DNA of 64,000 nt from Domibacillus indicus (GTDB lineage: Bacteria > Bacillota > Bacilli > Bacillales > Domibacillaceae). Each line of letters starts with the position of its first letter. Position 1 is the stretch's first letter. The stretch covers positions 1-64,000 of the forward strand of contig NZ_JAMBOO010000020.1 of NCBI RefSeq assembly GCF_023715895.1. The letters run 5' to 3'. The notes under the pieces were generated by a model. That model was not told the origin of the DNA and did no database searches. It saw only the letters and a program-made list of their open reading frames with translations. The translations under genes and the position numbers were made by a program. Below are positions 1 to 64,000 of this stretch, in pieces.

Positions 1-2
1 AG

Positions 3-95
3 GAATTATCGTTAGTAAGCAAAGGTAATAAACATAAATATTCTAAAGATAAAACTGATTTCGTTAAGTCTATCTTAGATAAAATGAACAAATAA
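3..95 (+). CDS. C-terminal end of a cut-off gene, unknown product
   Basis: An open frame enters from the left edge and runs for 30 codons, ending in NKHKYSKDKTDFVKSILDKMNK and a TAA stop. The rest of the gene lies outside the window. The tail is lysine-rich and polar. It is too short to assign to a family. A strong terminator follows 45 bases later, which supports this being the true end of a transcribed gene rather than a chance frame. Confidence 0.5.
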   Translation, partial: ELSLVSKGNKHKYSKDKTDFVKSILDKMNK

Positions 96-140
96 CATCA
101 GTTTGTTACTCAACTAACGAGGGCTTTTGTTTAATATCTC

Positions 141-167
141 GGCTGTCATATCGGCAGCCTTTTCTTA
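141..167 (+). terminator. Intrinsic terminator of the first gene
   Basis: A 7-bp stem (GGCTGTC with GGCAGCC, one G-U pair) closes a 5-base loop and is followed by TTTTCTT. It sits downstream of the truncated first gene on the same strand. Confidence 0.75.
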
Positions 168-194
168 TTCGACTAACGGAGCAGGTTAGTGGAA
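168..194. repeat. Dispersed hairpin repeat, copy 1
   Basis: TTCGACTAAC and GTTAGTGGAA form inverted arms around a 7-base loop. The core GCAGGTTAGT recurs at 2561-2586 (other strand) and 4777-4818, and a half copy lies near 24218. All copies are intergenic. Confidence 0.55.
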
Positions 195-312
195 GATGAG
201 TTGCTTAGTCTCCCTCTTTTATCTGTCCCTTATAAAAAATACAAAACTGTCACTTTAATGCAGGACAGGTTGTTTATATAATCATACCAAAGAAAAAAAG
301 GGGAGAAGAATT

Positions 313-894
313 ATGGAGGTAACACCAGTAGTATTAATAGGAGATAGAGTAAAGATACAACCTATGGAGGATTATCACGTACAGGAATTATTTGATGCGG
401 GAAACAATCCAGATATATGGGCACACATGCCAATGAAGGTTCAATCGATTGAAGATATGAAGTACCTTGTGAATGGAGCACTTCAAGCGAGAGAGCAAGG
501 AAGCGAATTTCCTTTTGTTATTTTCGATAAGGATTCGGAGAAAATTGTGGGAAGCACTCGTTTTCTTAATATATCCATACCAAACCGTAACTTGGAAATT
601 GGTTGGACATGGCTGTCTCCAACTGTTTGGCGAACTAGAATAAATACAGAATGTAAGTATCTTCTTTTGAAACACTGCTTTGAGACACTTGGGACAATTC
701 GTGTTCAGTTGAAAACAGATAGTCGAAATGTGCGGTCTCAGCAGGCAATTGAACGGCTGGGTGCGGTAAAAGAAGGAGTGCTTCGGAATCATATGGTTAT
801 GCCTGACGGTTATTTAAGAGACTCTGTGTTTTACGGTGTAATCAACCAAGAATGGGTGCTAGTGAAGGACAAATTGGAGAGTATGCTAAAATAA
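313..894 (+). CDS. GNAT family N-acetyltransferase (RimJ/RimL type)
   Basis: The 193-residue protein has the layout of RimJ/RimL-like GNAT enzymes, which transfer acetyl from acetyl-CoA to an amino group. The family core is visible as the strand EKIVGSTRFLNI followed by LEIGWTWLSP near residues 75-105. The later segment with NVRSQQAIERLGAVKEGVLRNH (about residues 138-160) is the characteristic acceptor-side motif in which S/N-R-A-I-E-x-L-G precedes the last strands. The ATG follows a GGGGAGAAG ribosome site at good spacing. It appears monocistronic, with a terminator about 110 bases downstream. The substrate cannot be told from sequence; small molecules, peptides and ribosomal proteins are all precedented. 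Confidence 0.85.
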   Translation: MEVTPVVLIGDRVKIQPMEDYHVQELFDAGNNPDIWAHMPMKVQSIEDMKYLVNGALQAREQGSEFPFVIFDKDSEKIVGSTRFLNISIPNRNLEIGWTWLSPTVWRTRINTECKYLLLKHCFETLGTIRVQLKTDSRNVRSQQAIERLGAVKEGVLRNHMVMPDGYLRDSVFYGVINQEWVLVKDKLESMLK

Positions 895-1001
895 TCCCGT
901 ATTTTCGAAGTGTTGCTTATTAAACTAAAGGGTGCTTTAGTTGAAGATGGATCATAAAAATGATCAAACTTTATTATAAAAATCACATAATTAATTTAAA
1001 G

Positions 1002-1048
1002 AAAACACTTGATTTTGATCAATCTTTTTTCAAAACCAAGTGTTTTTC
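1002..1048 (+). terminator. Long hairpin terminator after the acetyltransferase gene
   Basis: AAAACACTTG pairs with CAAGTGTTTT, and an inner TTTTGA/TCAAAA pairing extends the stem. TTTTTCG follows. It can serve the acetyltransferase gene. Confidence 0.6.
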
Positions 1049-1204
1049 GTTTGTTATCAAATATGAATTAATTACGTATTTTTAATCAAACTTTATTTCA
1101 AAGTTACACTTAAGCTTATTGTCTTCTAGCTTAACTATGCGTGTTGGAATTCTAACATAAAGGGCGGATATACGAAGAGAGAAGTCTAACTCTGCCAGCA
1201 AGGC

Positions 1205-1246
1205 AAAAAATCCACCAAAGCACTCGATTCAATGGTGGATTTTTTC
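1205..1246. terminator. Bidirectional terminator, mainly for the MEDS gene
   Basis: AATCCACCA and TGGTGGATT form the stem, with A and T runs on both sides. It lies directly after the stop of the minus-strand MEDS gene. The 895-1250 gap holds this, the hairpin at 1002-1048, and no convincing gene. Confidence 0.75.
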
Positions 1247-1250
1247 CTTT

Positions 1251-1802
1251 TTAAATTGTAACTATTTCATCATCTGTCATGAAAAATTCATGGCACTGCA
1301 AAAGAGCATTTTTAAATTCTTTTGTTATTCTGCCCGTGCTATAGGCACATACCGATGTAATATCATTCAAAACAATTAATTTATCTATATTTTGTTCATA
1401 CTGCTCTACTTCCCGGTATGCATCCTGAAGATCTCTCCATTCCACATGTCCCCACGTTCGAACTGGCTCACTTCTTTCGAGATGGGGTTTTAATGACTTC
1501 GTAAAATGATCGAATACGACGACGGGATTGAATGTTCCATTCGTAAAATAAAAATCAAAATTATTGGTGTAATGAATGCGGGATAGCTGCTCTTTATTTA
1601 AGATTGGTTTCAGCTTTTGCTGAAGAAGGGAAAGGAACCTCTGGTTTTCAACCATTAAAATATGACTGCCCTGTTCAATGCCTGAGACCACGTAGGTGAT
1701 CGCATTTTCTAAATACTTATTTGGATCTTGAAAAGAATAAAAGATATGCCCGTTGATTGTCTCTAAAGCACTTTTTAGTTCTGGCTTTTTTTCTATTAAC
1801 AT
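1251..1802 (-). CDS. MEDS-domain (DcmR-type sensory) protein
   Basis: The protein resembles the MEDS domain, a sensory module related to DcmR and found alone or fused to kinases and anti-anti-sigma regulators. Supporting segments are the N-terminal GHIFYSFQDPNKYLENAITYVVSG (Y/F-x-D and a helix) and the C-terminal VLNDITSVCAYS. The start was set at the ATG at 1802, not the TTG at 1844. AAGGGGCGG lies 8 bases before that ATG, and the longer frame would overlap the recombinase stop. This gives 183 residues. It follows the recombinase gene by about 30 bases on the same strand and may be co-transcribed. The ligand is unknown. A role in stress signalling is suggested only by the nearby STAS proteins. 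Confidence 0.7.
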   Translation of the reverse strand: MLIEKKPELKSALETINGHIFYSFQDPNKYLENAITYVVSGIEQGSHILMVENQRFLSLLQQKLKPILNKEQLSRIHYTNNFDFYFTNGTFNPVVVFDHFTKSLKPHLERSEPVRTWGHVEWRDLQDAYREVEQYEQNIDKLIVLNDITSVCAYSTGRITKEFKNALLQCHEFFMTDDEIVTI

Positions 1803-1834
1803 AATAGCCGCCCCTTGTAATGAATTTTTTATGT

Positions 1835-2398
1835 TTATAGACAAAATTGCTCAAGCAGCTGATCTGCCGTTTCAGGAGTAACCCCGATGTAGCGAAGTGT
1901 AACTGATGGGGCTGAATGGCCAAAGATTTGCTGAAGGGTGGCCACATCTTTTGTTTGCTGGTAAAAGTGGTAGCCAAACGTTTTGCGCATGGAATGGGTG
2001 CCGATCGCTCCTTCAATGGTGCACGCCTGTGCAGCACTGTTAATGATCCGCCATGCTGTTTCACGTCCAATGGGGCCGGTGCCTTTTCGAGAAGGAAATA
2101 AAAGATCAGAATCTGCCATCTGACGTGTATATTTTTCTATTTCTTGTTTTAGCGTACTTGTCATGCGAACTTTTCGGGTCTGATTCGTTTTTTTCTCTTT
2201 AACCTGCAAGTAATCAGTGTTTCGTACGTCTATGACCCGAAGCTTTAAGATATCATTAATGCGCAATCCTGAATTAATACCAAAGATAAATAAAAAGTAA
2301 TCCCGGTAAGATTGATGAAGAAGATATTCTTTGATTATCTGGATTTGTTCGAGGTCTCGAATTGGATTTACCGTGTTTTGTCCTTGTTTTACTGCCAC
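1835..2398 (-). CDS. Small tyrosine recombinase / site-specific integrase
   Basis: This is a compact tyrosine recombinase of about 187 residues holding essentially only the catalytic domain. The catalytic set is visible: the first Arg in GLRINDILKLR, the lysine-bearing beta region, HSMRKTFGYH as the H-x-x-R box, FGHSAPSVTLRYIG with the second His, and the nucleophile Tyr in RYIG. The GTG at 2398 is preferred because GGAGGG lies 6 bases before it, inside the longer TTG frame that begins at 2422. There is no N-terminal SAM-like core-binding domain, as in many short Bacillus integrases. No attachment sites or phage genes are visible nearby, so the mobile unit, if any, cannot be bounded. Confidence 0.85.
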   Translation of the reverse strand: MAVKQGQNTVNPIRDLEQIQIIKEYLLHQSYRDYFLFIFGINSGLRINDILKLRVIDVRNTDYLQVKEKKTNQTRKVRMTSTLKQEIEKYTRQMADSDLLFPSRKGTGPIGRETAWRIINSAAQACTIEGAIGTHSMRKTFGYHFYQQTKDVATLQQIFGHSAPSVTLRYIGVTPETADQLLEQFCL

Positions 2399-2560
2399 AA
2401 AAGACCCTCCAATTGTATTCAATATGTCTAGTTAAATATAACTTTAATATTCAATATGTTGTATTGTAAATCCTTCTTAGTTATTTGAAGAAGTACTATT
2501 TCCCTGTAGATAGGAGTATCTTCGTTACGTATGCCGTCTGTGAAGACAGCTACTGCGTTG

Positions 2561-2586
2561 TTCTACTAACCTGCCCTACAGTTGAA
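2561..2586. repeat. Dispersed hairpin repeat, copy 2
   Basis: On the minus strand this reads with the same GGGCAGGTTAGTAGAA core as copy 3. The 2399-2722 gap otherwise shows only AT-rich promoter-like DNA for the two divergent genes. Confidence 0.5.
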
Positions 2587-2722
2587 TAAAAGAACAGATA
2601 AACACTAAATACACTATAAAAACTGTGAAAACCATTGAAATATTGAATTTAAATTATCTGAATAGTGTGTTTTAATAAAAGTATTATTAATTTTACATGT
2701 TCTATATAAAGGGGAGGATAAA

Positions 2723-3547
2723 ATGGAAGAGAAATTTCAGCCTTCATTTAAACTACAAGCCTTCTTCGAGATAAACAATCAGAAATTTGAAGAGAAGTTA
2801 TTAGAAGAGGCTGTCAATGTTAAAAACAAAATCGATGAAATTTTATCTATTGGCAATATTAACCTTGTTAATAATGCTCACAAGCTGGTTGTTTATATTC
2901 TCGATGGAAAAGTAGAAGAACTTGAATTGTTTGCCAAACAGGAAGGTATAGCATGGGCCACTCATTCCATTGACCTATCTTTCAAATTAGAGTGGGTGCA
3001 GGCCATCCGCAGAACAATATGGAACCTTATAGAACAGTATAACGACTTAACAGATGAACAGGTAACGGCAAATTTTTTTCATTTGGAGAAAGAAATTAAT
3101 AATCAAGTTGATGCGTTTCTAAATGCCTTTTTTATTAGTTACTCTACATATAAGGATTCTCTAATTAGAGCTCATAGAAAGCTGGTTGAAAATCTATCCG
3201 TTCCTATTATTCCAATTAACAATTCTGTTTGTATCCTCCCTGTGATTGGTTCGGTTGATACGTTTCGAACGTCTATTCTTGAGGAAAAGGTTTTAACCGA
3301 AATCGGGGTATCACGTATCCAGACTTTGATCATGGATTTATCGGGAATCGCAGATATGGAACCTCAGGTCATTGATCATTTAACAAAAATTATTGATGGC
3401 ACTTCCTTGATGGGATGCAACACAGTCATTACTGGATTAAGAGCAGAAGTAGTAAGAAAAATGATACATATGGGACGCTCATTTGATCCTAATACAAAAA
3501 CACTGGGCACGCTGCAGCAAGCATTAAAAGAATATTTAATAAGCTAG
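2723..3547 (+). CDS. RsbR-type STAS-domain stressosome regulator
   Basis: The 274-residue protein has the two-part plan of RsbR paralogues. An N-terminal helical (non-heme globin-like) sensor covers about residues 1-150, and a C-terminal STAS domain covers about 155-274. The STAS part shows VPIIPINNSVCILPVIGSVD, MDLSGIADMEP and TVITGLRAEVV, matching the family segments around the RsbT phosphorylation sites. Serine replaces the usual threonine in DLTG. In Bacillus such proteins form the stressosome with RsbS and RsbT and gate SigB activation. No rsbS or rsbT is adjacent, so this is a dispersed paralogue. The ATG follows AAGGGGAGG. The N-terminal signal is unknown. Confidence 0.8.
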   Translation: MEEKFQPSFKLQAFFEINNQKFEEKLLEEAVNVKNKIDEILSIGNINLVNNAHKLVVYILDGKVEELELFAKQEGIAWATHSIDLSFKLEWVQAIRRTIWNLIEQYNDLTDEQVTANFFHLEKEINNQVDAFLNAFFISYSTYKDSLIRAHRKLVENLSVPIIPINNSVCILPVIGSVDTFRTSILEEKVLTEIGVSRIQTLIMDLSGIADMEPQVIDHLTKIIDGTSLMGCNTVITGLRAEVVRKMIHMGRSFDPNTKTLGTLQQALKEYLIS

Positions 3548-3602
3548 CTGAAATTTAGATGCCTTAATAGAATAAGCTGCAGAAAATAAAGCTGAAGCAG
3601 CT

Positions 3603-3640
3603 AAAAAAAGCCCTGGATGCGGAAAATCCGGAGCTTTTTT
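3603..3640 (+). terminator. Terminator of the RsbR-like gene
   Basis: AAAAAGCCCTGGAT and ATCCGGAGCTTTTT form an imperfect stem ending in six Ts. The rest of the 3548-3889 gap shows no gene. Confidence 0.7.
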
Positions 3641-3889
3641 CATGTACTATTATTTTGTTTATGCTCCATGCAGTATGCGGTCTGCACCTTACCACCATGC
3701 TTGAACATATTAAATGATAAGGTACATGAATAGGCAAATTGAAAAGGAACAGTTGGAAAATCGCTTTTCCTGTGAATAAGCAGAGAAATGTTAGTTCGAT
3801 AAAATATCTACAAGTTTAGTTTTCATACAGTATACATGTGATGATGTCGTATTGGGATATTTTATGGGCGATAAAAGTTTTCAAAAACA

Positions 3890-4654
3890 TTACTGCTCAT
3901 TGTCGGCTTCTATAATATATTTTAAGCCCTCATATGTTGTGCTGAATATCAATATATTCCTGTTTAAATTAGTCATTAATCTGGCCAATGCAGGAGGAAT
4001 ACCGACAAGAATACATTGAGCGCCAATTAAATTTACGCAATCAATCAATTTTTGCATTTGATATTCTACGTCATTGTCGAATGTATACAAATCACTCAGG
4101 TTTAATAACACAAACTCAATCTGGTTAGCGCTGCATTCTTCTAATATGGAAGAAATTAATAAGTCGAACCGGTTTACGTTAAACTCACCGATCAAAGGCA
4201 ATGCAATGGCATTGCTCCATATCTTCAATATAGGAGTGGACAAAGCCTTAATCAGCTTTTCCTTCTCTTTTTCTTCTTCTGCCTTTGTCGTCACATCCAT
4301 AAGCATCACGACAAAGCCTTCAACAGGCTGGCTGCCTTTTTGTATCGGCGTAATCACAATATCTGCAACGAACTGATCACGTATGGTAATGCGAGCTCGA
4401 TGGGATCCGGAGAGCTCGTCCATAAATTTTTTCTGCTGTTCTGGTTTGCGATGAAAACGACTCATGTTTAACCCGATCATATCACGGCTGCTTGTCAGGC
4501 CAAATAAAGGAGCCACCGTTGAAAGAACCTGGTGGGCCTGAGCATTCATCCATACTACATTATAATCTTTGTCTGCAAGAATAATCGTTTCTCCTATACT
4601 GTCTAATGCATGCAGAGGAGAAATATTTTCCGGTATTTTTCCGTATATACTCAT
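3890..4654 (-). CDS. PAS-STAS stressosome-type regulator
   Basis: The 254-residue protein joins an N-terminal PAS domain (about residues 12-125; ETIILADKDYNVVWMNAQA is the PAS strand-helix start and GFVVMLMDVT its end) to a short charged linker, EEEKEKEKLIKAL, and a C-terminal STAS domain (about 140-245). This is the layout of YtvA-like RsbR paralogues. It lacks the NCRFLQ cysteine motif of LOV photoreceptors, so it should not bind flavin covalently. The segment GLNMSRFHRKPEQQ contains a histidine that could bind a cofactor, but that is a guess. The STAS phospho-acceptor region reads LNLSDLYTF, with LVGIPPALARL downstream, so the second usual threonine is absent. Divergent from nothing obvious; monocistronic. 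Confidence 0.78.
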   Translation of the reverse strand: MSIYGKIPENISPLHALDSIGETIILADKDYNVVWMNAQAHQVLSTVAPLFGLTSSRDMIGLNMSRFHRKPEQQKKFMDELSGSHRARITIRDQFVADIVITPIQKGSQPVEGFVVMLMDVTTKAEEEKEKEKLIKALSTPILKIWSNAIALPLIGEFNVNRFDLLISSILEECSANQIEFVLLNLSDLYTFDNDVEYQMQKLIDCVNLIGAQCILVGIPPALARLMTNLNRNILIFSTTYEGLKYIIEADNEQ

Positions 4655-4776
4655 TGGTCTCCTCCTATTTATGTAAATTTTTCGCCATAAGCTGGTCCTT
4701 GCTCTTGACCTTATTATAACGTAAATTTCAAAAGGTACACACTAAACATTGACTAAAACGACTAAGTGAAGGTTCT

Positions 4777-4818
4777 TTCGACAACCGGCGGAAAAACCCC
4801 CAGGGCAGGTTAGTAGAA
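4777..4818. repeat. Dispersed hairpin repeat, copy 3
   Basis: TTTCGACAACC and GGGCAGGTTAGTAGAAAG flank a short A/C-rich spacer. The core matches copies at 168-194 and 2561-2586. It lies in the 4655-4989 gap, which has no gene. Confidence 0.5.
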
Positions 4819-4942
4819 AGAAACCCGGGTATTTTACTTTTAAAATGAGTATGATTGTCCGTCATTAAAACAGTCGAGGCGATTCTCTTTTCTTAAGTAA
4901 AACTTTGAAGAGAAACAACAAGGCATAAAAAGGGCAGAGAAA

Positions 4943-4987
4943 GAAAGCCATCCAAACATTATACAAACGAATGTCCAGATGGCTTTC
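4943..4987 (-). terminator. Terminator of the YdhK-type gene
   Basis: GAAAGCCATC pairs perfectly with GATGGCTTTC just beyond the stop codon of the minus-strand gene. The flanking A/G-rich run becomes T-rich on the transcript. Confidence 0.65.
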
Positions 4988-4989
4988 AT

Positions 4990-5571
4990 TTATTTAGCAG
5001 TTAATTCATCCTCTGTTACCCATTTGTGATTCGTCACTTTTTCATCATCTGTTGTAGTGAAATCGATCATGTACACAGTGGTATTAACCGCAGAATCGAC
5101 CATGGCTGAAGCACCTTTCATACCTTCCATGTGATCTGCTGCAAGCGTCACTTCGTCTCCAGCTACAAAAGGCTTATGGCCGGCATCCTCAATTTCTTCA
5201 TGAATGACCCACTTATGGTCTTCAACTGGATCGCCGCCATTTGTTGGTGTATATGAAACGGTGTATGCTGTCGTATCATATGCACCAACAATTTTGGCTT
5301 CCGCGCCTTCCATGCCATCCATATGGCCATGCTGAATGATGGCTGTAGAACCGACTGGATAAGCAGGGTCTGCTGCTTCCTCTAAGCCTTCTGGAACCTC
5401 GCCGCTGCCAGAGTGATTCATGTTATGTCCGGAATGTGTATCTTCCTCTTCCATTTGCTCCGTTGGTTTAGCTTCGGACTCCACATTTGCTTCTTCTGTG
5501 TCACCGCAGGCTGCAAGCAAAAATGAGGAGAAAAGTGCTGTGCCAAGTAATTTTCCTGTTTTTTTGTTCAT
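4990..5571 (-). CDS. ydhK: YdhK family lipoprotein (two DUF1541 repeats)
   Basis: This is a secreted lipoprotein of 193 residues. The signal peptide ends in a lipobox (LLAAC), and a Met/His/acidic linker (HSGHNMNHSG) follows. Two DUF1541 repeats then occur, each running from a HMxGMxGA motif to NHKWV or DHKWV. This is the YdhK architecture. The second ATG, at 5571, was chosen because AAAGGA abuts the first ATG but is well spaced for the second. Histidine and methionine richness and the family's usual neighbourhood suggest a link to metal (perhaps copper) handling at the cell surface, which is inference. It is divergent from a two-component system and shares a 150-base promoter region with it. 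Confidence 0.82.
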   Translation of the reverse strand: MNKKTGKLLGTALFSSFLLAACGDTEEANVESEAKPTEQMEEEDTHSGHNMNHSGSGEVPEGLEEAADPAYPVGSTAIIQHGHMDGMEGAEAKIVGAYDTTAYTVSYTPTNGGDPVEDHKWVIHEEIEDAGHKPFVAGDEVTLAADHMEGMKGASAMVDSAVNTTVYMIDFTTTDDEKVTNHKWVTEDELTAK

Positions 5572-5723
5572 TAAAACCATCCTTTCGTTTTAATGTTATC
5601 TACCTGCCTATCTTATCCAAACTTTTTGCAGTTCTTGTGCATTTTTATTTTTTTCTGCACAAAAAATAAATAACTTCCTTTTATAATAAGGACAGAACGA
5701 TCTGGAAGAATAGGGGGCACCCC

Positions 5724-7115
5724 GTGTTTACAAAATTATCATTAAAAATCGGTTTCTTATTTTTTGCCTGCATTCTGCTGATTGAGTCACTTTTGTTTTA
5801 TACACTGTATGTCACGCTGGTAAATGACCGGGTGGACGAAGTAATGGAGAGTTTGCTGGCAAGAGGAGAAACACACAGTGCTGTCTTAGCATCCAGCTTT
5901 GAAGAAGAAACATTAGAACATGTAGGAATGATGGAAGCTGCATCGAGTCTCATTGTAATTGTGACAGACGCAAAAGGGCAGGTTTTAATCCACTCTGACC
6001 CGATTGAACCGGAGATGAAAGCAGTGATAGATAATACGAATTTTGTATCCATGCCTGCTGGCGGTAAAGTAGTTGAAACACATTGGAATGAAAAAAGATA
6101 CATTGCCTCAGATAGCCCAGTAATGAAAGATGGGGATCATCTTGGACATGTGTTTATGTTTTCCGGTACAGAAGGTATTGCACGAATGGTAGAGAATCTG
6201 CAGCAGCAGTTTTTCTGGATAGGCATCATGACAGTGGCGTTAACTGTGGTAACGATTATGGGGTTGTCCAGGCTGATTACGCTCCCGCTTATCCGAATGA
6301 AAAAAGCGACGGAACAGCTGAGCCTTGGCAACCACCACGTAAACCTGATGATTGACCGGAATGACGAACTGGGTGAATTGGCGGCTTCGATTACGAAGCT
6401 ATCACAGGACCTTGATCGACTGAAAAAAACTCGGCATGAATTCCTGGGCAGCATTTCACATGAACTGCGCACACCGTTAACCTACATAAAAGGCTACTCG
6501 GACATTTTAAACCGACCCGGCTTGTCTGAAAGCGAAAAAGAGAAATATGCTGCCGTTATTCAGGAAGAAACGGCTCGTTTAACAGGCTTTATTCAAGAGC
6601 TGTTTGAACTGGCTAAAATGGATCGCCATGAATTTCACATTTCTAAAAAAGAAGAGTCCCTGGATGTCTTGCTTGAATCTACAGTGCATTTTGTCAGCGC
6701 CGCTTTTGAACGGGAAGGAAAATCACTATCAGTATCTGGAGATAAAGGTATTCGCGTATTGATCGATATGGAGCGGATGCAGCAGGTGCTGCTCAATCTG
6801 CTCGACAATGCACGCAAATATTCAGAGACAGGTTCGCGTGTATCTATCATTGTATCCGAAAAGAATGATGAAGTGACGATTCAAGTGAGAGATGAAGGTA
6901 TCGGCATTCCAAAAGAAGAGATACCACTTATCTTTGATCGGCTGTATCGTGTGGAGAAATCACGATCGAGAGAAAGCGGTGGATTTGGCATCGGCTTATC
7001 GATTGCAAAAGAAATTGTCGAAACACATGGCGGACTGCTTGAAATTCATAGCGAAGTGGGAATTGGCACGGAAGCAACAATTCGGCTTAAGCGCAAGGAG
7101 GACCAAAATGGTTAA
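5724..7115 (+). CDS. Membrane sensor histidine kinase
   Basis: The protein (463 residues) has a first membrane helix at about 8-30, an extracytoplasmic sensor loop of roughly 130 residues, a second helix near 165-185 and a HAMP domain. The dimerisation/phosphoacceptor motif SISHELRTPLTY follows at about 245. The ATPase domain shows the N box (LLNLLDNARKYS), the G1 box (VRDEGIGIP), the F box (IFDRLYRVE) and the G2 box (GGFGIGLSIAKEIVE). The start is GTG, preceded by AGGGGG. Its stop overlaps the response regulator start by 8 bases, so the two are translationally coupled in the less common kinase-first order. Divergence from ydhK suggests that the lipoprotein may belong to its regulon. Confidence 0.93.
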   Translation: MFTKLSLKIGFLFFACILLIESLLFYTLYVTLVNDRVDEVMESLLARGETHSAVLASSFEEETLEHVGMMEAASSLIVIVTDAKGQVLIHSDPIEPEMKAVIDNTNFVSMPAGGKVVETHWNEKRYIASDSPVMKDGDHLGHVFMFSGTEGIARMVENLQQQFFWIGIMTVALTVVTIMGLSRLITLPLIRMKKATEQLSLGNHHVNLMIDRNDELGELAASITKLSQDLDRLKKTRHEFLGSISHELRTPLTYIKGYSDILNRPGLSESEKEKYAAVIQEETARLTGFIQELFELAKMDRHEFHISKKEESLDVLLESTVHFVSAAFEREGKSLSVSGDKGIRVLIDMERMQQVLLNLLDNARKYSETGSRVSIIVSEKNDEVTIQVRDEGIGIPKEEIPLIFDRLYRVEKSRSRESGGFGIGLSIAKEIVETHGGLLEIHSEVGIGTEATIRLKRKEDQNG

Positions 7116-7776
7116 AATTTTATTAGTTGATGATGAGCAGCGAATGCTCGATTTGATTGCCCTTTACTTGGAACCACACCACTATACATGTCTGAAAGCC
7201 AGAAATGGTGAGGAAGCACTCGTATTGATGAAAAAGGAAGCAATTGACCTTGTTATGTTGGACATCATGATGCCAGGTATGGACGGATGGGCAGTATGCA
7301 GGGAAATTCGATCTTTCTCCGCCGTGCCCATTATCATGCTTACGGCCCGCCAGCAGGAAGAAGATGTCGTTAAAGGTCTCAGGCTTGGAGCAGATGACTA
7401 TGTAACCAAACCTTTTGGTGAACAGGAACTTCTTGCCCGGATCGAAGCACTTTTGCGGAGAAGCGTTCCATCAAAAAACATTCAGATAAACGGCTTGAAG
7501 TGGGATGAAGAACAGTTTGAAGTCTCTTATGAGGGGAAATCCGTTCGTTTAACGCGAAAAGAGTTTTCTCTGCTCGGTATTTTAATGAGGCACCCAAATA
7601 AAGTATTCGAGCGTGCCCACCTGTTAGAACTAGTGTGGGGTTACGATACCGAAACAGAAGGGCGGACGGTTGACTCCCACGTGCGGAATATCCGAGAAAA
7701 AATCCGTGAAGCTGGATTTCCTATTGATGACCATTTTCAAACAGTCTGGGGAATTGGGTATAAATGGGTGAATTAA
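7108..7776 (+). CDS. OmpR/PhoB-type response regulator
   Basis: This is a 222-residue regulator. The receiver domain starts MVKILLVDDEQRML with the acidic pair, has the phospho-acceptor Asp in LVMLDIMMPGMDGW and the conserved lysine in YVTKPFG. The winged-helix DNA-binding domain (about 130-222) shows the EFSLLGILMRHPNKVFERAHLLELVWG pattern and the wing near GRTVDSHVRNIREKI. The ATG at 7108 is correct because GGAGG precedes it and the receiver begins there; upstream in-frame codons lie inside the kinase gene. It is the partner of the kinase with which it overlaps. The target genes are unknown, and ydhK is the obvious first candidate. Confidence 0.95.
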   Translation: MVKILLVDDEQRMLDLIALYLEPHHYTCLKARNGEEALVLMKKEAIDLVMLDIMMPGMDGWAVCREIRSFSAVPIIMLTARQQEEDVVKGLRLGADDYVTKPFGEQELLARIEALLRRSVPSKNIQINGLKWDEEQFEVSYEGKSVRLTRKEFSLLGILMRHPNKVFERAHLLELVWGYDTETEGRTVDSHVRNIREKIREAGFPIDDHFQTVWGIGYKWVN

Positions 7777-7844
7777 GCAATAGAAAATAAGGTGTAAATG
7801 AAAAAATCTAATTGAAACATATTTTAGAAGATCTGCCTAAAACA

Positions 7845-7875
7845 AGCGGGCTGCCAAAAAGCAGCCTGCTTTACA
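7845..7875 (+). terminator. Terminator of the two-component operon
   Basis: AGCGGGCTGC pairs with GCAGCCTGCT around a CAAAAA loop. Only TTTAC follows, so the T run is short. Confidence 0.7.
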
Positions 7876-7924
7876 GACCTTACGAGCGAAAGCCCACTCC
7901 TTTAAGTGTGGGATGATAGCGAGG

Positions 7925-7969
7925 TCGAACCGGGCATGTCTTAAGACATGTCAAAAGTTCGATTTTTTT
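7925..7969 (+). terminator. Nested hairpin terminator at the left end of element 1
   Basis: TCGAAC and GTTCGA close around an inner perfect 16-base palindrome (7935-7950), followed directly by seven Ts. It lies before tnpB and would stop transcripts entering from the response-regulator operon. Confidence 0.7.
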
Positions 7970-8049
7970 CTTTTAGTTTCTCTCTCTTGTATACCAAACA
8001 CTTGTTTGTTATAATTGGTACAACCTAATTTTTGGGAAGGAGGAACGAA

Positions 8050-9129
8050 ATGGAAACCATTTCTTTAAAATTGAAACTAATGAAGCCAACCAATGAAAAA
8101 GAACAGATATACTGCAAAATGACCGAATTAAACACCGGCTTTTCCAATTGGCTTCTTCAGTATGATGAACTTTCAAAAGCGACTTCGAAAGTCTACAAAC
8201 TTTTTTCTACGGACAAATTGCCTTCGGCCATTGTCAACCAAACCATCCGGGAAGTAAAGTCACAAAAGAAAAATCAAAAAGCAAAAGCCTTTCGCCGTTT
8301 TTGGTGTACCTTTAACAACCAAAATTTAAAAGTTGAAAAAGAAAACGGCTTATACAAACTCTCTTTTCCTACATTAGAGAAACGAGTCGGTGTTCCCGTT
8401 GTGGCAGAGCTCTATCAGCAGCATTGGCTTGATAAAATATTGTCCGGCGAAGCAAAATTAGGTGCCGGCAAGCTTTATGAGAAAAAAGGGAAATGGTATA
8501 TGTCTGTGGCGGTTTCTTTTGAACCGAAGGTTGTTTCCTCTTCTTCTAAAGTGATGGGTATAGACGTAGGGCTAAATTATTTAGCAGTTGCTTCAATAGG
8601 GACAAGTTCATTGTTTTTCAAAGGAAACGAGGCTGCTTTTATTCGAAGAAGATTTACTTCAAGGAGAAAAACCTTAGGAAGAAATAAGCTTCTTTCTGTT
8701 ATTAAAGACTCTAAAAATAAAGAGTCCCAATGGATGAAAAATCTGAACCATACAATAAGCCGGCAAATCGTTCATTTTGCTGCAGAGAACGGTGTTCGCT
8801 GCATTCGAATGGAAGACTTGACAGGCATTCGCCGTAAAGCCAAATCAAAAAAAGACGCAGGCAGAAATCTGCACTCCTGGGCACATTATCAGCTTCAGCA
8901 GTTTATTGAATACAAAGCCAAAATGGCAGGGATTCAAGTTGAATATGTGAATCCACATCATACCTCTCAAACATGTAAGTGTGGCCATGTAGACAAAAAG
9001 AATCGAAAAAGACACACGTTTGCGTGTGTCAAATGTCAGTATACACTTCATGCTGACGCGAATGCAGCCATTAATATTTCGAAAGCCATCAGCGGCCTTT
9101 CAAAAAAGAAAAACAAGCAAGCAGCTTAA
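8050..9129 (+). CDS. tnpB: RNA-guided endonuclease TnpB, element 1
   Basis: This TnpB has 359 residues. The three RuvC acidic residues are present in GIDVGLNYLAVAS, IRMEDLTGIR and HADANAAINIS. The zinc ribbon reads TCKCG and FACVKC, so the first pair is spaced C-x-C instead of the usual C-x-x-C. The ATG at 8050 is chosen because AAGGAGG lies inside the earlier TTG frame, 7 bases before it. TnpB proteins use an omega-RNA made from the element's right end to cut DNA next to a target-adjacent motif. They help retain the element after excision. With RuvC intact this copy may be active. No tnpA accompanies it. Confidence 0.93.
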   Translation: METISLKLKLMKPTNEKEQIYCKMTELNTGFSNWLLQYDELSKATSKVYKLFSTDKLPSAIVNQTIREVKSQKKNQKAKAFRRFWCTFNNQNLKVEKENGLYKLSFPTLEKRVGVPVVAELYQQHWLDKILSGEAKLGAGKLYEKKGKWYMSVAVSFEPKVVSSSSKVMGIDVGLNYLAVASIGTSSLFFKGNEAAFIRRRFTSRRKTLGRNKLLSVIKDSKNKESQWMKNLNHTISRQIVHFAAENGVRCIRMEDLTGIRRKAKSKKDAGRNLHSWAHYQLQQFIEYKAKMAGIQVEYVNPHHTSQTCKCGHVDKKNRKRHTFACVKCQYTLHADANAAINISKAISGLSKKKNKQAA

Positions 9130-9334
9130 CCTAGTCCTGTGGTAACAGCAGGACCGCCTGTAAGGTACATGTATGCCGAAGGCATACAAAACGAAGCAGG
9201 ACGGGCTGATGACACCGCCCTTAACTGAAGGCGAGTTCTAAACAGAAATGGACTGGGAACGCGTTCGCACTTCAGAATCCCACCCGTCTCACCGCAAGGT
9301 GAAGGGCTTGCGGCTTTAGCCGTGGGAGTGTCAA
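9130..9334 (+). ncRNA. Putative omega-RNA of element 1 (right end)
   Basis: The 205 bases between the tnpB stop and the element end have several hairpins, including TGTATGCC/GGCATACA (9171-9188) and CGGCTTTAGCCG near the end. This matches the omega-RNA scaffold known for TnpB. The true 5' end is probably inside tnpB. The guide would be the 16-20 bases from 9335 (TGATTTAAGGAAATGC). Confidence 0.6.
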
Positions 9335-9373
9335 TGATTTAAGGAAATGCCAGATGGATGTTGTCATTTCCTT

Positions 9374-9402
9374 TTGTTTTACAGATAAGCTTGTGCTACA
9401 AT
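9374..9402 (+). promoter_or_regulatory. Sigma-A promoter of vmlR
   Basis: TTGTTT (9374-9379) and TACAAT (9397-9402) are separated by 17 bases, predicting a start near 9409 and a leader of about 230 bases. Confidence 0.65.
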
Positions 9403-9408
9403 CACTTT

Positions 9409-9610
9409 AATTAACATGCGGAAAGGAATGACGGGTGGACGATGATTAACTAATCTTATTTTTCGAATTTGAAACCGCATATTTCAAATCACAAAAAATA
9501 GGATTAGTCTGCCCATCTTCAATACGTTATACAGCTATTATTGAAAATAGCTTATTTCATCATGCAAAGGTACGGCTAATCCTTCCAACTAACTGGGAGG
9601 ATTTTTTTAT
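9409..9610 (+). promoter_or_regulatory. Ribosome-controlled transcription attenuator of vmlR (predicted)
   Basis: The leader carries a GTG-GAC-GAT-GAT-TAA mini-ORF (9435-9449) behind AAAGGA. Its stop overlaps the 5' arm (9449-9463) of a hairpin whose 3' arm is 9493-9508. That 3' arm contains GGATTAG (9501-9507), which can instead pair with CTAATCC (9576-9582), the start of the terminator at 9578-9610. A ribosome held on the mini-ORF would free GGATTAG and prevent termination. Leaders of this type are known for vmlR and other ABC-F resistance genes; the specific pairings here are read from this sequence. Confidence 0.65.
9578..9610 (+). terminator. Attenuator terminator upstream of vmlR
   Basis: AATCCTTCC pairs with GGGAGGATT (one G-U) around an 8-base loop, followed by seven Ts. 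It lies 30 bases before the vmlR start, so it must be regulated. Confidence 0.8.
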
Positions 9611-9637
9611 TCTCCCTTTAATGAAAGGGACGATGTT

Positions 9638-11269
9638 ATGAAAGAACTATTAAAGTTATCCAATATGGGTTATGAAATAGGGGACTTCAAGGTTTTTGAG
9701 AGAGCCAATGCAAGTGTTCAAAAAAGGGATGTGATCGGTTTAATTGGTAAAAATGGTGCGGGGAAATCCACTTTACTGCAATTAATCCATCGTGACTTAA
9801 CCCCAACACAAGGGCATATAGAGTGGCTGCAGCCAGATCTGAAAGTGGTCATGGTTGAACAAGAAACCGAGTCACATTCGTTTAAAGATAAAACAACTTC
9901 CGAGGCCAGGCTGTTAGAAAAATGGAGTGTGCCAGAACAGGAGTACTCGCATTTAAGCGGCGGGGAAAAATTGAAAGCACGGCTTGCCCAAGGATTTTCA
10001 AAAGATGCCGACCTTTTATTATTAGATGAACCAACAAACCATCTCGACGAACAAAGTATAGAATTTCTCGCCAGACAAATTAAACATTATAAAGGCACCA
10101 TTATTTTGGTTTCGCATGATCGTCATTTTTTAGATGTGATTACCACGAAAATCTGGTCCATTGAAGAAAGAAAGCTTATAGAACACAAAGGAAATTATTC
10201 TAGCTATATGGAGGACCGTAAACAGAAAAGACTCACCCAGCAAGGGGAATATGAAAAGCAGCAAAAAATGGTTAAACGAATCGAAGACCAAATGCATAAT
10301 CTTACTTCCTGGTCCCAAAAAGCCCATGCGCAATCAACAAAGCAAGAAGGCTTTAAAGAACATTACCGCACAAAAGCAAAGCGAATGGACACTCAAGTAA
10401 AATCAAAACAAAAGCGTTTGGAAAAGGAGCTCCAAAGGGCAAAAATTGAACCGGTTGAGCCAGAATATGCGGTGCGTTTTTCCATTAAATCAGATCATAA
10501 GACAGGAAAACGCTTTTTAGAAATCAAAAATGTAACAAAGTCATTTAACGGACGAACACTTTTCAAAAACGTTAATTTTACGATTCAGCATGGCGAAAAA
10601 GTGTCAATCATAGGTCCAAATGGCAGCGGCAAGACCACGTTATTGAACATAATGCTTGGACAGGAACCGGCTGAAGGCAATGTATGGATGTCACCGTCTG
10701 CAAATGTTGGCTATTTGACTCAGGAAGTATTCGATTTACCGCTTGACCAAACTCCGGAGCAGCTTTTTATCCAGGAAACATTCGAGGCGAGAGGAAGAGT
10801 TCAAACCTTAATGAAGCATTTAGGGTTTAACGCTTTTCAATGGACGGAGCCTATTCGGAATATGAGTATGGGTGAGCGTGTGAAGTGTAAGTTAATGAAA
10901 TATATTTTAGAAGAAAAAGATGTGCTTATTTTAGATGAGCCGACCAATCACCTGGACCTGCCTTCACGTGAACAGCTTGAAGATACCCTGGCACAGTATA
11001 ACGGAACGTTAATCGTTGTTTCTCATGATAAGCATTTTGTAGAAAAAACGACCAGCAGCAAACTCGTTATAACGAATTCCACTATACAAAAACAACTGGA
11101 TAAAGTACAGCCCAAAAGAGACAGTCTGGCTGAATTGCGATTAAAGCTTGAAACAGAAAGACAAGAAGTGTTAGGAAAGCTGAGCTTTATGACCCCAAAG
11201 GATGCAGCATACGCAGCGCTTGACCAGAAATTCAATGAACTTACGAAGCAAATAAATAAACTTTCATAA
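9638..11269 (+). CDS. vmlR: VmlR-type ABC-F ribosome protection protein
   Basis: The protein (543 residues) has two ABC ATPase domains and no membrane segment. Domain 1 has Walker A GKNGAGKST, signature LSGGEKLKARLAQ and Walker B LLLLDEPTNHLD. Domain 2 has GPNGSGKTT, MSMGERVKCKLMK and VLILDEPTNHLD. A long charged linker (about residues 190-270, rich in K/Q/E) carries the ribosome-reaching segment. It is very close in length and sequence to Bacillus VmlR, which dislodges virginiamycin M, lincomycin and similar drugs from the ribosomal A/P-site region. The start is the ATG after AAAGGGA. The attenuator upstream suggests drug-inducible expression. Some other ABC-F subfamily is possible but less likely. 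Confidence 0.9.
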   Translation: MKELLKLSNMGYEIGDFKVFERANASVQKRDVIGLIGKNGAGKSTLLQLIHRDLTPTQGHIEWLQPDLKVVMVEQETESHSFKDKTTSEARLLEKWSVPEQEYSHLSGGEKLKARLAQGFSKDADLLLLDEPTNHLDEQSIEFLARQIKHYKGTIILVSHDRHFLDVITTKIWSIEERKLIEHKGNYSSYMEDRKQKRLTQQGEYEKQQKMVKRIEDQMHNLTSWSQKAHAQSTKQEGFKEHYRTKAKRMDTQVKSKQKRLEKELQRAKIEPVEPEYAVRFSIKSDHKTGKRFLEIKNVTKSFNGRTLFKNVNFTIQHGEKVSIIGPNGSGKTTLLNIMLGQEPAEGNVWMSPSANVGYLTQEVFDLPLDQTPEQLFIQETFEARGRVQTLMKHLGFNAFQWTEPIRNMSMGERVKCKLMKYILEEKDVLILDEPTNHLDLPSREQLEDTLAQYNGTLIVVSHDKHFVEKTTSSKLVITNSTIQKQLDKVQPKRDSLAELRLKLETERQEVLGKLSFMTPKDAAYAALDQKFNELTKQINKLS

Positions 11270-11286
11270 AGAATCTCATAAAAAAG

Positions 11287-11325
11287 TTCCTTCTTCAACT
11301 GATTTTACTCTGGTTGGAGAAGGAA
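11287..11325. terminator. Hairpin after vmlR
   Basis: TTCCTTCTTCAAC pairs with GTTGGAGAAGGAA with one mismatch. The A run lies on the 5' side, so it works best for minus-strand transcripts, such as one from the small frame at 11488-11664. Confidence 0.6.
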
Positions 11326-11487
11326 TCATGCAAAGTCGAAAAGGATCTTTTTTATAAAATAAAGATGCTTTCGTTTAACGAAGTTAAAAGCATGACCATT
11401 CGAATTGTTACTCAACTGTTCGTCTATACAGAACTACGACTTCAGCCATATCTCTGTAATGAATAAAGAAGGAAAATAGCTAAAAAC

Positions 11488-11664
11488 CTAGTTTCCCCAT
11501 TTAAGGAACATCGTTAAAGTACCGCATTGTGCACCTTGAGCTTGACCATAAATTGTCAGCAAAACACCGCTCGGAGTAAATTCAGTTGTAACAGGCGTAT
11601 CTATTCCTATCGATTTAATCAAACGGTCAACTTCCTGTTGGCTCCCAGTTTGAGCTGCCGACAT
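11488..11664 (-). CDS. Small uncharacterised ORF, 58 residues
   Basis: A minus-strand frame begins MSAAQTGSQQEVDRLIKSIG and ends CGTLTMFLKWGN. The composition is protein-like, with a helix-forming start and an alternating hydrophobic second half. A TGA stop sits directly before the ATG, and no clear ribosome site is seen. It could be the surviving end of a broken gene rather than an intact one. A minus-strand-oriented hairpin at 11287-11325 would end its transcript. I do not recognise the family. Confidence 0.35.
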   Translation of the reverse strand: MSAAQTGSQQEVDRLIKSIGIDTPVTTEFTPSGVLLTIYGQAQGAQCGTLTMFLKWGN

Positions 11665-11936
11665 TCATCTATTAGCGAATGGAGGTTCAGAAAATTTTTT
11701 AAGTATAATGCTGGCTTCGCCAACGGTTTTCTAGAAATAAATTACAGAATACTCAAAAATGGAGATGTCTATAGGAGGGTATTGCCGAATTACAGGGAAG
11801 TAAAATAAGGATTTTGGTAATACAAAATAACACCCCTCTTTTTATTAATATAACTATGTAATGAAATGAATGATGGTTACTCTAAGCTTGATTTAGCTGT
11901 TCATAAACGCTGCCAAGTAACAAGGAGGATAAGAGA

Positions 11937-12119
11937 TTGAAAGATTCCATGAGTATCCAGCTGCTTGCACGCCTATGTCAGCATCTCTTTCATTTTTTAT
12001 TACAATCTCCAATTTTCGGCCAGTTTCCCTTGATCAAACGGATAACGATAAGAATAGCTTTTGATTTTAATGTATTTCCTTTTTTAAAATATAGATACTT
12101 TTTTAGAAAAATATTGTAA
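11937..12119 (+). CDS. Possible small hydrophobic/basic peptide gene, 60 residues
   Basis: A TTG start lies 8-9 bases after a strong AAGGAGG. The predicted peptide begins MKDSMSIQLLARLCQHLF and is rich in F, L, I, K and R, with no acidic residues after the first few. The ribosome site is the main evidence. The region 11270-12560 is gene-poor and looks decayed, so this may be the head of a dead gene. No function is suggested. Apart from this, the small frame at 11488-11664 and the hairpin at 11287-11325, I see nothing convincing in this stretch. Confidence 0.25.
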   Translation: MKDSMSIQLLARLCQHLFHFLLQSPIFGQFPLIKRITIRIAFDFNVFPFLKYRYFFRKIL

Positions 12120-12560
12120 TTCCAAACAAATCCTTGTACAATAAGCACTGTAATGAAACCGCTTTAAAACTCCTTTATGTTTCCACTTAACCAGCTTTCT
12201 ATCATTTCTCATAGCTGGGCTTATAGATGTATCTTAGGCATTCTAATGCAATCCAGGTACATCCCTGTAAAATATAAAACTATTCTTTAACCAGTATTTC
12301 ATCCAAACGATTTTTTAATAGGGAATTATGCTAAGAAGGAACCAGCCCATAGGGTGAGTTCTTTTTGGTCATGCTCTATTTGTTTGTCGACTTATCAGAA
12401 TATATAAAATATTTTGTCTACTTTTGTCGAATGTAAAGGTGTCGAATGTAGAGGTGTAGAAATCTATTAAGTGGAGCTTAACAAGGTGATACGCGGAACC
12501 CAGCTAACTTGCATACTAGGTCAAAATGAATATATAGAAGAGAAAAGGAGATGGAGCAAC

Positions 12561-13715
12561 ATGACAAAACAAAAATGCGTTGCCATGCTTTTGGCGGGAG
12601 GACAAGGAAGCAGATTAAAAGAACTGACAGAAAATCTGGCAAAACCAGCAGTGCCATTCGGCGGGAAATACCGGATTATTGATTTTCCATTGTCAAACTG
12701 TGCTCACTCAAGTATCCAAACGGTTGGCGTTCTAACGCAGTACCAGCCTCTTGTTTTAAACTCTTATATCGGAAATGGCCGGGCATGGGATTTAGACCGC
12801 AGCAGCGGGGGAGTCACGGTTTTGCCGCCTTATGCTAGTGCTTCAGAAATCAATTGGTATACGGGTACAGCGAGTGCCATTTATCAGAACTTCAACTATC
12901 TCCAGCAATATGATCCGGAACATGTACTCATTTTATCCGGTGATCACATTTATAAAATGAACTACGATTTAATGCTAGACTACCATATTAAACAAAAAGC
13001 AGATGTAACCATTTCTGTGATTGAAGTGCCATGGAGCGAAGCAAGCCGCTTTGGTATTATGAATACAGACGAAAACTACAAGGTTACGCGCTTTGATGAA
13101 AAGCCAAAGAAACCGGAAAGTAACCTGGCTTCAATGGGCATTTATATTTTTAAATGGTCTGTTTTAAAGAAATATCTGGAACAGGATGCAAGCAATCCGG
13201 ATTCTTCTAATGACTTCGGAAAAGACGTAATTCCAGCCATGCTTGAAGATCAGCAAAAACTAGTTGCTTATCCGTTTAAAGGCTATTGGAAAGACGTAGG
13301 CACAATCGAAAGCCTTTGGGAAGCCCATATGGATCTGCTAAGCGATGAAAATGAGCTGAATCTGCATGATCGTTCCTGGCCTATTTACTCGGCCAACAAG
13401 AGCCTGCCGCCGCAGGTAACAGGGAAAAATGCCTGCGTTAAGCATTCCATCTTAAATGAAGGATGTATTATTGACGGCGAAGTTCAATTCTCTGTCGTAT
13501 CTCAGAATGTAACCGTTGATGCAAAAGCGGTTGTGAAAGATTCAGTGGTGATGCCAAATGCGTACATAGGAAAAGGTGCGTTTATTGAGCGGGCAATCGT
13601 GATGGAAAACGTTGAAGTGCCGGAAAACATGGTGATTCGGAATGAATCAGCGGACATCTTGTTGATCACAAAGGATTTTGTGGCGGCCCATGCAAAAGAA
13701 TCACTTAACGTCTAA
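12561..13715 (+). CDS. glgC: Glucose-1-phosphate adenylyltransferase GlgC
   Basis: The enzyme makes ADP-glucose from glucose 1-phosphate and ATP, the committed step of bacterial glycogen synthesis. The 384 residues match Bacillus GlgC. The nucleotide-binding start is [17 protein letters not shown], followed by [19 protein letters not shown], the catalytic [10 protein letters not shown] and [21 protein letters not shown] left-handed beta-helix C-terminal region follows from about residue 290. The ATG at 12561, after AAAGGAG, was chosen over an in-frame start 30 codons earlier because homology begins there. In Bacillus glgC normally sits in glgBCDAP and its product pairs with GlgD. Here no other glycogen gene is adjacent, so it is a detached or extra copy. 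Confidence 0.93.
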
Positions 13716-13840
13716 GCGTAATTGAGCGCAGGCACCTTAGGGGGAAGCCGGCTTTCTAGCGTATGGAATGGAAAGTGCTGTCCGAGCATTTTGGTAGAAT
13801 TGCTGGCTGAATCATGATAAATTCAACAGTATCTTTTCGT

Positions 13841-13870
13841 CCAATGAAATGAAGTTCTATGTTTCATTGG
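13841..13870 (+). terminator. Hairpin after glgC
   Basis: CCAATGAAA pairs with TTTCATTGG around a 12-base loop. The following GTGTATT is a poor T tail, so termination is likely weak. Confidence 0.4.
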
Positions 13871-13950
13871 GTGTATTAGGACAATCTTACAAAAGTATCG
13901 GAAGCAAACATATAAAAGCTGGTTTCGTTTGGTGAGAAAGGATGACAAAG

Positions 13951-14130
13951 ATGGCAAAGAAGGTAGCGGAAGTAGGCAGCATCATTGAATTCCACAATGG
14001 AATCAAAGGCGTCGTTCAAAAAGTGAATGAAAACTCGGTTATTGTGGCGATTACGGAAAATCAAACGCCACTTGAATATGAAGGAAACCGCACGGTGGTT
14101 AATCATAAAAGGTACACAGTTGTTTCTTAA
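13951..14130 (+). CDS. DUF2187 (YkvS-type) small protein
   Basis: The 59-residue protein fits the DUF2187 family, a KOW-like small beta fold seen in Bacillus. The pattern is EVGSIIEFHNGIKGVV followed by VNENSVIVAIT and NRTVVNHKRYTVV. The ATG at 13951 is preferred over the one at 13942 because GAAAGG is 8 bases before it and abuts the first. A strong terminator follows, so it is monocistronic. Its function is unknown; the fold suggests binding to RNA or protein, which is inference. Confidence 0.8.
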   Translation: MAKKVAEVGSIIEFHNGIKGVVQKVNENSVIVAITENQTPLEYEGNRTVVNHKRYTVVS

Positions 14131-14135
14131 TAATG

Positions 14136-14180
14136 AAAAAGGGCAAACAGACTTCAATGTCTGTTTGCCCTTTTGTTTTT
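14136..14180 (+). terminator. Strong terminator after the DUF2187 gene
   Basis: AAAGGGCAAACAGAC pairs perfectly with GTCTGTTTGCCCTTT around TTCAAT, with T-rich DNA after it. Confidence 0.9.
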
Positions 14181-14290
14181 TGTAGAATACTCATTGATTA
14201 GTATCTAATAATCCTATCTTAAAAAAGGCTTTAAGGGAGCTTTTTACGGTAAAACACGGATGATTATCAAAGGAGGAAATACTGGAACAG

Positions 14291-14581
14291 TTATCTTTCT
14301 TTCCAGTCATCTATGATGGATTCCACTTGCTTTTTGTCCACGATATTAACCGCAAAATAAACAATATCCTTATATGTCATCTTCCGGATGGGATTTTGAG
14401 CCGCGTTATGCAGGTCTCTCAAAACGATGATATCCGGCAGGGTAAAAGCCACTAAGATAATGCTCTTTTTTCCGCTTACGCCCCAGGTGCCTCCTGTACC
14501 CAAAACAAGAGGCAGGGGATCCTGTCGGTTTCTAACATAATCATATACCCATTCTTGTTCGCTTAGCGCTTTTTTATTCAC
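14291..14581 (-). CDS. Hypothetical protein, 96 residues
   Basis: The start is GTG, with AAAGGGAAG upstream. The protein begins MNKKALSEQEWVYDYVRNRQ and has a middle VSGKKSIILVAFTLPDIIVL that looks like one buried beta-alpha unit. The end DKKQVESIIDDWKER is an amphipathic helix. There is no signal peptide or clear membrane segment. I do not recognise the family. It stands alone on the minus strand between a DUF2187 gene and a sugar-binding lipoprotein gene. Confidence 0.6.
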   Translation of the reverse strand: MNKKALSEQEWVYDYVRNRQDPLPLVLGTGGTWGVSGKKSIILVAFTLPDIIVLRDLHNAAQNPIRKMTYKDIVYFAVNIVDKKQVESIIDDWKER

Positions 14582-15117
14582 AGAGATCGTCTTCCCTTTA
14601 TTTAAACTACTTTCATACGGTTATATATTTATTATGAAGAGAAAATGGAAACTTATGCGGGACCAACATACAAAGGATGATTCTTGCAATAAGCCGGATT
14701 TGGTTATTGTGGGGAATTTGTTTTTTAGTAGTGATTTTCTTCTTTTAAAAAAGAACTGACTATGAAGAAAAGGAAGATATAGATGTAACAACATATTTTT
14801 GTAAGAAGTAGATGGATATACGTGTGTAGATGCATATACAAAATATGAGGTTGTGTTTAAGAACAATAAATGGTGATATGAAGCTGCTGTTGTTTTATCC
14901 TAATACTTTTCGTACAAACATCCCAACTCCAATATATCTAAACAATTTTGCAGTCAGGTTTCCCGCCTGGCTTTTTTTCTTTTTTAGAGAAGATTTTTCG
15001 TCATTGTGGCTTGAAAATGTACAAAGTAGTCGTCAAAGGATAAATACAAAAACGCTTTCTCACTTTACTATTTGAATTAGAAAGGAAAGATGCCGATAAA
15101 AAATGATCGGTAATTTT
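14582..15117. other. Gene-poor stretch before the sugar-binding gene
   Basis: No convincing gene is seen. A plus-strand frame of 41 codons (14634-14759) lacks a ribosome site. A plus-strand terminator lies at 14953-14984 (GTCAGG/CCTGGC with a T run), implying that some upstream plus-strand transcript ends here. Confidence 0.4.
14953..14984 (+). terminator. Orphan intrinsic terminator
   Basis: GTCAGG and CCTGGC (one G-U) enclose TTTCCCG and are followed by seven Ts. No clear gene precedes it on this strand. Confidence 0.65.
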
Positions 15118-15207
15118 TGATAGCGCTTACTTTGTAATCGCTTTATAGAGGAGGGGGCAGTTAGAAGAAATAAAAAGAAAAGTCACTCTATTAAGTAAGC
15201 GCTTTCT
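15118..15207 (+). promoter_or_regulatory. Two cre/LacI-type operators upstream of the sugar-binding lipoprotein gene
   Basis: TGATAGCGCTTACT (15118-15131) and AGTAAGCGCTTTCT (15194-15207) both carry the central AGCGCT of CcpA cre and LacI-family sites. They lie 76 bases apart and flank the likely promoter, which suggests catabolite control, a local LacI-type repressor, or looping between the two. Confidence 0.6.
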
Positions 15208-15238
15208 TTAGTGAACTATTATAGGGAGGGGATTTTAA

Positions 15239-16174
15239 ATGAAAACAACGAGTAAATGGATCACGATTTTTATTTTATTATTGTCAGTTGGACTAGCAGG
15301 ATGCAGTGGGGAAGACAGCAATAAAAAAGTAATCGGTATTTCCCTGCAGAACTTTAGTGATGAATTCCGTACCTATATTATCGATGCGATGCAAGAAGAA
15401 CAAAAAAAGCATCCTGATATTGAATTTGTTTACGCAGATGCTCAAAACGACAGTTCGACTCAAAAAGGGGATATTGAAAACTTTGTTGCGCGCGGCGTAG
15501 ATGCCATTATTTTCACGCCAGTTGATACCGTCGCGGCCATGGATATTGTCCATATGGTCAATGAGGCAGACATTCCGCTGATTATACTAAACCAGACATT
15601 TGATGGTGCTGACAAAGCAGCTGCTTATGTAGGGTCTGAATCGATTGAATCTGGCATTTTGCAAATGGAAGAAGTCGCAAAACTGCTGAATGGAAAAGGA
15701 AATATTGCCATTATGGATGGTACGCTGGGCCATGAAGCACAAATTAAGCGGACAGAAGGAAATATGCAGATTATTAAAGAACATCCAGACATGAAAGTAG
15801 TCAAACAAGGATCCGCAAACTGGTCACGTCCGGAAGGTATGGAATTAATGGAAAACTGGATGCAGTCAAGCAAGATTGATGCGGTCGTCGCTAATAATGA
15901 TGAAATGGCGATTGGTGCCATTATGGCGTTGGAATCGGAAGGGAAACTCAAGGATACCGTAGTAGCAGGCATTGATGCTACACCAGCAGCCCTGGATATG
16001 ATGCAGGAAGGAAAGTTAAAGGTTACCGTCTTCCAGGATGCAGCCGGCCAAGGGAAAGCGAGTATTGAAACAGCTGTTAAAGCAGCAAACGGGGAAGAAG
16101 TAGAAGATGCGATCATTCCGTATCAGCTGGTGACCCCGGAAAACGTGGATGAATTTGCGGCTAAATACGAGTAA
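15239..16174 (+). CDS. Sugar-binding lipoprotein of an ABC importer (RbsB type)
   Basis: This is a type I periplasmic-binding-fold lipoprotein of 311 residues. The lipobox is VGLAGC near residue 22. The mature part shows KKVIGISLQNFSDEFRTYII, VYADAQNDSSTQKGDIENFVARGVDAIIFTPVD and later VVANNDEMAIGAIMALE and AGIDATP, all typical of ribose/galactose-like binding proteins. It would capture a sugar or polyol outside the cell. No ATPase or permease gene is adjacent, so it is an orphan: either its partners are elsewhere or it works as a sensor. It has its own strong terminator and two LacI/CcpA-type operators upstream, so expression is carbon-controlled. Confidence 0.88.
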   Translation: MKTTSKWITIFILLLSVGLAGCSGEDSNKKVIGISLQNFSDEFRTYIIDAMQEEQKKHPDIEFVYADAQNDSSTQKGDIENFVARGVDAIIFTPVDTVAAMDIVHMVNEADIPLIILNQTFDGADKAAAYVGSESIESGILQMEEVAKLLNGKGNIAIMDGTLGHEAQIKRTEGNMQIIKEHPDMKVVKQGSANWSRPEGMELMENWMQSSKIDAVVANNDEMAIGAIMALESEGKLKDTVVAGIDATPAALDMMQEGKLKVTVFQDAAGQGKASIETAVKAANGEEVEDAIIPYQLVTPENVDEFAAKYE

Positions 16175-16260
16175 AGCATCCATGTTCCTGAGAAGGAAGA
16201 AAGGGTTCTGGCAGTAATGAATTTGAATTACCATCGCAAAGAAATATAATGAGTGTTCCA

Positions 16261-16300
16261 AAACAAAAGCCTCTGCTTAGACAGAGGCTTTTGTTTGTTT
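16261..16300 (+). terminator. Strong terminator after the sugar-binding gene
   Basis: AAACAAAAGCCTCTG pairs perfectly with CAGAGGCTTTTGTTT around CTTAGA, then T-rich DNA. Confidence 0.9.
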
Positions 16301-16378
16301 TGAACAAAAAATTAGCGCCGCATTCCCCTTCAAAATCTCCGATTTAGTGGGGGTTAGGCGCTAAGGTCTTAATTCTTC

Positions 16379-16420
16379 CTACTCTTCTATATATTTTTTC
16401 ATTAGACCCATTGCCGCTTC
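16379..16420 (-). pseudogene. C-terminal scrap of tnpA (Y1 transposase)
   Basis: The minus-strand frame ends GLMKKYIEE and stop, just inside the left end. The tnpA remnant at 52717-52812 ends TIDVIKKYIEEQGE in the same position relative to its hairpin. Only about 13 codons survive here, so element 2 has lost its transposase. Confidence 0.6.
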
Positions 16421-16527
16421 TTATTTATAATCACTCATATTGATTCTCTTTTCGTTTTACAATTGATTTCCATTTTGATACGATCAACGTATCATAAGGA
16501 CTAAAAAATGGAAAGGAGGGTTTGATC

Positions 16528-17886
16528 ATGAAAGTTGCGAAGTCACTGCTGCACAAAATTACAAACCGGACCGAAATCTTCAATGATACGCTGGATATTT
16601 ATAATGACGCCCTGTCTTTCATCATTCAAGTGATCGACAAAGAGTTTGATCATACCGACGACCTGACAACAAAATCGATTGTGCCTGCAGTAGAAAAACT
16701 GATTCACGCAACCAAATCAAACCCTCTTCCGAAATACAAAGAATTTAACGAGCGTTTTTACAAGTTTCCGTCTTACTTCCGCAGAAGTGCCATTGCTTCT
16801 GCTTTTGGCAAAGTAAAGAGCTTTCGCTCTAACTATCAAAACTGGGAAAAAGAGCAAAAGTATGCTCTTTCCGAAGGAAAAAGATTTAAGAAACAGCCAC
16901 CTCGTCTGCAGGCGAAACATAAAGAATTCCCTGTTTTTTATCGAGGGAATATGTTCAGCAGGATATCCGATACGTCTGCACAAATCAAGGTATTCCACCA
17001 GAATGACTGGGTATGGATGGATATCGAATTTAAAGGGCAGGACCTTTATAAACGAGGTGTCTGGGAATGGAAAGAGAACAACCCTAAGCTGATTAAGCGG
17101 GGAAAGAAATTCTTCCTTTCCATCAGCTATGAAAATAAAGTTACATTAACGAAAACGCCTATTCAAGAACAAAAAGTGTGTGCGGTAGATCTCGGACTGA
17201 CGAATTCTGCGGTTTGTTCGGTTATCGATGCAACAGGCACTGTCATAGGCCGGACATTTATTGACCAGCCTAAAGAAAAAGACCGGCTGCAGACGTTAAC
17301 GAACAAGCTTCGGAAAGCCCAGCGGGCAAGCGGCCGTATTCAGGCGCCGAATTTTTGGCGGCAGATCAATGGGTACCAGCAGCATATTGTCCGCCACACC
17401 AGCCATGAAATTGTAAAATTCGCGGTAAAGCATGGCTGTGACGTTATCATATTCGAGTACCTGGGCAGAATGAAAATCCCAAAGGGGTTTTATGGAGCCA
17501 AGAAACTTCGTTTTAAGCTTCACGGATGGCGAAAAATAAGCATCCAGAACATAGTGGAAGAAATGGCGCACTGTCTGGGCATGCGCATATCCCGGATCAA
17601 TCCGCGAAACACCAGCGCGCTGGCATTTGATGGCTCTGGAAAAGTGGAACGGAACCGGAAAAAAGACCTTGCCACGTTTTCAACGGGCAATGTCTATCAC
17701 GCGGATTTGTCCGCTTCTTATAATATCGGGGCCCGTTATTTCATTCGGGCTTTTCAAAAATCCATTTCGGAAACGAAATGGTTGTCACTTCAGGCAAAAG
17801 TTCCTGAGCTGGCAATAAGGACATCCCAGACCTTGTCTTCGTTCATTAGTCTCCATCATGCACTCGGGCTTCCGAAGGAAGCTTAA
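16528..17886 (+). CDS. tnpB: TnpB-related protein lacking the zinc-ribbon cysteines, element 2
   Basis: This TnpB-family protein has 452 residues. The RuvC acidic positions appear kept: CAVDLGLTNSAVC, VIIFEYLGRM and YHADLSASYNIGARY. Where other TnpBs have two Cys pairs before the last Asp, this one reads NTSALAFDGSGKVERNRKK and LATFSTGNVYHAD, with no cysteine. This matches a distinct TnpB-related branch common in Bacillaceae, where the loop seems to be held without zinc. The ATG at 16528 follows GGAGGG by 7 bases and replaces a TTG two codons earlier. Element ends lie on both sides. Whether it cuts DNA or has another role is open. Confidence 0.85.
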   Translation: MKVAKSLLHKITNRTEIFNDTLDIYNDALSFIIQVIDKEFDHTDDLTTKSIVPAVEKLIHATKSNPLPKYKEFNERFYKFPSYFRRSAIASAFGKVKSFRSNYQNWEKEQKYALSEGKRFKKQPPRLQAKHKEFPVFYRGNMFSRISDTSAQIKVFHQNDWVWMDIEFKGQDLYKRGVWEWKENNPKLIKRGKKFFLSISYENKVTLTKTPIQEQKVCAVDLGLTNSAVCSVIDATGTVIGRTFIDQPKEKDRLQTLTNKLRKAQRASGRIQAPNFWRQINGYQQHIVRHTSHEIVKFAVKHGCDVIIFEYLGRMKIPKGFYGAKKLRFKLHGWRKISIQNIVEEMAHCLGMRISRINPRNTSALAFDGSGKVERNRKKDLATFSTGNVYHADLSASYNIGARYFIRAFQKSISETKWLSLQAKVPELAIRTSQTLSSFISLHHALGLPKEA

Positions 17887-17959
17887 CCCGCTGATGTTGT
17901 ACCGTATTCAAGATAAGGGATGCTCCATCAAAATCTTTGATTTAGGTGGAGAGGTTCAC
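17887..17959 (+). ncRNA. Putative 3' part of the element 2 omega-RNA
   Basis: Only 73 bases separate the tnpB stop and the element end, so most of any omega-RNA would lie inside the coding region. The end forms a TCCA...TGGA hairpin around AAAATC/GATTT. The guide would start at 17960 (ACAACCTGCAATTGCT). Confidence 0.4.
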
Positions 17960-18023
17960 ACAACCTGCAATTGCTGGTTTAAATAAAGTTTAGTCACTTT
18001 ACTCACTACAACCAGAATGGCCA

Positions 18024-18242
18024 TTATTTTATAGGCACGTAGATTTCGCAAATATGATTGGAAAGCATTTCTCTGCTGTATCTTTCAAATGCAGGCTGAT
18101 CGTCAATCGGATAACCGCCGTTTGACAGCTCAGAAAAGATGTTAGTCCATGCTTTTTGAATGTCTTCTGCTGTGTGTTTCACTTCATGAATGGCGTATTT
18201 TCCACCGGAGAATTCGTCTTCGCTGACTTTCAGTGGTAATAT
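18024..18242 (-). pseudogene. Truncated GyrI-like / AraC effector-binding domain gene
   Basis: A minus-strand frame without a start codon encodes about 70 residues. It includes FSGGKYAIHEVKHTAEDIQ, YPIDDQPAFERYS and CEIYVPIK, and ends in a stop. This is the C-terminal half of a GyrI-like small-molecule-binding domain, as found in AraC-type activators and stand-alone proteins. A TAA lies just upstream in frame. The fragment starts 65 bases past the right end of element 2, so the insertion or a linked deletion probably removed the rest. The remaining DNA up to 18455 shows no gene. Confidence 0.7.
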
Positions 18243-18455
18243 TTACTGCATTATAAAAATATAATCATTTAGTTTTTTTAAAAAAAAGCACTGTGTGTAA
18301 AATACGCAAACCATATACAGATCCAATAAAGTGGCAGGTTAAGCGAAAAATAAGCATTTGAGACTGAGAAAATGATCAAGCCTTCCAAAAAGTTAAACTG
18401 AAATGTATCCATTTGAATCAGCTTTTTTAAATAGATTCAGTGAGAATGTCCTTAA

Positions 18456-18511
18456 AGTACAATGAAAAGACCTTATAGTGTAAATACATATTTTCTTTCC
18501 TGTCCTATAAT
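18456..18511 (+). promoter_or_regulatory. AraC-activated promoter of sugar cluster 1 (first copy)
   Basis: AGTACAA (18456-18462), 18 bases, TAAATACA (18481-18488), 17 bases, TATAAT (18506-18511). The promoter before the dehydrogenase gene at 22253-22308 has the same elements at the same spacings. There is no good -35 box, so TAAATACA likely binds an activator, most simply the AraC protein encoded in the cluster. Confidence 0.65.
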
Positions 18512-18552
18512 TATGAATATAAGCAATAAGATCTTTCTTATTTTGTACAAAA

Positions 18553-18566
18553 TGATAACGATTTCA
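18553..18566 (+). promoter_or_regulatory. cre site (CcpA) of sugar cluster 1
   Basis: TGATAACGATTTCA fits the TGWNANCGNTNWCA consensus at every position. It lies about 35 bases after the predicted transcription start, where bound CcpA would block elongation. Confidence 0.7.
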
Positions 18567-18747
18567 TCATTGAGTTTGACTGAGAAAGATCAGTTTTAAA
18601 AGGGGAAGGCTGAAAATTCAATGAAGCGATTTTCAAGTGAGAGAAGACCTTAAAAGTTAAAAAGGTAGATTTAAGCTTGTCTTCTTTTTACAGAGAATAT
18701 TTTTCCCTTCGCATTAATCTTACTAAATATATAGGAGGAATTTGATT

Positions 18748-19722
18748 ATGATGAAAACAGGTTTAGTAACAGATATTTTAGGATACATGCCATTCGAGCA
18801 AATGCTCGATACGTGCGTAGAGCTGGGAATTGAATTGCTGGAGCTTGGATGCGGCAACTGGTCAAAAGCACCGCATGTAAATATCGATGAATTATTAGAA
18901 AGCGCTATCAAACGTGAGCAGTTTATGGATGCTATTCAAAAACGCGGCCTCAGTATTGCTGCGCTGAACTGCTCAGGCAATCAGCTGAACCCGTCAGAAG
19001 AAGGCACATTACATAAAGCGGGCGTTGAAAAAACATTTCAGCTTGCTGGCCTTTTAGAGGTTGAAACCGTAGTAATGATGTCCGGATGCCCGGGCGGGGG
19101 ACCGAATGATCAAACACCAAACTGGATCACACACCCGATCTTGCCGCAGCATTTTAACATGCTTGACTGGCAGTGGAATGAAGTAGCGCTTCCTTACTGG
19201 GAGAAAGCGGTGAAATCAGCGAAAGAATACGGCGTTCAGAAAATTGCCATTGAAAACCTTGGCTACAACCTCGTTCATAACGCAGAAACATTGTTGAAGC
19301 TGCGTAAGGAAGTCGGCAGCATGGTCGGTATGAACCTTGATCCGAGCCACTTGTTCTGGATGGGCGGCGACCCCATTGCGGCAGCACGGACGCTTGGAGA
19401 CGCAATCTACCATGTTCATGCGAAGGATGTACGATTAGAGCGCGGAATTGTGGATGCACAGGGATTGATTGATGTGAAGCCAATGGAAAGCTTTGCGTCC
19501 CGTTCATGGAACTATGTAGCGCTTGGCTACGGGCACGATGCAGCTTATTGGAAAGAATTCTTCACGGTTGTGAAGATGACTGGATACGAAGGACCGGTCG
19601 TGCTTGAAATGGAAGATTTAACGATGGAGCCGCTGACAGGTGTGAAAAAATCAATGGATATATTGAAAGAAACATTGCCAAGAGACTTCGAAACAAAACT
19701 ACGTACGGTACTTGTTAACTGA
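18748..19722 (+). CDS. Sugar phosphate isomerase/epimerase, TIM barrel (IolE/IolH-like)
   Basis: This is an AP-endonuclease-2-type TIM barrel of 324 residues, as in IolE, IolH and xylose isomerase-like enzymes. The typical metal and substrate stations are present: ELLELGCGNWSKAPH, VVMMSGCPGG, KIAIENLGYNLVHN, MNLDPSHLFWMG, IYHVHAKDVRLE and GPVVLEMEDL. These supply His, Glu and Asp ligands for a divalent metal. It would isomerise, epimerise or dehydrate a keto-sugar or inosose. ATAGGAGGAA gives the ribosome site, and the ATG at 18748 (or 18751) fits. It leads a run with the transporter and AraC genes. The set resembles the yfi sugar genes of B. subtilis as I remember them; the substrate is not known. 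Confidence 0.85.
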   Translation: MMKTGLVTDILGYMPFEQMLDTCVELGIELLELGCGNWSKAPHVNIDELLESAIKREQFMDAIQKRGLSIAALNCSGNQLNPSEEGTLHKAGVEKTFQLAGLLEVETVVMMSGCPGGGPNDQTPNWITHPILPQHFNMLDWQWNEVALPYWEKAVKSAKEYGVQKIAIENLGYNLVHNAETLLKLRKEVGSMVGMNLDPSHLFWMGGDPIAAARTLGDAIYHVHAKDVRLERGIVDAQGLIDVKPMESFASRSWNYVALGYGHDAAYWKEFFTVVKMTGYEGPVVLEMEDLTMEPLTGVKKSMDILKETLPRDFETKLRTVLVN

Positions 19723-19788
19723 TCTATAGGCATAAAAAAGGATTATGACGGCCACGGAAAAGCATTACACTTGAAGGGAGAGATTTAC

Positions 19789-21201
19789 ATGAGTGAACAG
19801 AGAAATCAGAAGTCGTTTTTAACTACTATCATTGTTATTTCTACGTTCGGCGGGCTTCTCTTCGGATACGATACCGGAGTGATCAATGGTGCTTTGCCTT
19901 TCATGTCTGAAGCGCTTGGGCTTAACTCATTTACGGAAGGTGTTGTCGCAAGCTCTCTGCTTTTTGGGGCTGCATTGGGTGCCGTAGTGGGCGGCAGGCT
20001 GTCTGACTACAACGGGCGCCGAAAAAATATTTTATACCTGGCCGTATTCTTCTTTATTGGGGCTCTGGGATGTACACTTGCTCCTAACGTCACGGCCATG
20101 GTCATTTTTCGCTTCTTGTTAGGGCTTGCCGTTGGTGGTGCATCGGTAACCGTTCCGACTTATTTAGCAGAAATCTCTCCAGTGGAGAGCAGGGGACGAA
20201 TGGTGACGCAAAACGAATTGATGATCGTTGGCGGTCAGCTGTTGGCTTTTGTCTGCAATGCTGCCTTGGGCAATATGATGTCTGACAACATTCACGTTTG
20301 GCGTTACATGCTTGCCATCGCAGCGCTGCCAGCTGTATTCCTGTTTGTTGGGATGATCAGAATGCCAGAGAGTCCGCGCTGGCTTCTTTCAAAAGGGAAA
20401 TACGAAGAAGCCCTGGCGGTTCTTCGAAAAATACGTACAGAAGAGCAGGCGCAAGCAGAGTTTAACAAAATCAAGGGTACGGTTTTGAATGAAGCAAAAG
20501 TCAAACAAGCAGCATTGCAGGACTTGGCTGTTCCATGGATACGCCGTATCGTTTTCCTTGGAATTGGTATTGCAGTTGTACAGCAAATTACCGGTGTTAA
20601 CTCGATTATGTATTACGGTACTGAAATCCTGAAAGACGCAGGCTTTCAAACAGAAGCAGCTCTAATAGCCAACATTGCCAATGGTTTAATTTCGGTGATT
20701 GCTGTTTGTGTAGGGATCGTACTTCTCGGCAAAGTACGGCGCAGACCGATGCTTTTAGTTGGACTTGCCGGCACTACGACTTCGTTGCTGCTGATTGGGA
20801 TCTTTTCCAACGTGCTCGATGGAAGCGGTGCACTTCCTTATGTGGTTCTTTCTTTGACTGTTACTTTTCTTGCGTTTATGCAGGGAGCTGTTGCCCCTGT
20901 CACATGGCTTATGCTTGCCGAAATATTCCCGTTACGTCTGAGAGGCTTGGGAATGGGGATCAGCGTATTTTGTTTATGGATCGCAAATTTCTTTATTGGA
21001 TTGACGTTTCCTGTGCTGCTCGAAAACATCGGCTTATCGACGACTTTCTTTTTCTTCACCGCCATGGGGCTTGCCGCCATCGCATTTGTGAAGAAGTTTT
21101 TACCTGAAACAAAAGACCGGACACTGGAAGAGCTGGAATTTTCTTTCCGTGCCCATCACACCACACGAATTCAAAAGAACACATCTGAAAAAGTCCTTTA
21201 A
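19789..21201 (+). CDS. Sugar porter MFS transporter (IolT-like)
   Basis: This is a 12-helix sugar/H+ symporter of 470 residues. The sugar porter signatures are present: GGLLFGYDTGVINGAL in helix 1, GGRLSDYNGRRKN in the first loop, RFLLGLAVGGASVTVPTYLAEISP near helices 4-5, PESPRWL before the central loop, QQITGVNSIMYYG in helix 7 and PETKDRTLEELE at the end. The ATG at 19789 follows AAGGGAGAG; the upstream TTG lies over the ribosome site. It lies 66 bases after the epimerase and ahead of the AraC gene. It likely imports a polyol such as an inositol, or a related sugar, for the enzymes of the same cluster. Confidence 0.9.
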   Translation: MSEQRNQKSFLTTIIVISTFGGLLFGYDTGVINGALPFMSEALGLNSFTEGVVASSLLFGAALGAVVGGRLSDYNGRRKNILYLAVFFFIGALGCTLAPNVTAMVIFRFLLGLAVGGASVTVPTYLAEISPVESRGRMVTQNELMIVGGQLLAFVCNAALGNMMSDNIHVWRYMLAIAALPAVFLFVGMIRMPESPRWLLSKGKYEEALAVLRKIRTEEQAQAEFNKIKGTVLNEAKVKQAALQDLAVPWIRRIVFLGIGIAVVQQITGVNSIMYYGTEILKDAGFQTEAALIANIANGLISVIAVCVGIVLLGKVRRRPMLLVGLAGTTTSLLLIGIFSNVLDGSGALPYVVLSLTVTFLAFMQGAVAPVTWLMLAEIFPLRLRGLGMGISVFCLWIANFFIGLTFPVLLENIGLSTTFFFFTAMGLAAIAFVKKFLPETKDRTLEELEFSFRAHHTTRIQKNTSEKVL

Positions 21202-21321
21202 CGACTATGCTCATTCGTATAGAATGGCTATAATCTAGTTTTTTGATTACTATCTTAATTTTTTAAAAAGTACTTATTGTTTTTTTTATTTGAAATCTGT
21301 TTATTGAGGGGGTTCTGCTTA

Positions 21322-22185
21322 ATGAATTTAAGTATGGCTGTTCGATCTTTGCAGCGTGGAGCTAATCTTTGTGAAGGAAAAGACCTTTCTATCCGCGTTC
21401 ACTATTGGGGAGCTGACAGAAAGCATGTGGATACCCCTCTTCATAAACATTCATTTTTTGAAATTTGTTATGTAGTAGACGGCAGCGGTCTTTACTTCGA
21501 AAATGGGCAGGATTTTCTTCTCGCAAAAGGAACGTTTTTCTGTTCTCGCCCCAACCAGCTCCATAAAATCTATGAAGGAAAGAATTTATACCTTTTATGG
21601 GCTGCCTTTGAAATAGAAAAAGAGAATACTTCACGGGAACAGCAGCTATTGTTTGAGGAACTAGCAAACGAGCAAAACATTTACCTTCCTAATTCGGAAA
21701 ATGAGCCAGCGGTACTGTTATGGAAGACCTTAATGAAACATGCTGAGCAGCAGTCTTCGTCAGAGGTTTTGAAAGCGATCAGCCTGTCTCTTATGCTGTC
21801 CCTTCAGGCTTTATTCTGTGGAGTACGGGATCATCAAAAGCCTCGGCCATTTTATGACAATAAGGAGCAGATGATTGAGAAAGCCCAAAGATTTATCCAG
21901 GATAATTTAGCCCAGCCGCTTTCTTTAAACGAGGTGGCCCGCTTTTTTCATATTTCTCCGCGTCATTTATCGCGCTTATTCAGTGAGACAACCGGTATGT
22001 CCTATACCTCTTATGTGCGGCAGGAAAGGGTAAGGGAAGCTTCTAAAAAAATCAGGTCTACAAACCGCTCAATCACATCAATTGCATACGAGTGCGGTTT
22101 CACTTCTGTTCATTATTTTTGCCGGGTCTTCCTGCAGGAAACAAGCATCACACCCGCTGAATACAGGAGACGAAACCAAGTTTGA
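21322..22185 (+). CDS. AraC family transcriptional activator
   Basis: The regulator has 287 residues. An N-terminal cupin sensor domain (HVDTPLHKHSFFEICYVVDGSGLYFENGQ with the two-histidine-type pattern, about 35-110) is followed by a C-terminal AraC double helix-turn-helix domain (about 190-287). That domain shows LSLNEVARFFHISPRHLSRLFSETTGMSYTSYVRQERV and ITSIAYECGFTSVHYFCRVFLQE. The ATG at 21322 follows GAGGGGG; the longer frame has no ribosome site. It lies between the transporter and the dehydrogenase genes. The matched promoter elements at 18456 and 22253 are its likely binding sites, so it would activate the cluster when the sugar is bound. Confidence 0.9.
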   Translation: MNLSMAVRSLQRGANLCEGKDLSIRVHYWGADRKHVDTPLHKHSFFEICYVVDGSGLYFENGQDFLLAKGTFFCSRPNQLHKIYEGKNLYLLWAAFEIEKENTSREQQLLFEELANEQNIYLPNSENEPAVLLWKTLMKHAEQQSSSEVLKAISLSLMLSLQALFCGVRDHQKPRPFYDNKEQMIEKAQRFIQDNLAQPLSLNEVARFFHISPRHLSRLFSETTGMSYTSYVRQERVREASKKIRSTNRSITSIAYECGFTSVHYFCRVFLQETSITPAEYRRRNQV

Positions 22186-22252
22186 GGAAAGTTCAAACGA
22201 AATGCAGTAAATTAGAGTCTTGTAAAAAGTAAGCGTTTCAATATGTCTTAAA

Positions 22253-22308
22253 AGTACAACATCACGACTTGATAATCTAAATACAAAAATAAAGACCGTT
22301 CTTATAAT
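22253..22308 (+). promoter_or_regulatory. AraC-activated promoter of sugar cluster 1 (second copy)
   Basis: AGTACAA (22253-22259), 18 bases, TAAATACA (22278-22285), 17 bases, TATAAT (22303-22308): the same order and spacing as at 18456-18511. Confidence 0.65.
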
Positions 22309-22353
22309 GAAATTGTAGAGTTTCGATATTGAATAGGCTTTCTTTTTAGGGAG

Positions 22354-22367
22354 AGAAAGCGCTCACA
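22354..22367 (+). promoter_or_regulatory. cre-like site before the dehydrogenase gene
   Basis: AGAAAGCGCTCACA differs from the cre consensus only at the first base. It sits about 40 bases after the predicted start, matching the position of the cre in the first promoter. Confidence 0.6.
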
Positions 22368-22412
22368 ACCAATGCCTGATATCATTTCTAAAAATGGAGA
22401 GGAGTTTTCGAT

Positions 22413-23615
22413 ATGTTGAATGGTGAAAAAAAGATCGCAAGACCACTGCGCTGGGGAATGGTTGGGGGAGGACGGCTTGGACAAGTCGGCTATAAGCACC
22501 GTATTGGTGCCCTTCGTGATAATACCGCTTTTCAATTAGTAGCGGGTGCTTTTGATATTGATCCAGAACGCGGAAAAGATTTTGGCGTAAACCTGGGTGT
22601 AGAAGAAAACCGCTGCTATCCAGATTACCGTACGATGTTTGCGGAAGAAGCGAAAAGAGAAGACGGCTTAGAAGTCGTGTCTATCGCGACGCCAAACGGC
22701 ACACATTATGAAATCACAAAAGCGGCGCTTGAAGCAGGCCTTCATGTCATCTGTGAGAAACCGTTGTTCTTCACGTCAGCGGAAGGGGAAGAAATCAAGC
22801 AGCTTGCCGAACAGCAGGGCAAAATCGTAGGCGTTACATACGGATTCTCAGGCAACCAGCTGCTGCTTCAGATGCGCGCGATGATCGAGCAGGGCAAAAT
22901 CGGCGACATCCGCATGGTAGAACTGCAGTATACGCACGGCTTTAGCGCCACAGACGAAGCCGATAAATTCAGCGATGCACAAAAGTGGCGGGTGGATCCG
23001 AAGATTGCTGGACCGACCTTTGTTCTAGGCGACCTTTCGACCCACACGTATTACATGTCACAGCTTATCATGCCGAACATGAAGATTAAGAAGCTGCTTT
23101 GCGACCGCCAGAGCTTTATCAGCAGCCGGGCGCCGCTGGAGGACAATGCTTACGTCATGATGCATTATGAAAACGGGGCGGTAGGCAGACTATGGACATC
23201 TTCTGTCGATGCAGGCTGCATGGACGGACACCGCATCCGTATTGTCGGCTCAAAAGCAAGCCTGGAGTGGTGGGACAGCAAGCCGAATGAACTTCGTTAT
23301 GAAGTGCAGGGTGAGCCGATTCAGACACTGATCCGCGCCATGCCTTACTTGGATGAAAGCTGCAACGCCGATGAGCGTCTGGGCGCTTTGCATATGGAAG
23401 GGCTGTCTGAGTCGTGGGCCAATATCTACCTTAAATTTGCGATAGCAATGGATGCGAAAAACCGCGGCGATGAGGAAACATTAAAACATCTAGTATATCC
23501 GGACATTGACGCTGGAATCGACGGCATCCGCTGGATTGAAAACTGTGTCCGTTCTGCCGAAAACGGTTCTACATGGGTCGATTATGCTGACCAGCCGGCT
23601 TTAAACCTAAATTAA
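22413..23615 (+). CDS. Gfo/Idh/MocA family dehydrogenase
   Basis: This is an NAD(P)-dependent sugar/polyol dehydrogenase of 400 residues. The Rossmann start is RWGMVGGGRLGQVGYKHR, followed by VVSIATPNGTHYEITKAALEAGLHVICEKPLFF, which carries the EKP motif whose lysine is catalytic. The C-terminal substrate domain includes GPTFVLGDLSTHTYYMSQ, placing the usual Asp and His of the active site. It is on the long side for the family. The ATG follows GGAGAGG. It has its own activator-type promoter and cre site and ends in an intrinsic terminator. It likely oxidises the sugar or polyol brought in by the IolT-like transporter, passing a keto product to the epimerase. Confidence 0.9.
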   Translation: MLNGEKKIARPLRWGMVGGGRLGQVGYKHRIGALRDNTAFQLVAGAFDIDPERGKDFGVNLGVEENRCYPDYRTMFAEEAKREDGLEVVSIATPNGTHYEITKAALEAGLHVICEKPLFFTSAEGEEIKQLAEQQGKIVGVTYGFSGNQLLLQMRAMIEQGKIGDIRMVELQYTHGFSATDEADKFSDAQKWRVDPKIAGPTFVLGDLSTHTYYMSQLIMPNMKIKKLLCDRQSFISSRAPLEDNAYVMMHYENGAVGRLWTSSVDAGCMDGHRIRIVGSKASLEWWDSKPNELRYEVQGEPIQTLIRAMPYLDESCNADERLGALHMEGLSESWANIYLKFAIAMDAKNRGDEETLKHLVYPDIDAGIDGIRWIENCVRSAENGSTWVDYADQPALNLN

Positions 23616-23756
23616 GTTACAAAAATGTTGAAAGCCGGTTAAATCAGATTGCGATTATGAAAAAGTGAAAGAGAACGAATGAATATTTTCACGACGATAT
23701 AGATGTCAAGATTTGTTTTTTTAACGGCTTTTTTGTTCTTGGTTAGCTTAAGCAAT

Positions 23757-23783
23757 AAAACCCGCCTAGAAGCGGGTTTTTTG
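23757..23783 (+). terminator. Terminator after sugar cluster 1
   Basis: AAAACCCGC and GCGGGTTTT enclose a short loop, followed by a T run. Confidence 0.85.
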
Positions 23784-23956
23784 TTTTGCAGTAAATAGAA
23801 CTTTAAAATGATCTAAGCTCCGTTTTCTTTTATATCAGTGTTCTCGTTTTTCCTATGTATCGGATTGTAATAGGTTAAGAATATACATCATCATCTAATG
23901 CTGTTTTTGTCATAGAGAGGTCTTATGTATATTCATATGCTGGTATATATGTATTT

Positions 23957-23974
23957 ATGTATATTAATATACAT
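23957..23974. repeat. Perfect 18-base AT-rich palindrome
   Basis: The sequence is self-complementary over 18 bases (core TGTATATTAATATACA) within about 60 bases of alternating TATGTATAT-like DNA. It lies in the 23616-24249 gap, which contains no gene. It may be a protein-binding site or just a cruciform-prone AT tract. Confidence 0.4.
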
Positions 23975-24177
23975 GTATACAAAAGAAAATATAAGTGCAG
24001 GGATAGAGAGTTGTGCAAAAGAAGCTGTTGCCTAAAAAAGATCAAAGTTGCCTTTCCGGGCATGATGTAATAAAAACGCATTTATATAAAAAAGTAAAAG
24101 GGTTGAAAGTGGGCTGAACAAAAAAGACTTACCTATTTAAAATAAAGGCGTGTTGTATTCCATTTTGGTTTTTAAAC

Positions 24178-24206
24178 AAAAAAAGCCGTTTTTTAAACGG
24201 CTTTTT
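24178..24206. terminator. Terminator of the VOC gene (bidirectional)
   Basis: AAAAAGCCGTTT and AAACGGCTTTTT pair fully around a TTT loop; it lies 44 bases after the minus-strand stop. Confidence 0.8.
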
Positions 24207-24249
24207 GAGCTTTGTTCTTCGACTAACGCAGCTTTTAGGGAAATATAGA

Positions 24250-24648
24250 TTACTGATTTTTTTCAAGTACAGCAAAGTAATTTTCTTCATTGTCAGCAAA
24301 GTTAAATACTCTTCCTTTATCAGAAGGCATATTGACTATTTCTCCGACTGTAACATTTTTATTTGATAAGTCGTTATATAACTGGTCGAAATCTGCAGTA
24401 AAAAACATCAATGAAGGAGTATCAAGATTTAACCCAGGGGACATTTTAGCAACGAGTTCTTTATTTTGCAGAATAATGCTTGTTTCTGCATCTTTTGTTG
24501 GGGCTATTTCGATCCATCTCATTCCTTGTCCATTATTCTCTTCAGAAATGACGTGAAACCCTACTTTTTCTGTCCAAAAATTCACTGCATCATCTTGATT
24601 GTTTACATACAACATAATTTGTCCGACTTTGCTGATCATAAACTTCAT
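24250..24648 (-). CDS. VOC family (glyoxalase/dioxygenase fold) protein
   Basis: This is a 132-residue single VOC unit pair. The first half starts VGQIMLYVNNQDDAVNFWTEKVGFHVISEE, with the typical x-x-x-F-Y/W-x-x-x-L/V-G-F pattern. The second shows PSLMFFTADFDQLYNDLSNKNV and GRVFNFADNEENYFAVLEKN, the FxDPxGN-type end. The family includes glyoxalases, ring-cleaving dioxygenases and antibiotic-sequestering proteins. The usual metal ligand before the last strand region is not obvious, and the DNEEN replaces DPDGN. A GGAGG lies just before the start. It is monocistronic. The function cannot be given. Confidence 0.8.
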   Translation of the reverse strand: MKFMISKVGQIMLYVNNQDDAVNFWTEKVGFHVISEENNGQGMRWIEIAPTKDAETSIILQNKELVAKMSPGLNLDTPSLMFFTADFDQLYNDLSNKNVTVGEIVNMPSDKGRVFNFADNEENYFAVLEKNQ

Positions 24649-25027
24649 CACTCCTCCGTTTTTACTTTAAGTATTCGTTATTTGAAAGAAAAATCCTCTT
24701 CAACCCTACACCGTTAAGTTAACAGGAAAATCAACAGCCGCCTTTAAAAGAGCTCAAACATTAAAAAATTAGCAGCATGCATGAAAAATACCGTCACTTC
24801 TCATCTGCCTGCGTACACAGCTTAAAAACCTCAAAACAAAGAGCTGTCTTGGCGAATGATAAGCGGAAAAGAAATGAATTCATTTAGTTGAAAAACAGGA
24901 AAGTTGTTTCCTTTTTATTTCTTAATTTTGTAGTAAATCGGATGATGAAATATCTAATAATACAGCCAACATAATCAATAATCATAAGGGATATTGCAAA
25001 CTGATCTGTTTTTTAGTTAAAAAACGT

Positions 25028-25081
25028 TTGACTAATATTTTGTAATGGCTTACAATCTGATTCAAAGGAAAGTGCTTTCCT
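25028..25081 (+). promoter_or_regulatory. Promoter and LacI-type operator of sugar cluster 2
   Basis: TTGACT (25028-25033) and TACAAT (25051-25056) are 17 bases apart. The near-perfect palindrome AGGAAAGTGCTTTCCT (25066-25081) covers the start site, so it fits a repressor. Related sites occur at 28789-28800 and 28878-28892. The rest of the 24649-25120 gap shows no gene. Confidence 0.7.
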
Positions 25082-25120
25082 AATTGAAGCAGGGATATAA
25101 ACCATTTTGGAGGGATTGTT

Positions 25121-26140
25121 ATGAATAAAGTAAACATTGGGTTAATCGGCGCCGGGCGAATGGGCGCTTTTCATGGAGAAAGCATTGCTTACCGTGTATC
25201 ACAGGCTAATTTGTATGCGGTTGCAGATCCGGTTCCTGGTGCTGCAGAGAATTTAGTAAAGAAATTAAATGTAGATGCAAAAACGTATACAGACCCGCTG
25301 GACTTAATTCAAGATCCGCAGGTGGATGCTGTGGTCATTGTTTCACCTGCCCGGACGCATGCGCGCAACGTCCTTGCGGCAATTGAACACAAGAAAGCGG
25401 TATTTTGTGAAAAGCCAATGGCAGTAAACTTGGAAGAAGCCAATGCCATTGTGCAGGCAGTAGAGGAAACAAACGCGGTCATGCAGGTAGGATTTAATAG
25501 AAGATTTGAAAAAGGGTTTAAAGCAGCTCATGAAGAAATCGTTTCCGGAAAAATAGGCACTCCGCAATTAATAAAATCAACGACAAAAGATCCAAAACTG
25601 AATAGAGCGGAATCTATTCCAGAATGGACCATCTTTTTAGAAACTCTCATTCATGACTTTGATACCCTTATGTATTTAAATCCTGGTGCAAAGCCAGTTG
25701 AAGTGTATGCAATGGCGGATGCGCTGATTCGGCCGGATTTGAAAGAAAGCGGACTATTAGATACAGCACTTGTTACAGTGAAATTTGACAACGGAGCCAT
25801 GGCTACGGCAGAAGCCAATTTCCAGGCCGTATATGGTTATGACATTCGAGGCGAAGTATTTGGCTCAAACGGCATGCTGACTGCCGGTGGAATACGTCAA
25901 TCCAGCATGACAAGATACGACCAGAACGGTGTAAGTTTTGATACATCCCGTTATGATCAGGATTTACTATTTGATGCTTACGTTGACGAATTAAGAAGTT
26001 TCGCCGATTGTGTGATCAACAACAAGCAGCCTTATGCGACCGCAAAAGATGCACGCTGGGCGCTGCAAATCGCTCTTGCCAGTATAGAGTCGGTTAAAAC
26101 CAATCGTCCGGTCAAAATCGAGAGCCCTGTTTTTATTTAA
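25121..26140 (+). CDS. Inositol dehydrogenase-like Gfo/Idh/MocA enzyme (IolG/IolX-like)
   Basis: This is an NAD-dependent polyol dehydrogenase of 339 residues. The N-terminal Rossmann fold starts VNIGLIGAGRMGAFHGESI. The catalytic EKP motif is in AVFCEKPMAVNLEEA. The substrate domain holds FNRRFEKGF and LIHDFDTLMYL, giving the conserved Asp and His of myo- or scyllo-inositol dehydrogenases. The length and motifs place it near IolG and IolX. It is the first gene of a three-gene run with an epimerase and an XylE-like transporter, behind the operator at 25066. The substrate is probably an inositol or related polyol, but other sugars are possible. Confidence 0.9.
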   Translation: MNKVNIGLIGAGRMGAFHGESIAYRVSQANLYAVADPVPGAAENLVKKLNVDAKTYTDPLDLIQDPQVDAVVIVSPARTHARNVLAAIEHKKAVFCEKPMAVNLEEANAIVQAVEETNAVMQVGFNRRFEKGFKAAHEEIVSGKIGTPQLIKSTTKDPKLNRAESIPEWTIFLETLIHDFDTLMYLNPGAKPVEVYAMADALIRPDLKESGLLDTALVTVKFDNGAMATAEANFQAVYGYDIRGEVFGSNGMLTAGGIRQSSMTRYDQNGVSFDTSRYDQDLLFDAYVDELRSFADCVINNKQPYATAKDARWALQIALASIESVKTNRPVKIESPVFI

Positions 26141-26227
26141 AGAGAGGACAGAAGAGCCGCCAAATAGGCCGATTAACGGTTTTAAGTTTCGGATAATTCA
26201 AACTACTTTGTATGTGGAGGGAATCAA

Positions 26228-27055
26228 ATGGTAAGAGAGTATGGTCTGTGCCTTTGGACATTTGGAGAAATCGCCTTCGAGGAAAAATGTAAGCTTGCAA
26301 AAGAAATCGGCGTAAGCGGAGTAGAAGTTCAAGGAAACTTGTCTCAAGACCCAGCTGAATTACAAGCTGTCTTAAGGAAGCATGATTTAAAAGTTTTATC
26401 TGTCACCCCTGATAATGTGGATATTTCCAGTGCTGATGAACAGGTTCGTTCCAGTGCGGTTCAATATTTCCTGGATCTATTAAGCTGGGCACAGGAACTG
26501 GGTGCTCAAAGAATCTGTCTGCATGGTGATGTGGGGAAAACGCAAGGATGTGGAGACTCAGCGAAAGATTGGGAATTGCTTGTGAAAAGTTCAACGGCGA
26601 TCCTGCAAAAAGCAGAGGAACTTGATATTGAGGTCGTGTTTGAAGTACTGAATCGTTATGAAAACCACCAAATTGTTACAGCGGAAGAAGCACTGCGTTT
26701 ACTGGACGAAGTGAAAAGCGAAAAATTTAAGGTACTCTTAGACGCTTACCATATGAATATTGAAGAATCTTGCCCTATTAAGGCAGTAAAGAAGGCAAAG
26801 GATAAACTGGGTGTTTACCATGTGGCGGATTCGAATAGACAGGCGGTTGGCAACGGGCATGCAGATATTAAAGGCCAAATTGAGGCTTTGCATGAAATCG
26901 GTTATAAGGGGCCGATCATTATGGAAATGACGGCTGAAGGGCCAAATCCATTTACACCAGTTAAAGACGGGGATTATGTAAAAGTAGTAGTGGGGTACTA
27001 CAAGGATTCATTGCAAAAAATAAAGGAATGGGATCTAGCTAAAGTAAGCTCTTAA
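26228..27055 (+). CDS. Sugar phosphate isomerase/epimerase, TIM barrel (IolI-like)
   Basis: The protein has 275 residues with the AP-endonuclease-2 TIM barrel. Expected metal and substrate stations are VSGVEVQGN, RICLHGDVG, IEVVFEVLNRYENHQI, VLLDAYHMNIEE, LGVYHVADSNR and PIIMEMTAEG. Glu, Asp, His and Glu from these bind the divalent metal. IolI, tagatose 3-epimerase and hydroxypyruvate isomerase share this fold. It follows the dehydrogenase by 87 bases with a good GGAGGGAATC ribosome site and probably shares its transcript. Together with the dehydrogenase it could convert a keto-inositol or ketose. Confidence 0.87.
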   Translation: MVREYGLCLWTFGEIAFEEKCKLAKEIGVSGVEVQGNLSQDPAELQAVLRKHDLKVLSVTPDNVDISSADEQVRSSAVQYFLDLLSWAQELGAQRICLHGDVGKTQGCGDSAKDWELLVKSSTAILQKAEELDIEVVFEVLNRYENHQIVTAEEALRLLDEVKSEKFKVLLDAYHMNIEESCPIKAVKKAKDKLGVYHVADSNRQAVGNGHADIKGQIEALHEIGYKGPIIMEMTAEGPNPFTPVKDGDYVKVVVGYYKDSLQKIKEWDLAKVSS

Positions 27056-27269
27056 AAACAATCATTCTATTTAAGCTGTTAAGCTGTTTGGAACGGGATT
27101 GTCCAGGCTCATGTCAGTATCCCATGAGTCTGGATAAAAAATCATTATTAACACTCTAAGAGAAGAAATCATTTTAAGGGGCAAAATAAAAGCTTAACGC
27201 GTGGAACCAGGCGCCAGGCAATTACTGAAAGGCTCCTTGTCAAATTTATAATGAAGGTGAGTCTGAAAG

Positions 27270-28697
27270 ATGAAGCCAAACATGAAATATATGATTTACT
27301 TAACGTCCATTACTGCATTAGGAGGTTTGTTGTTCGGGTACGATACGGCAGTCATTTCAGGTGCGGAACAGTCGCTGCAGGTCTACTTTATTGAGAAGCT
27401 GGGATTAAACACCGTGTTTCACGGGCTGACAGTATCAAGTGCTTTAATTGGATGTGTCGTGGGCGGGCTGATTAGTGGAGTTGTCGCCAATCGAATAGGG
27501 CGCAGAAATTCACTGATCATTGCAGCGGTTTTGTTTTTTATTTCAGCATTGCTTTCTGGTTATCCTGAGTTTCTCTTTTTTGAAAAAGGGGAACCGACGA
27601 TTGGCCTTTTCATTATGTTTAACATTTACAGAATTATTGGCGGCGTAGGTGTTGGCTTGGCTTCAGGATTAGGGCCGCTATATATTAGTGAAACGTCTCC
27701 TGCAAACATTAGAGGAAGACTCGTAACCTTAAACAATTTAGCGATTATTTTTGGCACGCTGCTCGTTTATTTTGTGAACTGGAAGATAGCTGCCGGGCAA
27801 AGCATCAGTTGGATTAATGATTTAGGCTGGAGATACATGTTTGCTTCTGAGGCCATCCCGGCACTTTTGTACTTTTTTCTCCTGTTTTTAGTACCTGAAA
27901 CACCGCGCTATCTGATCTCTAAAAATAGAGATGAAGAAGCATTAAACATTTTAGAAAAAATAAATGGATCAAGAGAAGTAGCAAAAGACATTTATCATGA
28001 AGTCAAACAAACGATGGATACGCAGAAAGCGCGTGTTTTTTCATACGGGAAGCTAGTTGTCATCGTCGGAATTTTAATAGCGGCTTTCCAGCAGTTTGTC
28101 GGGATCAATGTCATTTTATACTATGCACCCCGTATATTTGCTGATATGGGAGCGAGTGCAGATACGTCCATGCTTCAAACGGTTCTTCTGGGAGTCGTCA
28201 ACTTCGTTTTTGTTTTTCTGGCTCTTATAGCCGTTGACAAATGGGGCAGAAAGCGTTTGCTGCTTCTTGGCTCGCTTGGAATGACGGTTGGCATGTTTGG
28301 GGTAGCTGCTTTATCGTTTGCCGATTCGATGGGAGTCGGAGCATTGGTACTGATTTTGCTTTACGCCGCTTTTTACAATTTATCGTGGGGTCCGCTTACG
28401 TGGGTCTTGGCTTCTGAGATTTTCCCGAATAAAATAAGAGGCCAGGTGATGGCAATAACCGTAGTAGCCAATTGGAGCTCGAATTTACTGATATCCGCCA
28501 CATTCCCTTCGTTGTTGGAAATAAGCGCCGGTATGACGTATAGCTTCTATGGATTGATGTGTGTGCTTGCTTTCATTTTTGTATGGAAATGGGTGCCTGA
28601 AACAAAAGGGAAAACCCTAGAAGAGATTGAAACACATTGGAAGCCAGCACAAGCTGAAACGACTGCCGATTTGCGCCCGAAAAAAGTTGGTTCATAA
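27270..28697 (+). CDS. XylE-like sugar/H+ symporter (MFS sugar porter)
   Basis: This 12-helix transporter has 475 residues. It strongly resembles XylE-type xylose symporters: GGLLFGYDTAVISGAEQSL, VSSALIGCVVGG, NRIGRRNSLIIAAVLFFISA, RIIGGVGVGLASGLGPLYISE, AIIFGTLLVYFVNW, WRYMFASEAIPALL, QQFVGINVILYYAPRIF and VPETKGKTLEEIE. It is the third gene of cluster 2. A GC-rich hairpin (27099-27130) lies in the 214-base gap before it, so it may be partly uncoupled from the enzymes. The substrate could be xylose or another sugar or polyol handled by the upstream enzymes. Confidence 0.9.
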   Translation: MKPNMKYMIYLTSITALGGLLFGYDTAVISGAEQSLQVYFIEKLGLNTVFHGLTVSSALIGCVVGGLISGVVANRIGRRNSLIIAAVLFFISALLSGYPEFLFFEKGEPTIGLFIMFNIYRIIGGVGVGLASGLGPLYISETSPANIRGRLVTLNNLAIIFGTLLVYFVNWKIAAGQSISWINDLGWRYMFASEAIPALLYFFLLFLVPETPRYLISKNRDEEALNILEKINGSREVAKDIYHEVKQTMDTQKARVFSYGKLVVIVGILIAAFQQFVGINVILYYAPRIFADMGASADTSMLQTVLLGVVNFVFVFLALIAVDKWGRKRLLLLGSLGMTVGMFGVAALSFADSMGVGALVLILLYAAFYNLSWGPLTWVLASEIFPNKIRGQVMAITVVANWSSNLLISATFPSLLEISAGMTYSFYGLMCVLAFIFVWKWVPETKGKTLEEIETHWKPAQAETTADLRPKKVGS

Positions 28698-28788
28698 GTG
28701 AATGCAGATCCAGCTGCCAAAAAAACAGTTTAAGGTGCAAAGCGAGACGGCTATGGACGTTCAAATGGTTAAAATGCACTTCTTATAT

Positions 28789-28892
28789 GGAGCGCTTTCC
28801 TTAAAAGGAATGTAAGGTTGAACCCGTTTTTTTATACACTTTTTAAACAAGAGATGTGTCATAGCCATCTAGCGAAAGGAAAGCGCTTCCTC
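28789..28892. promoter_or_regulatory. Two cluster 2-type operators in an intergenic gap
   Basis: GGAGCGCTTTCC (28789-28800) and AGGAAAGCGCTTCCT (28878-28892) resemble the operator at 25066-25081. A possible promoter, TTGAAC near 28818, lies between them. No gene starts between these sites and the inverted repeat at 28941-28987. Confidence 0.55.
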
Positions 28893-28940
28893 TTTTCGGT
28901 TCTACGGGAAGTTCAAATTGTGAAGATGGATGATGGTTAC

Positions 28941-28987
28941 GATGCAAAATGACGGGACTTTTAAACGAAGTCCCGTCGTTTTGCATC
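28941..28987. terminator. 20-base inverted repeat, bidirectional terminator
   Basis: The arms 28941-28960 and 28968-28987 match with one mismatch (core GACGGGACTT/AAGTCCCGTC). Bases CGTTTTGC follow, so termination is plausible in both directions. Confidence 0.7.
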
Positions 28988-29054
28988 ATAAGAACAATAA
29001 AGTTTAATACAACTATTTATTAAGTTGTCTGGAAACTGATTTGAATTTAAAATT

Positions 29055-29108
29055 TTAACATAAGCCTTACATATTCTTAACAAAAAACCTCCTTTCATCT
29101 GATATGCT
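29055..29108 (+). promoter_or_regulatory. PhoP box and -10 of the 5'-nucleotidase gene
   Basis: TTAACA (29055), CTTACA (29066) and TTAACA (29077) are spaced at exactly 11 bases, matching the Bacillus Pho box of TT(A/T/C)ACA repeats. TATGCT at 29103-29108 is a fair -10. The boxes then lie about 32-59 bases before the start, as in PhoP-activated promoters. Confidence 0.65.
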
Positions 29109-29159
29109 CATTTTGGTTAAAACTATGAAATGAACACTTCGCTGGGAGAGTGAATCTAT

Positions 29160-30830
29160 ATGAAAAGAAGAAAAAAAGATTCTGTAAAGAAATTCTTACG
29201 AGCATCATTAGCAGTAACGGTTTTATCCTCTACTGTTGTTTCATCTCACGCTTTTGCTTCAGAGAATAAAGAAAAACAGAATAAGCAAAACCAGAATGCA
29301 AGTACAGTCAAGGTTCAATTGCTGGGGTTAAATGACCTGCATGGACAAATCGATACTGTAACAAAACTAAAATTAAATGGTGAGAATGTGCTTGCCGGAA
29401 GTATGGAGTACACGGCTGCAGCGATAAAACAGAGAGAGGCGGCAAATCCAAATACTCTTTTAGTACATACTGGTGATATGATTGGTGGAAGTCCGCTTGT
29501 TTCAGCAGCTTTCCAAGATGAGCCAACTGTTGAAGTGATGGAATCTATGGGGGTTGACGTAGGAACACTTGGAAACCATGAATTTGATGAAGGGATCGAA
29601 GAGTTGCATCGTATGATTGGGGGCGGGGATCACCCAAAAGGAGTTCCCGGATACGATGGAATGAATTTCCCGATCGTTGCGGCTAATGCGTTTGATACGG
29701 CAACGGGAGAATTAATCACAAAGCCTTATGTCGTTAAAAAAGCAGGCGGTAAGAAAATTGGATTCATCGGGGTCGTGACCCAAGAAACACCTAATATTAT
29801 CGTAAGCAAAGGGAATGAAACCCTTAAAATTACAGATGAGGCTGAAGCCATTAACAAGTATGCGGAGAAATTGAAGAAAAAAGGCGTGGAGGCCATTGTG
29901 GTACTCGCTCATAATCCGACAACCCAGACGGGTAATAGTGATGCATTTGATGCGTCCAAAATCGCTGAGAATGTGGACGATGAAATAGATGTAATCTTTT
30001 CTGCCCATAACCATGCAAAAGTCAATAAAGTAGTCGACAGCAAGTTAATCGTGCAATCATATTCATACGGTTCAGCATTTTCTGATGTGGACCTTGAACT
30101 TGATCCAGTTTCGGGAGATGTCGTGAACAAGCAAGCCGAAATCGTGACCGTGTATCAAAAAGATTACACACCAGATACTGAAGTTTCAACCATTATCAAT
30201 AAGTACAAGGATTTAGTGGAACCCATTAAAGCGGAGGTGGTTGGGCATTCTTTAACCACGCTATCTACCGCTAAAGCCTATACAGGGGATTATCGTGACC
30301 TGCCGCTGGGGAATTTGATTGCCGACGGAATGAAGGTAAATATGAATGCGGACTTTGCCCTTATGAACGGTGGAGGAGTGCGGGCACAGCTTGACGCCGG
30401 GGAAGTAACATTTGGTGATTTATTCTCTATTCAGCCATTTGGCAACGTGCTAAATAAAGTAACCGTAACAGGTGCTGATTTAGAAACGATATTAAATAAT
30501 CAGCTCTCTCCTGCAGGGTATGACTTCCACGTTGCTGGATTCAACTACACGTATGCGGTGGATGCCCAAGCAAACACAGCAAAAGTGGTGGATATCACTC
30601 TTCCTGATGGAAGCAAAATTGATAAAACAAAAGAATATACCGTGGTCGTAAACAATTATATGTTTGGTAATGCAAAGTATGGTATTGCAGCTGTTTCCCG
30701 CGGTATGGAAGTAGGACCGGAAGATATCCAAGCAACGGTCGACTATGTCAAAACATTGCCTAGCCCATTTGAATACAAGCAAGAGGGACGTATTAAGGAA
30801 GTAACTCCAGTTGCGGCGGCTGCTCATTAA
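29160..30830 (+). CDS. Secreted 5'-nucleotidase / metallophosphatase
   Basis: This secreted enzyme has 556 residues. A signal peptide with a basic start and cleavage near SHAFA-SE is followed by a metallophosphoesterase domain: LLGLNDLHGQID (Asp/His), VHTGDMIGG, GNHEFDEG (Asn/His) and FSAHNHAKVN. A C-terminal 5'-nucleotidase domain from about residue 340 shows NGGGVRAQLDAGEVTFGDLFSIQPF, the substrate-binding region. It splits extracellular nucleotides to nucleosides and phosphate. There is no wall-anchoring LPXTG, so it is probably free or loosely bound. A PhoP box upstream suggests induction by phosphate starvation. It is monocistronic with its own terminator. Confidence 0.9.
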   Translation: MKRRKKDSVKKFLRASLAVTVLSSTVVSSHAFASENKEKQNKQNQNASTVKVQLLGLNDLHGQIDTVTKLKLNGENVLAGSMEYTAAAIKQREAANPNTLLVHTGDMIGGSPLVSAAFQDEPTVEVMESMGVDVGTLGNHEFDEGIEELHRMIGGGDHPKGVPGYDGMNFPIVAANAFDTATGELITKPYVVKKAGGKKIGFIGVVTQETPNIIVSKGNETLKITDEAEAINKYAEKLKKKGVEAIVVLAHNPTTQTGNSDAFDASKIAENVDDEIDVIFSAHNHAKVNKVVDSKLIVQSYSYGSAFSDVDLELDPVSGDVVNKQAEIVTVYQKDYTPDTEVSTIINKYKDLVEPIKAEVVGHSLTTLSTAKAYTGDYRDLPLGNLIADGMKVNMNADFALMNGGGVRAQLDAGEVTFGDLFSIQPFGNVLNKVTVTGADLETILNNQLSPAGYDFHVAGFNYTYAVDAQANTAKVVDITLPDGSKIDKTKEYTVVVNNYMFGNAKYGIAAVSRGMEVGPEDIQATVDYVKTLPSPFEYKQEGRIKEVTPVAAAAH

Positions 30831-30880
30831 TAACAAATAGATCTATCAAGAAATTTTAAATTTAAAATGGATATAAAAGG

Positions 30881-30912
30881 AGAGCGGCTTTCACCAGCTG
30901 CTCTTCTTTTTA
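30881..30912 (+). terminator. Terminator of the 5'-nucleotidase gene
   Basis: AGAGCGGCT pairs with AGCTGCTCT (one G-U) around TTCACC, then a T-rich tail. Confidence 0.75.
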
Positions 30913-31117
30913 TTGCAGTCAACTATGGATGAAATAACAACATTAAAGCTTAACAGCGTGATTCTTTCCGAAAGAAAGCAGGAAAAAAGTGGGGCATTCC
31001 CGTTAAAGCCTTCAATTATGAATCGCTTTCTCAACGACAGCATCTTCTTTAATTCCAGTAAAAATAGGTTAAAATAGATAGTAAAGCAGTGAGAAAGAAA
31101 AGAGGGGAAAGGGAACG

Positions 31118-32122
31118 ATGAAACCTACCATCTATGATGTAGCTAAAAAAGCAGGCGTGTCCATTTCTACTGTATCTAAAGTGCTTAATAATACTGGGAA
31201 CCTGGCAGACAAAACAAGAAAAAAAGTGCAGGAAACGATGCAGGAATTAAATTATCAGCCCAGTGTTACGGCATCCGTAAAAAAGCGCATTCAAACGGTT
31301 GGGCTTTTAATACCGAGCATCGCCAACCCGTTTATGGCAGAAATAGCGCGCAGCATTGAAAACCATCTTAAGCGGCACGGTTACAGTCTGATGATTTGCA
31401 GCACAGACAATGACATTAAAAATGAATTGGAATACATTTCGATTCTAAAACAAAAGTATACAGATGGCATCATTGTCGCAACAGGATTGAAAAAAGAGAA
31501 GTCTATCAAAGAGCTGATGAAAACGAATCTTCCGATGGCCTTGCTTTCAAGAGACGTTCCTTCTCTTGCGGTAGATACGGTGCTGGTGGATGATTATTTA
31601 GGCGGTTATGAAGCCACAAAACATTTAATTGATCTTGGACACGAAAAGATTGCGATGATCACAGAGGACGCCACCTATTCAGTCGTCCGATCAAGGGTTC
31701 AAGGCTATAGAAATGCGCTTGAAGAACACGGTTTACCGTATGATGAAAGCTTTGTTATACATAACAATATTTCCATTGATGAAGGAAAAGAGGCGATGTT
31801 GAGCCTATTAAAAAAACAGAGTCCGCCAACAGCCGTTTTTGCTTCTACGGAAGCATTGGCAATTGGGGCACTGCAGGGAGCACGCGGGTGGAATATACAA
31901 GTTCCAAATGAGCTATCGATTGTCGGATTTGATAATACCATTCTATCCACAATCTGTGAGCCGCCTTTAACAACGATTGCCCAGCCGATTGATGAGATGG
32001 GAAAAAAAGTAGTGGAGCTGCTTATTGAAGAAATTGAGAAAAAAAAGGAATCCAAACAGCGCGTCATCCTGTCTCCTAAATTGGTGGTGCGAAACTCTAC
32101 AGCAAAGAAAAAAGAGAGTTAA
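31118..32122 (+). CDS. LacI family transcriptional regulator
   Basis: The 334-residue LacI protein has the N-terminal helix-turn-helix PTIYDVAKKAGVSISTVSKVLNNTGNLADKTRKK and the hinge helix near YQPSVTASVKK. A periplasmic-binding-like effector domain follows (VGLLIPSIANPFMAEIARSI, DGIIVATG, GFDNTILSTICEPPLTTIAQP). It is monocistronic. LacI regulators bind palindromes with a central CG; the three GGAAAGCGCTTTCC-like sites at 25066, 28789 and 28878 lie near enough to make cluster 2 its likely target. The effector would be a sugar or polyol intermediate. Confidence 0.9.
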   Translation: MKPTIYDVAKKAGVSISTVSKVLNNTGNLADKTRKKVQETMQELNYQPSVTASVKKRIQTVGLLIPSIANPFMAEIARSIENHLKRHGYSLMICSTDNDIKNELEYISILKQKYTDGIIVATGLKKEKSIKELMKTNLPMALLSRDVPSLAVDTVLVDDYLGGYEATKHLIDLGHEKIAMITEDATYSVVRSRVQGYRNALEEHGLPYDESFVIHNNISIDEGKEAMLSLLKKQSPPTAVFASTEALAIGALQGARGWNIQVPNELSIVGFDNTILSTICEPPLTTIAQPIDEMGKKVVELLIEEIEKKKESKQRVILSPKLVVRNSTAKKKES

Positions 32123-32139
32123 TATTTTACCTTTTTCTA

Positions 32140-32165
32140 AAGAACCAGATCATGGTTCTTTTTTT
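32140..32165 (+). terminator. Terminator of the LacI gene
   Basis: AAGAACCA and TGGTTCTT enclose GATCA; seven Ts follow. Confidence 0.88.
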
Positions 32166-32305
32166 CTTTTATTCTTAAATAAGGGGAAAAGGGTGTGAGC
32201 AGGCTGAGCCGAAAAGAAAAAAATTGCAAAACATCAAGGCCAGTGCTTTGAGTCAGCCTGCTTTCTCCCATAGCCAATACATCTTTCAATACGAAAACAA
32301 AGAGG

Positions 32306-32752
32306 TCAGTCAATCTCGATAATGGTTTCCGCTTGTTCCCTTTTTGGGATAATGACTCTCAGCAGTCCATCCTTAAATGTTGCTTTTATTTTGCCTGTTC
32401 CAGGCGAACAAGGGAGTACCACAATTCTTTCGACTTTCTGCACGGATTGATTTTTAAGAATGATTTCATCTTTATCATTTTTAGCTGTAGTAGAAGAAAT
32501 GTTTTCTACACTAACTTTTACCTGGCCGTTTCTTAGCATGTAGATTTGTATCTGCTCTTTCCTACAGTTCTTTAACTCTGCTTCAATGACCATATTTGAG
32601 CCCGTTTCATAGCAGGTCAAATCGGAAATTGGCTGGCTGAAATAATGGCCAGCATACTTCATCGATTCATTAAAAAAGGAATCAAACGATTTGATTAAAT
32701 CTCCGACTGAGCCTTGAAACAGGTCGGGAAGGTTTTTTTTATTGAAATCCAA
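32306..32752 (-). CDS. Hsp20/alpha-crystallin family small heat shock protein
   Basis: The 148-residue protein has the alpha-crystallin domain at about 45-145, ending in IKATFKDGLLRVIIPKRE, the family's A-x-x-x-G-x-L signature. The domain starts with ISDLTCYETGSNMVIEAELKNCRKEQIQIYM. The N-terminal MDFNKKNLPDLFQGSVGDLIKSFDSFF is the variable hydrophobic part used in oligomer and client binding. Such proteins hold unfolding proteins, and several Bacillus members enter spores or inclusion bodies. There is no I-x-I/V tail beyond IIEID. It is monocistronic on the minus strand. Confidence 0.87.
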   Translation of the reverse strand: MDFNKKNLPDLFQGSVGDLIKSFDSFFNESMKYAGHYFSQPISDLTCYETGSNMVIEAELKNCRKEQIQIYMLRNGQVKVSVENISSTTAKNDKDEIILKNQSVQKVERIVVLPCSPGTGKIKATFKDGLLRVIIPKREQAETIIEID

Positions 32753-32932
32753 TGGTCTCTCTCCTTTGTCTTTTTTAACAAATTATGCGCAAGACCTCGG
32801 AAAGGAACTTAGTAAATCTTCATTTTTGTTAATGATAATAACGACGTCGATCGACTCCGTTATACTTCTGATTTCCTGACTTCATTACGCTAAACAGTTA
32901 TTTGCTGCAGGCTAAAAATACACAGGTTGCAT

Positions 32933-32961
32933 AAAAAAACAGCCAAGTATGTACTTGGCTG
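32933..32961 (-). terminator. Terminator of the acyl-CoA synthetase gene
   Basis: CAGCCAAGTA and TACTTGGCTG form a tight hairpin with seven As on its left, which are the T run on the minus strand. Confidence 0.85.
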
Positions 32962-32989
32962 CCGTTCAATAGGAGAGAGTTCAGGGGTA

Positions 32990-34564
32990 TCATTGATTCC
33001 CGCGGCTTCTTAAATCAACACGTTTGATTTTTCCGGAATCCGTTTTTGGCAGGTGGTCAACGAACTCGATAAGCCTTGGATATTTATAAGGTGCTGTTAT
33101 TTGTTTAACAAAGCTCTGCAGTTCCTTCACAAGTTCAGCGGAACCTTCAACTCCAGTTTGTAATACAATAAAAGCTTTCACGACATTCCCTCTAATTTCA
33201 TCAGGGCTTGCAACAGCCGCACATTCCAGTACAGCAGGATGTTTCATTAAGGCATCTTCAATTTCAAAGGGGCCGATTGTATAACCGGAGCTGATAATGA
33301 CATCATCACTTCTTCCCTGGAACCAGTAAAAGCCTTCTTCATCTTTGCTGGCGCGGTCTCCCGTTAAGAAATAATCTCCTGTATAGGAACTTTCCGTTTT
33401 TTGGGGGTCTTTATAATACATTTTAAAGAGTGCCGGCAATTCTTTCCGAATGGCGATATTGCCAATCTCGCCTGTTTGAACGGGAACACCATCCTCATCA
33501 ACGATGTCAATCGTATCATTCAAGATCGGTTTGCCCATTGAGCCTATCTTATGTTCGGCACCCTGCAGCGTTCCGATTAAAAGTGTGCTTTCCGTTTGTC
33601 CATAGCCGTCTCTTATTTGGATATTAAATGTATTTTTAAATACATCGATCACTTCCATATTAAGGGCTTCTCCGGCAGAAACAGCACTTCTTAAGTTTGA
33701 AAGGTCGTATTGGTTTAATCCTTCTGTTTTGGCCATCATTCGGTATTCAGTAGGCGTACAGCAAAGCACATTGATCTTTTGATCTTGAAGCAGCTTTAAG
33801 TATCTCTGAGGGGTGAATCTTCCCTGATAAACAAATCCGGTTGCACCTGAACCTAAAACCGAAAGGAAGGGGGACCATACCCATTTTTGCCAGCCTGGAG
33901 CAGCTGTTGCCCATACAGTATCCGATTCTTTAATATTAAGCCATTCCTCGGCAGCGATACGAATATGGGCATAACCCCAGCTATGTGCATGAGCAACACC
34001 TTTTGGATTCCCGGTTGTGCCGGAAGTGTAAGCGAGAAAAGCAAGGTCGTCGCGTTTCGTGATTTGGTTGTCGAAGTTCTCAGAAGAAGAATCCATGATG
34101 CTATGAATATCTGCCCACCCAGCCTTTGTTCCTCCAAAAGAAACTTTGCGTTCAAGATACGGAAGCTCTTCCTCAATGGCATCAATTTCATTTGTAAAAT
34201 CAGCATAAGAAATCACCGCTTTGGCTTCAGAGTGGTTCAGCCGGTAAGCGATATCCTTGGCACGCAGCAGTTCAGAAGAAGGGATAATGACAAGTCCTGC
34301 TTTTAAACAAGCCATATAAATCACATAAGACTCAATTAAGCGAGTCGTCACGATCATGACACGGTCTCCCTTTTCCAAACCAAGATGGTTTAACCCATTT
34401 GCAAGCTTATTGGATTGTTTAATCAGCTCGTTATACGTGATCGTTTGAGTAGCTCCAGCTTCATTTTGATAAACGAGAGCCAGTTTATCCGAAGCATGCT
34501 TCTCAATTTCCTGCGTAATATTATAATTTTCCGGTGCCGTTAACTCCGTTTTATAATCATACAT
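32990..34564 (-). CDS. Acyl-CoA synthetase (AMP-forming, AcsM/MbcS-like)
   Basis: The 524-residue enzyme activates a carboxylic acid to its CoA thioester through an acyl-adenylate. The P-loop motif is FLAYTSGTTGNPKGVAHAH, with GYGQTESTLLIG, the hinge region DYFLTGDRASKDEEGFYWFQGRSDDVIISSGY and the catalytic lysine in LPKTDSGKIKRVDLR. These put it in the acetyl-/medium-chain acyl-CoA synthetase group. It is similar in size to Bacillus enzymes acting on short branched acids. It starts with ATG and stands alone between terminators. The chain-length preference cannot be read reliably. Confidence 0.9.
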   Translation of the reverse strand: MYDYKTELTAPENYNITQEIEKHASDKLALVYQNEAGATQTITYNELIKQSNKLANGLNHLGLEKGDRVMIVTTRLIESYVIYMACLKAGLVIIPSSELLRAKDIAYRLNHSEAKAVISYADFTNEIDAIEEELPYLERKVSFGGTKAGWADIHSIMDSSSENFDNQITKRDDLAFLAYTSGTTGNPKGVAHAHSWGYAHIRIAAEEWLNIKESDTVWATAAPGWQKWVWSPFLSVLGSGATGFVYQGRFTPQRYLKLLQDQKINVLCCTPTEYRMMAKTEGLNQYDLSNLRSAVSAGEALNMEVIDVFKNTFNIQIRDGYGQTESTLLIGTLQGAEHKIGSMGKPILNDTIDIVDEDGVPVQTGEIGNIAIRKELPALFKMYYKDPQKTESSYTGDYFLTGDRASKDEEGFYWFQGRSDDVIISSGYTIGPFEIEDALMKHPAVLECAAVASPDEIRGNVVKAFIVLQTGVEGSAELVKELQSFVKQITAPYKYPRLIEFVDHLPKTDSGKIKRVDLRSRGNQ

Positions 34565-34695
34565 GTATAAAGGACCTCAATTCGTGTAAAGTTATCTCAT
34601 CTCTATTATATTATACCTGGATTTAGTACCTGGCGCTAATAAATCGGACTGAACGAATAAGATCTAAAGAATTGAAATGTTATTGTATTCACACA

Positions 34696-34733
34696 AATAA
34701 GCCCCATTCCTTAAGCGAGGAATGGGGCTTATT
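34696..34733. terminator. Bidirectional terminator, 16-bp stem
   Basis: AATAAGCCCCATTCCT pairs perfectly with AGGAATGGGGCTTATT. It follows the SDR gene on the minus strand. Confidence 0.9.
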
Positions 34734-34778
34734 CTTTCATTTGTAGAGTTCCAGGCTTTGTTGTTCTTTACCGATAGC

Positions 34779-35675
34779 TCACGAAAAATCAAATACGACT
34801 CCTGTTAATTCCTCGGACACATCCCATAGTTTCCTCATTGTCTTCTCATCATAGACTCCTTTGGCAGGCACTTCGATCGCAGGGTATCCTTTATGGTTTC
34901 CTCTTCCGTCGGGGCCGATGTATTCTCCGCCTTTCAATGTTTCTTTGGTCGCAGCATAAATGGTAGGTAAGGCTCCCATTTCCGGTGTCTGGAAAAACCG
35001 ATAGAGCAGAGATTTCACGATTGGCTGCATGCGTTCCCCTCCGACCTTGAAAAGGTTCGTCGCACTAATCCCCGGGTGGCACGCTACACTCATTGCATTT
35101 ATTCCAGCTTGTTTCAGCCGGTTGTCGAATTCCTTTGCGAACAATAGGTTCGCAAGCTTGCTTTGACGGTAAAACTTCATTGCTTTGTAGCCTTTAGAGC
35201 CGTCCAGGTTACTAAAGTCGATGGCTGCTTTTCTATGTGCAATGCTGCTCAGCGTGACCACGCGGGCGGAAGGGGTCGCTTTTAGCAGCGGAAGCAAATG
35301 GCCGGTTAGGGCAAAGTGGCCCAAATGGTTTCCGCCAAACTGCAATTCAAATCCATCCTTCGTTTTTTGGTAGGGAGGGACCATCACGCCTGCATTATTA
35401 ATCAGGATGTCGAGCTGGTCAAAACGCTCTTTGTACGCATCAGCGAATGTCTTTACGCTGGCAAGGTCCGCCAAATCCAGTGTCATAACGGAAACTTTTG
35501 CTCCTTCATGCTCTTTTTTAATATTTTGTGCTGCTTCTTTTCCTTTTTCCTCGTTCCGAACCGCCAGTACGACGTCGGCACCTTGTGCTGTCAATGCTTT
35601 GGCAGCCTCAAAGCCTATTCCGCTGTTTGCTCCGGTAATAATCACTTTCTTTCCTTTTACGTCTTGTTTTCCCAA
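34779..35675 (-). CDS. Short-chain dehydrogenase/reductase (SDR)
   Basis: This is a classical SDR of 298 residues. The cofactor motif is VIITGANSGIGFEAAKAL, followed by LDLADLASV and LINNAGVM, with the catalytic pair in SSIAH and FYRQSKLANLLFAKE (Y-x-x-x-K, with the Tyr at FYRQSK). It resembles retinol dehydrogenase-like oxidoreductases that use NADP(H). The TTG at 35675 was chosen: GGGAGGA lies 6 bases before it, within the longer ATG frame from 35696. The substrate is unknown. It is divergent from a MarR-MMPL operon, so it could belong to the same toxin response. Confidence 0.85.
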   Translation of the reverse strand: MGKQDVKGKKVIITGANSGIGFEAAKALTAQGADVVLAVRNEEKGKEAAQNIKKEHEGAKVSVMTLDLADLASVKTFADAYKERFDQLDILINNAGVMVPPYQKTKDGFELQFGGNHLGHFALTGHLLPLLKATPSARVVTLSSIAHRKAAIDFSNLDGSKGYKAMKFYRQSKLANLLFAKEFDNRLKQAGINAMSVACHPGISATNLFKVGGERMQPIVKSLLYRFFQTPEMGALPTIYAATKETLKGGEYIGPDGRGNHKGYPAIEVPAKGVYDEKTMRKLWDVSEELTGVVFDFS

Positions 35676-35937
35676 ACCTATTCCTCCCGTTAACATGTTG
35701 TAAAAATCTATTAATCCAAAAAATGTGCCATTTCCTTCTCTGTTCTGTCCGATATGTAAGAAATCGATACTGCCCTCGTTGCAGTTATTAAAATTAAGGA
35801 CTATATGGGAAGAATCATATACAGGAATGCAAAAGAAAGCAAAGAAAATACCCGGTTTTTAAAAAGCAGGAGAAACTTTCTTGCTTTCTTAGGGTTACTG
35901 TCAGCGGTTGACAGATTTGTACATATCCGTTTTTACC

Positions 35938-36006
35938 TTGACAAAGCAGATAGATGATTGTAACATACATCCCGTACGATGTATCGTATAAGATGCATCG
36001 TACAGG
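35938..36006 (+). promoter_or_regulatory. Promoter and palindromic operator of the MarR-MMPL operon
   Basis: TTGACA (35938-35943), 17 bases and TAACAT (35961-35966) make a strong promoter. Directly after, CCGTACGATGTATC (from 35972) and GATGCATCGTACAGG (to 36006) are inverted arms around the start site, as expected for autorepression by MarR. Confidence 0.7.
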
Positions 36007-36031
36007 ATGATTTTTGGGAGGAAGATAGATA

Positions 36032-36550
36032 ATGAGGGAAAGAGCTGAATTTATTCGTGAATCTATCGATTTTTTACATCGGTATATGATGAAAAGTATT
36101 CAAAAACATGCGGAGGAGCAGGGTGTCACCGTACCCCAGGCACGGGTTATAGCCGAAGTGCTGGTAAATGAAGCAATCAGTATCAAACAGCTGACGCAAA
36201 ACCTAAGAATGACTCAAAGTACTGTTTCGGATATTGTTGAACGGCTTACCGCAAAAGGAATTCTCATGAAAACCCCTAATCCTAAAGACAAACGGTCGGT
36301 AAACATTACCCTGACTGAGAAAACCCTGAAAGAAATAAATGAAGGTGCACCAGAACCCTTCAACCAGGCAGTAAGAGATGTATTAAATCTGTTAAAGCCA
36401 AATGAACAGGAGATCGTGGAGGAAGGAATGCGGTTATTCGTTTCAGCTGTTAAAGAAAAAATGGAGGCAGAAGGAATGGATCACTCAGAGTATTTTGATG
36501 TCCTGTTTTTCCCTCAAGATAACCCGTGGGGAAATAAAGATTCCAAATAA
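36032..36550 (+). CDS. MarR family repressor
   Basis: The 172-residue winged-helix protein has the DNA-binding core ISIKQLTQNLRMTQSTVSDIVERLTAKGILMKTPNPKDKRSVNITLT, where DKR and the wing are typical of MarR. Flanking helices form the dimer interface. The C-terminal extension FFPQDNPWGNKDSK is longer than usual. The ATG follows GGGAGGAAG. It is the first gene of an operon with the MMPL exporter (18-base gap). A palindrome over the promoter makes autorepression likely, relieved by a toxic or lipophilic ligand. Confidence 0.88.
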   Translation: MRERAEFIRESIDFLHRYMMKSIQKHAEEQGVTVPQARVIAEVLVNEAISIKQLTQNLRMTQSTVSDIVERLTAKGILMKTPNPKDKRSVNITLTEKTLKEINEGAPEPFNQAVRDVLNLLKPNEQEIVEEGMRLFVSAVKEKMEAEGMDHSEYFDVLFFPQDNPWGNKDSK

Positions 36551-36568
36551 AACTAGGAGGAGATTAAA

Positions 36569-38764
36569 ATAGCAAAGTATCTTTACAGGTTAGGACAATG
36601 GGCAGCCATACACCGGAAAAAAGTAGTTTTTAGCATGCTGGGAATTTTGCTTGTATTAGCGGCTCTTGCCTTGAACATGGGTTCCTCGTTTAATGAGGAT
36701 CTGACCATTCCAAATACACCGGCAGACCAGGCAGGCAAAGTCATTAGTGAAGAATTTAAGGGAGCAGGAAGCCAAGGGGCCAAAGTACAAATCGTCTTTA
36801 AAGCGCCTGAAAATGAAACGCTGGAATCGGCAGAAGTACAACAAGTCATTACAGATACATTAAATGAAATCAAAAAAGACCCAGATGTCGCTTCTGTGGC
36901 AACACCGATGCAGCTTATGAATATAAGCGAAGATAAGAAGATCGGGTATGGGGAAGTAACGTTCAAAGTCAAAGCCGAAGAGGTAACAGAGGATTCTAAA
37001 AACAATATTTTAGACCACATTAAAACAACAAGGGATGCAGGCATTCAAACGGAGGTAAGAGGGGATAACCTGGCATTTTCTGAATCAGCGGCCCATTTTG
37101 CTGAGGCAGCTGGGATTGTGATTGCCTTTTTGGTACTGGCTGTTACCTTTGCATCGTTTATCGCAGCTGGACTGCCGATTCTTACGGCTGTTCTAGGATT
37201 AGGCATTGGGCTGATTGGGATCGTCATAGGAACCAATTTTATCGACATCCAATCTGTTTCTATCTCCTTGGCGGCCATGCTGGGACTGGCAGTAGGAATC
37301 GATTACGCTTTATTTATCATGTCGCGCTTTAAAGAGCAGCTTGCCAAAGGATATTCTGTTCAGCAATCGATTGCCATAGCTAATGGAACAGCTGGGGGCG
37401 CCGTTGTATTTGCAGGAATTACGGTCGTTATTGGGCTTTTGGGATTGGCTGTTGCGCAGATTCCGTTTTTAACCATGATGGGAATCTCGGCAGCCGTCAG
37501 TATCCTGACAGCGGTTTTAGTATCCATCATCGTATTGCCGGCGATATTAGGCATGATCGGTCATAAAATTGGACCGTCTAAGGAAAATAAATTCCTGCAA
37601 AAGCTTACGGGAATGGATAAGAAAAAAGAAGGCTCGAGCAAATGGGGAGAATTTGTTACAAAGCGACCTTTAATGGTTTCCATCGTTGCGATTGCGCTGC
37701 TTGTAATCATTGCCGTTCCTATGTTCCATATGAATCTTGGGCTGCCTTCTGATGGGACAACGAAGTCAACAGAGACAACGGAAAGAAGAGCGTATGATTT
37801 GCTGACAGAAGCATATGGCGAAGGATTTAATGCCTCGTTGGTAGTAGCAGCAAAAGCTGAAGAAGCAGACAGCAAAACGCCACAGACAGTGAATGAGATT
37901 GCAAAAGAATTGAGCGAGCTGTCTGGTGTTAAAAGTGTAACCCCGGCTTTTCCTGGACCTTCTGGAGAATTGTATGTAATGAATGTTATACCAGAAACCG
38001 GACCGGATGACACAAAGACTAAGGATCTGGTAAAGACCATTCGAGAAAAATCTGAGCAGGCTGAAAAAGAAAACCAGATAGAACTGATGGTTACAGGCAC
38101 GACAGCGATGAATATTGATATTGCACAAAAGCTAAATGATGCCCTGCCAATATTCGCCTCAATCATCGTAGGGCTTGCTTATGTACTCCTGGTTCTGGTA
38201 TTTAGGTCTCTTTTAATCCCATTAAAAGCCGTATTAGGATTCCTGCTTTCCCTGGGTGCTACACTTGGATTTGTCGTATTTATCGTGCAGGATGGAAACT
38301 TGCTTGACCTCTTTGGTTTTCCAGCTTCAGGCCCGATCTTAGCGTTCCTGCCTGTTATCTTGATCGGAATCTTATTCGGGCTGGCAATGGATTACGAGAT
38401 CTTCCTGGTCAGCAAAATGCGTGAAGTGTATGTTCATACAGGAGATCCCCGCAAAGCCATTTTAGATGGAATGCGCGACAGCGGCAGGGTCGTGACAGCA
38501 GCAGGATTGATCATGATGGCGGTATTCATTGGCTTTATGATGACGCCTGATGCGATGATTAAAGTAATGGGAATGGCCCTGGCGTTTGGTGTTCTCTTTG
38601 ATGCGTTTGTTGTGAGAATGACCATCGTGCCTGCCGTGATGACGTTAATGGGGAAATCAGCTTGGTATTTGCCAAAATGGCTGGATAAAATTTTGCCAAA
38701 TATCGACGTTGAGGGAGAAACCATTATGAACCATATTGAAAAGAAAAATGAGAGAGCTGTTTAA
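36569..38764 (+). CDS. MMPL/RND family exporter with apparent AUA start
   Basis: This membrane exporter has two repeats of six helices with large outside loops, as in MMPL proteins (for example YdfJ/YdgH). The homologous N-terminus is AKYLYRLGQWAAIHRKKVVFSMLGILLVLAALAL. It begins directly after an ATA at 36569, which lies 6 bases past a perfect AGGAGGAG. The next ATG (36635) falls inside the first membrane helix and has no ribosome site. Counted from ATA the length is 731 residues. Helix segments with GLDYALFI- and GLAMDYEIFL-like motifs (VGIDYALFIMSRFKEQ, LFGLAMDYEIFLVSKMREV) are the family's proton-relay regions. MarR precedes it. The substrate is probably a lipid or lipophilic drug. Confidence 0.9.
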   Translation: MAKYLYRLGQWAAIHRKKVVFSMLGILLVLAALALNMGSSFNEDLTIPNTPADQAGKVISEEFKGAGSQGAKVQIVFKAPENETLESAEVQQVITDTLNEIKKDPDVASVATPMQLMNISEDKKIGYGEVTFKVKAEEVTEDSKNNILDHIKTTRDAGIQTEVRGDNLAFSESAAHFAEAAGIVIAFLVLAVTFASFIAAGLPILTAVLGLGIGLIGIVIGTNFIDIQSVSISLAAMLGLAVGIDYALFIMSRFKEQLAKGYSVQQSIAIANGTAGGAVVFAGITVVIGLLGLAVAQIPFLTMMGISAAVSILTAVLVSIIVLPAILGMIGHKIGPSKENKFLQKLTGMDKKKEGSSKWGEFVTKRPLMVSIVAIALLVIIAVPMFHMNLGLPSDGTTKSTETTERRAYDLLTEAYGEGFNASLVVAAKAEEADSKTPQTVNEIAKELSELSGVKSVTPAFPGPSGELYVMNVIPETGPDDTKTKDLVKTIREKSEQAEKENQIELMVTGTTAMNIDIAQKLNDALPIFASIIVGLAYVLLVLVFRSLLIPLKAVLGFLLSLGATLGFVVFIVQDGNLLDLFGFPASGPILAFLPVILIGILFGLAMDYEIFLVSKMREVYVHTGDPRKAILDGMRDSGRVVTAAGLIMMAVFIGFMMTPDAMIKVMGMALAFGVLFDAFVVRMTIVPAVMTLMGKSAWYLPKWLDKILPNIDVEGETIMNHIEKKNERAV

Positions 38765-38797
38765 ATAGAAAAGCAGAAGTAAACTCGTCATTAAGTT

Positions 38798-38834
38798 AAA
38801 AATCCGCTGTCCTTTATAGAATAGCGGATTTTTT
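38798..38834 (+). terminator. Terminator of the MarR-MMPL operon
   Basis: AAAAATCCGCT and AGCGGATTTTT pair around a 14-base loop and end in a T run. Confidence 0.85.
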
Positions 38835-39027
38835 ATTCAAGGGCTGAGTCATATTTCTATTGAACAAATGGTTACGAACGAACTTTCATTCAAGATATTG
38901 CTGATGCTGTCACTTTTGCCGGTAAGCTGCACATAGCTTTGCTTATGGTGCAGAAAAGAAAAAGCAATCTTATACAGGAAAGATCGCTTGTTGTGTTATT
39001 CAAGGTAATTAAATTAAGTTATTTCAG

Positions 39028-39402
39028 TTATAACATCATTTTCTTTTTGAATTCTGGATCGGAAGAAAGCTCTTTACGTTTATCGTAATATAAAAGGGTG
39101 CTTATTTCTTCCTGTGGCATGGCGGAAATATGTTTAGAAGTTACTTTAAAAATAAGATTTTGATCTTCTAGTTTTTCACAAAATCTCCGGTGCATTCCAT
39201 TACGAATTTTGGCCGTAATAATCATGTTTGGAATCGAATTTAAAAACCCTCGGAAGGTCTCATCATCCATTCCTTTGTCCAGCAATTCTGAAGAAAGTTC
39301 ATCGCACCAATTCAGAAGATCAATCAGTTCTCGTATGTTAGATGCTGCAAGGTATTTTTCCCAAAACTCGTTAACGTGTATCTCAATTGTTTTATTGTTC
39401 AT
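39028..39402 (-). CDS. Hypothetical protein, 124 residues
   Basis: The protein is mostly helical and charged, begins MNNKTIEIHVNEFWEKYLAA and includes LIDLLNWCDELSSELL, FLNSIPNMIITAKIRNGMHRRF and a lysine-rich end. It has no signal peptide or membrane helix. I do not recognise the family. Base usage fits its neighbours. A weak A/G-rich ribosome site is upstream on the minus strand. Confidence 0.55.
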   Translation of the reverse strand: MNNKTIEIHVNEFWEKYLAASNIRELIDLLNWCDELSSELLDKGMDDETFRGFLNSIPNMIITAKIRNGMHRRFCEKLEDQNLIFKVTSKHISAMPQEEISTLLYYDKRKELSSDPEFKKKMML

Positions 39403-40040
39403 AGAATCAGCAGATTAAGTAAAAATCCGCTTTCCTCCTTTTGTAAAAGTATTGGTGTAAATGTAAGACGCTATTATATGTCCATTTATTTCTTAAGTAT
39501 ATGTCGTTGGAAAAATAAAAATACTTACTTTTTAGGACAAATTGCATACTGCTGGTTATTATTTCTGAAGAAAAGATCGTGAACAACTGCAAACATTACA
39601 ATAAGTGACATGATGGTGACGGAATCTATAGTACTAATTCCTATAATATTTATCGTTCATAATGACTAAATCTTTAATAGTAAACTATATCGTAATTGGG
39701 AAAATACCAAAAATAGTGTAAAGGGTACCGGCTAGGATTCGGAGCTATCCGCCATTTTTAAGTGCCTTTATCCGTTTTCATCAACAGTTTCGGTAGGCAA
39801 TTATCCTGCACTGGGCTATACAAAGTTGAGACAGCGATCATCTATTTGCAAAAGATTATAAAGAGGGAACAAACAGCACGCCGTTTAGCAGCGGGTTCAT
39901 TAAATAAGAACAAGTTAAAAAGCAGTGATTTTTATATCACTGCTTTTTGACTTGTTTAGTTTTTTAGTCTTTAACATAGCAGATGAGTGTTCAAGTTCAT
40001 CCTAAGCATTCTTGGCATTCGCTTTGTGTCTTATGCTTTT
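39403..40040. other. Gene-poor stretch with a terminator
   Basis: No intact gene is seen. A plus-strand run near 39835-39904 reads LFAKDYKEGTNSTPFSSGFIK and stop, and could be the end of a dead gene. It is followed by the terminator at 39917-39948. Confidence 0.35.
39917..39948. terminator. Bidirectional terminator
   Basis: AAAAAGCAGTGAT and ATCACTGCTTTTT pair perfectly, with CAAG/CTTG outside. It separates the gene-poor stretch from the end of the minus-strand efflux gene. Confidence 0.8.
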
Positions 40041-41525
40041 TTAATTAGCAGCTTTATTCAGGTTAGTGCTGGAAATCTCTTCGGAGCTTTGTTCTGTACG
40101 TTTGATAAAAAAGGACAAAACCAATGCGATAGCGGCTATTCCGATAATGACCACATAAGCGTCGTTAATCCCCTGAATAGTGGCTTCTAACATCATTTGT
40201 TGTTGGGTTGCCCCGTTTCCGCCTGCCGACATTATGTCCGTTAGATGTGTTTTAGTGCGGTCTGTCATCACCGTTACAAGAAGGGAGGTGCCGACTGCAC
40301 CTGCTACCTGCCTGATGGTATTGGAGATTGCGGTACCATGAGCACTCAAGTTAGAAGGCAGTTGATTTAAGCCAGCTGTTTGAATTGGCATCAGCATCAG
40401 TGCCATTCCGATACGACGGCCTGTAGACATTAGAATCAAGTATGTGTAGCTGGTTGAGTCTGTTAAATCAATAAAGCCAATCGTGGTAATGATGGTAATG
40501 ATCAAACCGATAATAGAGAGCCATTTTGCTCCATACCGGTCAAACAGCCTGCCGGTAACAGGCATTAAGAAGCCCATCACAAGCGCACCAGGAAGAAGCA
40601 ATAAACCAGACTCTAAAGCTGTGTAGCCGCGTGCACTCTGCAAGTACAATGGGAGCAGCATCATATCTGCATACATTACCATTGTAATCGCAATGTTGAT
40701 GACAGTTGTCAGGGAGAACATATTGTATTTGAAGGCACGAAGATCCAGCAATGGACTCTGAGACGTTAACTGCCTCCATGTAAAAAGTCCAAGTGCAACG
40801 ACCCCTACGGCAATAGAGAGGAGTACCTCACTGCTGGACCAGCCTTCGCTGCCAGCCCGGCTGAAGCCGTATAACAGCGTGCCAAACCCTATTGTTGAGA
40901 GGATGACACTGATCATATCAATTTTCGTTATCACTTGTTCTGAAATGTTCTTTAAATAAACAAAGCCGCAGATAATGACCAAAAGGGCAAACGGAATCAT
41001 GCCGTAGAACATAACTTCCCATTTGAAGTTTTCCAGGATATATCCTGCCATAGTAGGGCCGATGGCTGGCGCAAAAATGATCGCAAAGCCCACCATGCCC
41101 ATCGCTGCACCTCTTTTATTGGGGGGGAAAAGCGTAAAAATAACGTTCATAAGCAGCGGCATAATGATCCCTGCACCTGCTGCCTGGATCATACGCCCGG
41201 TCAAAAGAGCCGGGAAGCTTGTAGCTGCAGCGGATACGATCGTACCTGCCAGAAAGATCAGCATTGATGCTTGAAAAAGCTGGCGGGTAGTAAATCTTTG
41301 CATAAGATACGCAGTGATGGGGATGAGCACACCATTCACTAACATATAGCCCGTTGTCAGCCATTGTGCCGTAGCAGCTGAAATATGAAAATCAATCATT
41401 AATTCCGGGGTGGCAACGCTCATGATGGTTTGATTCAATGTGGCTAGAAATGCCCCCAAAATCATGATAAACAGGATAGGTCCTTTTTTAACAGGACGAC
41501 TATCTGTACCTATGTCTTTATTCAA
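40041..41525 (-). CDS. DHA2-type MFS multidrug efflux transporter
   Basis: This is a 14-helix drug/H+ antiporter of 494 residues in the EmrB/QacA (LmrB-like) group. It begins with LFIMILGAFLATLNQTIMSVATPELM, the helix 1 motif of the family. LLTGRMIQAAGAGIIMPLLMNVIF and GFAIIFAPAIGPTMAGYIL are motif C-like antiporter signatures in helices 4-5. A soluble tail rich in S and E ends the protein. The start is TTG, with AAAGGAAG nine bases upstream. It is divergent from a TetR gene across a 226-base region with TTTACA palindromes, so repression by that TetR is likely. Substrates would be lipophilic drugs such as lincosamides, by family precedent only. Confidence 0.9.
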   Translation of the reverse strand: MNKDIGTDSRPVKKGPILFIMILGAFLATLNQTIMSVATPELMIDFHISAATAQWLTTGYMLVNGVLIPITAYLMQRFTTRQLFQASMLIFLAGTIVSAAATSFPALLTGRMIQAAGAGIIMPLLMNVIFTLFPPNKRGAAMGMVGFAIIFAPAIGPTMAGYILENFKWEVMFYGMIPFALLVIICGFVYLKNISEQVITKIDMISVILSTIGFGTLLYGFSRAGSEGWSSSEVLLSIAVGVVALGLFTWRQLTSQSPLLDLRAFKYNMFSLTTVINIAITMVMYADMMLLPLYLQSARGYTALESGLLLLPGALVMGFLMPVTGRLFDRYGAKWLSIIGLIITIITTIGFIDLTDSTSYTYLILMSTGRRIGMALMLMPIQTAGLNQLPSNLSAHGTAISNTIRQVAGAVGTSLLVTVMTDRTKTHLTDIMSAGGNGATQQQMMLEATIQGINDAYVVIIGIAAIALVLSFFIKRTEQSSEEISSTNLNKAAN

Positions 41526-41560
41526 CCTGCAAACTTCCTTTCTTTTCTCACTAGATTTAA

Positions 41561-41660
41561 TTTACAATGTGTAAGATAATGAACAATGTATAAAATAGAT
41601 TACAGTAGGGCTGAATATTTTACAATTTACAATATATCGAAAGGTGTAAAGTAATTTACA
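41561..41660. promoter_or_regulatory. Operator region between the DHA2 and TetR genes
   Basis: TGTAAAGTAATTTACA (41645-41660) is a palindrome with a 4-base spacer. TTTACAATGTGTAA (41561-41574) and TTTACAATTTACAA near 41619 share its half sites. These fit TetR-type binding on both divergent promoters. Confidence 0.55.
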
Positions 41661-41751
41661 TTTAATCAATTTGTGTTGTTTAGTGGTGGAATATAATACA
41701 TTTCCTAATCAATTGTATATTTCATTTTAAGGAGAAAGGAAAAGGAAACCG

Positions 41752-42354
41752 ATGGATCATACGAAAGATCATACAGACCCTCGAATTCTTCGTACGCGGT
41801 TGTTAATTAAAGAGGCTTTTGTGGATTTGCTGCAGGAAATGGATGTCGAGAAAATGTCTGTCAGCCGTATAGCAGAGCGTGCTACGATTAGCCGCGTTAC
41901 GTTTTATCTGCATTATCGTGATATACCGGATATGTTAGAGAAGATGGCGGATGCTATGATTGAAGACATTCAAAATGTCATAAACGGTCAGCCAGTGAAT
42001 GAGGACTCTCCCAAAAATACGGATTGGCTGAGACTCGAGAAGCTGCTTGAACATATTGCTCAACATTCTAGCTTTTATAAGGTTACTTTGGCTTCAAGGA
42101 AGGCTCCAATCTTTACTGAGCGCTTGTTAACAATGCTCACGGAAATTATTACTGAAAGATTCGAACAAAAAGGAAGGAATTCTTTCATTGATAAAGCAGG
42201 AATTCAAAAAGATATTGCAATTTGGCATAGATCTTCAGCTTTGATTGGTACGATCGTATCCTGGCTGCGAAACGATATGCCGTACACACCGCATTTTCTC
42301 GCAAAACAGTTTTACTTGCTGACTTCTTATAATCAAGATAAAAATCCTTTATGA
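41752..42354 (+). CDS. TetR/AcrR family repressor
   Basis: This is a 200-residue regulator. The N-terminal helix-turn-helix is RLLIKEAFVDLLQEMDVEKMSVSRIAERATISRVTFYLHYRDIPDMLEKM, the standard TetR pattern with an F-Y-x-H-Y-x-D motif. The C-terminal ligand-binding region is divergent (YLHYRD then helices to residue 195, of the YkvE/YbiH-like C-terminal class). It is divergent from the DHA2 efflux gene, the classic arrangement for a drug-inducible pump. A long hairpin terminator follows. Confidence 0.9.
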   Translation: MDHTKDHTDPRILRTRLLIKEAFVDLLQEMDVEKMSVSRIAERATISRVTFYLHYRDIPDMLEKMADAMIEDIQNVINGQPVNEDSPKNTDWLRLEKLLEHIAQHSSFYKVTLASRKAPIFTERLLTMLTEIITERFEQKGRNSFIDKAGIQKDIAIWHRSSALIGTIVSWLRNDMPYTPHFLAKQFYLLTSYNQDKNPL

Positions 42355-42444
42355 GTGCTCAGTAAGTTTCCTGGCATCTGCCGGCGAGAAGAAAAAAGAT
42401 CTTTTTAAATAATGATTGCTTTAGTTACATGAAAACAAGGCAAA

Positions 42445-42520
42445 GGGCCAAAACTAAACCGTATTCCAATTGTTGCAATTCGCAACTGGACGTGCAGTTT
42501 AAAAAATGGTCCTCTTTTTT
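42445..42520 (+). terminator. Long hairpin terminator after TetR
   Basis: GGGCCA (42445) pairs with TGGTCC (42508-42513), with AAACTAAAC/GTTT and an inner TTGC/GCAA element between. TTTTTTT follows. The remaining gap up to 42807 shows no gene. Confidence 0.6.
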
Positions 42521-42807
42521 TAATAACGATTAATACTATCGTTTAGCAGAGCCTGCATAACAAAGCAAAGTTCCTCAGCAGTTCATTCATACAGGTAAAT
42601 TGTACTGACGGCGGTTTAGTAGTTGATCGTCGATACTGTTGAATTTCAATATTGACTTAGAAAAAAACTTATTAAAAGATATGGTTGATTTTCTTGTTAA
42701 ACTAAACAGGATAGGACGGGTTAATAAGGCTTTTCCTATTAATTGATTTCCTGTAATATGTTTTTAAATATACTGAAAATAGATGCATGCTTCGGGGGAT
42801 AATAAAA

Positions 42808-43656
42808 ATGGAAAATGAGTTAAAAATTCTTGGAGAAACAATAGTAGAAACAAAATACGATATTGCTAAAAAGGTCCATGAAATTAGATTATCTGAAGCT
42901 GCTGAGGCACAAAAACACCTCATTTCTCAGCTGGAAGAGCAACAAGCGATAAATATTAGAGCCAATTTTGTGTCTCTTTTTGGGGAAGCTCTTATACTAG
43001 GTGTAGATAAAGAAAAAGCATATGCAGATATAGAAAAATGGGGAAAAGAAACAGGGCGATTTATCCACAGTTTAGGCGTGCCATTAGATGAGGCGCTTAA
43101 AGATACAGCTTATTATCGTGCTTTTATAAGCGAAGTCATAGAAGAAGCTGCAGTAAAACATAACATGTCAGTGAGAACAGTGTTTGCATCTGCCAGGGTA
43201 ATTGACCCGCTCCTTGACCATGCTGTTTATTGCTTTAGTTTGACCTATATCCATTTTTATAAGGAAAGCCTTGAAAATGCGAAAACGGCATTTATAGAGT
43301 TATCAGTTCCAGTTGTCCCTCTTTCAAAAGGTATAGCCGTTTTGCCTTTGATTGGCAATATAGATACAGAAAGAGCTGGACTGTTGATGGAAGAAACATT
43401 AAAAGCGGCCAAGAGGCTAAACTTAACGCATTTGATACTTGATTTATCTGGTGTACTGATGGTTGATACAATGGTAGCAGACCAAATTTTTAAAGTAATT
43501 GATGCATTAAAACTGCTTGGTGTTCAGACGATTCTTACAGGAATTCGACCTGAAATTGCACAAACAGTCGTAAGTCTTGGTTTAGATTTCAGCAAACAAG
43601 TAACATGGGCAAATCTCCAGCAAGCTTTGGCTGATATCCATCTTTTCCATAAATAA
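42808..43656 (+). CDS. RsbR-type STAS-domain stressosome regulator
   Basis: The 282-residue protein is the closest of the three to RsbRA-RsbRD. The helical N-terminal sensor (about 1-150) carries GEALILGVDKEKAYADIEKWGKETG. The STAS domain (about 155-275) has VPVVPLSKGIAVLPLIGNIDTERA, LDLSGVLMVDTMVADQIFKVIDAL and TILTGIRPEIAQTVVSLGLDF, typical of this family. Serine again takes the place of threonine in DLTG, while the ILTG and AQT threonines remain. The ATG at 42808 is preferred because CGGGGG lies before it and inside the slightly longer frame from 42787. It is monocistronic and not near rsbST. Confidence 0.85.
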   Translation: MENELKILGETIVETKYDIAKKVHEIRLSEAAEAQKHLISQLEEQQAINIRANFVSLFGEALILGVDKEKAYADIEKWGKETGRFIHSLGVPLDEALKDTAYYRAFISEVIEEAAVKHNMSVRTVFASARVIDPLLDHAVYCFSLTYIHFYKESLENAKTAFIELSVPVVPLSKGIAVLPLIGNIDTERAGLLMEETLKAAKRLNLTHLILDLSGVLMVDTMVADQIFKVIDALKLLGVQTILTGIRPEIAQTVVSLGLDFSKQVTWANLQQALADIHLFHK

Positions 43657-43715
43657 TTTGCGTACCAGATAATAAAATTGCTGACTGGCAAAGAATTAAA
43701 ACATCCTTCCTTCCA

Positions 43716-43751
43716 TTTGTATACAAGTATACTCGTATACACGTATACAAA
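43716..43751. repeat. 8-base tandem repeat GTATACNN x4 within an inverted repeat
   Basis: GTATAC starts at 43719, 43727, 43735 and 43743, an exact 8-base period, and TTTGTATAC/GTATACAAA form outer inverted arms. It lies between a plus-strand stop and a minus-strand operon end, so it is not an obvious promoter. Confidence 0.65.
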
Positions 43752-43920
43752 GATTGGAGTGGTTTGAATTTTCGCTTAGCCACAGCTGGTTGGAAAAGAA
43801 AAGTTCAGCCGAGAAAGAATACAATCGATTTTGCTTGATACCGATTGATCACCGTTTAATGAAATAAATAAGAACCCCAGTTATATTGTTTTAAGTATCA
43901 ATGGATGCAGGGAAAACGCA

Positions 43921-43960
43921 AAAAGCTCATGATGATCTTGTCATCATGAGCTTTTCTCTT
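43921..43960. terminator. Bidirectional terminator, 15-bp perfect stem
   Basis: AAAAGCTCATGATGA and TCATCATGAGCTTTT enclose TCTTG. It ends the thiolase operon on the minus strand and any read-through from the RsbR-like gene. Confidence 0.85.
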
Positions 43961-44031
43961 GTTTCATTATTGGTCAATAGTGGTCCGGAATCGTCAATGT
44001 TTCTACAAGGATCCAGGTAATACCCTATATC

Positions 44032-45216
44032 TTAGACAGCCACTTCAATCATAATCGCATCACCCTGGCCGCTTCCCGAACAGATGGCTGCGATGCCAAT
44101 CCCGCCGCCGCGACGTTTCAGTTCATATGCCAGAGTCAAAATAATCCGGGCTCCGCTCGCACCGATTGGATGCCCGAATGCAACGGCGCCGCCATTTACG
44201 TTTACCTTTTCGGGATTCACTCCAGCTATTTTATTGCTCGCGAGCGCTACAGCAGCAAATGCTTCATTGATTTCAAAAAGGTCGATATCTTCGACTGATT
44301 TGCCTGTTTTCTTTAATAGTTCATTAATCACCAGGCCGGGTGTCTGTGGAAACCTTTCAGCTTCAACCGCTACTTCTGCATGGGCAATGATCGTGGCCAA
44401 AACGTTTTTCCCTTCTTTTTCAGCACGTTCCTCACTCATTAAAACGAGTGCAGCCGCTCCATCGTTCACGCCCGGGGCATTTCCTGCAGTGATCGTGCCG
44501 TCTTTGCCAAAGGCAGGCCGCAGCTTGGCCAGAACGTCTTTTGTCGTGTCATGACGCGGCGCTTCGTCTGTATCAATGATGAGCGGATTTCCTTTTCGCT
44601 GGGGAACCTCAACCGCAACAATTTCTTCGGCGATCGTTCCATTTGCGATCGCAGCTACCGCCCGCTCATGGCTGCGTACGGCCCATGCATCCTGGTCTTC
44701 GCGGGATAACTCCAACTGGTCAGCTGTTGTGTTTCCATAGGTGCCCATGTGGACCCCGGTAAAGCTGCAAGAAAGACCGTCGTGAATCATCAAGTCGACC
44801 ATAGGCGTATCGCCCATACGTGCACCAAACCGTGCTTTGAAAACGGCATAAGGCGCATTCGACATAGATTCCATGCCTCCAGCGAGGATGATTTCTTCCT
44901 CACCCAGGCGGATAATTTGGTCCCCAAGCGTTACACTGCGAAGACCTGAAGCACACACTTTATTGATCGTTTCCGTTTTCACACCCCAGGGAATTCCAGC
45001 TTCCCGTGCAGCCTGGCGGGAAGGGATCTGCCCTTGTCCAGCTTGTAAAACGTTACCGAAAATAACTTCATCGACGTCTTCCGGTTTTACGCCTGCCCGT
45101 CTCAAAGCTTCTTTCATCGCAATGCCGCCAAGTTCTGTCGCTTTCAAGGAAGAAAGAGAACCGCCAAATTTGCCTATAGGTGTCCGCGCACCGTCAATGA
45201 TCACTGTTTTTGTCAT
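44032..45216 (-). CDS. Acetyl-CoA acetyltransferase (thiolase)
   Basis: This 394-residue type II thiolase splits acetoacetyl-CoA to two acetyl-CoA, or does the reverse. The acyl-accepting Cys is in [12 protein letters not shown] (about residue 88). The His is in [16 protein letters not shown], and the second Cys is in [12 protein letters not shown] near the end. It is the last gene of the CoA-transferase operon, starting one base after the scoB stop, so translation is coupled. In this setting its job is to finish acetoacetate or ketone-body breakdown to acetyl-CoA. Confidence 0.93.
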
Positions 45217-45217
45217 C

Positions 45218-45871
45218 TTATTGCACCTCCGAAAGAGAAGAGGAAACGGTAAAGAATGCTTCTGTTTTCTCTTTCACCTCTTCTACTGTGATGCCGCTGG
45301 CTGTTTCTACAAGAATCATGCCATCGGGTGTAAAATCAAAAACGGCGAGGTCTGTAATAAGACGGTCTACCACTTTTTGGCCGGTAAGGGGGAGGGAGCA
45401 TTCTTTCTTGATTTTTGATTCACCATGCTTATTCATATGCTCCATGATTACAACGACCCGTTTTGCGCCGTTGACAAGATCCATGGCACCCCCCATTCCT
45501 TTCACCATTTTGCCTGGAATCATCCAGTTGGCCAGGTCACCATTTTGGGACACTTCCATTCCGCCGAGAATGGCAAGATCAATATGACCTCCGCGAATCA
45601 TGGCAAAGGATTCAGCACTGTCAAAAAAAGAGGAGCCTGGAACAGTCGTAATGGTTTCTTTTCCTGCATTGATCAAGTCCGCGTCTTCCTCGCCTGCAAG
45701 CGGGTAAGGGCCAATGCCAAGCAATCCGTTTTCCGACTGCAGTAGTACGTGAGTATTGTCCGGTATTTCGTTGGCAACCAGGGTCGGCATGCCAATGCCC
45801 AGGTTGACGTTCATACCGTCTTTTATTTCCTGTACCGCTCTTTTTACAATAGCTGAACGTGTATCTTTCAT
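45218..45871 (-). CDS. scoB: 3-oxoacid CoA-transferase, subunit B
   Basis: The 217-residue beta subunit carries the catalytic Glu in [15 protein letters not shown]. The start [17 protein letters not shown] and [40 protein letters not shown] are typical of SCOT-type subunit B. It forms a heterodimer or tetramer with the product of the upstream gene and moves CoA from succinyl-CoA (or acetyl-CoA) to acetoacetate. It follows scoA by 23 bases and is followed at once by the thiolase gene. AtoA of butyrate/acetoacetate use is the alternative name; the precise CoA donor cannot be told. Confidence 0.93.
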
Positions 45872-45894
45872 TTTTATTCACTCCTTTTCTTCAG

Positions 45895-46596
45895 TTATGC
45901 GTGTACAACCGTCCGCCGCTCAATTCGTTTTTCGTAGCCTGTGCCGAGGAGGAGGCGCTGGACGTAAATGCCCGGCGTATGAATTTCATCAGGATCCAGC
46001 TCACCGGCCTCCACAATTTCCTCCACTTCAGCGATGGTAATTTTCCCAGCCATCGCAGCCAGGGGGTTGAAATTGCGGGACGTTTTCCGATAAACAAGGT
46101 TGCCCAGTGTATCTGCTTTCCAGGCTTTTACAAGTGCGAAGTCTCCGACAATGCCCCGTTCCAGCAGATAAGTTTTCCCGTCAAATTCCTTCGTTTCTTT
46201 GCCTTCGGCGACCGGTGTTCCAATGCCTGTGGCTGTATAAAATCCAGGAATGCCGGCTCCGCCTGCTCTCATCCGCTCTGCAAGTGTTCCTTGCGGCGTA
46301 AGCTCTACTGCCAGTTCGCCGCTTAAATACTGCTGTTCAAAGATTTTATTTTCACCTACATAAGAAGAAACCATTTTATTAATCTGCCTGTTTGCCAGAA
46401 GAAGACCCAGCCCCCAGTCATCCACACCGCAATTGTTGCTGACAACGGTTAAGTTCTTTGTGCCTTGTTCTTTTAAAGCTTGAATGGAGCATTCGGGAAT
46501 CCCGCATAATCCGAAGCCGCCGACAATTAATGTGGAGCCGTCCTGAATATCTGAAACCGCTTTCGAAAAAGAAGTGAATAGCTTGCTGGACTTCAT
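45895..46596 (-). CDS. scoA: 3-oxoacid CoA-transferase, subunit A
   Basis: The 233-residue alpha subunit has the family motif [17 protein letters not shown], the oxoanion-type [20 protein letters not shown] and the [13 protein letters not shown] segment of subunit A. The ATG at 46596 follows AAAGGAGG at ideal spacing. The 25-codon longer frame has no ribosome site. It leads the operon scoA-scoB-thiolase on the minus strand and is divergent from a LysR gene, which probably controls it. There is no adjacent acetoacetate permease. Confidence 0.93.
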
Positions 46597-46718
46597 GGTT
46601 TTTGCCTCCTTTAATGTGAATATTCTGTTACTTAATAATGTACAGGAGAAACATTTATAAGTAAAATACATAAAAAGAATAAATAATATGAATATAACGA
46701 ATAAATGAGGGGATATGA

Positions 46719-47600
46719 ATGGAATTACATGATTTGAAATTATTTATGGAAGTGGCGGATCATCAGAGCTTTACCAAGGCAGCCGCTCATTCCTATCTTT
46801 CACAGCCTTCCTTCAGCAAAGCGGTCAAAAAAATAGAAGAAGAACTGAATATAGAGCTGTTTGACCGTTCTACCCGCCATGTGCGGCTCACTGATGCCGG
46901 CCGGATTGTGTATGAACAGGCACAAAAAGCAGCCGCTTCCTTAGCTGAAATCCCTGTGTTACTGGATGACTTAATGAACGTGATAACCGGTGAGATTAAA
47001 ATTGGTATTCCGCCGCTAATTGGCACCTTGTTTTTTCCTGGTATTGCCCGAAGAATTCAGGAAAAGTATCCTAATGTATCGCTCCAGTTGACGGAACGCG
47101 GTGCAAAGCTGATTGGCCAGCTTGTTGAAACCGGGCAGGTGGACCTCGGCATTGTTGTACTGCCAGCTGACACGTCGGCGTTCCATGTGTACCCATTTAT
47201 TACGGATGAGTTTGTCCTGTACGTACATAAAAATCATCCTCTGGCCGGACGGAACGCTGTTCGTATCAGTGAATTAAAAGATGAACAGTTTATTCTTTTT
47301 TCAGAAGAGTTTACGCTGCATGACTATATTAAAAAGGTTTGTATCAATGCAGGGTTTACGCCGGAGGTTTCTTATCAGAGTTCACAGTGGGACTTAATCC
47401 TTGAGCTTGTTTCTTCCGAGTTTGGCATTACGCTGCTTCCGAAATCGATTTACCATAAGCAGAATAACCCCAACATTCATATTGTTCCTTTAAGCGGACC
47501 CGCTGTGCCTTGGAATCTTGGAATGATTACGAAAAAAGGGGCATACCATTCCTTTGCATTAAGAGAATTATTAAAAATCCTGAAGAAGGAAAAGAGTTAG
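46719..47600 (+). CDS. LysR family transcriptional regulator
   Basis: The 293-residue LysR protein has the N-terminal helix-turn-helix [53 protein letters not shown]. Its substrate-binding-like C-terminal domain begins [34 protein letters not shown]. It resembles CynR/CidR-type members. It is divergent from the CoA-transferase operon across 122 bases, the usual layout for a LysR activator and its target. The inducer is possibly acetoacetate or an acyl compound, by inference. Confidence 0.9.
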
Positions 47601-47809
47601 TGAGTTTGATTAATATATATGTGCTGGATATATAACATATTAACTGCTTTGTTTGTTGAATATTTTTAATGAAAAAGGGAATAAAGCCAACATAATTGTA
47701 TTCTTTTAATAAAAGACCAGGTGGAGGAATTCATTTAAAACGGATTATGTAAGATAAGTAGACTCGCCCACTCATTTTCATTTATTACCTTTAGGAGGGG
47801 AAGAATAAA

Positions 47810-48106
47810 ATGGCAGAAAGAACACCACTAGCTGCAGTTAAAGAATTTTATGGTGACAAATTTAAAATTACGGAACTTTGGAATTCGGGGGAAGATGAAT
47901 CTAAGGAAGGGGACTACACCTATCTTCTAGTGGATCAAACTGAAGAAGTTCACCTTGTAACGGTTCTTAAATTATCGGATGATAACTATAAACTCGAGAA
48001 AGAACAAACCAGAAAATACTCAAAGGCAGACGTTTTCGAATCAATGGTAGGACTGGTTAAAACGATAAGAAACGGACTTAATACATCAGAGAAATATGCA
48101 ATCTAG
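47810..48106 (+). CDS. Small conserved-looking protein, 98 residues
   Basis: A strong AGGAGGGG precedes the ATG. The protein starts MAERTPLAAVKEFYGDKFKI and contains GDYTYLLVDQTEEVHLVTVLKLSDDNYKLEKEQT. This looks like a small alpha-beta fold with no signal peptide or membrane segment. I do not recognise the family. It ends in a clear terminator, so it is a real monocistronic gene. Confidence 0.7.
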   Translation: MAERTPLAAVKEFYGDKFKITELWNSGEDESKEGDYTYLLVDQTEEVHLVTVLKLSDDNYKLEKEQTRKYSKADVFESMVGLVKTIRNGLNTSEKYAI

Positions 48107-48122
48107 AATTTTTCCAAACATA

Positions 48123-48154
48123 AATACCCCATCCATTAAAGTGGATGGGGTATT
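48123..48154 (+). terminator. Terminator of the 98-residue protein gene
   Basis: AATACCCCATCCA and TGGATGGGGTATT pair around TTAAAG. The T tail is short. Confidence 0.75.
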
Positions 48155-48289
48155 CGTATTGGGTTAATGAAAATAATTATTTTCGCAGCCACAATCCGTT
48201 TTTTGTGTCAAAAATCCTTAAGCAGCATAAAATGCCGATTAGAAAGCCAGGATGCAATACATTTCATGAAATGAAAAAGAAGGGGGGAA

Positions 48290-48577
48290 ATGATTATAAA
48301 AACTAAAAAATGTTCGTGGCTGAGTTATACAGCATTCATTCTAGTTATATTATTAGCTGCTTTGTCAGTCGTATATGCTTTTGTTCCAGCACCCTTTGAT
48401 CTGACATTGCTTTTTTATATAGGCATCTCAATAGTCATTGTCTTAAGCTTGATCGCCTTGCGTAAAAAACATGAGAAGAAGATTCTCGCTGTTTGCAACC
48501 TCATTTTAGCTTTTCTTGTGCTTGGTTTAAAAGGTTTTTTCTCTTTAATAGATCATATTTCGTATTTTGTGTTGTAA
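48290..48577 (+). CDS. Small integral membrane protein, 95 residues
   Basis: AAGGGGGGAA lies just before the ATG. The protein has three probable membrane helices: YTAFILVILLAALSVVYAFV, LTLLFYIGISIVIVLSLIAL and KILAVCNLILAFLVLGLKGFF. A basic RKKHEKK loop places that loop inside the cell. It is typical of small Bacillus membrane proteins of unknown role. The following 270 bases to the terminator at 48854-48904 show no gene. Confidence 0.65.
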   Translation: MIIKTKKCSWLSYTAFILVILLAALSVVYAFVPAPFDLTLLFYIGISIVIVLSLIALRKKHEKKILAVCNLILAFLVLGLKGFFSLIDHISYFVL

Positions 48578-48853
48578 TGAATATAGCAGTTCGAAGAATA
48601 TTGTAAGCGATTTAAAACTAGTGAATACACAACCAAAAACAAGCTGTCATCTTAGAAAATTAAAGGGAGATAGATATAGAAGCAAGACGATGAACATGTA
48701 TGCAAGGGTGTTGGAGCCGAGTCGCTTTTCTATTTCTACGCAGCTGCCTGCACTGCCATGAAGCTTTATTGCCTACAAAAGCCTTCCATATGCATCTGAA
48801 CTCAGCACGGAACCCCTTAGCCAAATTAGGAATTTGCAAAATAAATAAAATTT

Positions 48854-48904
48854 AAAAAATAGAGCAGGGTTACCTTTTTCATAGGCTGCCCTGCTCTATT
48901 TTTT
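48854..48904. terminator. 16-bp-stem terminator before element 3
   Basis: AAAAAATAGAGCAGGG and CCCTGCTCTATTTTTT pair perfectly. It separates the small membrane gene from the third TnpB element. Confidence 0.85.
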
Positions 48905-49023
48905 TATGAAAGAGAAATAGCTCGGTTTTGTTGAATTACTAAAATTTGTATCTTGCAAAATGCTTGTTTGCAAATAAGATCTGTTACTAGCAGGAGTTTG
49001 GCTCTTACATAATGAAAGTACGC

Positions 49024-49218
49024 GTGAACCTCTCCAACTAATTGCTGCACAATTTGAGGGAGCATCTCTGTCAGAGAAATAAAAAACATGCTCTGACTTC
49101 ATTGATTTTCCTGCTTCACCGATGTCTGCCCTGTTCTTCCGAACAGGGTCTTACATCATCTCCACAGGCGTTGTTTTATACTGTTCGGACGGGACCTCGA
49201 CCTACAGTTGTAAAGGGA
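49024..49218 (-). ncRNA. Putative omega-RNA of element 3
   Basis: The 195 bases after the tnpB stop to the element end carry several hairpins and the end hairpin GCTCCCTCAAATTG/CAATTAGTTGGAG. A guide would begin with GCGTACTTTCATTATG, read on the minus strand from 49023. Confidence 0.5.
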
Positions 49219-50370
49219 TTATATTGCCGGAAGGAGTCCTATCTGGACCAGGCGGGCTTTTTCAATGTTTAAAGCAGCATTATGATCGCGGTCCAGCACA
49301 ATACCGCAATCCGGACAGGCATGTGTTCGGACGGAAAGGGATTTTTTTACCCTTTTTCTACAGCCCGAACAGTTCTGGGTGGTGAAATACGGCTTCACTT
49401 TGATCAGCTGGCCGCCATTGCGCTCGCATTTATATACCAAAAACTGGCGGAATATTCCCCAACCTGCATCATGAATTGACTTGGACACCTTCCGGTTTTT
49501 CACCAGATTACGGATGTTCAGATCTTCTACACAAATGACGCTGTAGGTACTTGCCAGGCGAAACGCTGTTTTATGCAGGAAATCCTTTCGCTGGTTCGCC
49601 ACCTTGGCATGAAGCTTCTGCAGCCTGGCCACTTGCTTTTGCCAGTTTGAAGAGCCTTTTTTCTTTCTCGAAAGTTTCTTCTGGGCACGCTTGAGCTTTT
49701 TCTCTTCCTTGCGGAGAAAGCCCGGGTGTAGAATTTCTTCGCCGTTCGACAGAACGGCGAATTTCTTGATGCCGACATCAATACCGGCTGTTTTAGAGGC
49801 TTGATGGACAGCCTGCGGCGGGTCTGCCTGTCTTTCGACACAGAAAATAGCAAACCAGCGCCCATTCTGGTGCTTAATGATCACCTGTTTGACTTTGCCA
49901 TCCAGTTTCCGATGGAGGCGGATATCTATTAAGCCCAGTTTAGAAATAAGGAGCTTTCCTCCTTTTCCGAAAGAAATGGCCCGCCTGACGGTATGAATTT
50001 TTCCTTTTTTATCTTTTTGTTTACTTATGCCAAACTGTGTGAATGTAATCGAATGGTAGTCTTTATGTTTTTTCACCTTAGGGTAACGGGCTTCTTTTTT
50101 GAAGAATTGATCAAACGCTTTTCCCAGCCTGTCCAGCGTTTCCTGAAGGGGCTGGGAAGGCACTTTTTTAAGATATGGATGGTGTTTTTTGGACAGGGTT
50201 AACAGGGCACTGAGGTCAGATTTAGTCAGGTTTTTCTTGTTTTTTTGGTAGGCTCTTTGTTTATCAAGAAGAGTCGAATTATACTGTTGGCGGCAGAGGT
50301 TGACCCATGAGTGAAGCGTGCTTTTTTGTTCTTCATTCGGAAAAATTTCGAAGCGGTAATTCAGCATCAT
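49219..50370 (-). CDS. tnpB: RNA-guided endonuclease TnpB, element 3
   Basis: This TnpB has 383 residues and looks fully intact. The N-terminal domain starts LNYRFEIFPNEEQKSTLHSWVNLCRQQYN, the OrfB helix-turn-helix-like region. The RuvC acids lie in AGIDVGIKKFAVLS, VICVEDLNIRN and DRDHNAALNIE. The zinc ribbon is CSGC and CPDC, the standard form. It belongs to a different subgroup from the other two copies in the window. It would use the right-end RNA as guide and cut next to a TTTAC-like motif. Expression is on the minus strand and isolated by a terminator downstream. Confidence 0.93.
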   Translation of the reverse strand: MMLNYRFEIFPNEEQKSTLHSWVNLCRQQYNSTLLDKQRAYQKNKKNLTKSDLSALLTLSKKHHPYLKKVPSQPLQETLDRLGKAFDQFFKKEARYPKVKKHKDYHSITFTQFGISKQKDKKGKIHTVRRAISFGKGGKLLISKLGLIDIRLHRKLDGKVKQVIIKHQNGRWFAIFCVERQADPPQAVHQASKTAGIDVGIKKFAVLSNGEEILHPGFLRKEEKKLKRAQKKLSRKKKGSSNWQKQVARLQKLHAKVANQRKDFLHKTAFRLASTYSVICVEDLNIRNLVKNRKVSKSIHDAGWGIFRQFLVYKCERNGGQLIKVKPYFTTQNCSGCRKRVKKSLSVRTHACPDCGIVLDRDHNAALNIEKARLVQIGLLPAI

Positions 50371-50691
50371 CTCGATTCACCCCCAGTATTTAACAAATAT
50401 AGTATACCAGAAAAAGAACGTATGTTTCAACTACTAAGCAGCAAACACAAAAAAGGCGGCCATTCATCTCCCACTAATTGCGGAGCAATTTGAAGGAGTC
50501 TTCTGGCCGGTAAAGGCGATAAATAAGTTGAATGAAGGAACACATGTGCTATAATAGAACTAACGTTTCTATTTTTATTTGTTGACTATCTATTTTAAAT
50601 AACCGCATTAAAGGAAATACTCATAGATGTTAACGATGACACCTTTGCTTTTCATGTAAAGGGGTTACGTTTTTACGCGAGGTGATTAGTG

Positions 50692-51585
50692 ATGGGTAAA
50701 CCAAAGATCTGGACAGAAGAAGAGGATCAATTTTTAAAAGAAAATCTTTGCAAAATGACGCTTGAAGCCATTGGACAGTGTTTAGGCGGACGCAGTAAAG
50801 AGTCTGTGAATAAGCGGGTCATGAGGTTAAAGCTTCGCACCGGGGAAACGCGCCAGCGAAAGCCGTGGTGTGCTGAAGAAGACTCATTTCTTATAAAAAA
50901 TCTAAACAATATGAAGAACGTGGAAATTGCTGAGCAGCTTGGCAGGCCTGTAAACTCTGTTTCTACTCGTCTTAAAGTTCTGAAGCTGCAAAGAGAGAAT
51001 CCGCTGCGCAGATGGACGGCAGAGGAAGATGATTACATGATCGAGCGGTATGGGAAACAGCCCATTTCGTTTATTGCCAAAAAACTGAAAAGAACAACGG
51101 GAGCGGTGGAAGGAAGATTGAACCGCCTTGGTATTTACGGTGGCAGGTCTAATAATGGTGATCTCACAACGTATCATTTGGCTGAAGCGCTCAAAGTGGA
51201 CATTCATACTGTTTACAATTGGATTCAGAAATATGGCATGCCTTGCTACCAGGCAACTGTTAAAACACGTGTGTTTACGATGATCGAAGTGAGGGAGTTT
51301 TGGAAATGGGCGGAAGAAAACAAAGAGCGGATCAACTGGTGCCGCGTTTCTAAAAATACCTTGGTTCCTGAGCCGGAATGGGTCCAGCAGCAAAGGCACT
51401 ACGACTTCATTCATCGCCCTCAAAAAGAAAACCACAGCTGGACTGCTGAAGAAGACGCAAAGATTTGGCACATGTATTATTCGCAAAGGTATACACAAAA
51501 ACAAATTGGAGAAATCATGGGCCGCTCTGCAAGGAGTATTCAGAGCCGTTTGGATCGATTGAGAAGGACGAAAAAAGCGAGCTAG
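50692..51585 (+). CDS. Multi-repeat Myb/SANT-like DNA-binding protein
   Basis: The 297-residue protein has four Trp/acidic SANT/Myb-like units: WTEEEDQFLKENL (about 8), WCAEEDSFLIKNL (62), WTAEEDDYMIERYG (109) and WTAEEDAKIWHMYY (251). Each is followed by a helix of the form IGxxLGRSxxSVxxRLxxL. Between units 3 and 4 is an excisionase-like helix-turn-helix, YHLAEALKVDIHTVYNWIQKYGMPCY. This layout suggests a DNA-binding protein of phage or mobile-element type that covers a long site. The ATG at 50692 follows GAGGTG. It lies next to TnpB element 3. No partner gene or target is visible. Confidence 0.75.
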   Translation: MGKPKIWTEEEDQFLKENLCKMTLEAIGQCLGGRSKESVNKRVMRLKLRTGETRQRKPWCAEEDSFLIKNLNNMKNVEIAEQLGRPVNSVSTRLKVLKLQRENPLRRWTAEEDDYMIERYGKQPISFIAKKLKRTTGAVEGRLNRLGIYGGRSNNGDLTTYHLAEALKVDIHTVYNWIQKYGMPCYQATVKTRVFTMIEVREFWKWAEENKERINWCRVSKNTLVPEPEWVQQQRHYDFIHRPQKENHSWTAEEDAKIWHMYYSQRYTQKQIGEIMGRSARSIQSRLDRLRRTKKAS

Positions 51586-51768
51586 TCGAAAGGAAGGCAG
51601 GTATAGACCTTGTGGGATATTTTGGGCTTTTCATTTGATTAAGCCTCTTGAATATAAAAACTGAAAAAAATCGCCTGGAAAGCTCTGAATTTTTAGAACA
51701 GGAATGAAATAAAGGTTTATACTGAGAAGGCAGTATTACATTTAATTTTAGTATAAGAGGTGAAGAAT

Positions 51769-52629
51769 ATGAGACTTATTGCTATTGATTTGGATGGCAC
51801 TTTGCTATCCCCGGAAATGGAGATTACGAAAGAAAATATTGAGGCACTGAGAAAAGCACAGAGCCAGGGGAATATTGTAATGATCTGCTCCGGCCGCGCA
51901 CCAGAAGATATTCAACAAATCCTTAAAAAATACGAGATTTCATGCCCGTTGGCAGGAAGCAACGGAACGGTTGTTCAAGTCAATGAAAGTGTTTTGGAAA
52001 GTATTTCGCTGGACAGAAAAGATATTATAAAGATTGCAGAGAAGTTAGATGAGGATAAGGTTCCATATCGGGTCTATACCAACCATGGGATTTATGTACC
52101 TGCAGACTGGTCGGAACGAGTAGCGTTTGCTGTGAAGAAGGATAGGATTGAAATCGAAGGTCTCCCGGATGAAGTTTATCAAAGGATTACTGAACAACCA
52201 CAGAAGTCTAGTCTTATTAAATATTTTAATAAGTATAGTGAATTGTTTAATGAGGAAGATTTAACAGTTCAAAAATTCTTTGTGCTGACTTTAAATAGCA
52301 CCACTAAAACAGCGTTAAGTGCTTATCTAGGGGGGATTTCCAGCATTGTCATCACCTCCTCAGGCCCTTTGAATATCGAAGTAATGGACCAAAACGGAAA
52401 CAAAGGAAATGCTCTGAAAAGAGTGGCTGAATATTATGGTATTCCTCTCGATAATACCGTGGCCATTGGAGATAACTTTAACGATGTCCCAATGCTTGAA
52501 TTGGCCGGTCTCTCAATTGCAATGGGAAACGCAAATCCTCTAGTAAAAGAGATGTGTGATAGGGTTACTCATTCAAACGATAAAAACGGTGTGGCCCATG
52601 CAATAGATCGATACATATTGAGTGAGTAA
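51769..52629 (+). CDS. Cof-type HAD family sugar phosphatase
   Basis: This HAD hydrolase has 286 residues. Motif I is LIAIDLDGTLLSP with the nucleophilic Asp, motif II is MICSGRAP, the Lys of motif III is in DQNGNKGNALKRVAEYYG, and motif IV is VAIGDNFNDVPML. A Cof-type (C2) cap lies between. Members dephosphorylate sugar phosphates, flavin and pyridoxal precursors. The ATG at 51769 follows AGAGGTG; the GTG three codons earlier overlaps the ribosome site. It is monocistronic. The substrate is unknown. Confidence 0.9.
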   Translation: MRLIAIDLDGTLLSPEMEITKENIEALRKAQSQGNIVMICSGRAPEDIQQILKKYEISCPLAGSNGTVVQVNESVLESISLDRKDIIKIAEKLDEDKVPYRVYTNHGIYVPADWSERVAFAVKKDRIEIEGLPDEVYQRITEQPQKSSLIKYFNKYSELFNEEDLTVQKFFVLTLNSTTKTALSAYLGGISSIVITSSGPLNIEVMDQNGNKGNALKRVAEYYGIPLDNTVAIGDNFNDVPMLELAGLSIAMGNANPLVKEMCDRVTHSNDKNGVAHAIDRYILSE

Positions 52630-52658
52630 AAATCTCTGATCAGCTAACATTGAATAAA

Positions 52659-52812
52659 ATGAGCGCCGCATTCTTCTTCAAAATCTTGAATTTAGTGGGG
52701 GGAGGCGCTAAGGTCTTTATTCTCCCTGTTCTTCTATATATTTTTTTATCACATCGATTGTTGCTCCACCTGTCGTTAAAATTATATAGCTTCGGCTCCA
52801 AAAATAGCACTT
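52659..52812 (-). mobile_element. Remnant of an IS605-type element: one end plus tnpA scrap
   Basis: The hairpin AGCGCC (52662-52667)/GGCGCT (52704-52709), with an inner block nearly identical to the left end of element 2, follows a TTGAAT target-like motif. No right end is found. Beyond it, the frame at 52820-52952 (read plus strand, ending HPCLLL and stop) could belong to a gene broken by the event. The rest of the gap to 53049 shows no gene. Confidence 0.75.
52717..52812 (-). pseudogene. C-terminal fragment of tnpA (Y1 transposase)
   Basis: The minus-strand frame reads KCYFWSRSYIILTTGG and then ATIDVIKKYIEEQGE and stop. The WSRSY-I-x-T-x-G-G and KKYIEEQ pattern is the end of IS200/IS605 transposase TnpA. 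A stop (TAG) cuts the frame 31 codons upstream, and the HUH and catalytic Tyr regions are gone, so it is inactive. Confidence 0.75.
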
Positions 52813-53049
52813 CTAGTAAAACGGAAACAGTTCCAGGAGACTCCAATGGATCAGAACAAAACGAGGTAAAGGAGTTTATTGAATTCATTCAGGCAGGAAA
52901 GGGGTTTAAAGCAAACATGGCGGGCAATTCGCATCCGTGTTTGCTTTTGTAAACCCGGAACAAACAATTTGACCGTTCAAAGGAAGTATAATACAGTATT
53001 ATCAATCTTTATTGCATTTGGAGTAAGACAGCCGGAGGAGGTATAAAAC

Positions 53050-54036
53050 ATGCGCGTTACGATTAAAGATATTGCAGCCGTTTGCGGCGTTTCTGCCGGT
53101 ACTGTGGATAGAGCGCTTAATAACCGGACAGGCATTAGTGAAAAAACAAGAAACAAAGTATTGAAGGCAGCGAAAGAAATGAATTATCAGCCAGATTTTA
53201 CTGCTAGAAGCCTTGTTATGGGCAGGACGATGACACTTGGCGTTGTATTATTTGATTTATACAATCGCTCATTCGCCCAGCTGATGAATGCCATTGAACA
53301 GAAATCAAGGGAACTTGGTTATTTTGTTTATATTACACTCACGGATAAAGATCCCGAAAATGAGCGGACGTGCATTGAATATTTAATCAACCGTAAAGTG
53401 GACGGAATCATTTTATTCACAGTGAATCAAGGGGAAGAGTTTGACGATTATTTAAGCAGGTTTCACACACCGATTGTGACCATTTTTAATTTTATATCAA
53501 ATAATTGGGAATATATTGGGATTCGTGAGCGGCTAGCGATGAAAGAAGCGGTCAACTACATTGCATCAAAAGATTATAAACGTTTTGTTTATGTAAGTCC
53601 TCCACTTGCATATGCGGGCAAAACCAACATTTACACACAGGAAGAGCGATTCATTGGATTTTTAGAAGGAATTAAATTGAATAACGCCCCCGAACCCCTC
53701 GTATTAAAAGACTCAGATTATTTAAACAAGCTGCAAGCCTACGCGTTTGATCCAGCTGAAAAAACAGCTATTGTCTGCTCTACAGATTTGTATGCGCTGG
53801 AAGTGATGAATTTGTTAAAAGAAAGAAGTATTGCAATTCCAGAACAGGCAGGGGTTATGGGGTTTGATGATATTGATATGCTAAAGTACATTTCACCGCG
53901 CCTAACGACGGTCAAATTTCCAATTGTACAAATTGGTGAAAAAGCGGTTGAAAGTATTGTGAATAAAATAGAGAAAGGTGCCTATATATCTATACCACTT
54001 TTAGATCACGAGATTATTAGAGGAGAATCTATATAA
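53050..54036 (+). CDS. LacI family regulator of the arabinoside locus
   Basis: This LacI protein has 328 residues. The helix-turn-helix is VTIKDIAAVCGVSAGTVDRALNNRTGISEKTRNKV, followed by a hinge (MNYQPDFTARSLVMG) and a sugar-binding-like effector domain (TLGVVLFDLYNRSFAQLMNAI, DGIILFTVN, GVMGFDDIDMLKYISPRLTTVKFP). It precedes an ABC importer and an arabinofuranosidase gene. Four copies of the palindrome CGTGTACGTACACG lie in front of these genes and are its likely operators. The inducer would be arabinose or an arabino-oligosaccharide. Confidence 0.9.
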   Translation: MRVTIKDIAAVCGVSAGTVDRALNNRTGISEKTRNKVLKAAKEMNYQPDFTARSLVMGRTMTLGVVLFDLYNRSFAQLMNAIEQKSRELGYFVYITLTDKDPENERTCIEYLINRKVDGIILFTVNQGEEFDDYLSRFHTPIVTIFNFISNNWEYIGIRERLAMKEAVNYIASKDYKRFVYVSPPLAYAGKTNIYTQEERFIGFLEGIKLNNAPEPLVLKDSDYLNKLQAYAFDPAEKTAIVCSTDLYALEVMNLLKERSIAIPEQAGVMGFDDIDMLKYISPRLTTVKFPIVQIGEKAVESIVNKIEKGAYISIPLLDHEIIRGESI

Positions 54037-54121
54037 TTTAATTGAATATTTTGAAAAAATGGTTGATCATATAATTCAGGGGTGATAAAATTCAATTTAT
54101 CAACATTGTTGCTAAGCTTAA

Positions 54122-54135
54122 TGTAAGCGCTATCT
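54122..54135 (+). promoter_or_regulatory. cre-like site of the arabinoside operon
   Basis: TGTAAGCGCTATCT differs from the cre consensus only at the last base, and lies 20-30 bases before the first operator copy. Confidence 0.55.
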
Positions 54136-54153
54136 TAGGGATCTTTCTTATGT

Positions 54154-54255
54154 ACAATCGTGTACGTACACGATTGTAAGATTATCTATTGGAGTTTTCG
54201 TGTACGTACACGAATAGCAAGATTATTTTACTGAGTTTTCCGTGTACGTACACGG
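54154..54255. promoter_or_regulatory. Three phased palindromic operators before the arabinoside importer
   Basis: Palindromes with core CGTGTACGTACACG occupy 54154-54177 (24 bases, perfect), 54197-54214 (18 bases) and 54240-54255 (16 bases). Their centres are 40 and 42 bases apart, about four helical turns, so bound repressors face the same side. The core resembles the AraR box (TGTACGTACA), but the local regulator is LacI-type. Confidence 0.75.
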
Positions 54256-54322
54256 AGAAGGGTTAGCGACAGTGTTGATAAATGTTTTGCTTTCAATTTA
54301 ATTAAGCAAAGGGGAGAAGGGA

Positions 54323-55666
54323 ATGAAAAAAAGCAGCTTGTACGTCATGCTCTTTAGTATGTTGTTTGTCATTCTGGCAGCATGTGGAAAAGGCGGCGGA
54401 GGCGGTGGCTCAGAAAATGCTGAGGGAGCGGACAAGACAGCAGTAATTGGCAGTGATGCAAAAGATGCGACTGAGTTAAAGTTTTGGACTTTCCAAGAAG
54501 TTCACATCAAATTTTATGAAGATGCCGTAAAAAGATGGAACAAGGAATTCCCGGATCGCCCGATTAAGTTGAAGGCAGAAGCGTATCCGTATGACAATAT
54601 GCATAATAACTTGCTTTTAGCTTTGCAGTCAGGTACAGGAGCGCCAGATATTGTTGATATAGAGCTAGGGCGCTTTCCGAACTATTTAAAAGGTGAACCA
54701 CAGCTTCTTCCAATGAATGAATATGTAGAGCCTGTTCGTGATAAATTCATTGAATCCCGATTTGATATTTATTCAAAAGACGGAAAAAACTATGGTCTGC
54801 CAACTCATGTAGGAGCGACAGTAGCATACTACAATAAAGAAATCATGGATAAAGCCGGCGTTGATATTGATTCAATTATCACTTGGGAAGATTACGTAGC
54901 AGCAGGAAAAAAAGTTGCCGAAAATACCGACGCAAAAATGGTAGCTTTTGAAAGTGCAGACTGGTGGTCTTACTGGCCTCTTATTAAACAACAAGGCTCC
55001 GACTTTTTTGATGAAAATGGTAAAGCAACAATCGCAAGTGAAACAAATATAAAGACATTAGAAGCAATGCAAAAATTAATTTATGAAGATAAAAGTGCTG
55101 AGCTTGCTCCGGGAGGAGAGTATCATGCAGAAGAGTTTTACGGTTACATGAATGGCGGTGGAGCTGCTTCTATCTTAATGCCGATGTGGTATATGAGCCG
55201 TTTTACAGATTATATGCCTGATTTAAAAGGTAAAATGGTCATTCGCCCAATGCCGAAATGGACAGAAGATGGTAATCGTTCTGCAGGTGCAGGCGGCACA
55301 GGTACTGCTGTAACCAATCAAACAAAACATCCTGAATTAGCAAAAGAGTTTTTGGCTTATGCAAAGTTATCTGAAGAAGGAAATATTGCTTTGTGGAAGG
55401 TTTTGGGATTTGATCCGCCGATGTGGACAGTTTGGGACAAGCCGGAAATCCGTGAAGACAATAAATACTATGAATATTTTGGAGATGATATTTTCGATAC
55501 GCTTCTCAGTGTAAAAGATGAAATCGACTCTATTAACATGAACGAAAAAATTCCTGATGCCCAGGAGCAATTGTTCACAAACGTATTTAACAACGTTCTT
55601 CGTTCTCAGTCTCAAACTGCCGAGGAAGCACTTAAACAAGCTGAAGAAGCGGTTGAAAGTAAATAA
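54323..55666 (+). CDS. Arabinoside-type ABC importer, substrate-binding lipoprotein
   Basis: This family 1 solute-binding protein of 447 residues has a lipobox at LAAC (about residue 20), followed by a Gly/Ser/Glu-rich linker. The mature part shows LKFWTFQEVHIKFYEDAVKRWNKEFPD, GTGAPDIVDIELGRF, YGLPTHVGATVAYYNKEIMDKAGVD and GGTGTAVTNQTKHPELAKEFLAYA, typical of oligosaccharide-binding proteins. It is the first gene after the operators. A 7-bp hairpin in the gap to the permease genes probably makes it the best expressed of the three, as is usual for binding proteins. The ligand is likely an arabino-oligosaccharide, given the GH51 gene. Confidence 0.9.
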   Translation: MKKSSLYVMLFSMLFVILAACGKGGGGGGSENAEGADKTAVIGSDAKDATELKFWTFQEVHIKFYEDAVKRWNKEFPDRPIKLKAEAYPYDNMHNNLLLALQSGTGAPDIVDIELGRFPNYLKGEPQLLPMNEYVEPVRDKFIESRFDIYSKDGKNYGLPTHVGATVAYYNKEIMDKAGVDIDSIITWEDYVAAGKKVAENTDAKMVAFESADWWSYWPLIKQQGSDFFDENGKATIASETNIKTLEAMQKLIYEDKSAELAPGGEYHAEEFYGYMNGGGAASILMPMWYMSRFTDYMPDLKGKMVIRPMPKWTEDGNRSAGAGGTGTAVTNQTKHPELAKEFLAYAKLSEEGNIALWKVLGFDPPMWTVWDKPEIREDNKYYEYFGDDIFDTLLSVKDEIDSINMNEKIPDAQEQLFTNVFNNVLRSQSQTAEEALKQAEEAVESK

Positions 55667-55680
55667 AATAAGGCAAAAAG

Positions 55681-55705
55681 GGAAGGCGGCATGCCTTCCT
55701 TCTTA
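55681..55705 (+). terminator. Intra-operon hairpin after the binding-protein gene
   Basis: GGAAGGC and GCCTTCC pair around GGCAT, followed by TTCTTATC. It is a partial terminator or an mRNA-stabilising stem. Confidence 0.6.
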
Positions 55706-55737
55706 TCTAAAATGATGAATACAGAAAGGAGTAAATT

Positions 55738-56670
55738 ATGATTGAACGGGCTGTAGTGAAGCAAGACGTCGGTAAACCGAAGAGGTCGATAAAAGGTTTC
55801 TTTTTATCAAAACAAGTTGTTCCATACGTGTTTGTAGCCCCTTTTGTTCTTTCGTTTTTATTGCTTTTCCTTTATCCGCTTATCAGTGGTGTCATTCTCA
55901 GTTTCCAGTCTGTTCTTCCTGGACAAACAACCTTTATTGGTTTAAGCAATTATGAAAGAATTTTCAACCCTACTTTTTTTAAAGCACTTTCTAATACAAC
56001 TATATATGTTGTGTTAACAACGTCGATCTTGACCATTATTCCAATTATTTTAGCTGTATTGTTAAATTCAAAATTCACTCGTTTTGCTGATTTGTTTAGA
56101 GCGGCTATCTTTATTCCGGCTTTAACATCGACAATTGTGGCTGGTGTTATTTTTAGGCTTATGTTTGGTGAATCAGAAGATAGTCTGGCAAACACTGTGA
56201 TTGCGTTTTTTGGAATGGATCCGGTGGATTGGAAATTTGGAGCTGTATCAGGGATGTTCTTGATGGTTCTTTTATGCTCATGGAAATGGATGGGAGTTAA
56301 TATTCTTTACTTTATGGCGGGTTTGGCAAATGTGCCAAAGGAATTATATGAAGCAGCAGATATGGATGGTGCTGGTGTGTATCATAAATTTCGCCATATT
56401 ACTTTGCCGCTCTTAAAGCCGATCACTATTTATGTCATCACTATTTCTATTATTCACGGATTTCGGATGTACGAAGAATCCTATGTTTTCTGGCAGGATA
56501 GCTCACCGGGGAACATTGGGTTAACAATCGTTGGTTATATTTATCAGCAAGGCTTCCGAATGAACGATATGGGGTTTGGTGCCGCGATTGGTGTGGTTTT
56601 AATGCTGATTATCTTCATTATTAGCATTATTCAGCTTGTAGCATTTGGTACTTTTAAGAAAGGAGAATAA
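55738..56670 (+). CDS. ABC importer permease (MalF/UgpA type)
   Basis: This permease has 310 residues and six membrane helices. It begins after a basic cytoplasmic start with VVPYVFVAPFVLSFLLLFLYPL. The EAA loop that binds the ATPase is ELYEAADMDGAGVYHKFRHITLPLLKPI. It pairs with the next gene product to form the membrane channel. It follows the binding-protein gene by 71 bases. The ATPase subunit (MsmX-type) is not encoded here and is presumably shared from elsewhere in the genome. Confidence 0.93.
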   Translation: MIERAVVKQDVGKPKRSIKGFFLSKQVVPYVFVAPFVLSFLLLFLYPLISGVILSFQSVLPGQTTFIGLSNYERIFNPTFFKALSNTTIYVVLTTSILTIIPIILAVLLNSKFTRFADLFRAAIFIPALTSTIVAGVIFRLMFGESEDSLANTVIAFFGMDPVDWKFGAVSGMFLMVLLCSWKWMGVNILYFMAGLANVPKELYEAADMDGAGVYHKFRHITLPLLKPITIYVITISIIHGFRMYEESYVFWQDSSPGNIGLTIVGYIYQQGFRMNDMGFGAAIGVVLMLIIFIISIIQLVAFGTFKKGE

Positions 56671-56674
56671 ACAG

Positions 56675-57511
56675 ATGAATTCTAAAGAAAAACTTTGGAC
56701 CATCGGGGTAACCTCCCTCATTGCTATTATAGCAATTTTAGCTGTTTTTCCTTTATTTTCTCTTTTAATTTCTTCATTAAGACCGTCATCGGATTTAATG
56801 AGAAGCGGGATTACCCTATCAATCCCGTTTGAGAAGCTAAACCTGAATAACTATACGTATATATTTTCAGAAGCAGGAAACTACTGGGATTGGTATATAA
56901 ACAGTTTAATCATTTCTGCATTCACGATTGTCCTCTGTTTGTTTTTTTCGTCTATGGTCGGTTATGCTCTCGCTGTTTATGAATTTAAAGGAAACCGCTT
57001 TATTTTCATTCTTGTATTGCTAATCTTGATGATTCCTTTTGAAATTCTCATGCTGCCGCTTTATCAATTTATGATTAAAATACAAATGGTTGATACCTAT
57101 TTGGCAGTTATTTTGCCTATGATAGTGGCGCCTGTAGCCGTGTTCTTTTTTAGACAGTATGCGTCTGGTCTTCCAAAAGATTTAATGGAATCGGCGCGTA
57201 TGGATGGGTGTACAGAATACGGAATCTTCTTTCGTATCATGGCACCACTGATGCTGCCATCTTTTGCCGCTATGGCTATTTTGCAAGGGCTTTCAAGCTG
57301 GAACAATTTCTTATGGCCGCTAGTTGTGCTCAGGTCTAACTCGATGTTTACACTTCCTGTTGGATTGGCGACGCTTTTGACGCCGTATGGAAACAATTAC
57401 GATGTTTTGATTGCTGGATCTGTTATGACAGTTCTTCCGGTTATTATTTTGTTCCTATTCTTCCAGCGTTTCTTTATTGAAGGATTAACGGTAGGTGGAG
57501 TGAAAGGATAA
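56675..57511 (+). CDS. ABC importer permease (MalG/UgpE type)
   Basis: The 278-residue permease is the partner of the preceding one. It has six helices starting LWTIGVTSLIAIIAILAVFPL. The EAA loop is LPKDLMESARMDGCTEYGIFFRIMAPLMLP. The ATG at 56675, 4 bases after the previous stop, follows AAAGGAG. The longer frame from 56645 overlaps the upstream gene and is rejected. As with the partner, no ATPase gene is in the locus. Confidence 0.93.
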   Translation: MNSKEKLWTIGVTSLIAIIAILAVFPLFSLLISSLRPSSDLMRSGITLSIPFEKLNLNNYTYIFSEAGNYWDWYINSLIISAFTIVLCLFFSSMVGYALAVYEFKGNRFIFILVLLILMIPFEILMLPLYQFMIKIQMVDTYLAVILPMIVAPVAVFFFRQYASGLPKDLMESARMDGCTEYGIFFRIMAPLMLPSFAAMAILQGLSSWNNFLWPLVVLRSNSMFTLPVGLATLLTPYGNNYDVLIAGSVMTVLPVIILFLFFQRFFIEGLTVGGVKG

Positions 57512-57716
57512 TGAAATTCTATTAACAAAGCTATTTTTTGAAGGACGGCCTTCTCTTTGAGAAAAAAGAAATTTGTACGAAGATGGCTCTAAACTTGTGC
57601 GTAAGGTATAAGTTTTTGCAAACATACAGCCAATCCGGCACGCTCTTTCTCATCAGGCGGACTTAAAAAATCCATATCAGAAAGAAGGAAAGTGGTAAAA
57701 GACAGGAGGATCAATA

Positions 57717-58382
57717 ATGAAACCCAATGCATTTATGGAGAAGCTTGTAAACGTTTTTTCCTGGATGGCTAAGCTTGCTTATGTTCATTTTCTTTGGATG
57801 CTTTTTAGTGCTGCTGGCCTTATTATCTTCGGTTTTTTTCCGGCGACAGCAGCTTTAATGACGATCTGTAAAAGATGGCTTGATGGTGAAGAAAGTGTGC
57901 CAATATTCGGGGTATTTTGGGCTTCTTATCGTTCATCCTTTTTTACTTCTAACCAGGTAGGGCTTGTTTATATGGCAGCCGCACTCGTTTTATATGTAAA
58001 CTTTTTAGTTATTCAAGAAAATGGAGCTGGCCTTCCCATAATTGCGGCATTTTATCTAGCTGTATTTTTCTTAGTTATTACAGGCACCCATCTACTGCCG
58101 CTCTATATAGCGGGGAAGGGATCGTTTCTTCATGTATGGAAAACAGCTTTCATTATGAGTATCGTGAACCTGCCTATTTCGATCGCGGTGCTTGTTAGCC
58201 AATCAGCAATTTACTATCTGCTTTTTTCTTATCCTTCCGCAGCGCTTTTCTTTCTTAGCAGTACACTGGCCATTGTTCAGCTTTGGCTTGTACAGCATTC
58301 ATTCAATCGAGTGGAAAGAAAAGCAAAAGCATTACGAGCAAAAAAGTCTGCTCCAGCTGTCCAGGAAACATATACTGCGTGA
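57717..58382 (+). CDS. YesL-like (DUF624) membrane protein
   Basis: The 221-residue protein has about five membrane helices. The start FSWMAKLAYVHFLWMLFSAAGLIIFGFFPATAALMTICKRWL is the DUF624 signature seen in YesL. The protein ends in a basic tail. YesL-type proteins are often found beside family 1 oligosaccharide importers, where their job is unknown; a role in assembling or regulating the importer is possible. It sits 205 bases after the permease gene, ahead of the arabinofuranosidase. Confidence 0.87.
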   Translation: MKPNAFMEKLVNVFSWMAKLAYVHFLWMLFSAAGLIIFGFFPATAALMTICKRWLDGEESVPIFGVFWASYRSSFFTSNQVGLVYMAAALVLYVNFLVIQENGAGLPIIAAFYLAVFFLVITGTHLLPLYIAGKGSFLHVWKTAFIMSIVNLPISIAVLVSQSAIYYLLFSYPSAALFFLSSTLAIVQLWLVQHSFNRVERKAKALRAKKSAPAVQETYTA

Positions 58383-58402
58383 ATCCGGAAATTACGGATT
58401 CC
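58381..58402 (+). terminator. Hairpin overlapping the YesL-like gene stop
   Basis: GAATCCG and CGGATTC pair around GAAATTA. CCCTTATT follows, a weak T tail, so read-through into abfA is likely partial. Confidence 0.5.
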
Positions 58403-58410
58403 CTTATTAA

Positions 58411-59958
<1,548 letters not shown>

Positions 59959-60077
59959 AAAATAAAAGCAGCTGAGTGCCAAAAGACGATGAGGAATGAA
60001 TGATAAAATGTCCGAACGGGAAAGTCTGAGTAAAGCTATCCAATCTTTAGATATGGAATGAGAGTGAGTTTAAAAAG

Positions 60078-60110
60078 AAGCGCCACTAACAAACAGAGTT
60101 AGTGGCGCTT
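60078..60110. terminator. Bidirectional terminator, 13-bp stem
   Basis: AAGCGCCACTAAC and GTTAGTGGCGCTT pair perfectly. It separates the arabinoside locus from the minus-strand DoxX-like gene. Confidence 0.8.
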
Positions 60111-60163
60111 TAAGTATTCGAACATTCACAAAGAAGTTTGTATTTCCTATTCCAGGATGCCTG

Positions 60164-61159
60164 TTACGCGAAACGATAGTAAATCAGCAGGAATGTTGAA
60201 AGAACGAACAAAAAGTTAAGGAAAACAAAGATAAACTGATCCAGTTTTGTTTTATGCAATTTGATAGGCGGGTTGTAAAAAGATACACCTTCGATAATGA
60301 AAATAATCAAGATCACATGAATCATAAAATGGCCGATAATTTCTGTAAAGCCGAACAGCATCGTTGTCATAATGAAAATAACGGTAACAACGAGCCCAAC
60401 AACTCGGTTTAAAATACCGACGACAAGCAGATAGCCGACAATGAATTCAATAAAAGCAGCCATAACGATAAACATAGCCGGATCAAATCCGAACGTTGGC
60501 ACGTGGTGAGCTGAAACGATATCAAGTGTCATTGTCGGATACACCCATTTTTCAACCGCAACCCAGCATAAAGAAAGCCCAGTTCCCAAATACAAAAGAG
60601 GGAAGCCTTTTTCTTCAAATCGTGTTTTTCCGATAAGCAATACAGCAATAATAGCCAGATAAAAGCCATAATCAAGCATATGAAAAATGCCATTGTGTAC
60701 AGTCACATAACTAAATAATCCTAACAGAATGACGGCACCCACTTTTGTGGCCGCATGGTGGGGGATGCAAAGAAAGATAATCGCAGCCCATACAAAAACG
60801 GCTGTGGCCGTTTGTTCAATATGAAACTCGGGAGCGAAAATTGTTCCGTTTATCACTTGTATGATTAAAGCAGCCGCAGTGCCATATTTCAGTAAATACC
60901 GTGAGTATTTTCGAAAGCCAGATAACGTCTCATCCCATTTTTGAATAATCGTCCAATTTGTTGTTTTAGGAATCACAAGGGTTAATAAGCCAAGCAATAC
61001 AGCAACTACAATTGCCAAGGTTAAAAAGAAGGGAGACAAAATATGCTCAATCGTTTCTTTTTGCGGCTCTAATGTTGTGAACCATTTCACATGAGCTTCT
61101 GTAAAAAGAGGCGTCATGGCGACAGCAGCTGCGAGCAAGAAAGCAATTATTTTTTTCAT
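60164..61159 (-). CDS. DoxX-like integral membrane protein
   Basis: The 331-residue protein has a signal-like start (IIAFLLAAAVAMTPLFTEA) followed by HVKWFTTLEP, a motif found after the signal of several DoxX-related proteins. About eight membrane helices follow. Segments GTGLSLCWVAVEKWVYP and MFIVMAAFIEFIVGYLLVVG match DoxX-type helices. Membrane-facing His residues (HHAATKVG, HMLDYGF, HFMIHV) are many. The family is linked to quinone or thiol redox in the membrane, but the role here is unknown. It starts with ATG, with a GGAG ribosome site. It is monocistronic. Confidence 0.75.
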   Translation of the reverse strand: MKKIIAFLLAAAVAMTPLFTEAHVKWFTTLEPQKETIEHILSPFFLTLAIVVAVLLGLLTLVIPKTTNWTIIQKWDETLSGFRKYSRYLLKYGTAAALIIQVINGTIFAPEFHIEQTATAVFVWAAIIFLCIPHHAATKVGAVILLGLFSYVTVHNGIFHMLDYGFYLAIIAVLLIGKTRFEEKGFPLLYLGTGLSLCWVAVEKWVYPTMTLDIVSAHHVPTFGFDPAMFIVMAAFIEFIVGYLLVVGILNRVVGLVVTVIFIMTTMLFGFTEIIGHFMIHVILIIFIIEGVSFYNPPIKLHKTKLDQFIFVFLNFLFVLSTFLLIYYRFA

Positions 61160-61378
61160 TGGAACATTCTCCTCGTATCTATAGTGAATATATAGTTAAT
61201 ATACAACAGAACAGCCTATTGGCAATATATCAATCGTGACATTTATGTGAATTGATTCACAATGTGGCTTTGAATTTTTTAATCGAGGGAAAACAATTTG
61301 GATTGCTTCGCCGACAGGCCCGCGACTGTTGTTAACATTAAAAAATAAGTGATCCAAAAACATTTAATCCAGCAGAAT

Positions 61379-61497
61379 GAACAAAAATTAGCGCCGCATT
61401 CCCCTTCAACATCCTCGATGTGGTGGGGGAAGCGCTAATTTTTGTTCGAAATAAGGGATGCTTCATCAAAATCTTTGATTTAAGTGGAGAGGTTCAC
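61379..61497. mobile_element. Miniature IS605-type element (both ends, no gene)
   Basis: The left part is a hairpin with 16-base perfect inverted arms (61379-61394 and 61431-61446, including TTAGCGC/GCGCTAA) around CCCC/GGGG inner pairs. The right part, 61451-61497, differs from the element 2 right end (17913-17959) at only two positions. So it is a 120-base deletion derivative that keeps just the ends TnpA would recognise. It lies in the 61160-61542 gap, which holds no gene. Confidence 0.8.
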
Positions 61498-61542
61498 CAG
61501 GACCAAATGGCTTCATATAAAAATTGCCGTTTCTTGTTTGTG

Positions 61543-63108
61543 TTATTTGGCGAGTTTTACCAGCCAGTCTTTGAAATCAACTAATCGCAAATGTTTAGGT
61601 GCTTGATCTGTTCCTGCGATAATCAGAGGAACGACAGAATCTGCTTTATGCAAGGAGCCGTGCGCTGCTGTTCCTGCATGATTCGGACTGTTTTTTTCAA
61701 CAAATTCATAACCCGGTTTGGCATCAATAATGATATACCGGCCTTCGTGTGAGCGAAGGGCTCCATCTAATCTTGCAAGGGCATCCGGGTAGTCACCATA
61801 GCTGATTTCATTTTGTTCATTAATAGATAAATCTAAAAGGGCAGGATCTCCGTTCAGCGTCCAGGATTGTCCGTAAGAATCTGTGTATGGGCCGTCAGGG
61901 GAAAAAGTAAAAGGCGTATCGGATTTTGACGACACTACATAACCCGTCTCTCCCTTTTTCCAGGCAATGAAGCCAATCCTGGAATCGGCTTTTAATCTTG
62001 CTGAAATATCAGAAATCTTAATCGTTTCATCCTGCAGATAAACGTACGCCATGCGCTCATTAACAGCTAAAGCAATTTCCTTGTTAGACGGCTGATCCGG
62101 TGTCCAAAGAGTATATTGATCCAATAATATGGTTAAATCAATCAGCGCCTTGCTGCGATCATTTATAACAGCAGATTGCGCACTGTCTCCATGTACAATC
62201 CAGGTCATCTTTTGAATCGCTTCCTCCCATGATGGATAGGCATTCAAAATCATCTGCAGCTGCTTATCCACTTCTTCAATACCTTTCTGTTCCATTGGTC
62301 CGTTTTTGTGAATATCACGGTCCAGATCGGGGAAGTAGGCCAGCGTAAAAGGCGGCAGCTGATTTTTTTGGATAAAGTATTTCAGTTCATTTGCCGTAAA
62401 GTAATCGTTTACGCCAGTACTTTTCCATATATGATTAGACCAATCATTTTCCTGGTTGTATTGTGTCAAGCTTCCTATGGACAGAAGAGAAGGACCGTTT
62501 ACTTCTACATTGCGTGGCAGCAGATTCATGCCGGTGAAAAGTTTTGGAATGTGTAAGCGATGAACTTGATTACCACGATAGATCAGTCCGTTAATGGAAG
62601 CAGACTGGATTTCGCTTCTTGCCAGCTCTTCATAAATGGTGGGAACATACCGGCTTAGATGTGCCTTGTTTAAGTGAATTAAACTGTCTGCTAATATTTG
62701 CTTTGCGCCAATATCTAAAAATTCGATTTTTCCAGGACCGTAATTAATGACTCGGTTTTCGTCCTTTTTGAGCCAGACAAGGCCAGGAACTTTATGATCA
62801 TTGGCGTATGTACCCGTTAACAAGGTACTATCGATGGTGACGGACATGGTAGGGTAAGAACTGACCACGTCAGAATAGTATTGGCCATGTTTTATTAAGA
62901 ATTCAAATGCAGGTGCTTTTCCTTCTTTTATTGCTTTTTGTAGGGGCTGATCCATCAGTGAGTCAATGACGAATACGACTACAGGCTTGGAAGATGCCTT
63001 GGTCGAAACGTTAACTAGATCTTTTCTGGGCGTTATCAGCAAATACCGGCTCAGGCCGGTAATCATGAATATGAAAAGAATAACCGGTAAGACAATTTTA
63101 AGCATCAT
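61543..63108 (-). CDS. Membrane-anchored alkaline phosphatase-superfamily phosphodiesterase
   Basis: The 521-residue protein has an N-terminal anchor helix (IVLPVILFIFMITGLSRYLL) and an outside nucleotide pyrophosphatase/phosphodiesterase-type domain. The first metal site and nucleophile are in VVVFVIDSLMDQPL and SSYPTMSVTIDSTLLTGTYA, where the Thr of SYPTMS is the nucleophile. Later sites are LAYFPDLDRDIHKNGP and WIVHGDSAQ, with the final His in NHAGTAAHGSLH. It probably acts on phosphodiesters or alkyl phosphates outside the membrane. The ATG follows AAAGGGTGAAG. The substrate is unknown; a phosphate-scavenging role would fit the PhoP-boxed nucleotidase elsewhere in the window, but no Pho box was seen here. 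Confidence 0.85.
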   Translation of the reverse strand: MMLKIVLPVILFIFMITGLSRYLLITPRKDLVNVSTKASSKPVVVFVIDSLMDQPLQKAIKEGKAPAFEFLIKHGQYYSDVVSSYPTMSVTIDSTLLTGTYANDHKVPGLVWLKKDENRVINYGPGKIEFLDIGAKQILADSLIHLNKAHLSRYVPTIYEELARSEIQSASINGLIYRGNQVHRLHIPKLFTGMNLLPRNVEVNGPSLLSIGSLTQYNQENDWSNHIWKSTGVNDYFTANELKYFIQKNQLPPFTLAYFPDLDRDIHKNGPMEQKGIEEVDKQLQMILNAYPSWEEAIQKMTWIVHGDSAQSAVINDRSKALIDLTILLDQYTLWTPDQPSNKEIALAVNERMAYVYLQDETIKISDISARLKADSRIGFIAWKKGETGYVVSSKSDTPFTFSPDGPYTDSYGQSWTLNGDPALLDLSINEQNEISYGDYPDALARLDGALRSHEGRYIIIDAKPGYEFVEKNSPNHAGTAAHGSLHKADSVVPLIIAGTDQAPKHLRLVDFKDWLVKLAK

Positions 63109-63512
63109 GACTTCACCCTTTTCTTTACATTGTGATTAGTATGGATAGAAAGAGAAAAGTGAATACATAATTGAAAAATTAAAAAGCTTTTAAATATGGC
63201 TTGTTTGGAGGTGACATATAAGCTGATCTGTTTTAGTTTAATTTTTAGTATCCAGCTTGGTTTTATTTTGTCTTATACGGTTTGGTTTATGATCGGATAA
63301 TTCATGAAGTTTTTTAAAAGGCTATTTTAATTTTGTTGATATGGAGTGTCATTTTTGCCAGCACTGGATCCTATGACTATAGATAAACTATGGAAAAACG
63401 ATAACCGATTTGAGAAACAGACATATTATTTGGTTAATGCCTATAACGTTGCTAACTGTGAAGGATGCTCTTACACTATAAGTAGAATAAGCAATTTTAA
63501 GGATGGTTAAGG
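63109..63512. other. Intergenic region, no gene seen
   Basis: The 404 bases are AT-rich and hold the divergent promoters of the phosphodiesterase gene and the last gene. No clear hairpin, repeat or small gene stands out. Confidence 0.5.
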
Positions 63513-64000
63513 ATGCCGAAAACAATAGTGGAAAAATTGAACCTAAAAAAATATGAAAAAGCAGCAGTATTAAACTTGCCAGATGGAGCAGATTATTTAA
63601 CAGAGTTACACAATTATGACACTGACCTAGCCAATAGCAAATATGACCTTATCTTTGCCTTTGTGTTAGATATGGAGTCTTTAAAAGCAACCGTATCCAA
63701 GGTGATAGAAGAAAATCATTTAAATAAGAATGGCTATATGTTCTTGGCTTATCCAAAAAAGGGGAATAAAGTGTATACAACATTTATTCATCGAGACGAG
63801 CTAATGAATGGACTGGGAGCAGGGGAAAATGGCTACCTTGGGACCAGTAACATTAAATTTGCACGTATGGTTGGGTTAGATGACGTGTTTACGGTTGTCG
63901 GTCTGAAAGAGGAATCCCGTAACACAAAGAATACTTCTACAAAAGCCAGTCAATGCGTAGACGATTATATCGAAATGATTCCACATGTGGAAAAGGATTT
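63513..64000 (+). CDS. YdeI/OmpD-associated family-like protein, cut off by the window
   Basis: The first 162 residues are present. The protein starts MPKTIVEKLNLKKYEKAAVL and continues with ANSKYDLIFAFVLDMESLK, GYMFLAYPKKGNKVYTTFIHRDEL and TSNIKFARMVGLDDVFTVVGLK. I remember this N-terminal half in front of a YdeI-type C-terminal domain in Bacillus proteins, a family of unknown function. The ATG follows a TTAAGGATGG ribosome region. The remaining C-terminus, with the family's defining part, lies beyond the right edge, so the name is tentative. Confidence 0.65.
   Translation, partial: MPKTIVEKLNLKKYEKAAVLNLPDGADYLTELHNYDTDLANSKYDLIFAFVLDMESLKATVSKVIEENHLNKNGYMFLAYPKKGNKVYTTFIHRDELMNGLGAGENGYLGTSNIKFARMVGLDDVFTVVGLKEESRNTKNTSTKASQCVDDYIEMIPHVEKD

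Follow-up and report, generated by a model that had tools for sequence, protein, structure and literature searches.

A probable vmlR attenuator in Domibacillus indicus and leaders of the same type before other genes in Bacilli

RESULTS

The vmlR gene and its leader

The window analyzed here is a 64,000-nucleotide stretch of Domibacillus indicus DNA. Judged by its sequence, the gene that begins at 9638 encodes a VmlR-type ABC-F protein and is the predicted ortholog of Bacillus subtilis vmlR. The nearest named relatives of the protein are those of Domibacillus sp. PGB-M46 (94% identity) and D. robiginosus (86%), and it is 73% and 70% identical to the proteins of Bacillus atrophaeus and Bacillus spizizenii, respectively. 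The gene and the elements recognized ahead of it are given below; alignment A1 is a MAFFT alignment of 67 leaders found ahead of a VmlR of at least 50% identity.

9374..9402, + strand: candidate promoter with a weak -35, TTGTTT (9374-9379), a 17-base spacer and an extended -10, TGC-TACAAT (TACAAT 9397-9402)
9421..9427, + strand: Shine-Dalgarno of the uORF (GAAAGGA), in alignment A1 at the same place as the AGAAGGG mutated by Takada et al. (PMC9226507)
9428..9530, + strand: SL-1 lower stem, 9428-9444/9514-9530, which includes the uORF start codon; from folds
9435..9449, + strand: GTG GAC GAT GAT TAA, the mini-ORF of the sequence-only reading, which overlaps the uORF and is judged not to be the sensor
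9442..9453, + strand: putative regulatory uORF ATG ATT AAC TAA (Met-Ile-Asn-stop), with the same letters as the B. subtilis uORF (MIN)
9449..9508, + strand: SL-1 upper part, the anti-antiterminator, 9449-9463/9494-9508, with an apical stem 9467-9474/9482-9489; from folds
9500..9509, + strand: antiterminator 5' arm AGGATTAGTC, common to the SL-1 3' arm
9533..9552, + strand: SL-2, the predicted pause hairpin; from the fold, with both-side changes in 5 of 7 pairs
9552..9557, + strand: TTATTT, a NusG pause motif (TTNTTT), directly after SL-2 as in B. subtilis (PMC9226507)
9574..9583, + strand: antiterminator 3' arm GGCTAATCCT, overlapping the terminator 5' arm
9578..9608, + strand: SL-3, the intrinsic terminator, stem 9578-9587/9594-9603 and T tract 9602-9608
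9613..9630, + strand: SL-4, a hairpin over the vmlR Shine-Dalgarno (AAAGGG, 9624-9629), with probability 0.95 in the free fold
9638..11269, + strand: vmlR, ribosomal-protection ABC-F protein of 543 amino acids (NCBIfam NF000355, 483 bits against a cut-off of 380)

Upstream lies a gene for TnpB, of the RNA-guided endonuclease family, at 8032-9334, which ends about 40 bases before the vmlR -35. The TnpB element looks like an insertion, because three other loci, L007 (from the same species), L005 and L104, can be aligned with the window only from 9335 onward. The host genome contains 14 matches to this TnpB, fragments included.

The sequence-only reading had placed a TTGTTT-17-TACAAT promoter ahead of the leader. 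The letters and the spacing are indeed present, and a TGn directly before the -10 makes it an extended one, but the -35 matches the consensus at only three of six bases and a generic promoter scan did not have 9374-9402 among its calls. Scored by script across the 67 VmlR leaders, a -10 of at least 5/6 occurs in 58 and a TG ahead of it in 52. The leader transcript would start at about 9409-9410.

The covariance model of Rfam family RF02452 (ncr1575) matches 9410-9608 over its entire length (1-212 of 212) with a score of 156.2 bits, where the gathering score is 60; nothing else in the 64 kb reaches the gathering threshold of an Rfam family. An energy comparison of the folds of 9409-9640, which the sequence-only reading had proposed as a check, gave -62.9 kcal/mol (z = -5.0), with 0 of 200 shuffles equally stable, and has SL-1, the antiterminator and the terminator as mutually exclusive structures.

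For comparison we assembled 100 RF02452 leaders, namely 12 of the 15 rows of a family search (24 genomes), 28 new loci from a search of the order, and 60 others listed by that search with at least 65 bits. The search of the order covered 397 genomes, 96 of which had a match over the cut-off, and weaker rows were left out; the three family-search rows dropped (L002, L013 and L014) lay on the opposite strand to a stronger match and arose from the palindrome. An ABC-F gene follows 93 of the 100 leaders, although the Rfam type of the family is "Gene; sRNA."

The sensor uORF

Two mini-ORFs overlap in the 5' part of the leader. The frame to which the sequence-only reading had assigned the stalling, GTG GAC GAT GAT TAA, does exist at 9435-9449, but the overlapping ATG ATT AAC TAA had been missed, and by sequence comparison it is the latter (9442-9453) that is predicted to be the sensor. 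The 12-mer is identical to the toeprinted uORF of B. subtilis. In the passages of Takada et al. that bear on this point (PMC9226507), initiation was toeprinted at the AUG of AUG-AUU-AAC-UAA, with the toeprint 16 bases past the A; changing AUG to CUG virtually eliminated expression, as did a change of the Shine-Dalgarno; and of the natural uORF variants, MDN and MDK were at least as good and MRK was weaker. In the window, the uORF stop falls within the SL-1 5' arm (9449-9463). An AUG-x-x-stop uORF is found in 99 of the 100 leaders (MIN 40, MKN 20, MDN 13, others 26; the exception, L011, is a spurious match), a set that is not an unbiased sample for uORF conservation because RF02452 scores sequence.

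The alternative is that the ribosome stalls on the GTG-started Val/Met-Asp-Asp-Asp peptide of 9435-9449. This frame is open in the window, a start-like triplet stands at the GTG position in 84 of the 99 leaders, with start and stop together in 55, and the distance from GAAAGGA (9421-9427) to the GTG, 7 bases, is the more usual spacing. However, 29 leaders keep the start triplet and lose the stop, yet retain AUG-x-x-stop, and 15 have no start. The stop of the GTG frame occurs where the real uORF has an xxTAAC codon pair (56 leaders) and is gone in the MKN and MDK types; it thus seems to be a by-product of the xxTAAC codons. Modeled folding speaks on both sides. With the ribosome two codons into the GTG frame (9426-9456 masked), the antiterminator reaches 0.69 and the terminator 0.59, about as good as for the AUG, so that the fold alone cannot decide between the frames. 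With the ribosome on the GTG itself (9420-9450 masked), the antiterminator is at 0.88 early and falls to 0.12 with the terminator made, the terminator being at 0.95. The B. subtilis toeprint and the effect of AUG to CUG, cited above, likewise argue against the GTG frame, and we consider stalling there extremely unlikely. The novelty claimed for a Val/Met-Asp-Asp-Asp leader peptide is unsupported, given the published 12-mer at 9442-9453 and the loss of the GTG-frame start, stop or both in 44 of 99 relatives.

Conservation and folding of the switch

Three mutually exclusive pairings had been proposed, and folds and conservation in 67 leaders bear them out. The arm 9449-9463 pairs with 9494-9508. 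GGATTAG (9501-9507) is complementary to CTAATCC (9576-9582), as had been read, and the pairing can be extended to the ten pairs 9500-9509/9574-9583. The intrinsic terminator is present before vmlR, with its T tract at 9602-9608 and the vmlR ATG at 9638.

GGATTAG is invariant in 67/67 VmlR leaders. The eight inner antiterminator pairs (9501-9508/9575-9582) form in all 67 and the two end pairs in 62 each, which gives 98.5% of cells paired for the ten together. What variation there is in the antiterminator is one-sided and keeps the pair: 9508/9575 is U-G in 41 leaders and U-A in 26, and U-G occurs at 9504/9579 in two leaders and at 9505/9578 in two. No both-side change was seen in the antiterminator in the 67 leaders, because its shared arm hardly varies, and the support for this predicted pairing is conservation, not covariation. 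A covariation test of GGATTAG/CTAATCC was uninformative, the shared arm having two partners and never varying in the 67 leaders, so that a lack of covariation in this pairing does not tell against the model.

Elsewhere in the same leaders, cells are paired at 99.4% in the terminator, 90.4% in the SL-1 upper stem and 95.3% in the SL-1 apical stem; in the SL-1 lower stem the figure is 87.1% near the AUG and 64.0% in the outermost part. Aligning vmlR leaders for compensatory changes, a check that the sequence-only reading had named, gave a divided outcome, with nothing in the antiterminator but both-side changes in 16 of the 54 pairs of the repressed structure, versus a mean of 9.9 for shuffled partners and 3 to 13 for partners slid by 1-3 columns. 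The covariation score of the repressed structure is 0.119 versus 0.095 shuffled and 0.030-0.061 slid.

In the folding model, the free RNA has SL-1 at 0.98, the terminator at 0.96 and the antiterminator at 0.00. An assumed ribosome footprint of 9427-9457 (AUG in the P site) gives the antiterminator a probability of 0.98 until the terminator 3' arm has been made and of 0.74 thereafter, with the terminator at 0.52. The model thereby reproduces the proposed switch, in which SL-1 and the terminator form without drug and a stalled ribosome frees GGATTAG. SL-4 remains at 0.77 in the modeled stalled state, and the vmlR Shine-Dalgarno is 0.14 unpaired in the equilibrium fold. With the Shine-Dalgarno still mostly paired, this simple model does not reproduce the relief of translation control.

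These data also bear on a terminator-only leader that would give constant low expression, its other pairings being fortuitous. The uORF, SL-1, antiterminator and terminator are kept in 67 leaders, and the fold z of -5.0 points the same way; the probability that we allow this explanation is negligible.

Proposed mechanism and comparison with known attenuators

The leader is, at a probability of roughly 0.94, the Domibacillus ortholog of the characterized vmlR attenuator, in which a drug-stalled ribosome on AUG-AUU-AAC-UAA permits read-through. What was shown for this leader is the match of the uORF letters, the pairings and how well they are kept, and the switch predicted when the ribosome site is masked. 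In the absence of drug, ribosomes would pass AUG-AUU-AAC-UAA, SL-1 would close and hide the antiterminator arm, and transcription would end at SL-3. A lincosamide, pleuromutilin or streptogramin A would hold the ribosome at the uORF start. The held ribosome would cover the SL-1 5' arm, so that 9500-9509 could pair with 9574-9583, the terminator would not form and vmlR would be transcribed. SL-4 would serve as a second check, on translation. By analogy with B. subtilis, the drug response, the pausing and the translation control are expected in Domibacillus as well.

An RNA of this kind could instead be a trans-acting small RNA, with a 200-base product that matters in itself. The type and name given in Rfam to RF02452 ("Gene; sRNA," "Bacillus sRNA ncr1575") favor this, and a terminated 200-base RNA would register as a small RNA. 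Against it, the gene immediately after the leader encodes a VmlR of at least 50% identity in 67 of the 100 RF02452 leaders and another ABC-F protein in 26, and the conserved parts are the start codon, the stop codon and the mutually exclusive arms. We regard the small-RNA explanation as very unlikely, and the leader RNA may have a side role in trans. A cis-regulatory label would suit RF02452 better.

The vmlR attenuation mechanism is already published for B. subtilis (PMC9226507). The leader described there by Takada et al. (2022) has four stem-loops, a uORF, a NusG motif, an antiterminator and a hairpin over the vmlR Shine-Dalgarno, and was dissected with mutants of the start codon, the Shine-Dalgarno, SL-1, SL-3 and SL-4 as well as by toeprinting (PMC9226507). 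The Domibacillus leader resembles it in the uORF letters, SL-1, SL-2 with TTATTT, SL-3, the antiterminator and SL-4, to the extent that the passages cited describe them (PMC9226507), and differs from it and from RF02452, as far as seen, by sequence drift only. One such difference is the G at 9575 (G-U with 9508), where the RF02452 consensus has A and 26 of the 67 leaders have A-U. The TnpB element upstream of the promoter is another difference from B. subtilis. Ribosome-mediated transcription attenuation, as the sequence-only reading had proposed, is thus borne out, the same mechanism having been shown for B. subtilis vmlR (PMC9226507). The window leader is an ordinary ortholog of a known attenuator; the mechanism had been read correctly, and the sensor peptide and the claim of novelty had not. 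For the window, then, the sensor peptide is corrected and the leader filed under a published mechanism.

Two further systems can be compared from the accounts given of them. The cplR leader of Clostridioides difficile likewise has a three-codon uORF, a drug-stalled ribosome and joint transcription/translation attenuation of an ABC-F gene (PMC10201436). It is likened here by description, and it differs in its uORF, MR[I/M], and in that the terminator stem itself hides the Shine-Dalgarno of the gene (PMC10201436). In the msrD and mef-mel attenuators of streptococci, too, a drug-stalled ribosome on a uORF blocks termination before an ABC-F/efflux gene (PMC9226507). They differ in being macrolide-specific, with arrest in elongation, and are analogous and probably non-homologous according to Takada et al. 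(PMC9226507).

Leaders of the same type before other genes

A covariance model of 99 positions covering the uORF and SL-1, R1, was built from 37 leaders, two of which (L010 and L015) precede an MFS gene; the rest precede ABC-F genes or lack a complete gene. Loci with Vat, Vgb, Lnu, Lmr(B)-like, Tet-like, hydrolase and SDR genes were absent from this training set. R1 matches at E <= 0.001 occur in 181 of the 397 genomes searched from the order and in 62 of the 398 from the class. To the 100 leaders above we added 80 chosen for variety from the matches listed, some of the resulting 180 being nearly identical to each other.

AUG-x-x-stop is present in 176 of the 180. The downstream ORF is an ABC-F gene in 147 (blastp to VmlR, E < 1e-5), and these include Lsa-family members, which are about 25% identical to VmlR (L049, above the NF000167 cut-off). 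Eight of the other 33 have no usable gene, owing to a contig end, an insertion, or a spurious or broken match (L011, L033, L035, L081, L085, L199, L206 and L235). The remaining 25 are followed by genes other than ABC-F. Sixteen are mutually similar MFS genes, by eye Mef/Tap-like (NCBIfam was run on L015 and L197 only, both below cut-offs). L248 is a Tet-like MFS gene, below cut-offs, and L212 is Lmr(B)-like, with 454 bits against a cut-off of 800 and the EmrB subfamily above its own cut-off. L242 and L246 are Vat (NF000311, above cut-off), L251 and L252 are Vgb-like (389 and 396 bits, cut-off 600) and L218 is Lnu(G) (622 bits, cut-off 525). L253 is an alpha/beta hydrolase that scores 393 bits with a polyhydroxyalkanoate depolymerase family (cut-off 300), so that a resistance gene is less likely at this locus. 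For the SDR of L243, no family among those shown was above its cut-off. Neither the L253 hydrolase nor the L243 SDR is a known resistance gene.

RF02452, a model independent of R1, gives the lnu(G) leader 139.6 bits. Below the gathering score of 60 are L197 (MFS, 58 bits), L252 (vgb-like, 53) and both vat leaders (48, E 3e-4), followed by L239 (39), L248 (38) and L243 (37), with E values of 0.02-0.06, and by L251 (34, E 0.24). L212 and L253 have no RF02452 match up to E = 1. Judged on these scores, assignment to the leader type appears firm for lnu(G), fair for the vat leaders, L197 and L252, and weak for the other leaders scored (L251, L239, L248, L243, L212 and L253).

We also asked how well each switch arm fits its own terminator. 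This test took in 150 of the 180 leaders and used random draws without a fixed seed, and the terminators of some leaders (L246 and L253) were misplaced. AGGATTAGTC or a close variant is the switch arm in 66 of 69 VmlR leaders. For the other ABC-F leaders (n = 61), the arm-terminator score is 18.2 with their own terminators, 15.6 with those of their own group and 20.1 with VmlR terminators; for non-ABC-F leaders (n = 20) the corresponding scores are 17.1, 15.8 and 20.9. Inspection by eye suggested a second, shifted register, GGATAGG/CCTATCC, for several MFS, vat and vgb-like leaders; with VmlR terminators scoring higher than own terminators in both groups, this register is unproven.

Plasmid-borne leaders and the sequence after cfr

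With the window leader as blastn query, 175 of 72,556 plasmid records match. Seven records were inspected: the match lies at lnu(G) in L278, at an ABC-F gene in L281, at a place without annotation in L280 (87.9 bits with R1) and at cfr in L276, L277, L279 and L287. In L278, as in L218, lnu(G) is preceded by a complete vmlR-type leader. A query made up of the lnu(G) leader and the first 100 bases of the gene has matches in 119 records; in 51 the match covers 80% of the query or more, and many of the others seem to have a shorter leader. lnu(G) with its leader is also present on plasmids of Enterococcus, Proteus and E. coli; in a collection of E. coli genomes, 9 of 5426 have leader matches, all on plasmids.

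In the cfr records inspected, cfr is followed directly, on the same strand, by the leader match, which in L279 is shortened by IS26. This relic occupies 2478-2741 in L277 and 1146-1363 in L276; in both it gives a full-length RF02452 match of 110.7 bits and has lost the uORF start codon. Behind it stands a coding scrap that tblastn relates to VmlR, in the C-terminal half of the protein (28.5 bits, E 3e-5 against one stretch); a 32-base piece of the scrap has 87-91% identity to VmlR genes. A query of 414 bases, which starts 100 bases before the end of cfr and extends to the relic terminator, finds 138 records, 127 of them over at least 80%, and cfr itself is found in 138. For a leader before cfr itself there are weak matches only, of 14.6 bits (E 0.17) and 11.8 bits (E 0.69).

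Genomes G711 and G537 each have a cfr-like gene directly upstream of a leader and an lsa-like gene, and over 224 bases this leader and the relic share 80% identity. The order cfr-like, leader, lsa-like also occurs in G473 and in G351, where the locus is on a 5.5-Mb contig and therefore chromosomal. In these tandem loci of the four genomes (L184, L185, L220, L044 and L282-L285) an RF02452-type leader stands between the two genes; the lsa-like label of the four downstream genes is by likeness to L049. The cfr-like proteins are 76% identical to Cfr in G711, G473 and G351 and, for the matched part, 81% in G537, and the genes of G537 and G351 contain stops. Fifteen genomes were examined for a cfr-like gene, and the tandem was found in four; ten had no Cfr match at E <= 1e-60, and the match in G216 is at 40%. 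The region upstream of cfr is 73% identical over 267 bases to L184. These likenesses suggest a genome carrying cfr and an ABC-F gene in tandem as the source of mobile cfr. What speaks against a simple origin of this kind is that the relic leader looks lsa-type and the coding scrap VmlR-type.

Taking the plasmid and chromosomal loci together, we lean toward the view that a portable drug-sensing RNA module, the three-codon uORF with SL-1, has been placed by Bacilli before mechanistically unrelated genes of resistance to large-subunit drugs. These would comprise several ABC-F groups, lnu(G), vat, and vgb-like, Lmr(B)-like and Mef/Tap-like MFS genes. Such a module could flag unrecognized inducible genes, for example the L243 SDR, and its decayed copy after mobile cfr, which matches the cfr-like, leader, lsa-like loci, would mark the kind of locus that was the source of cfr. 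Among the open-licence PMC papers listed by our searches, no title or abstract opening states the wider module or the cfr relic. If one RNA module does serve protection, drug-modifying and efflux genes, it would be a search handle for inducible resistance genes missed by protein searches and would explain the wide spread of an Rfam "sRNA" among relatives; through the decayed copy beside cfr, the source of this clinically important mobile gene could be traced by sequence.

Variant leaders

L250 and L274 have leaders of the same kind in which the uORF is AUG, one sense codon and a stop. The leader of L199 looks intact and has downstream of it an IS200-like transposase gene, which may part the leader from its gene; a second SL-1-like arm follows the leader.
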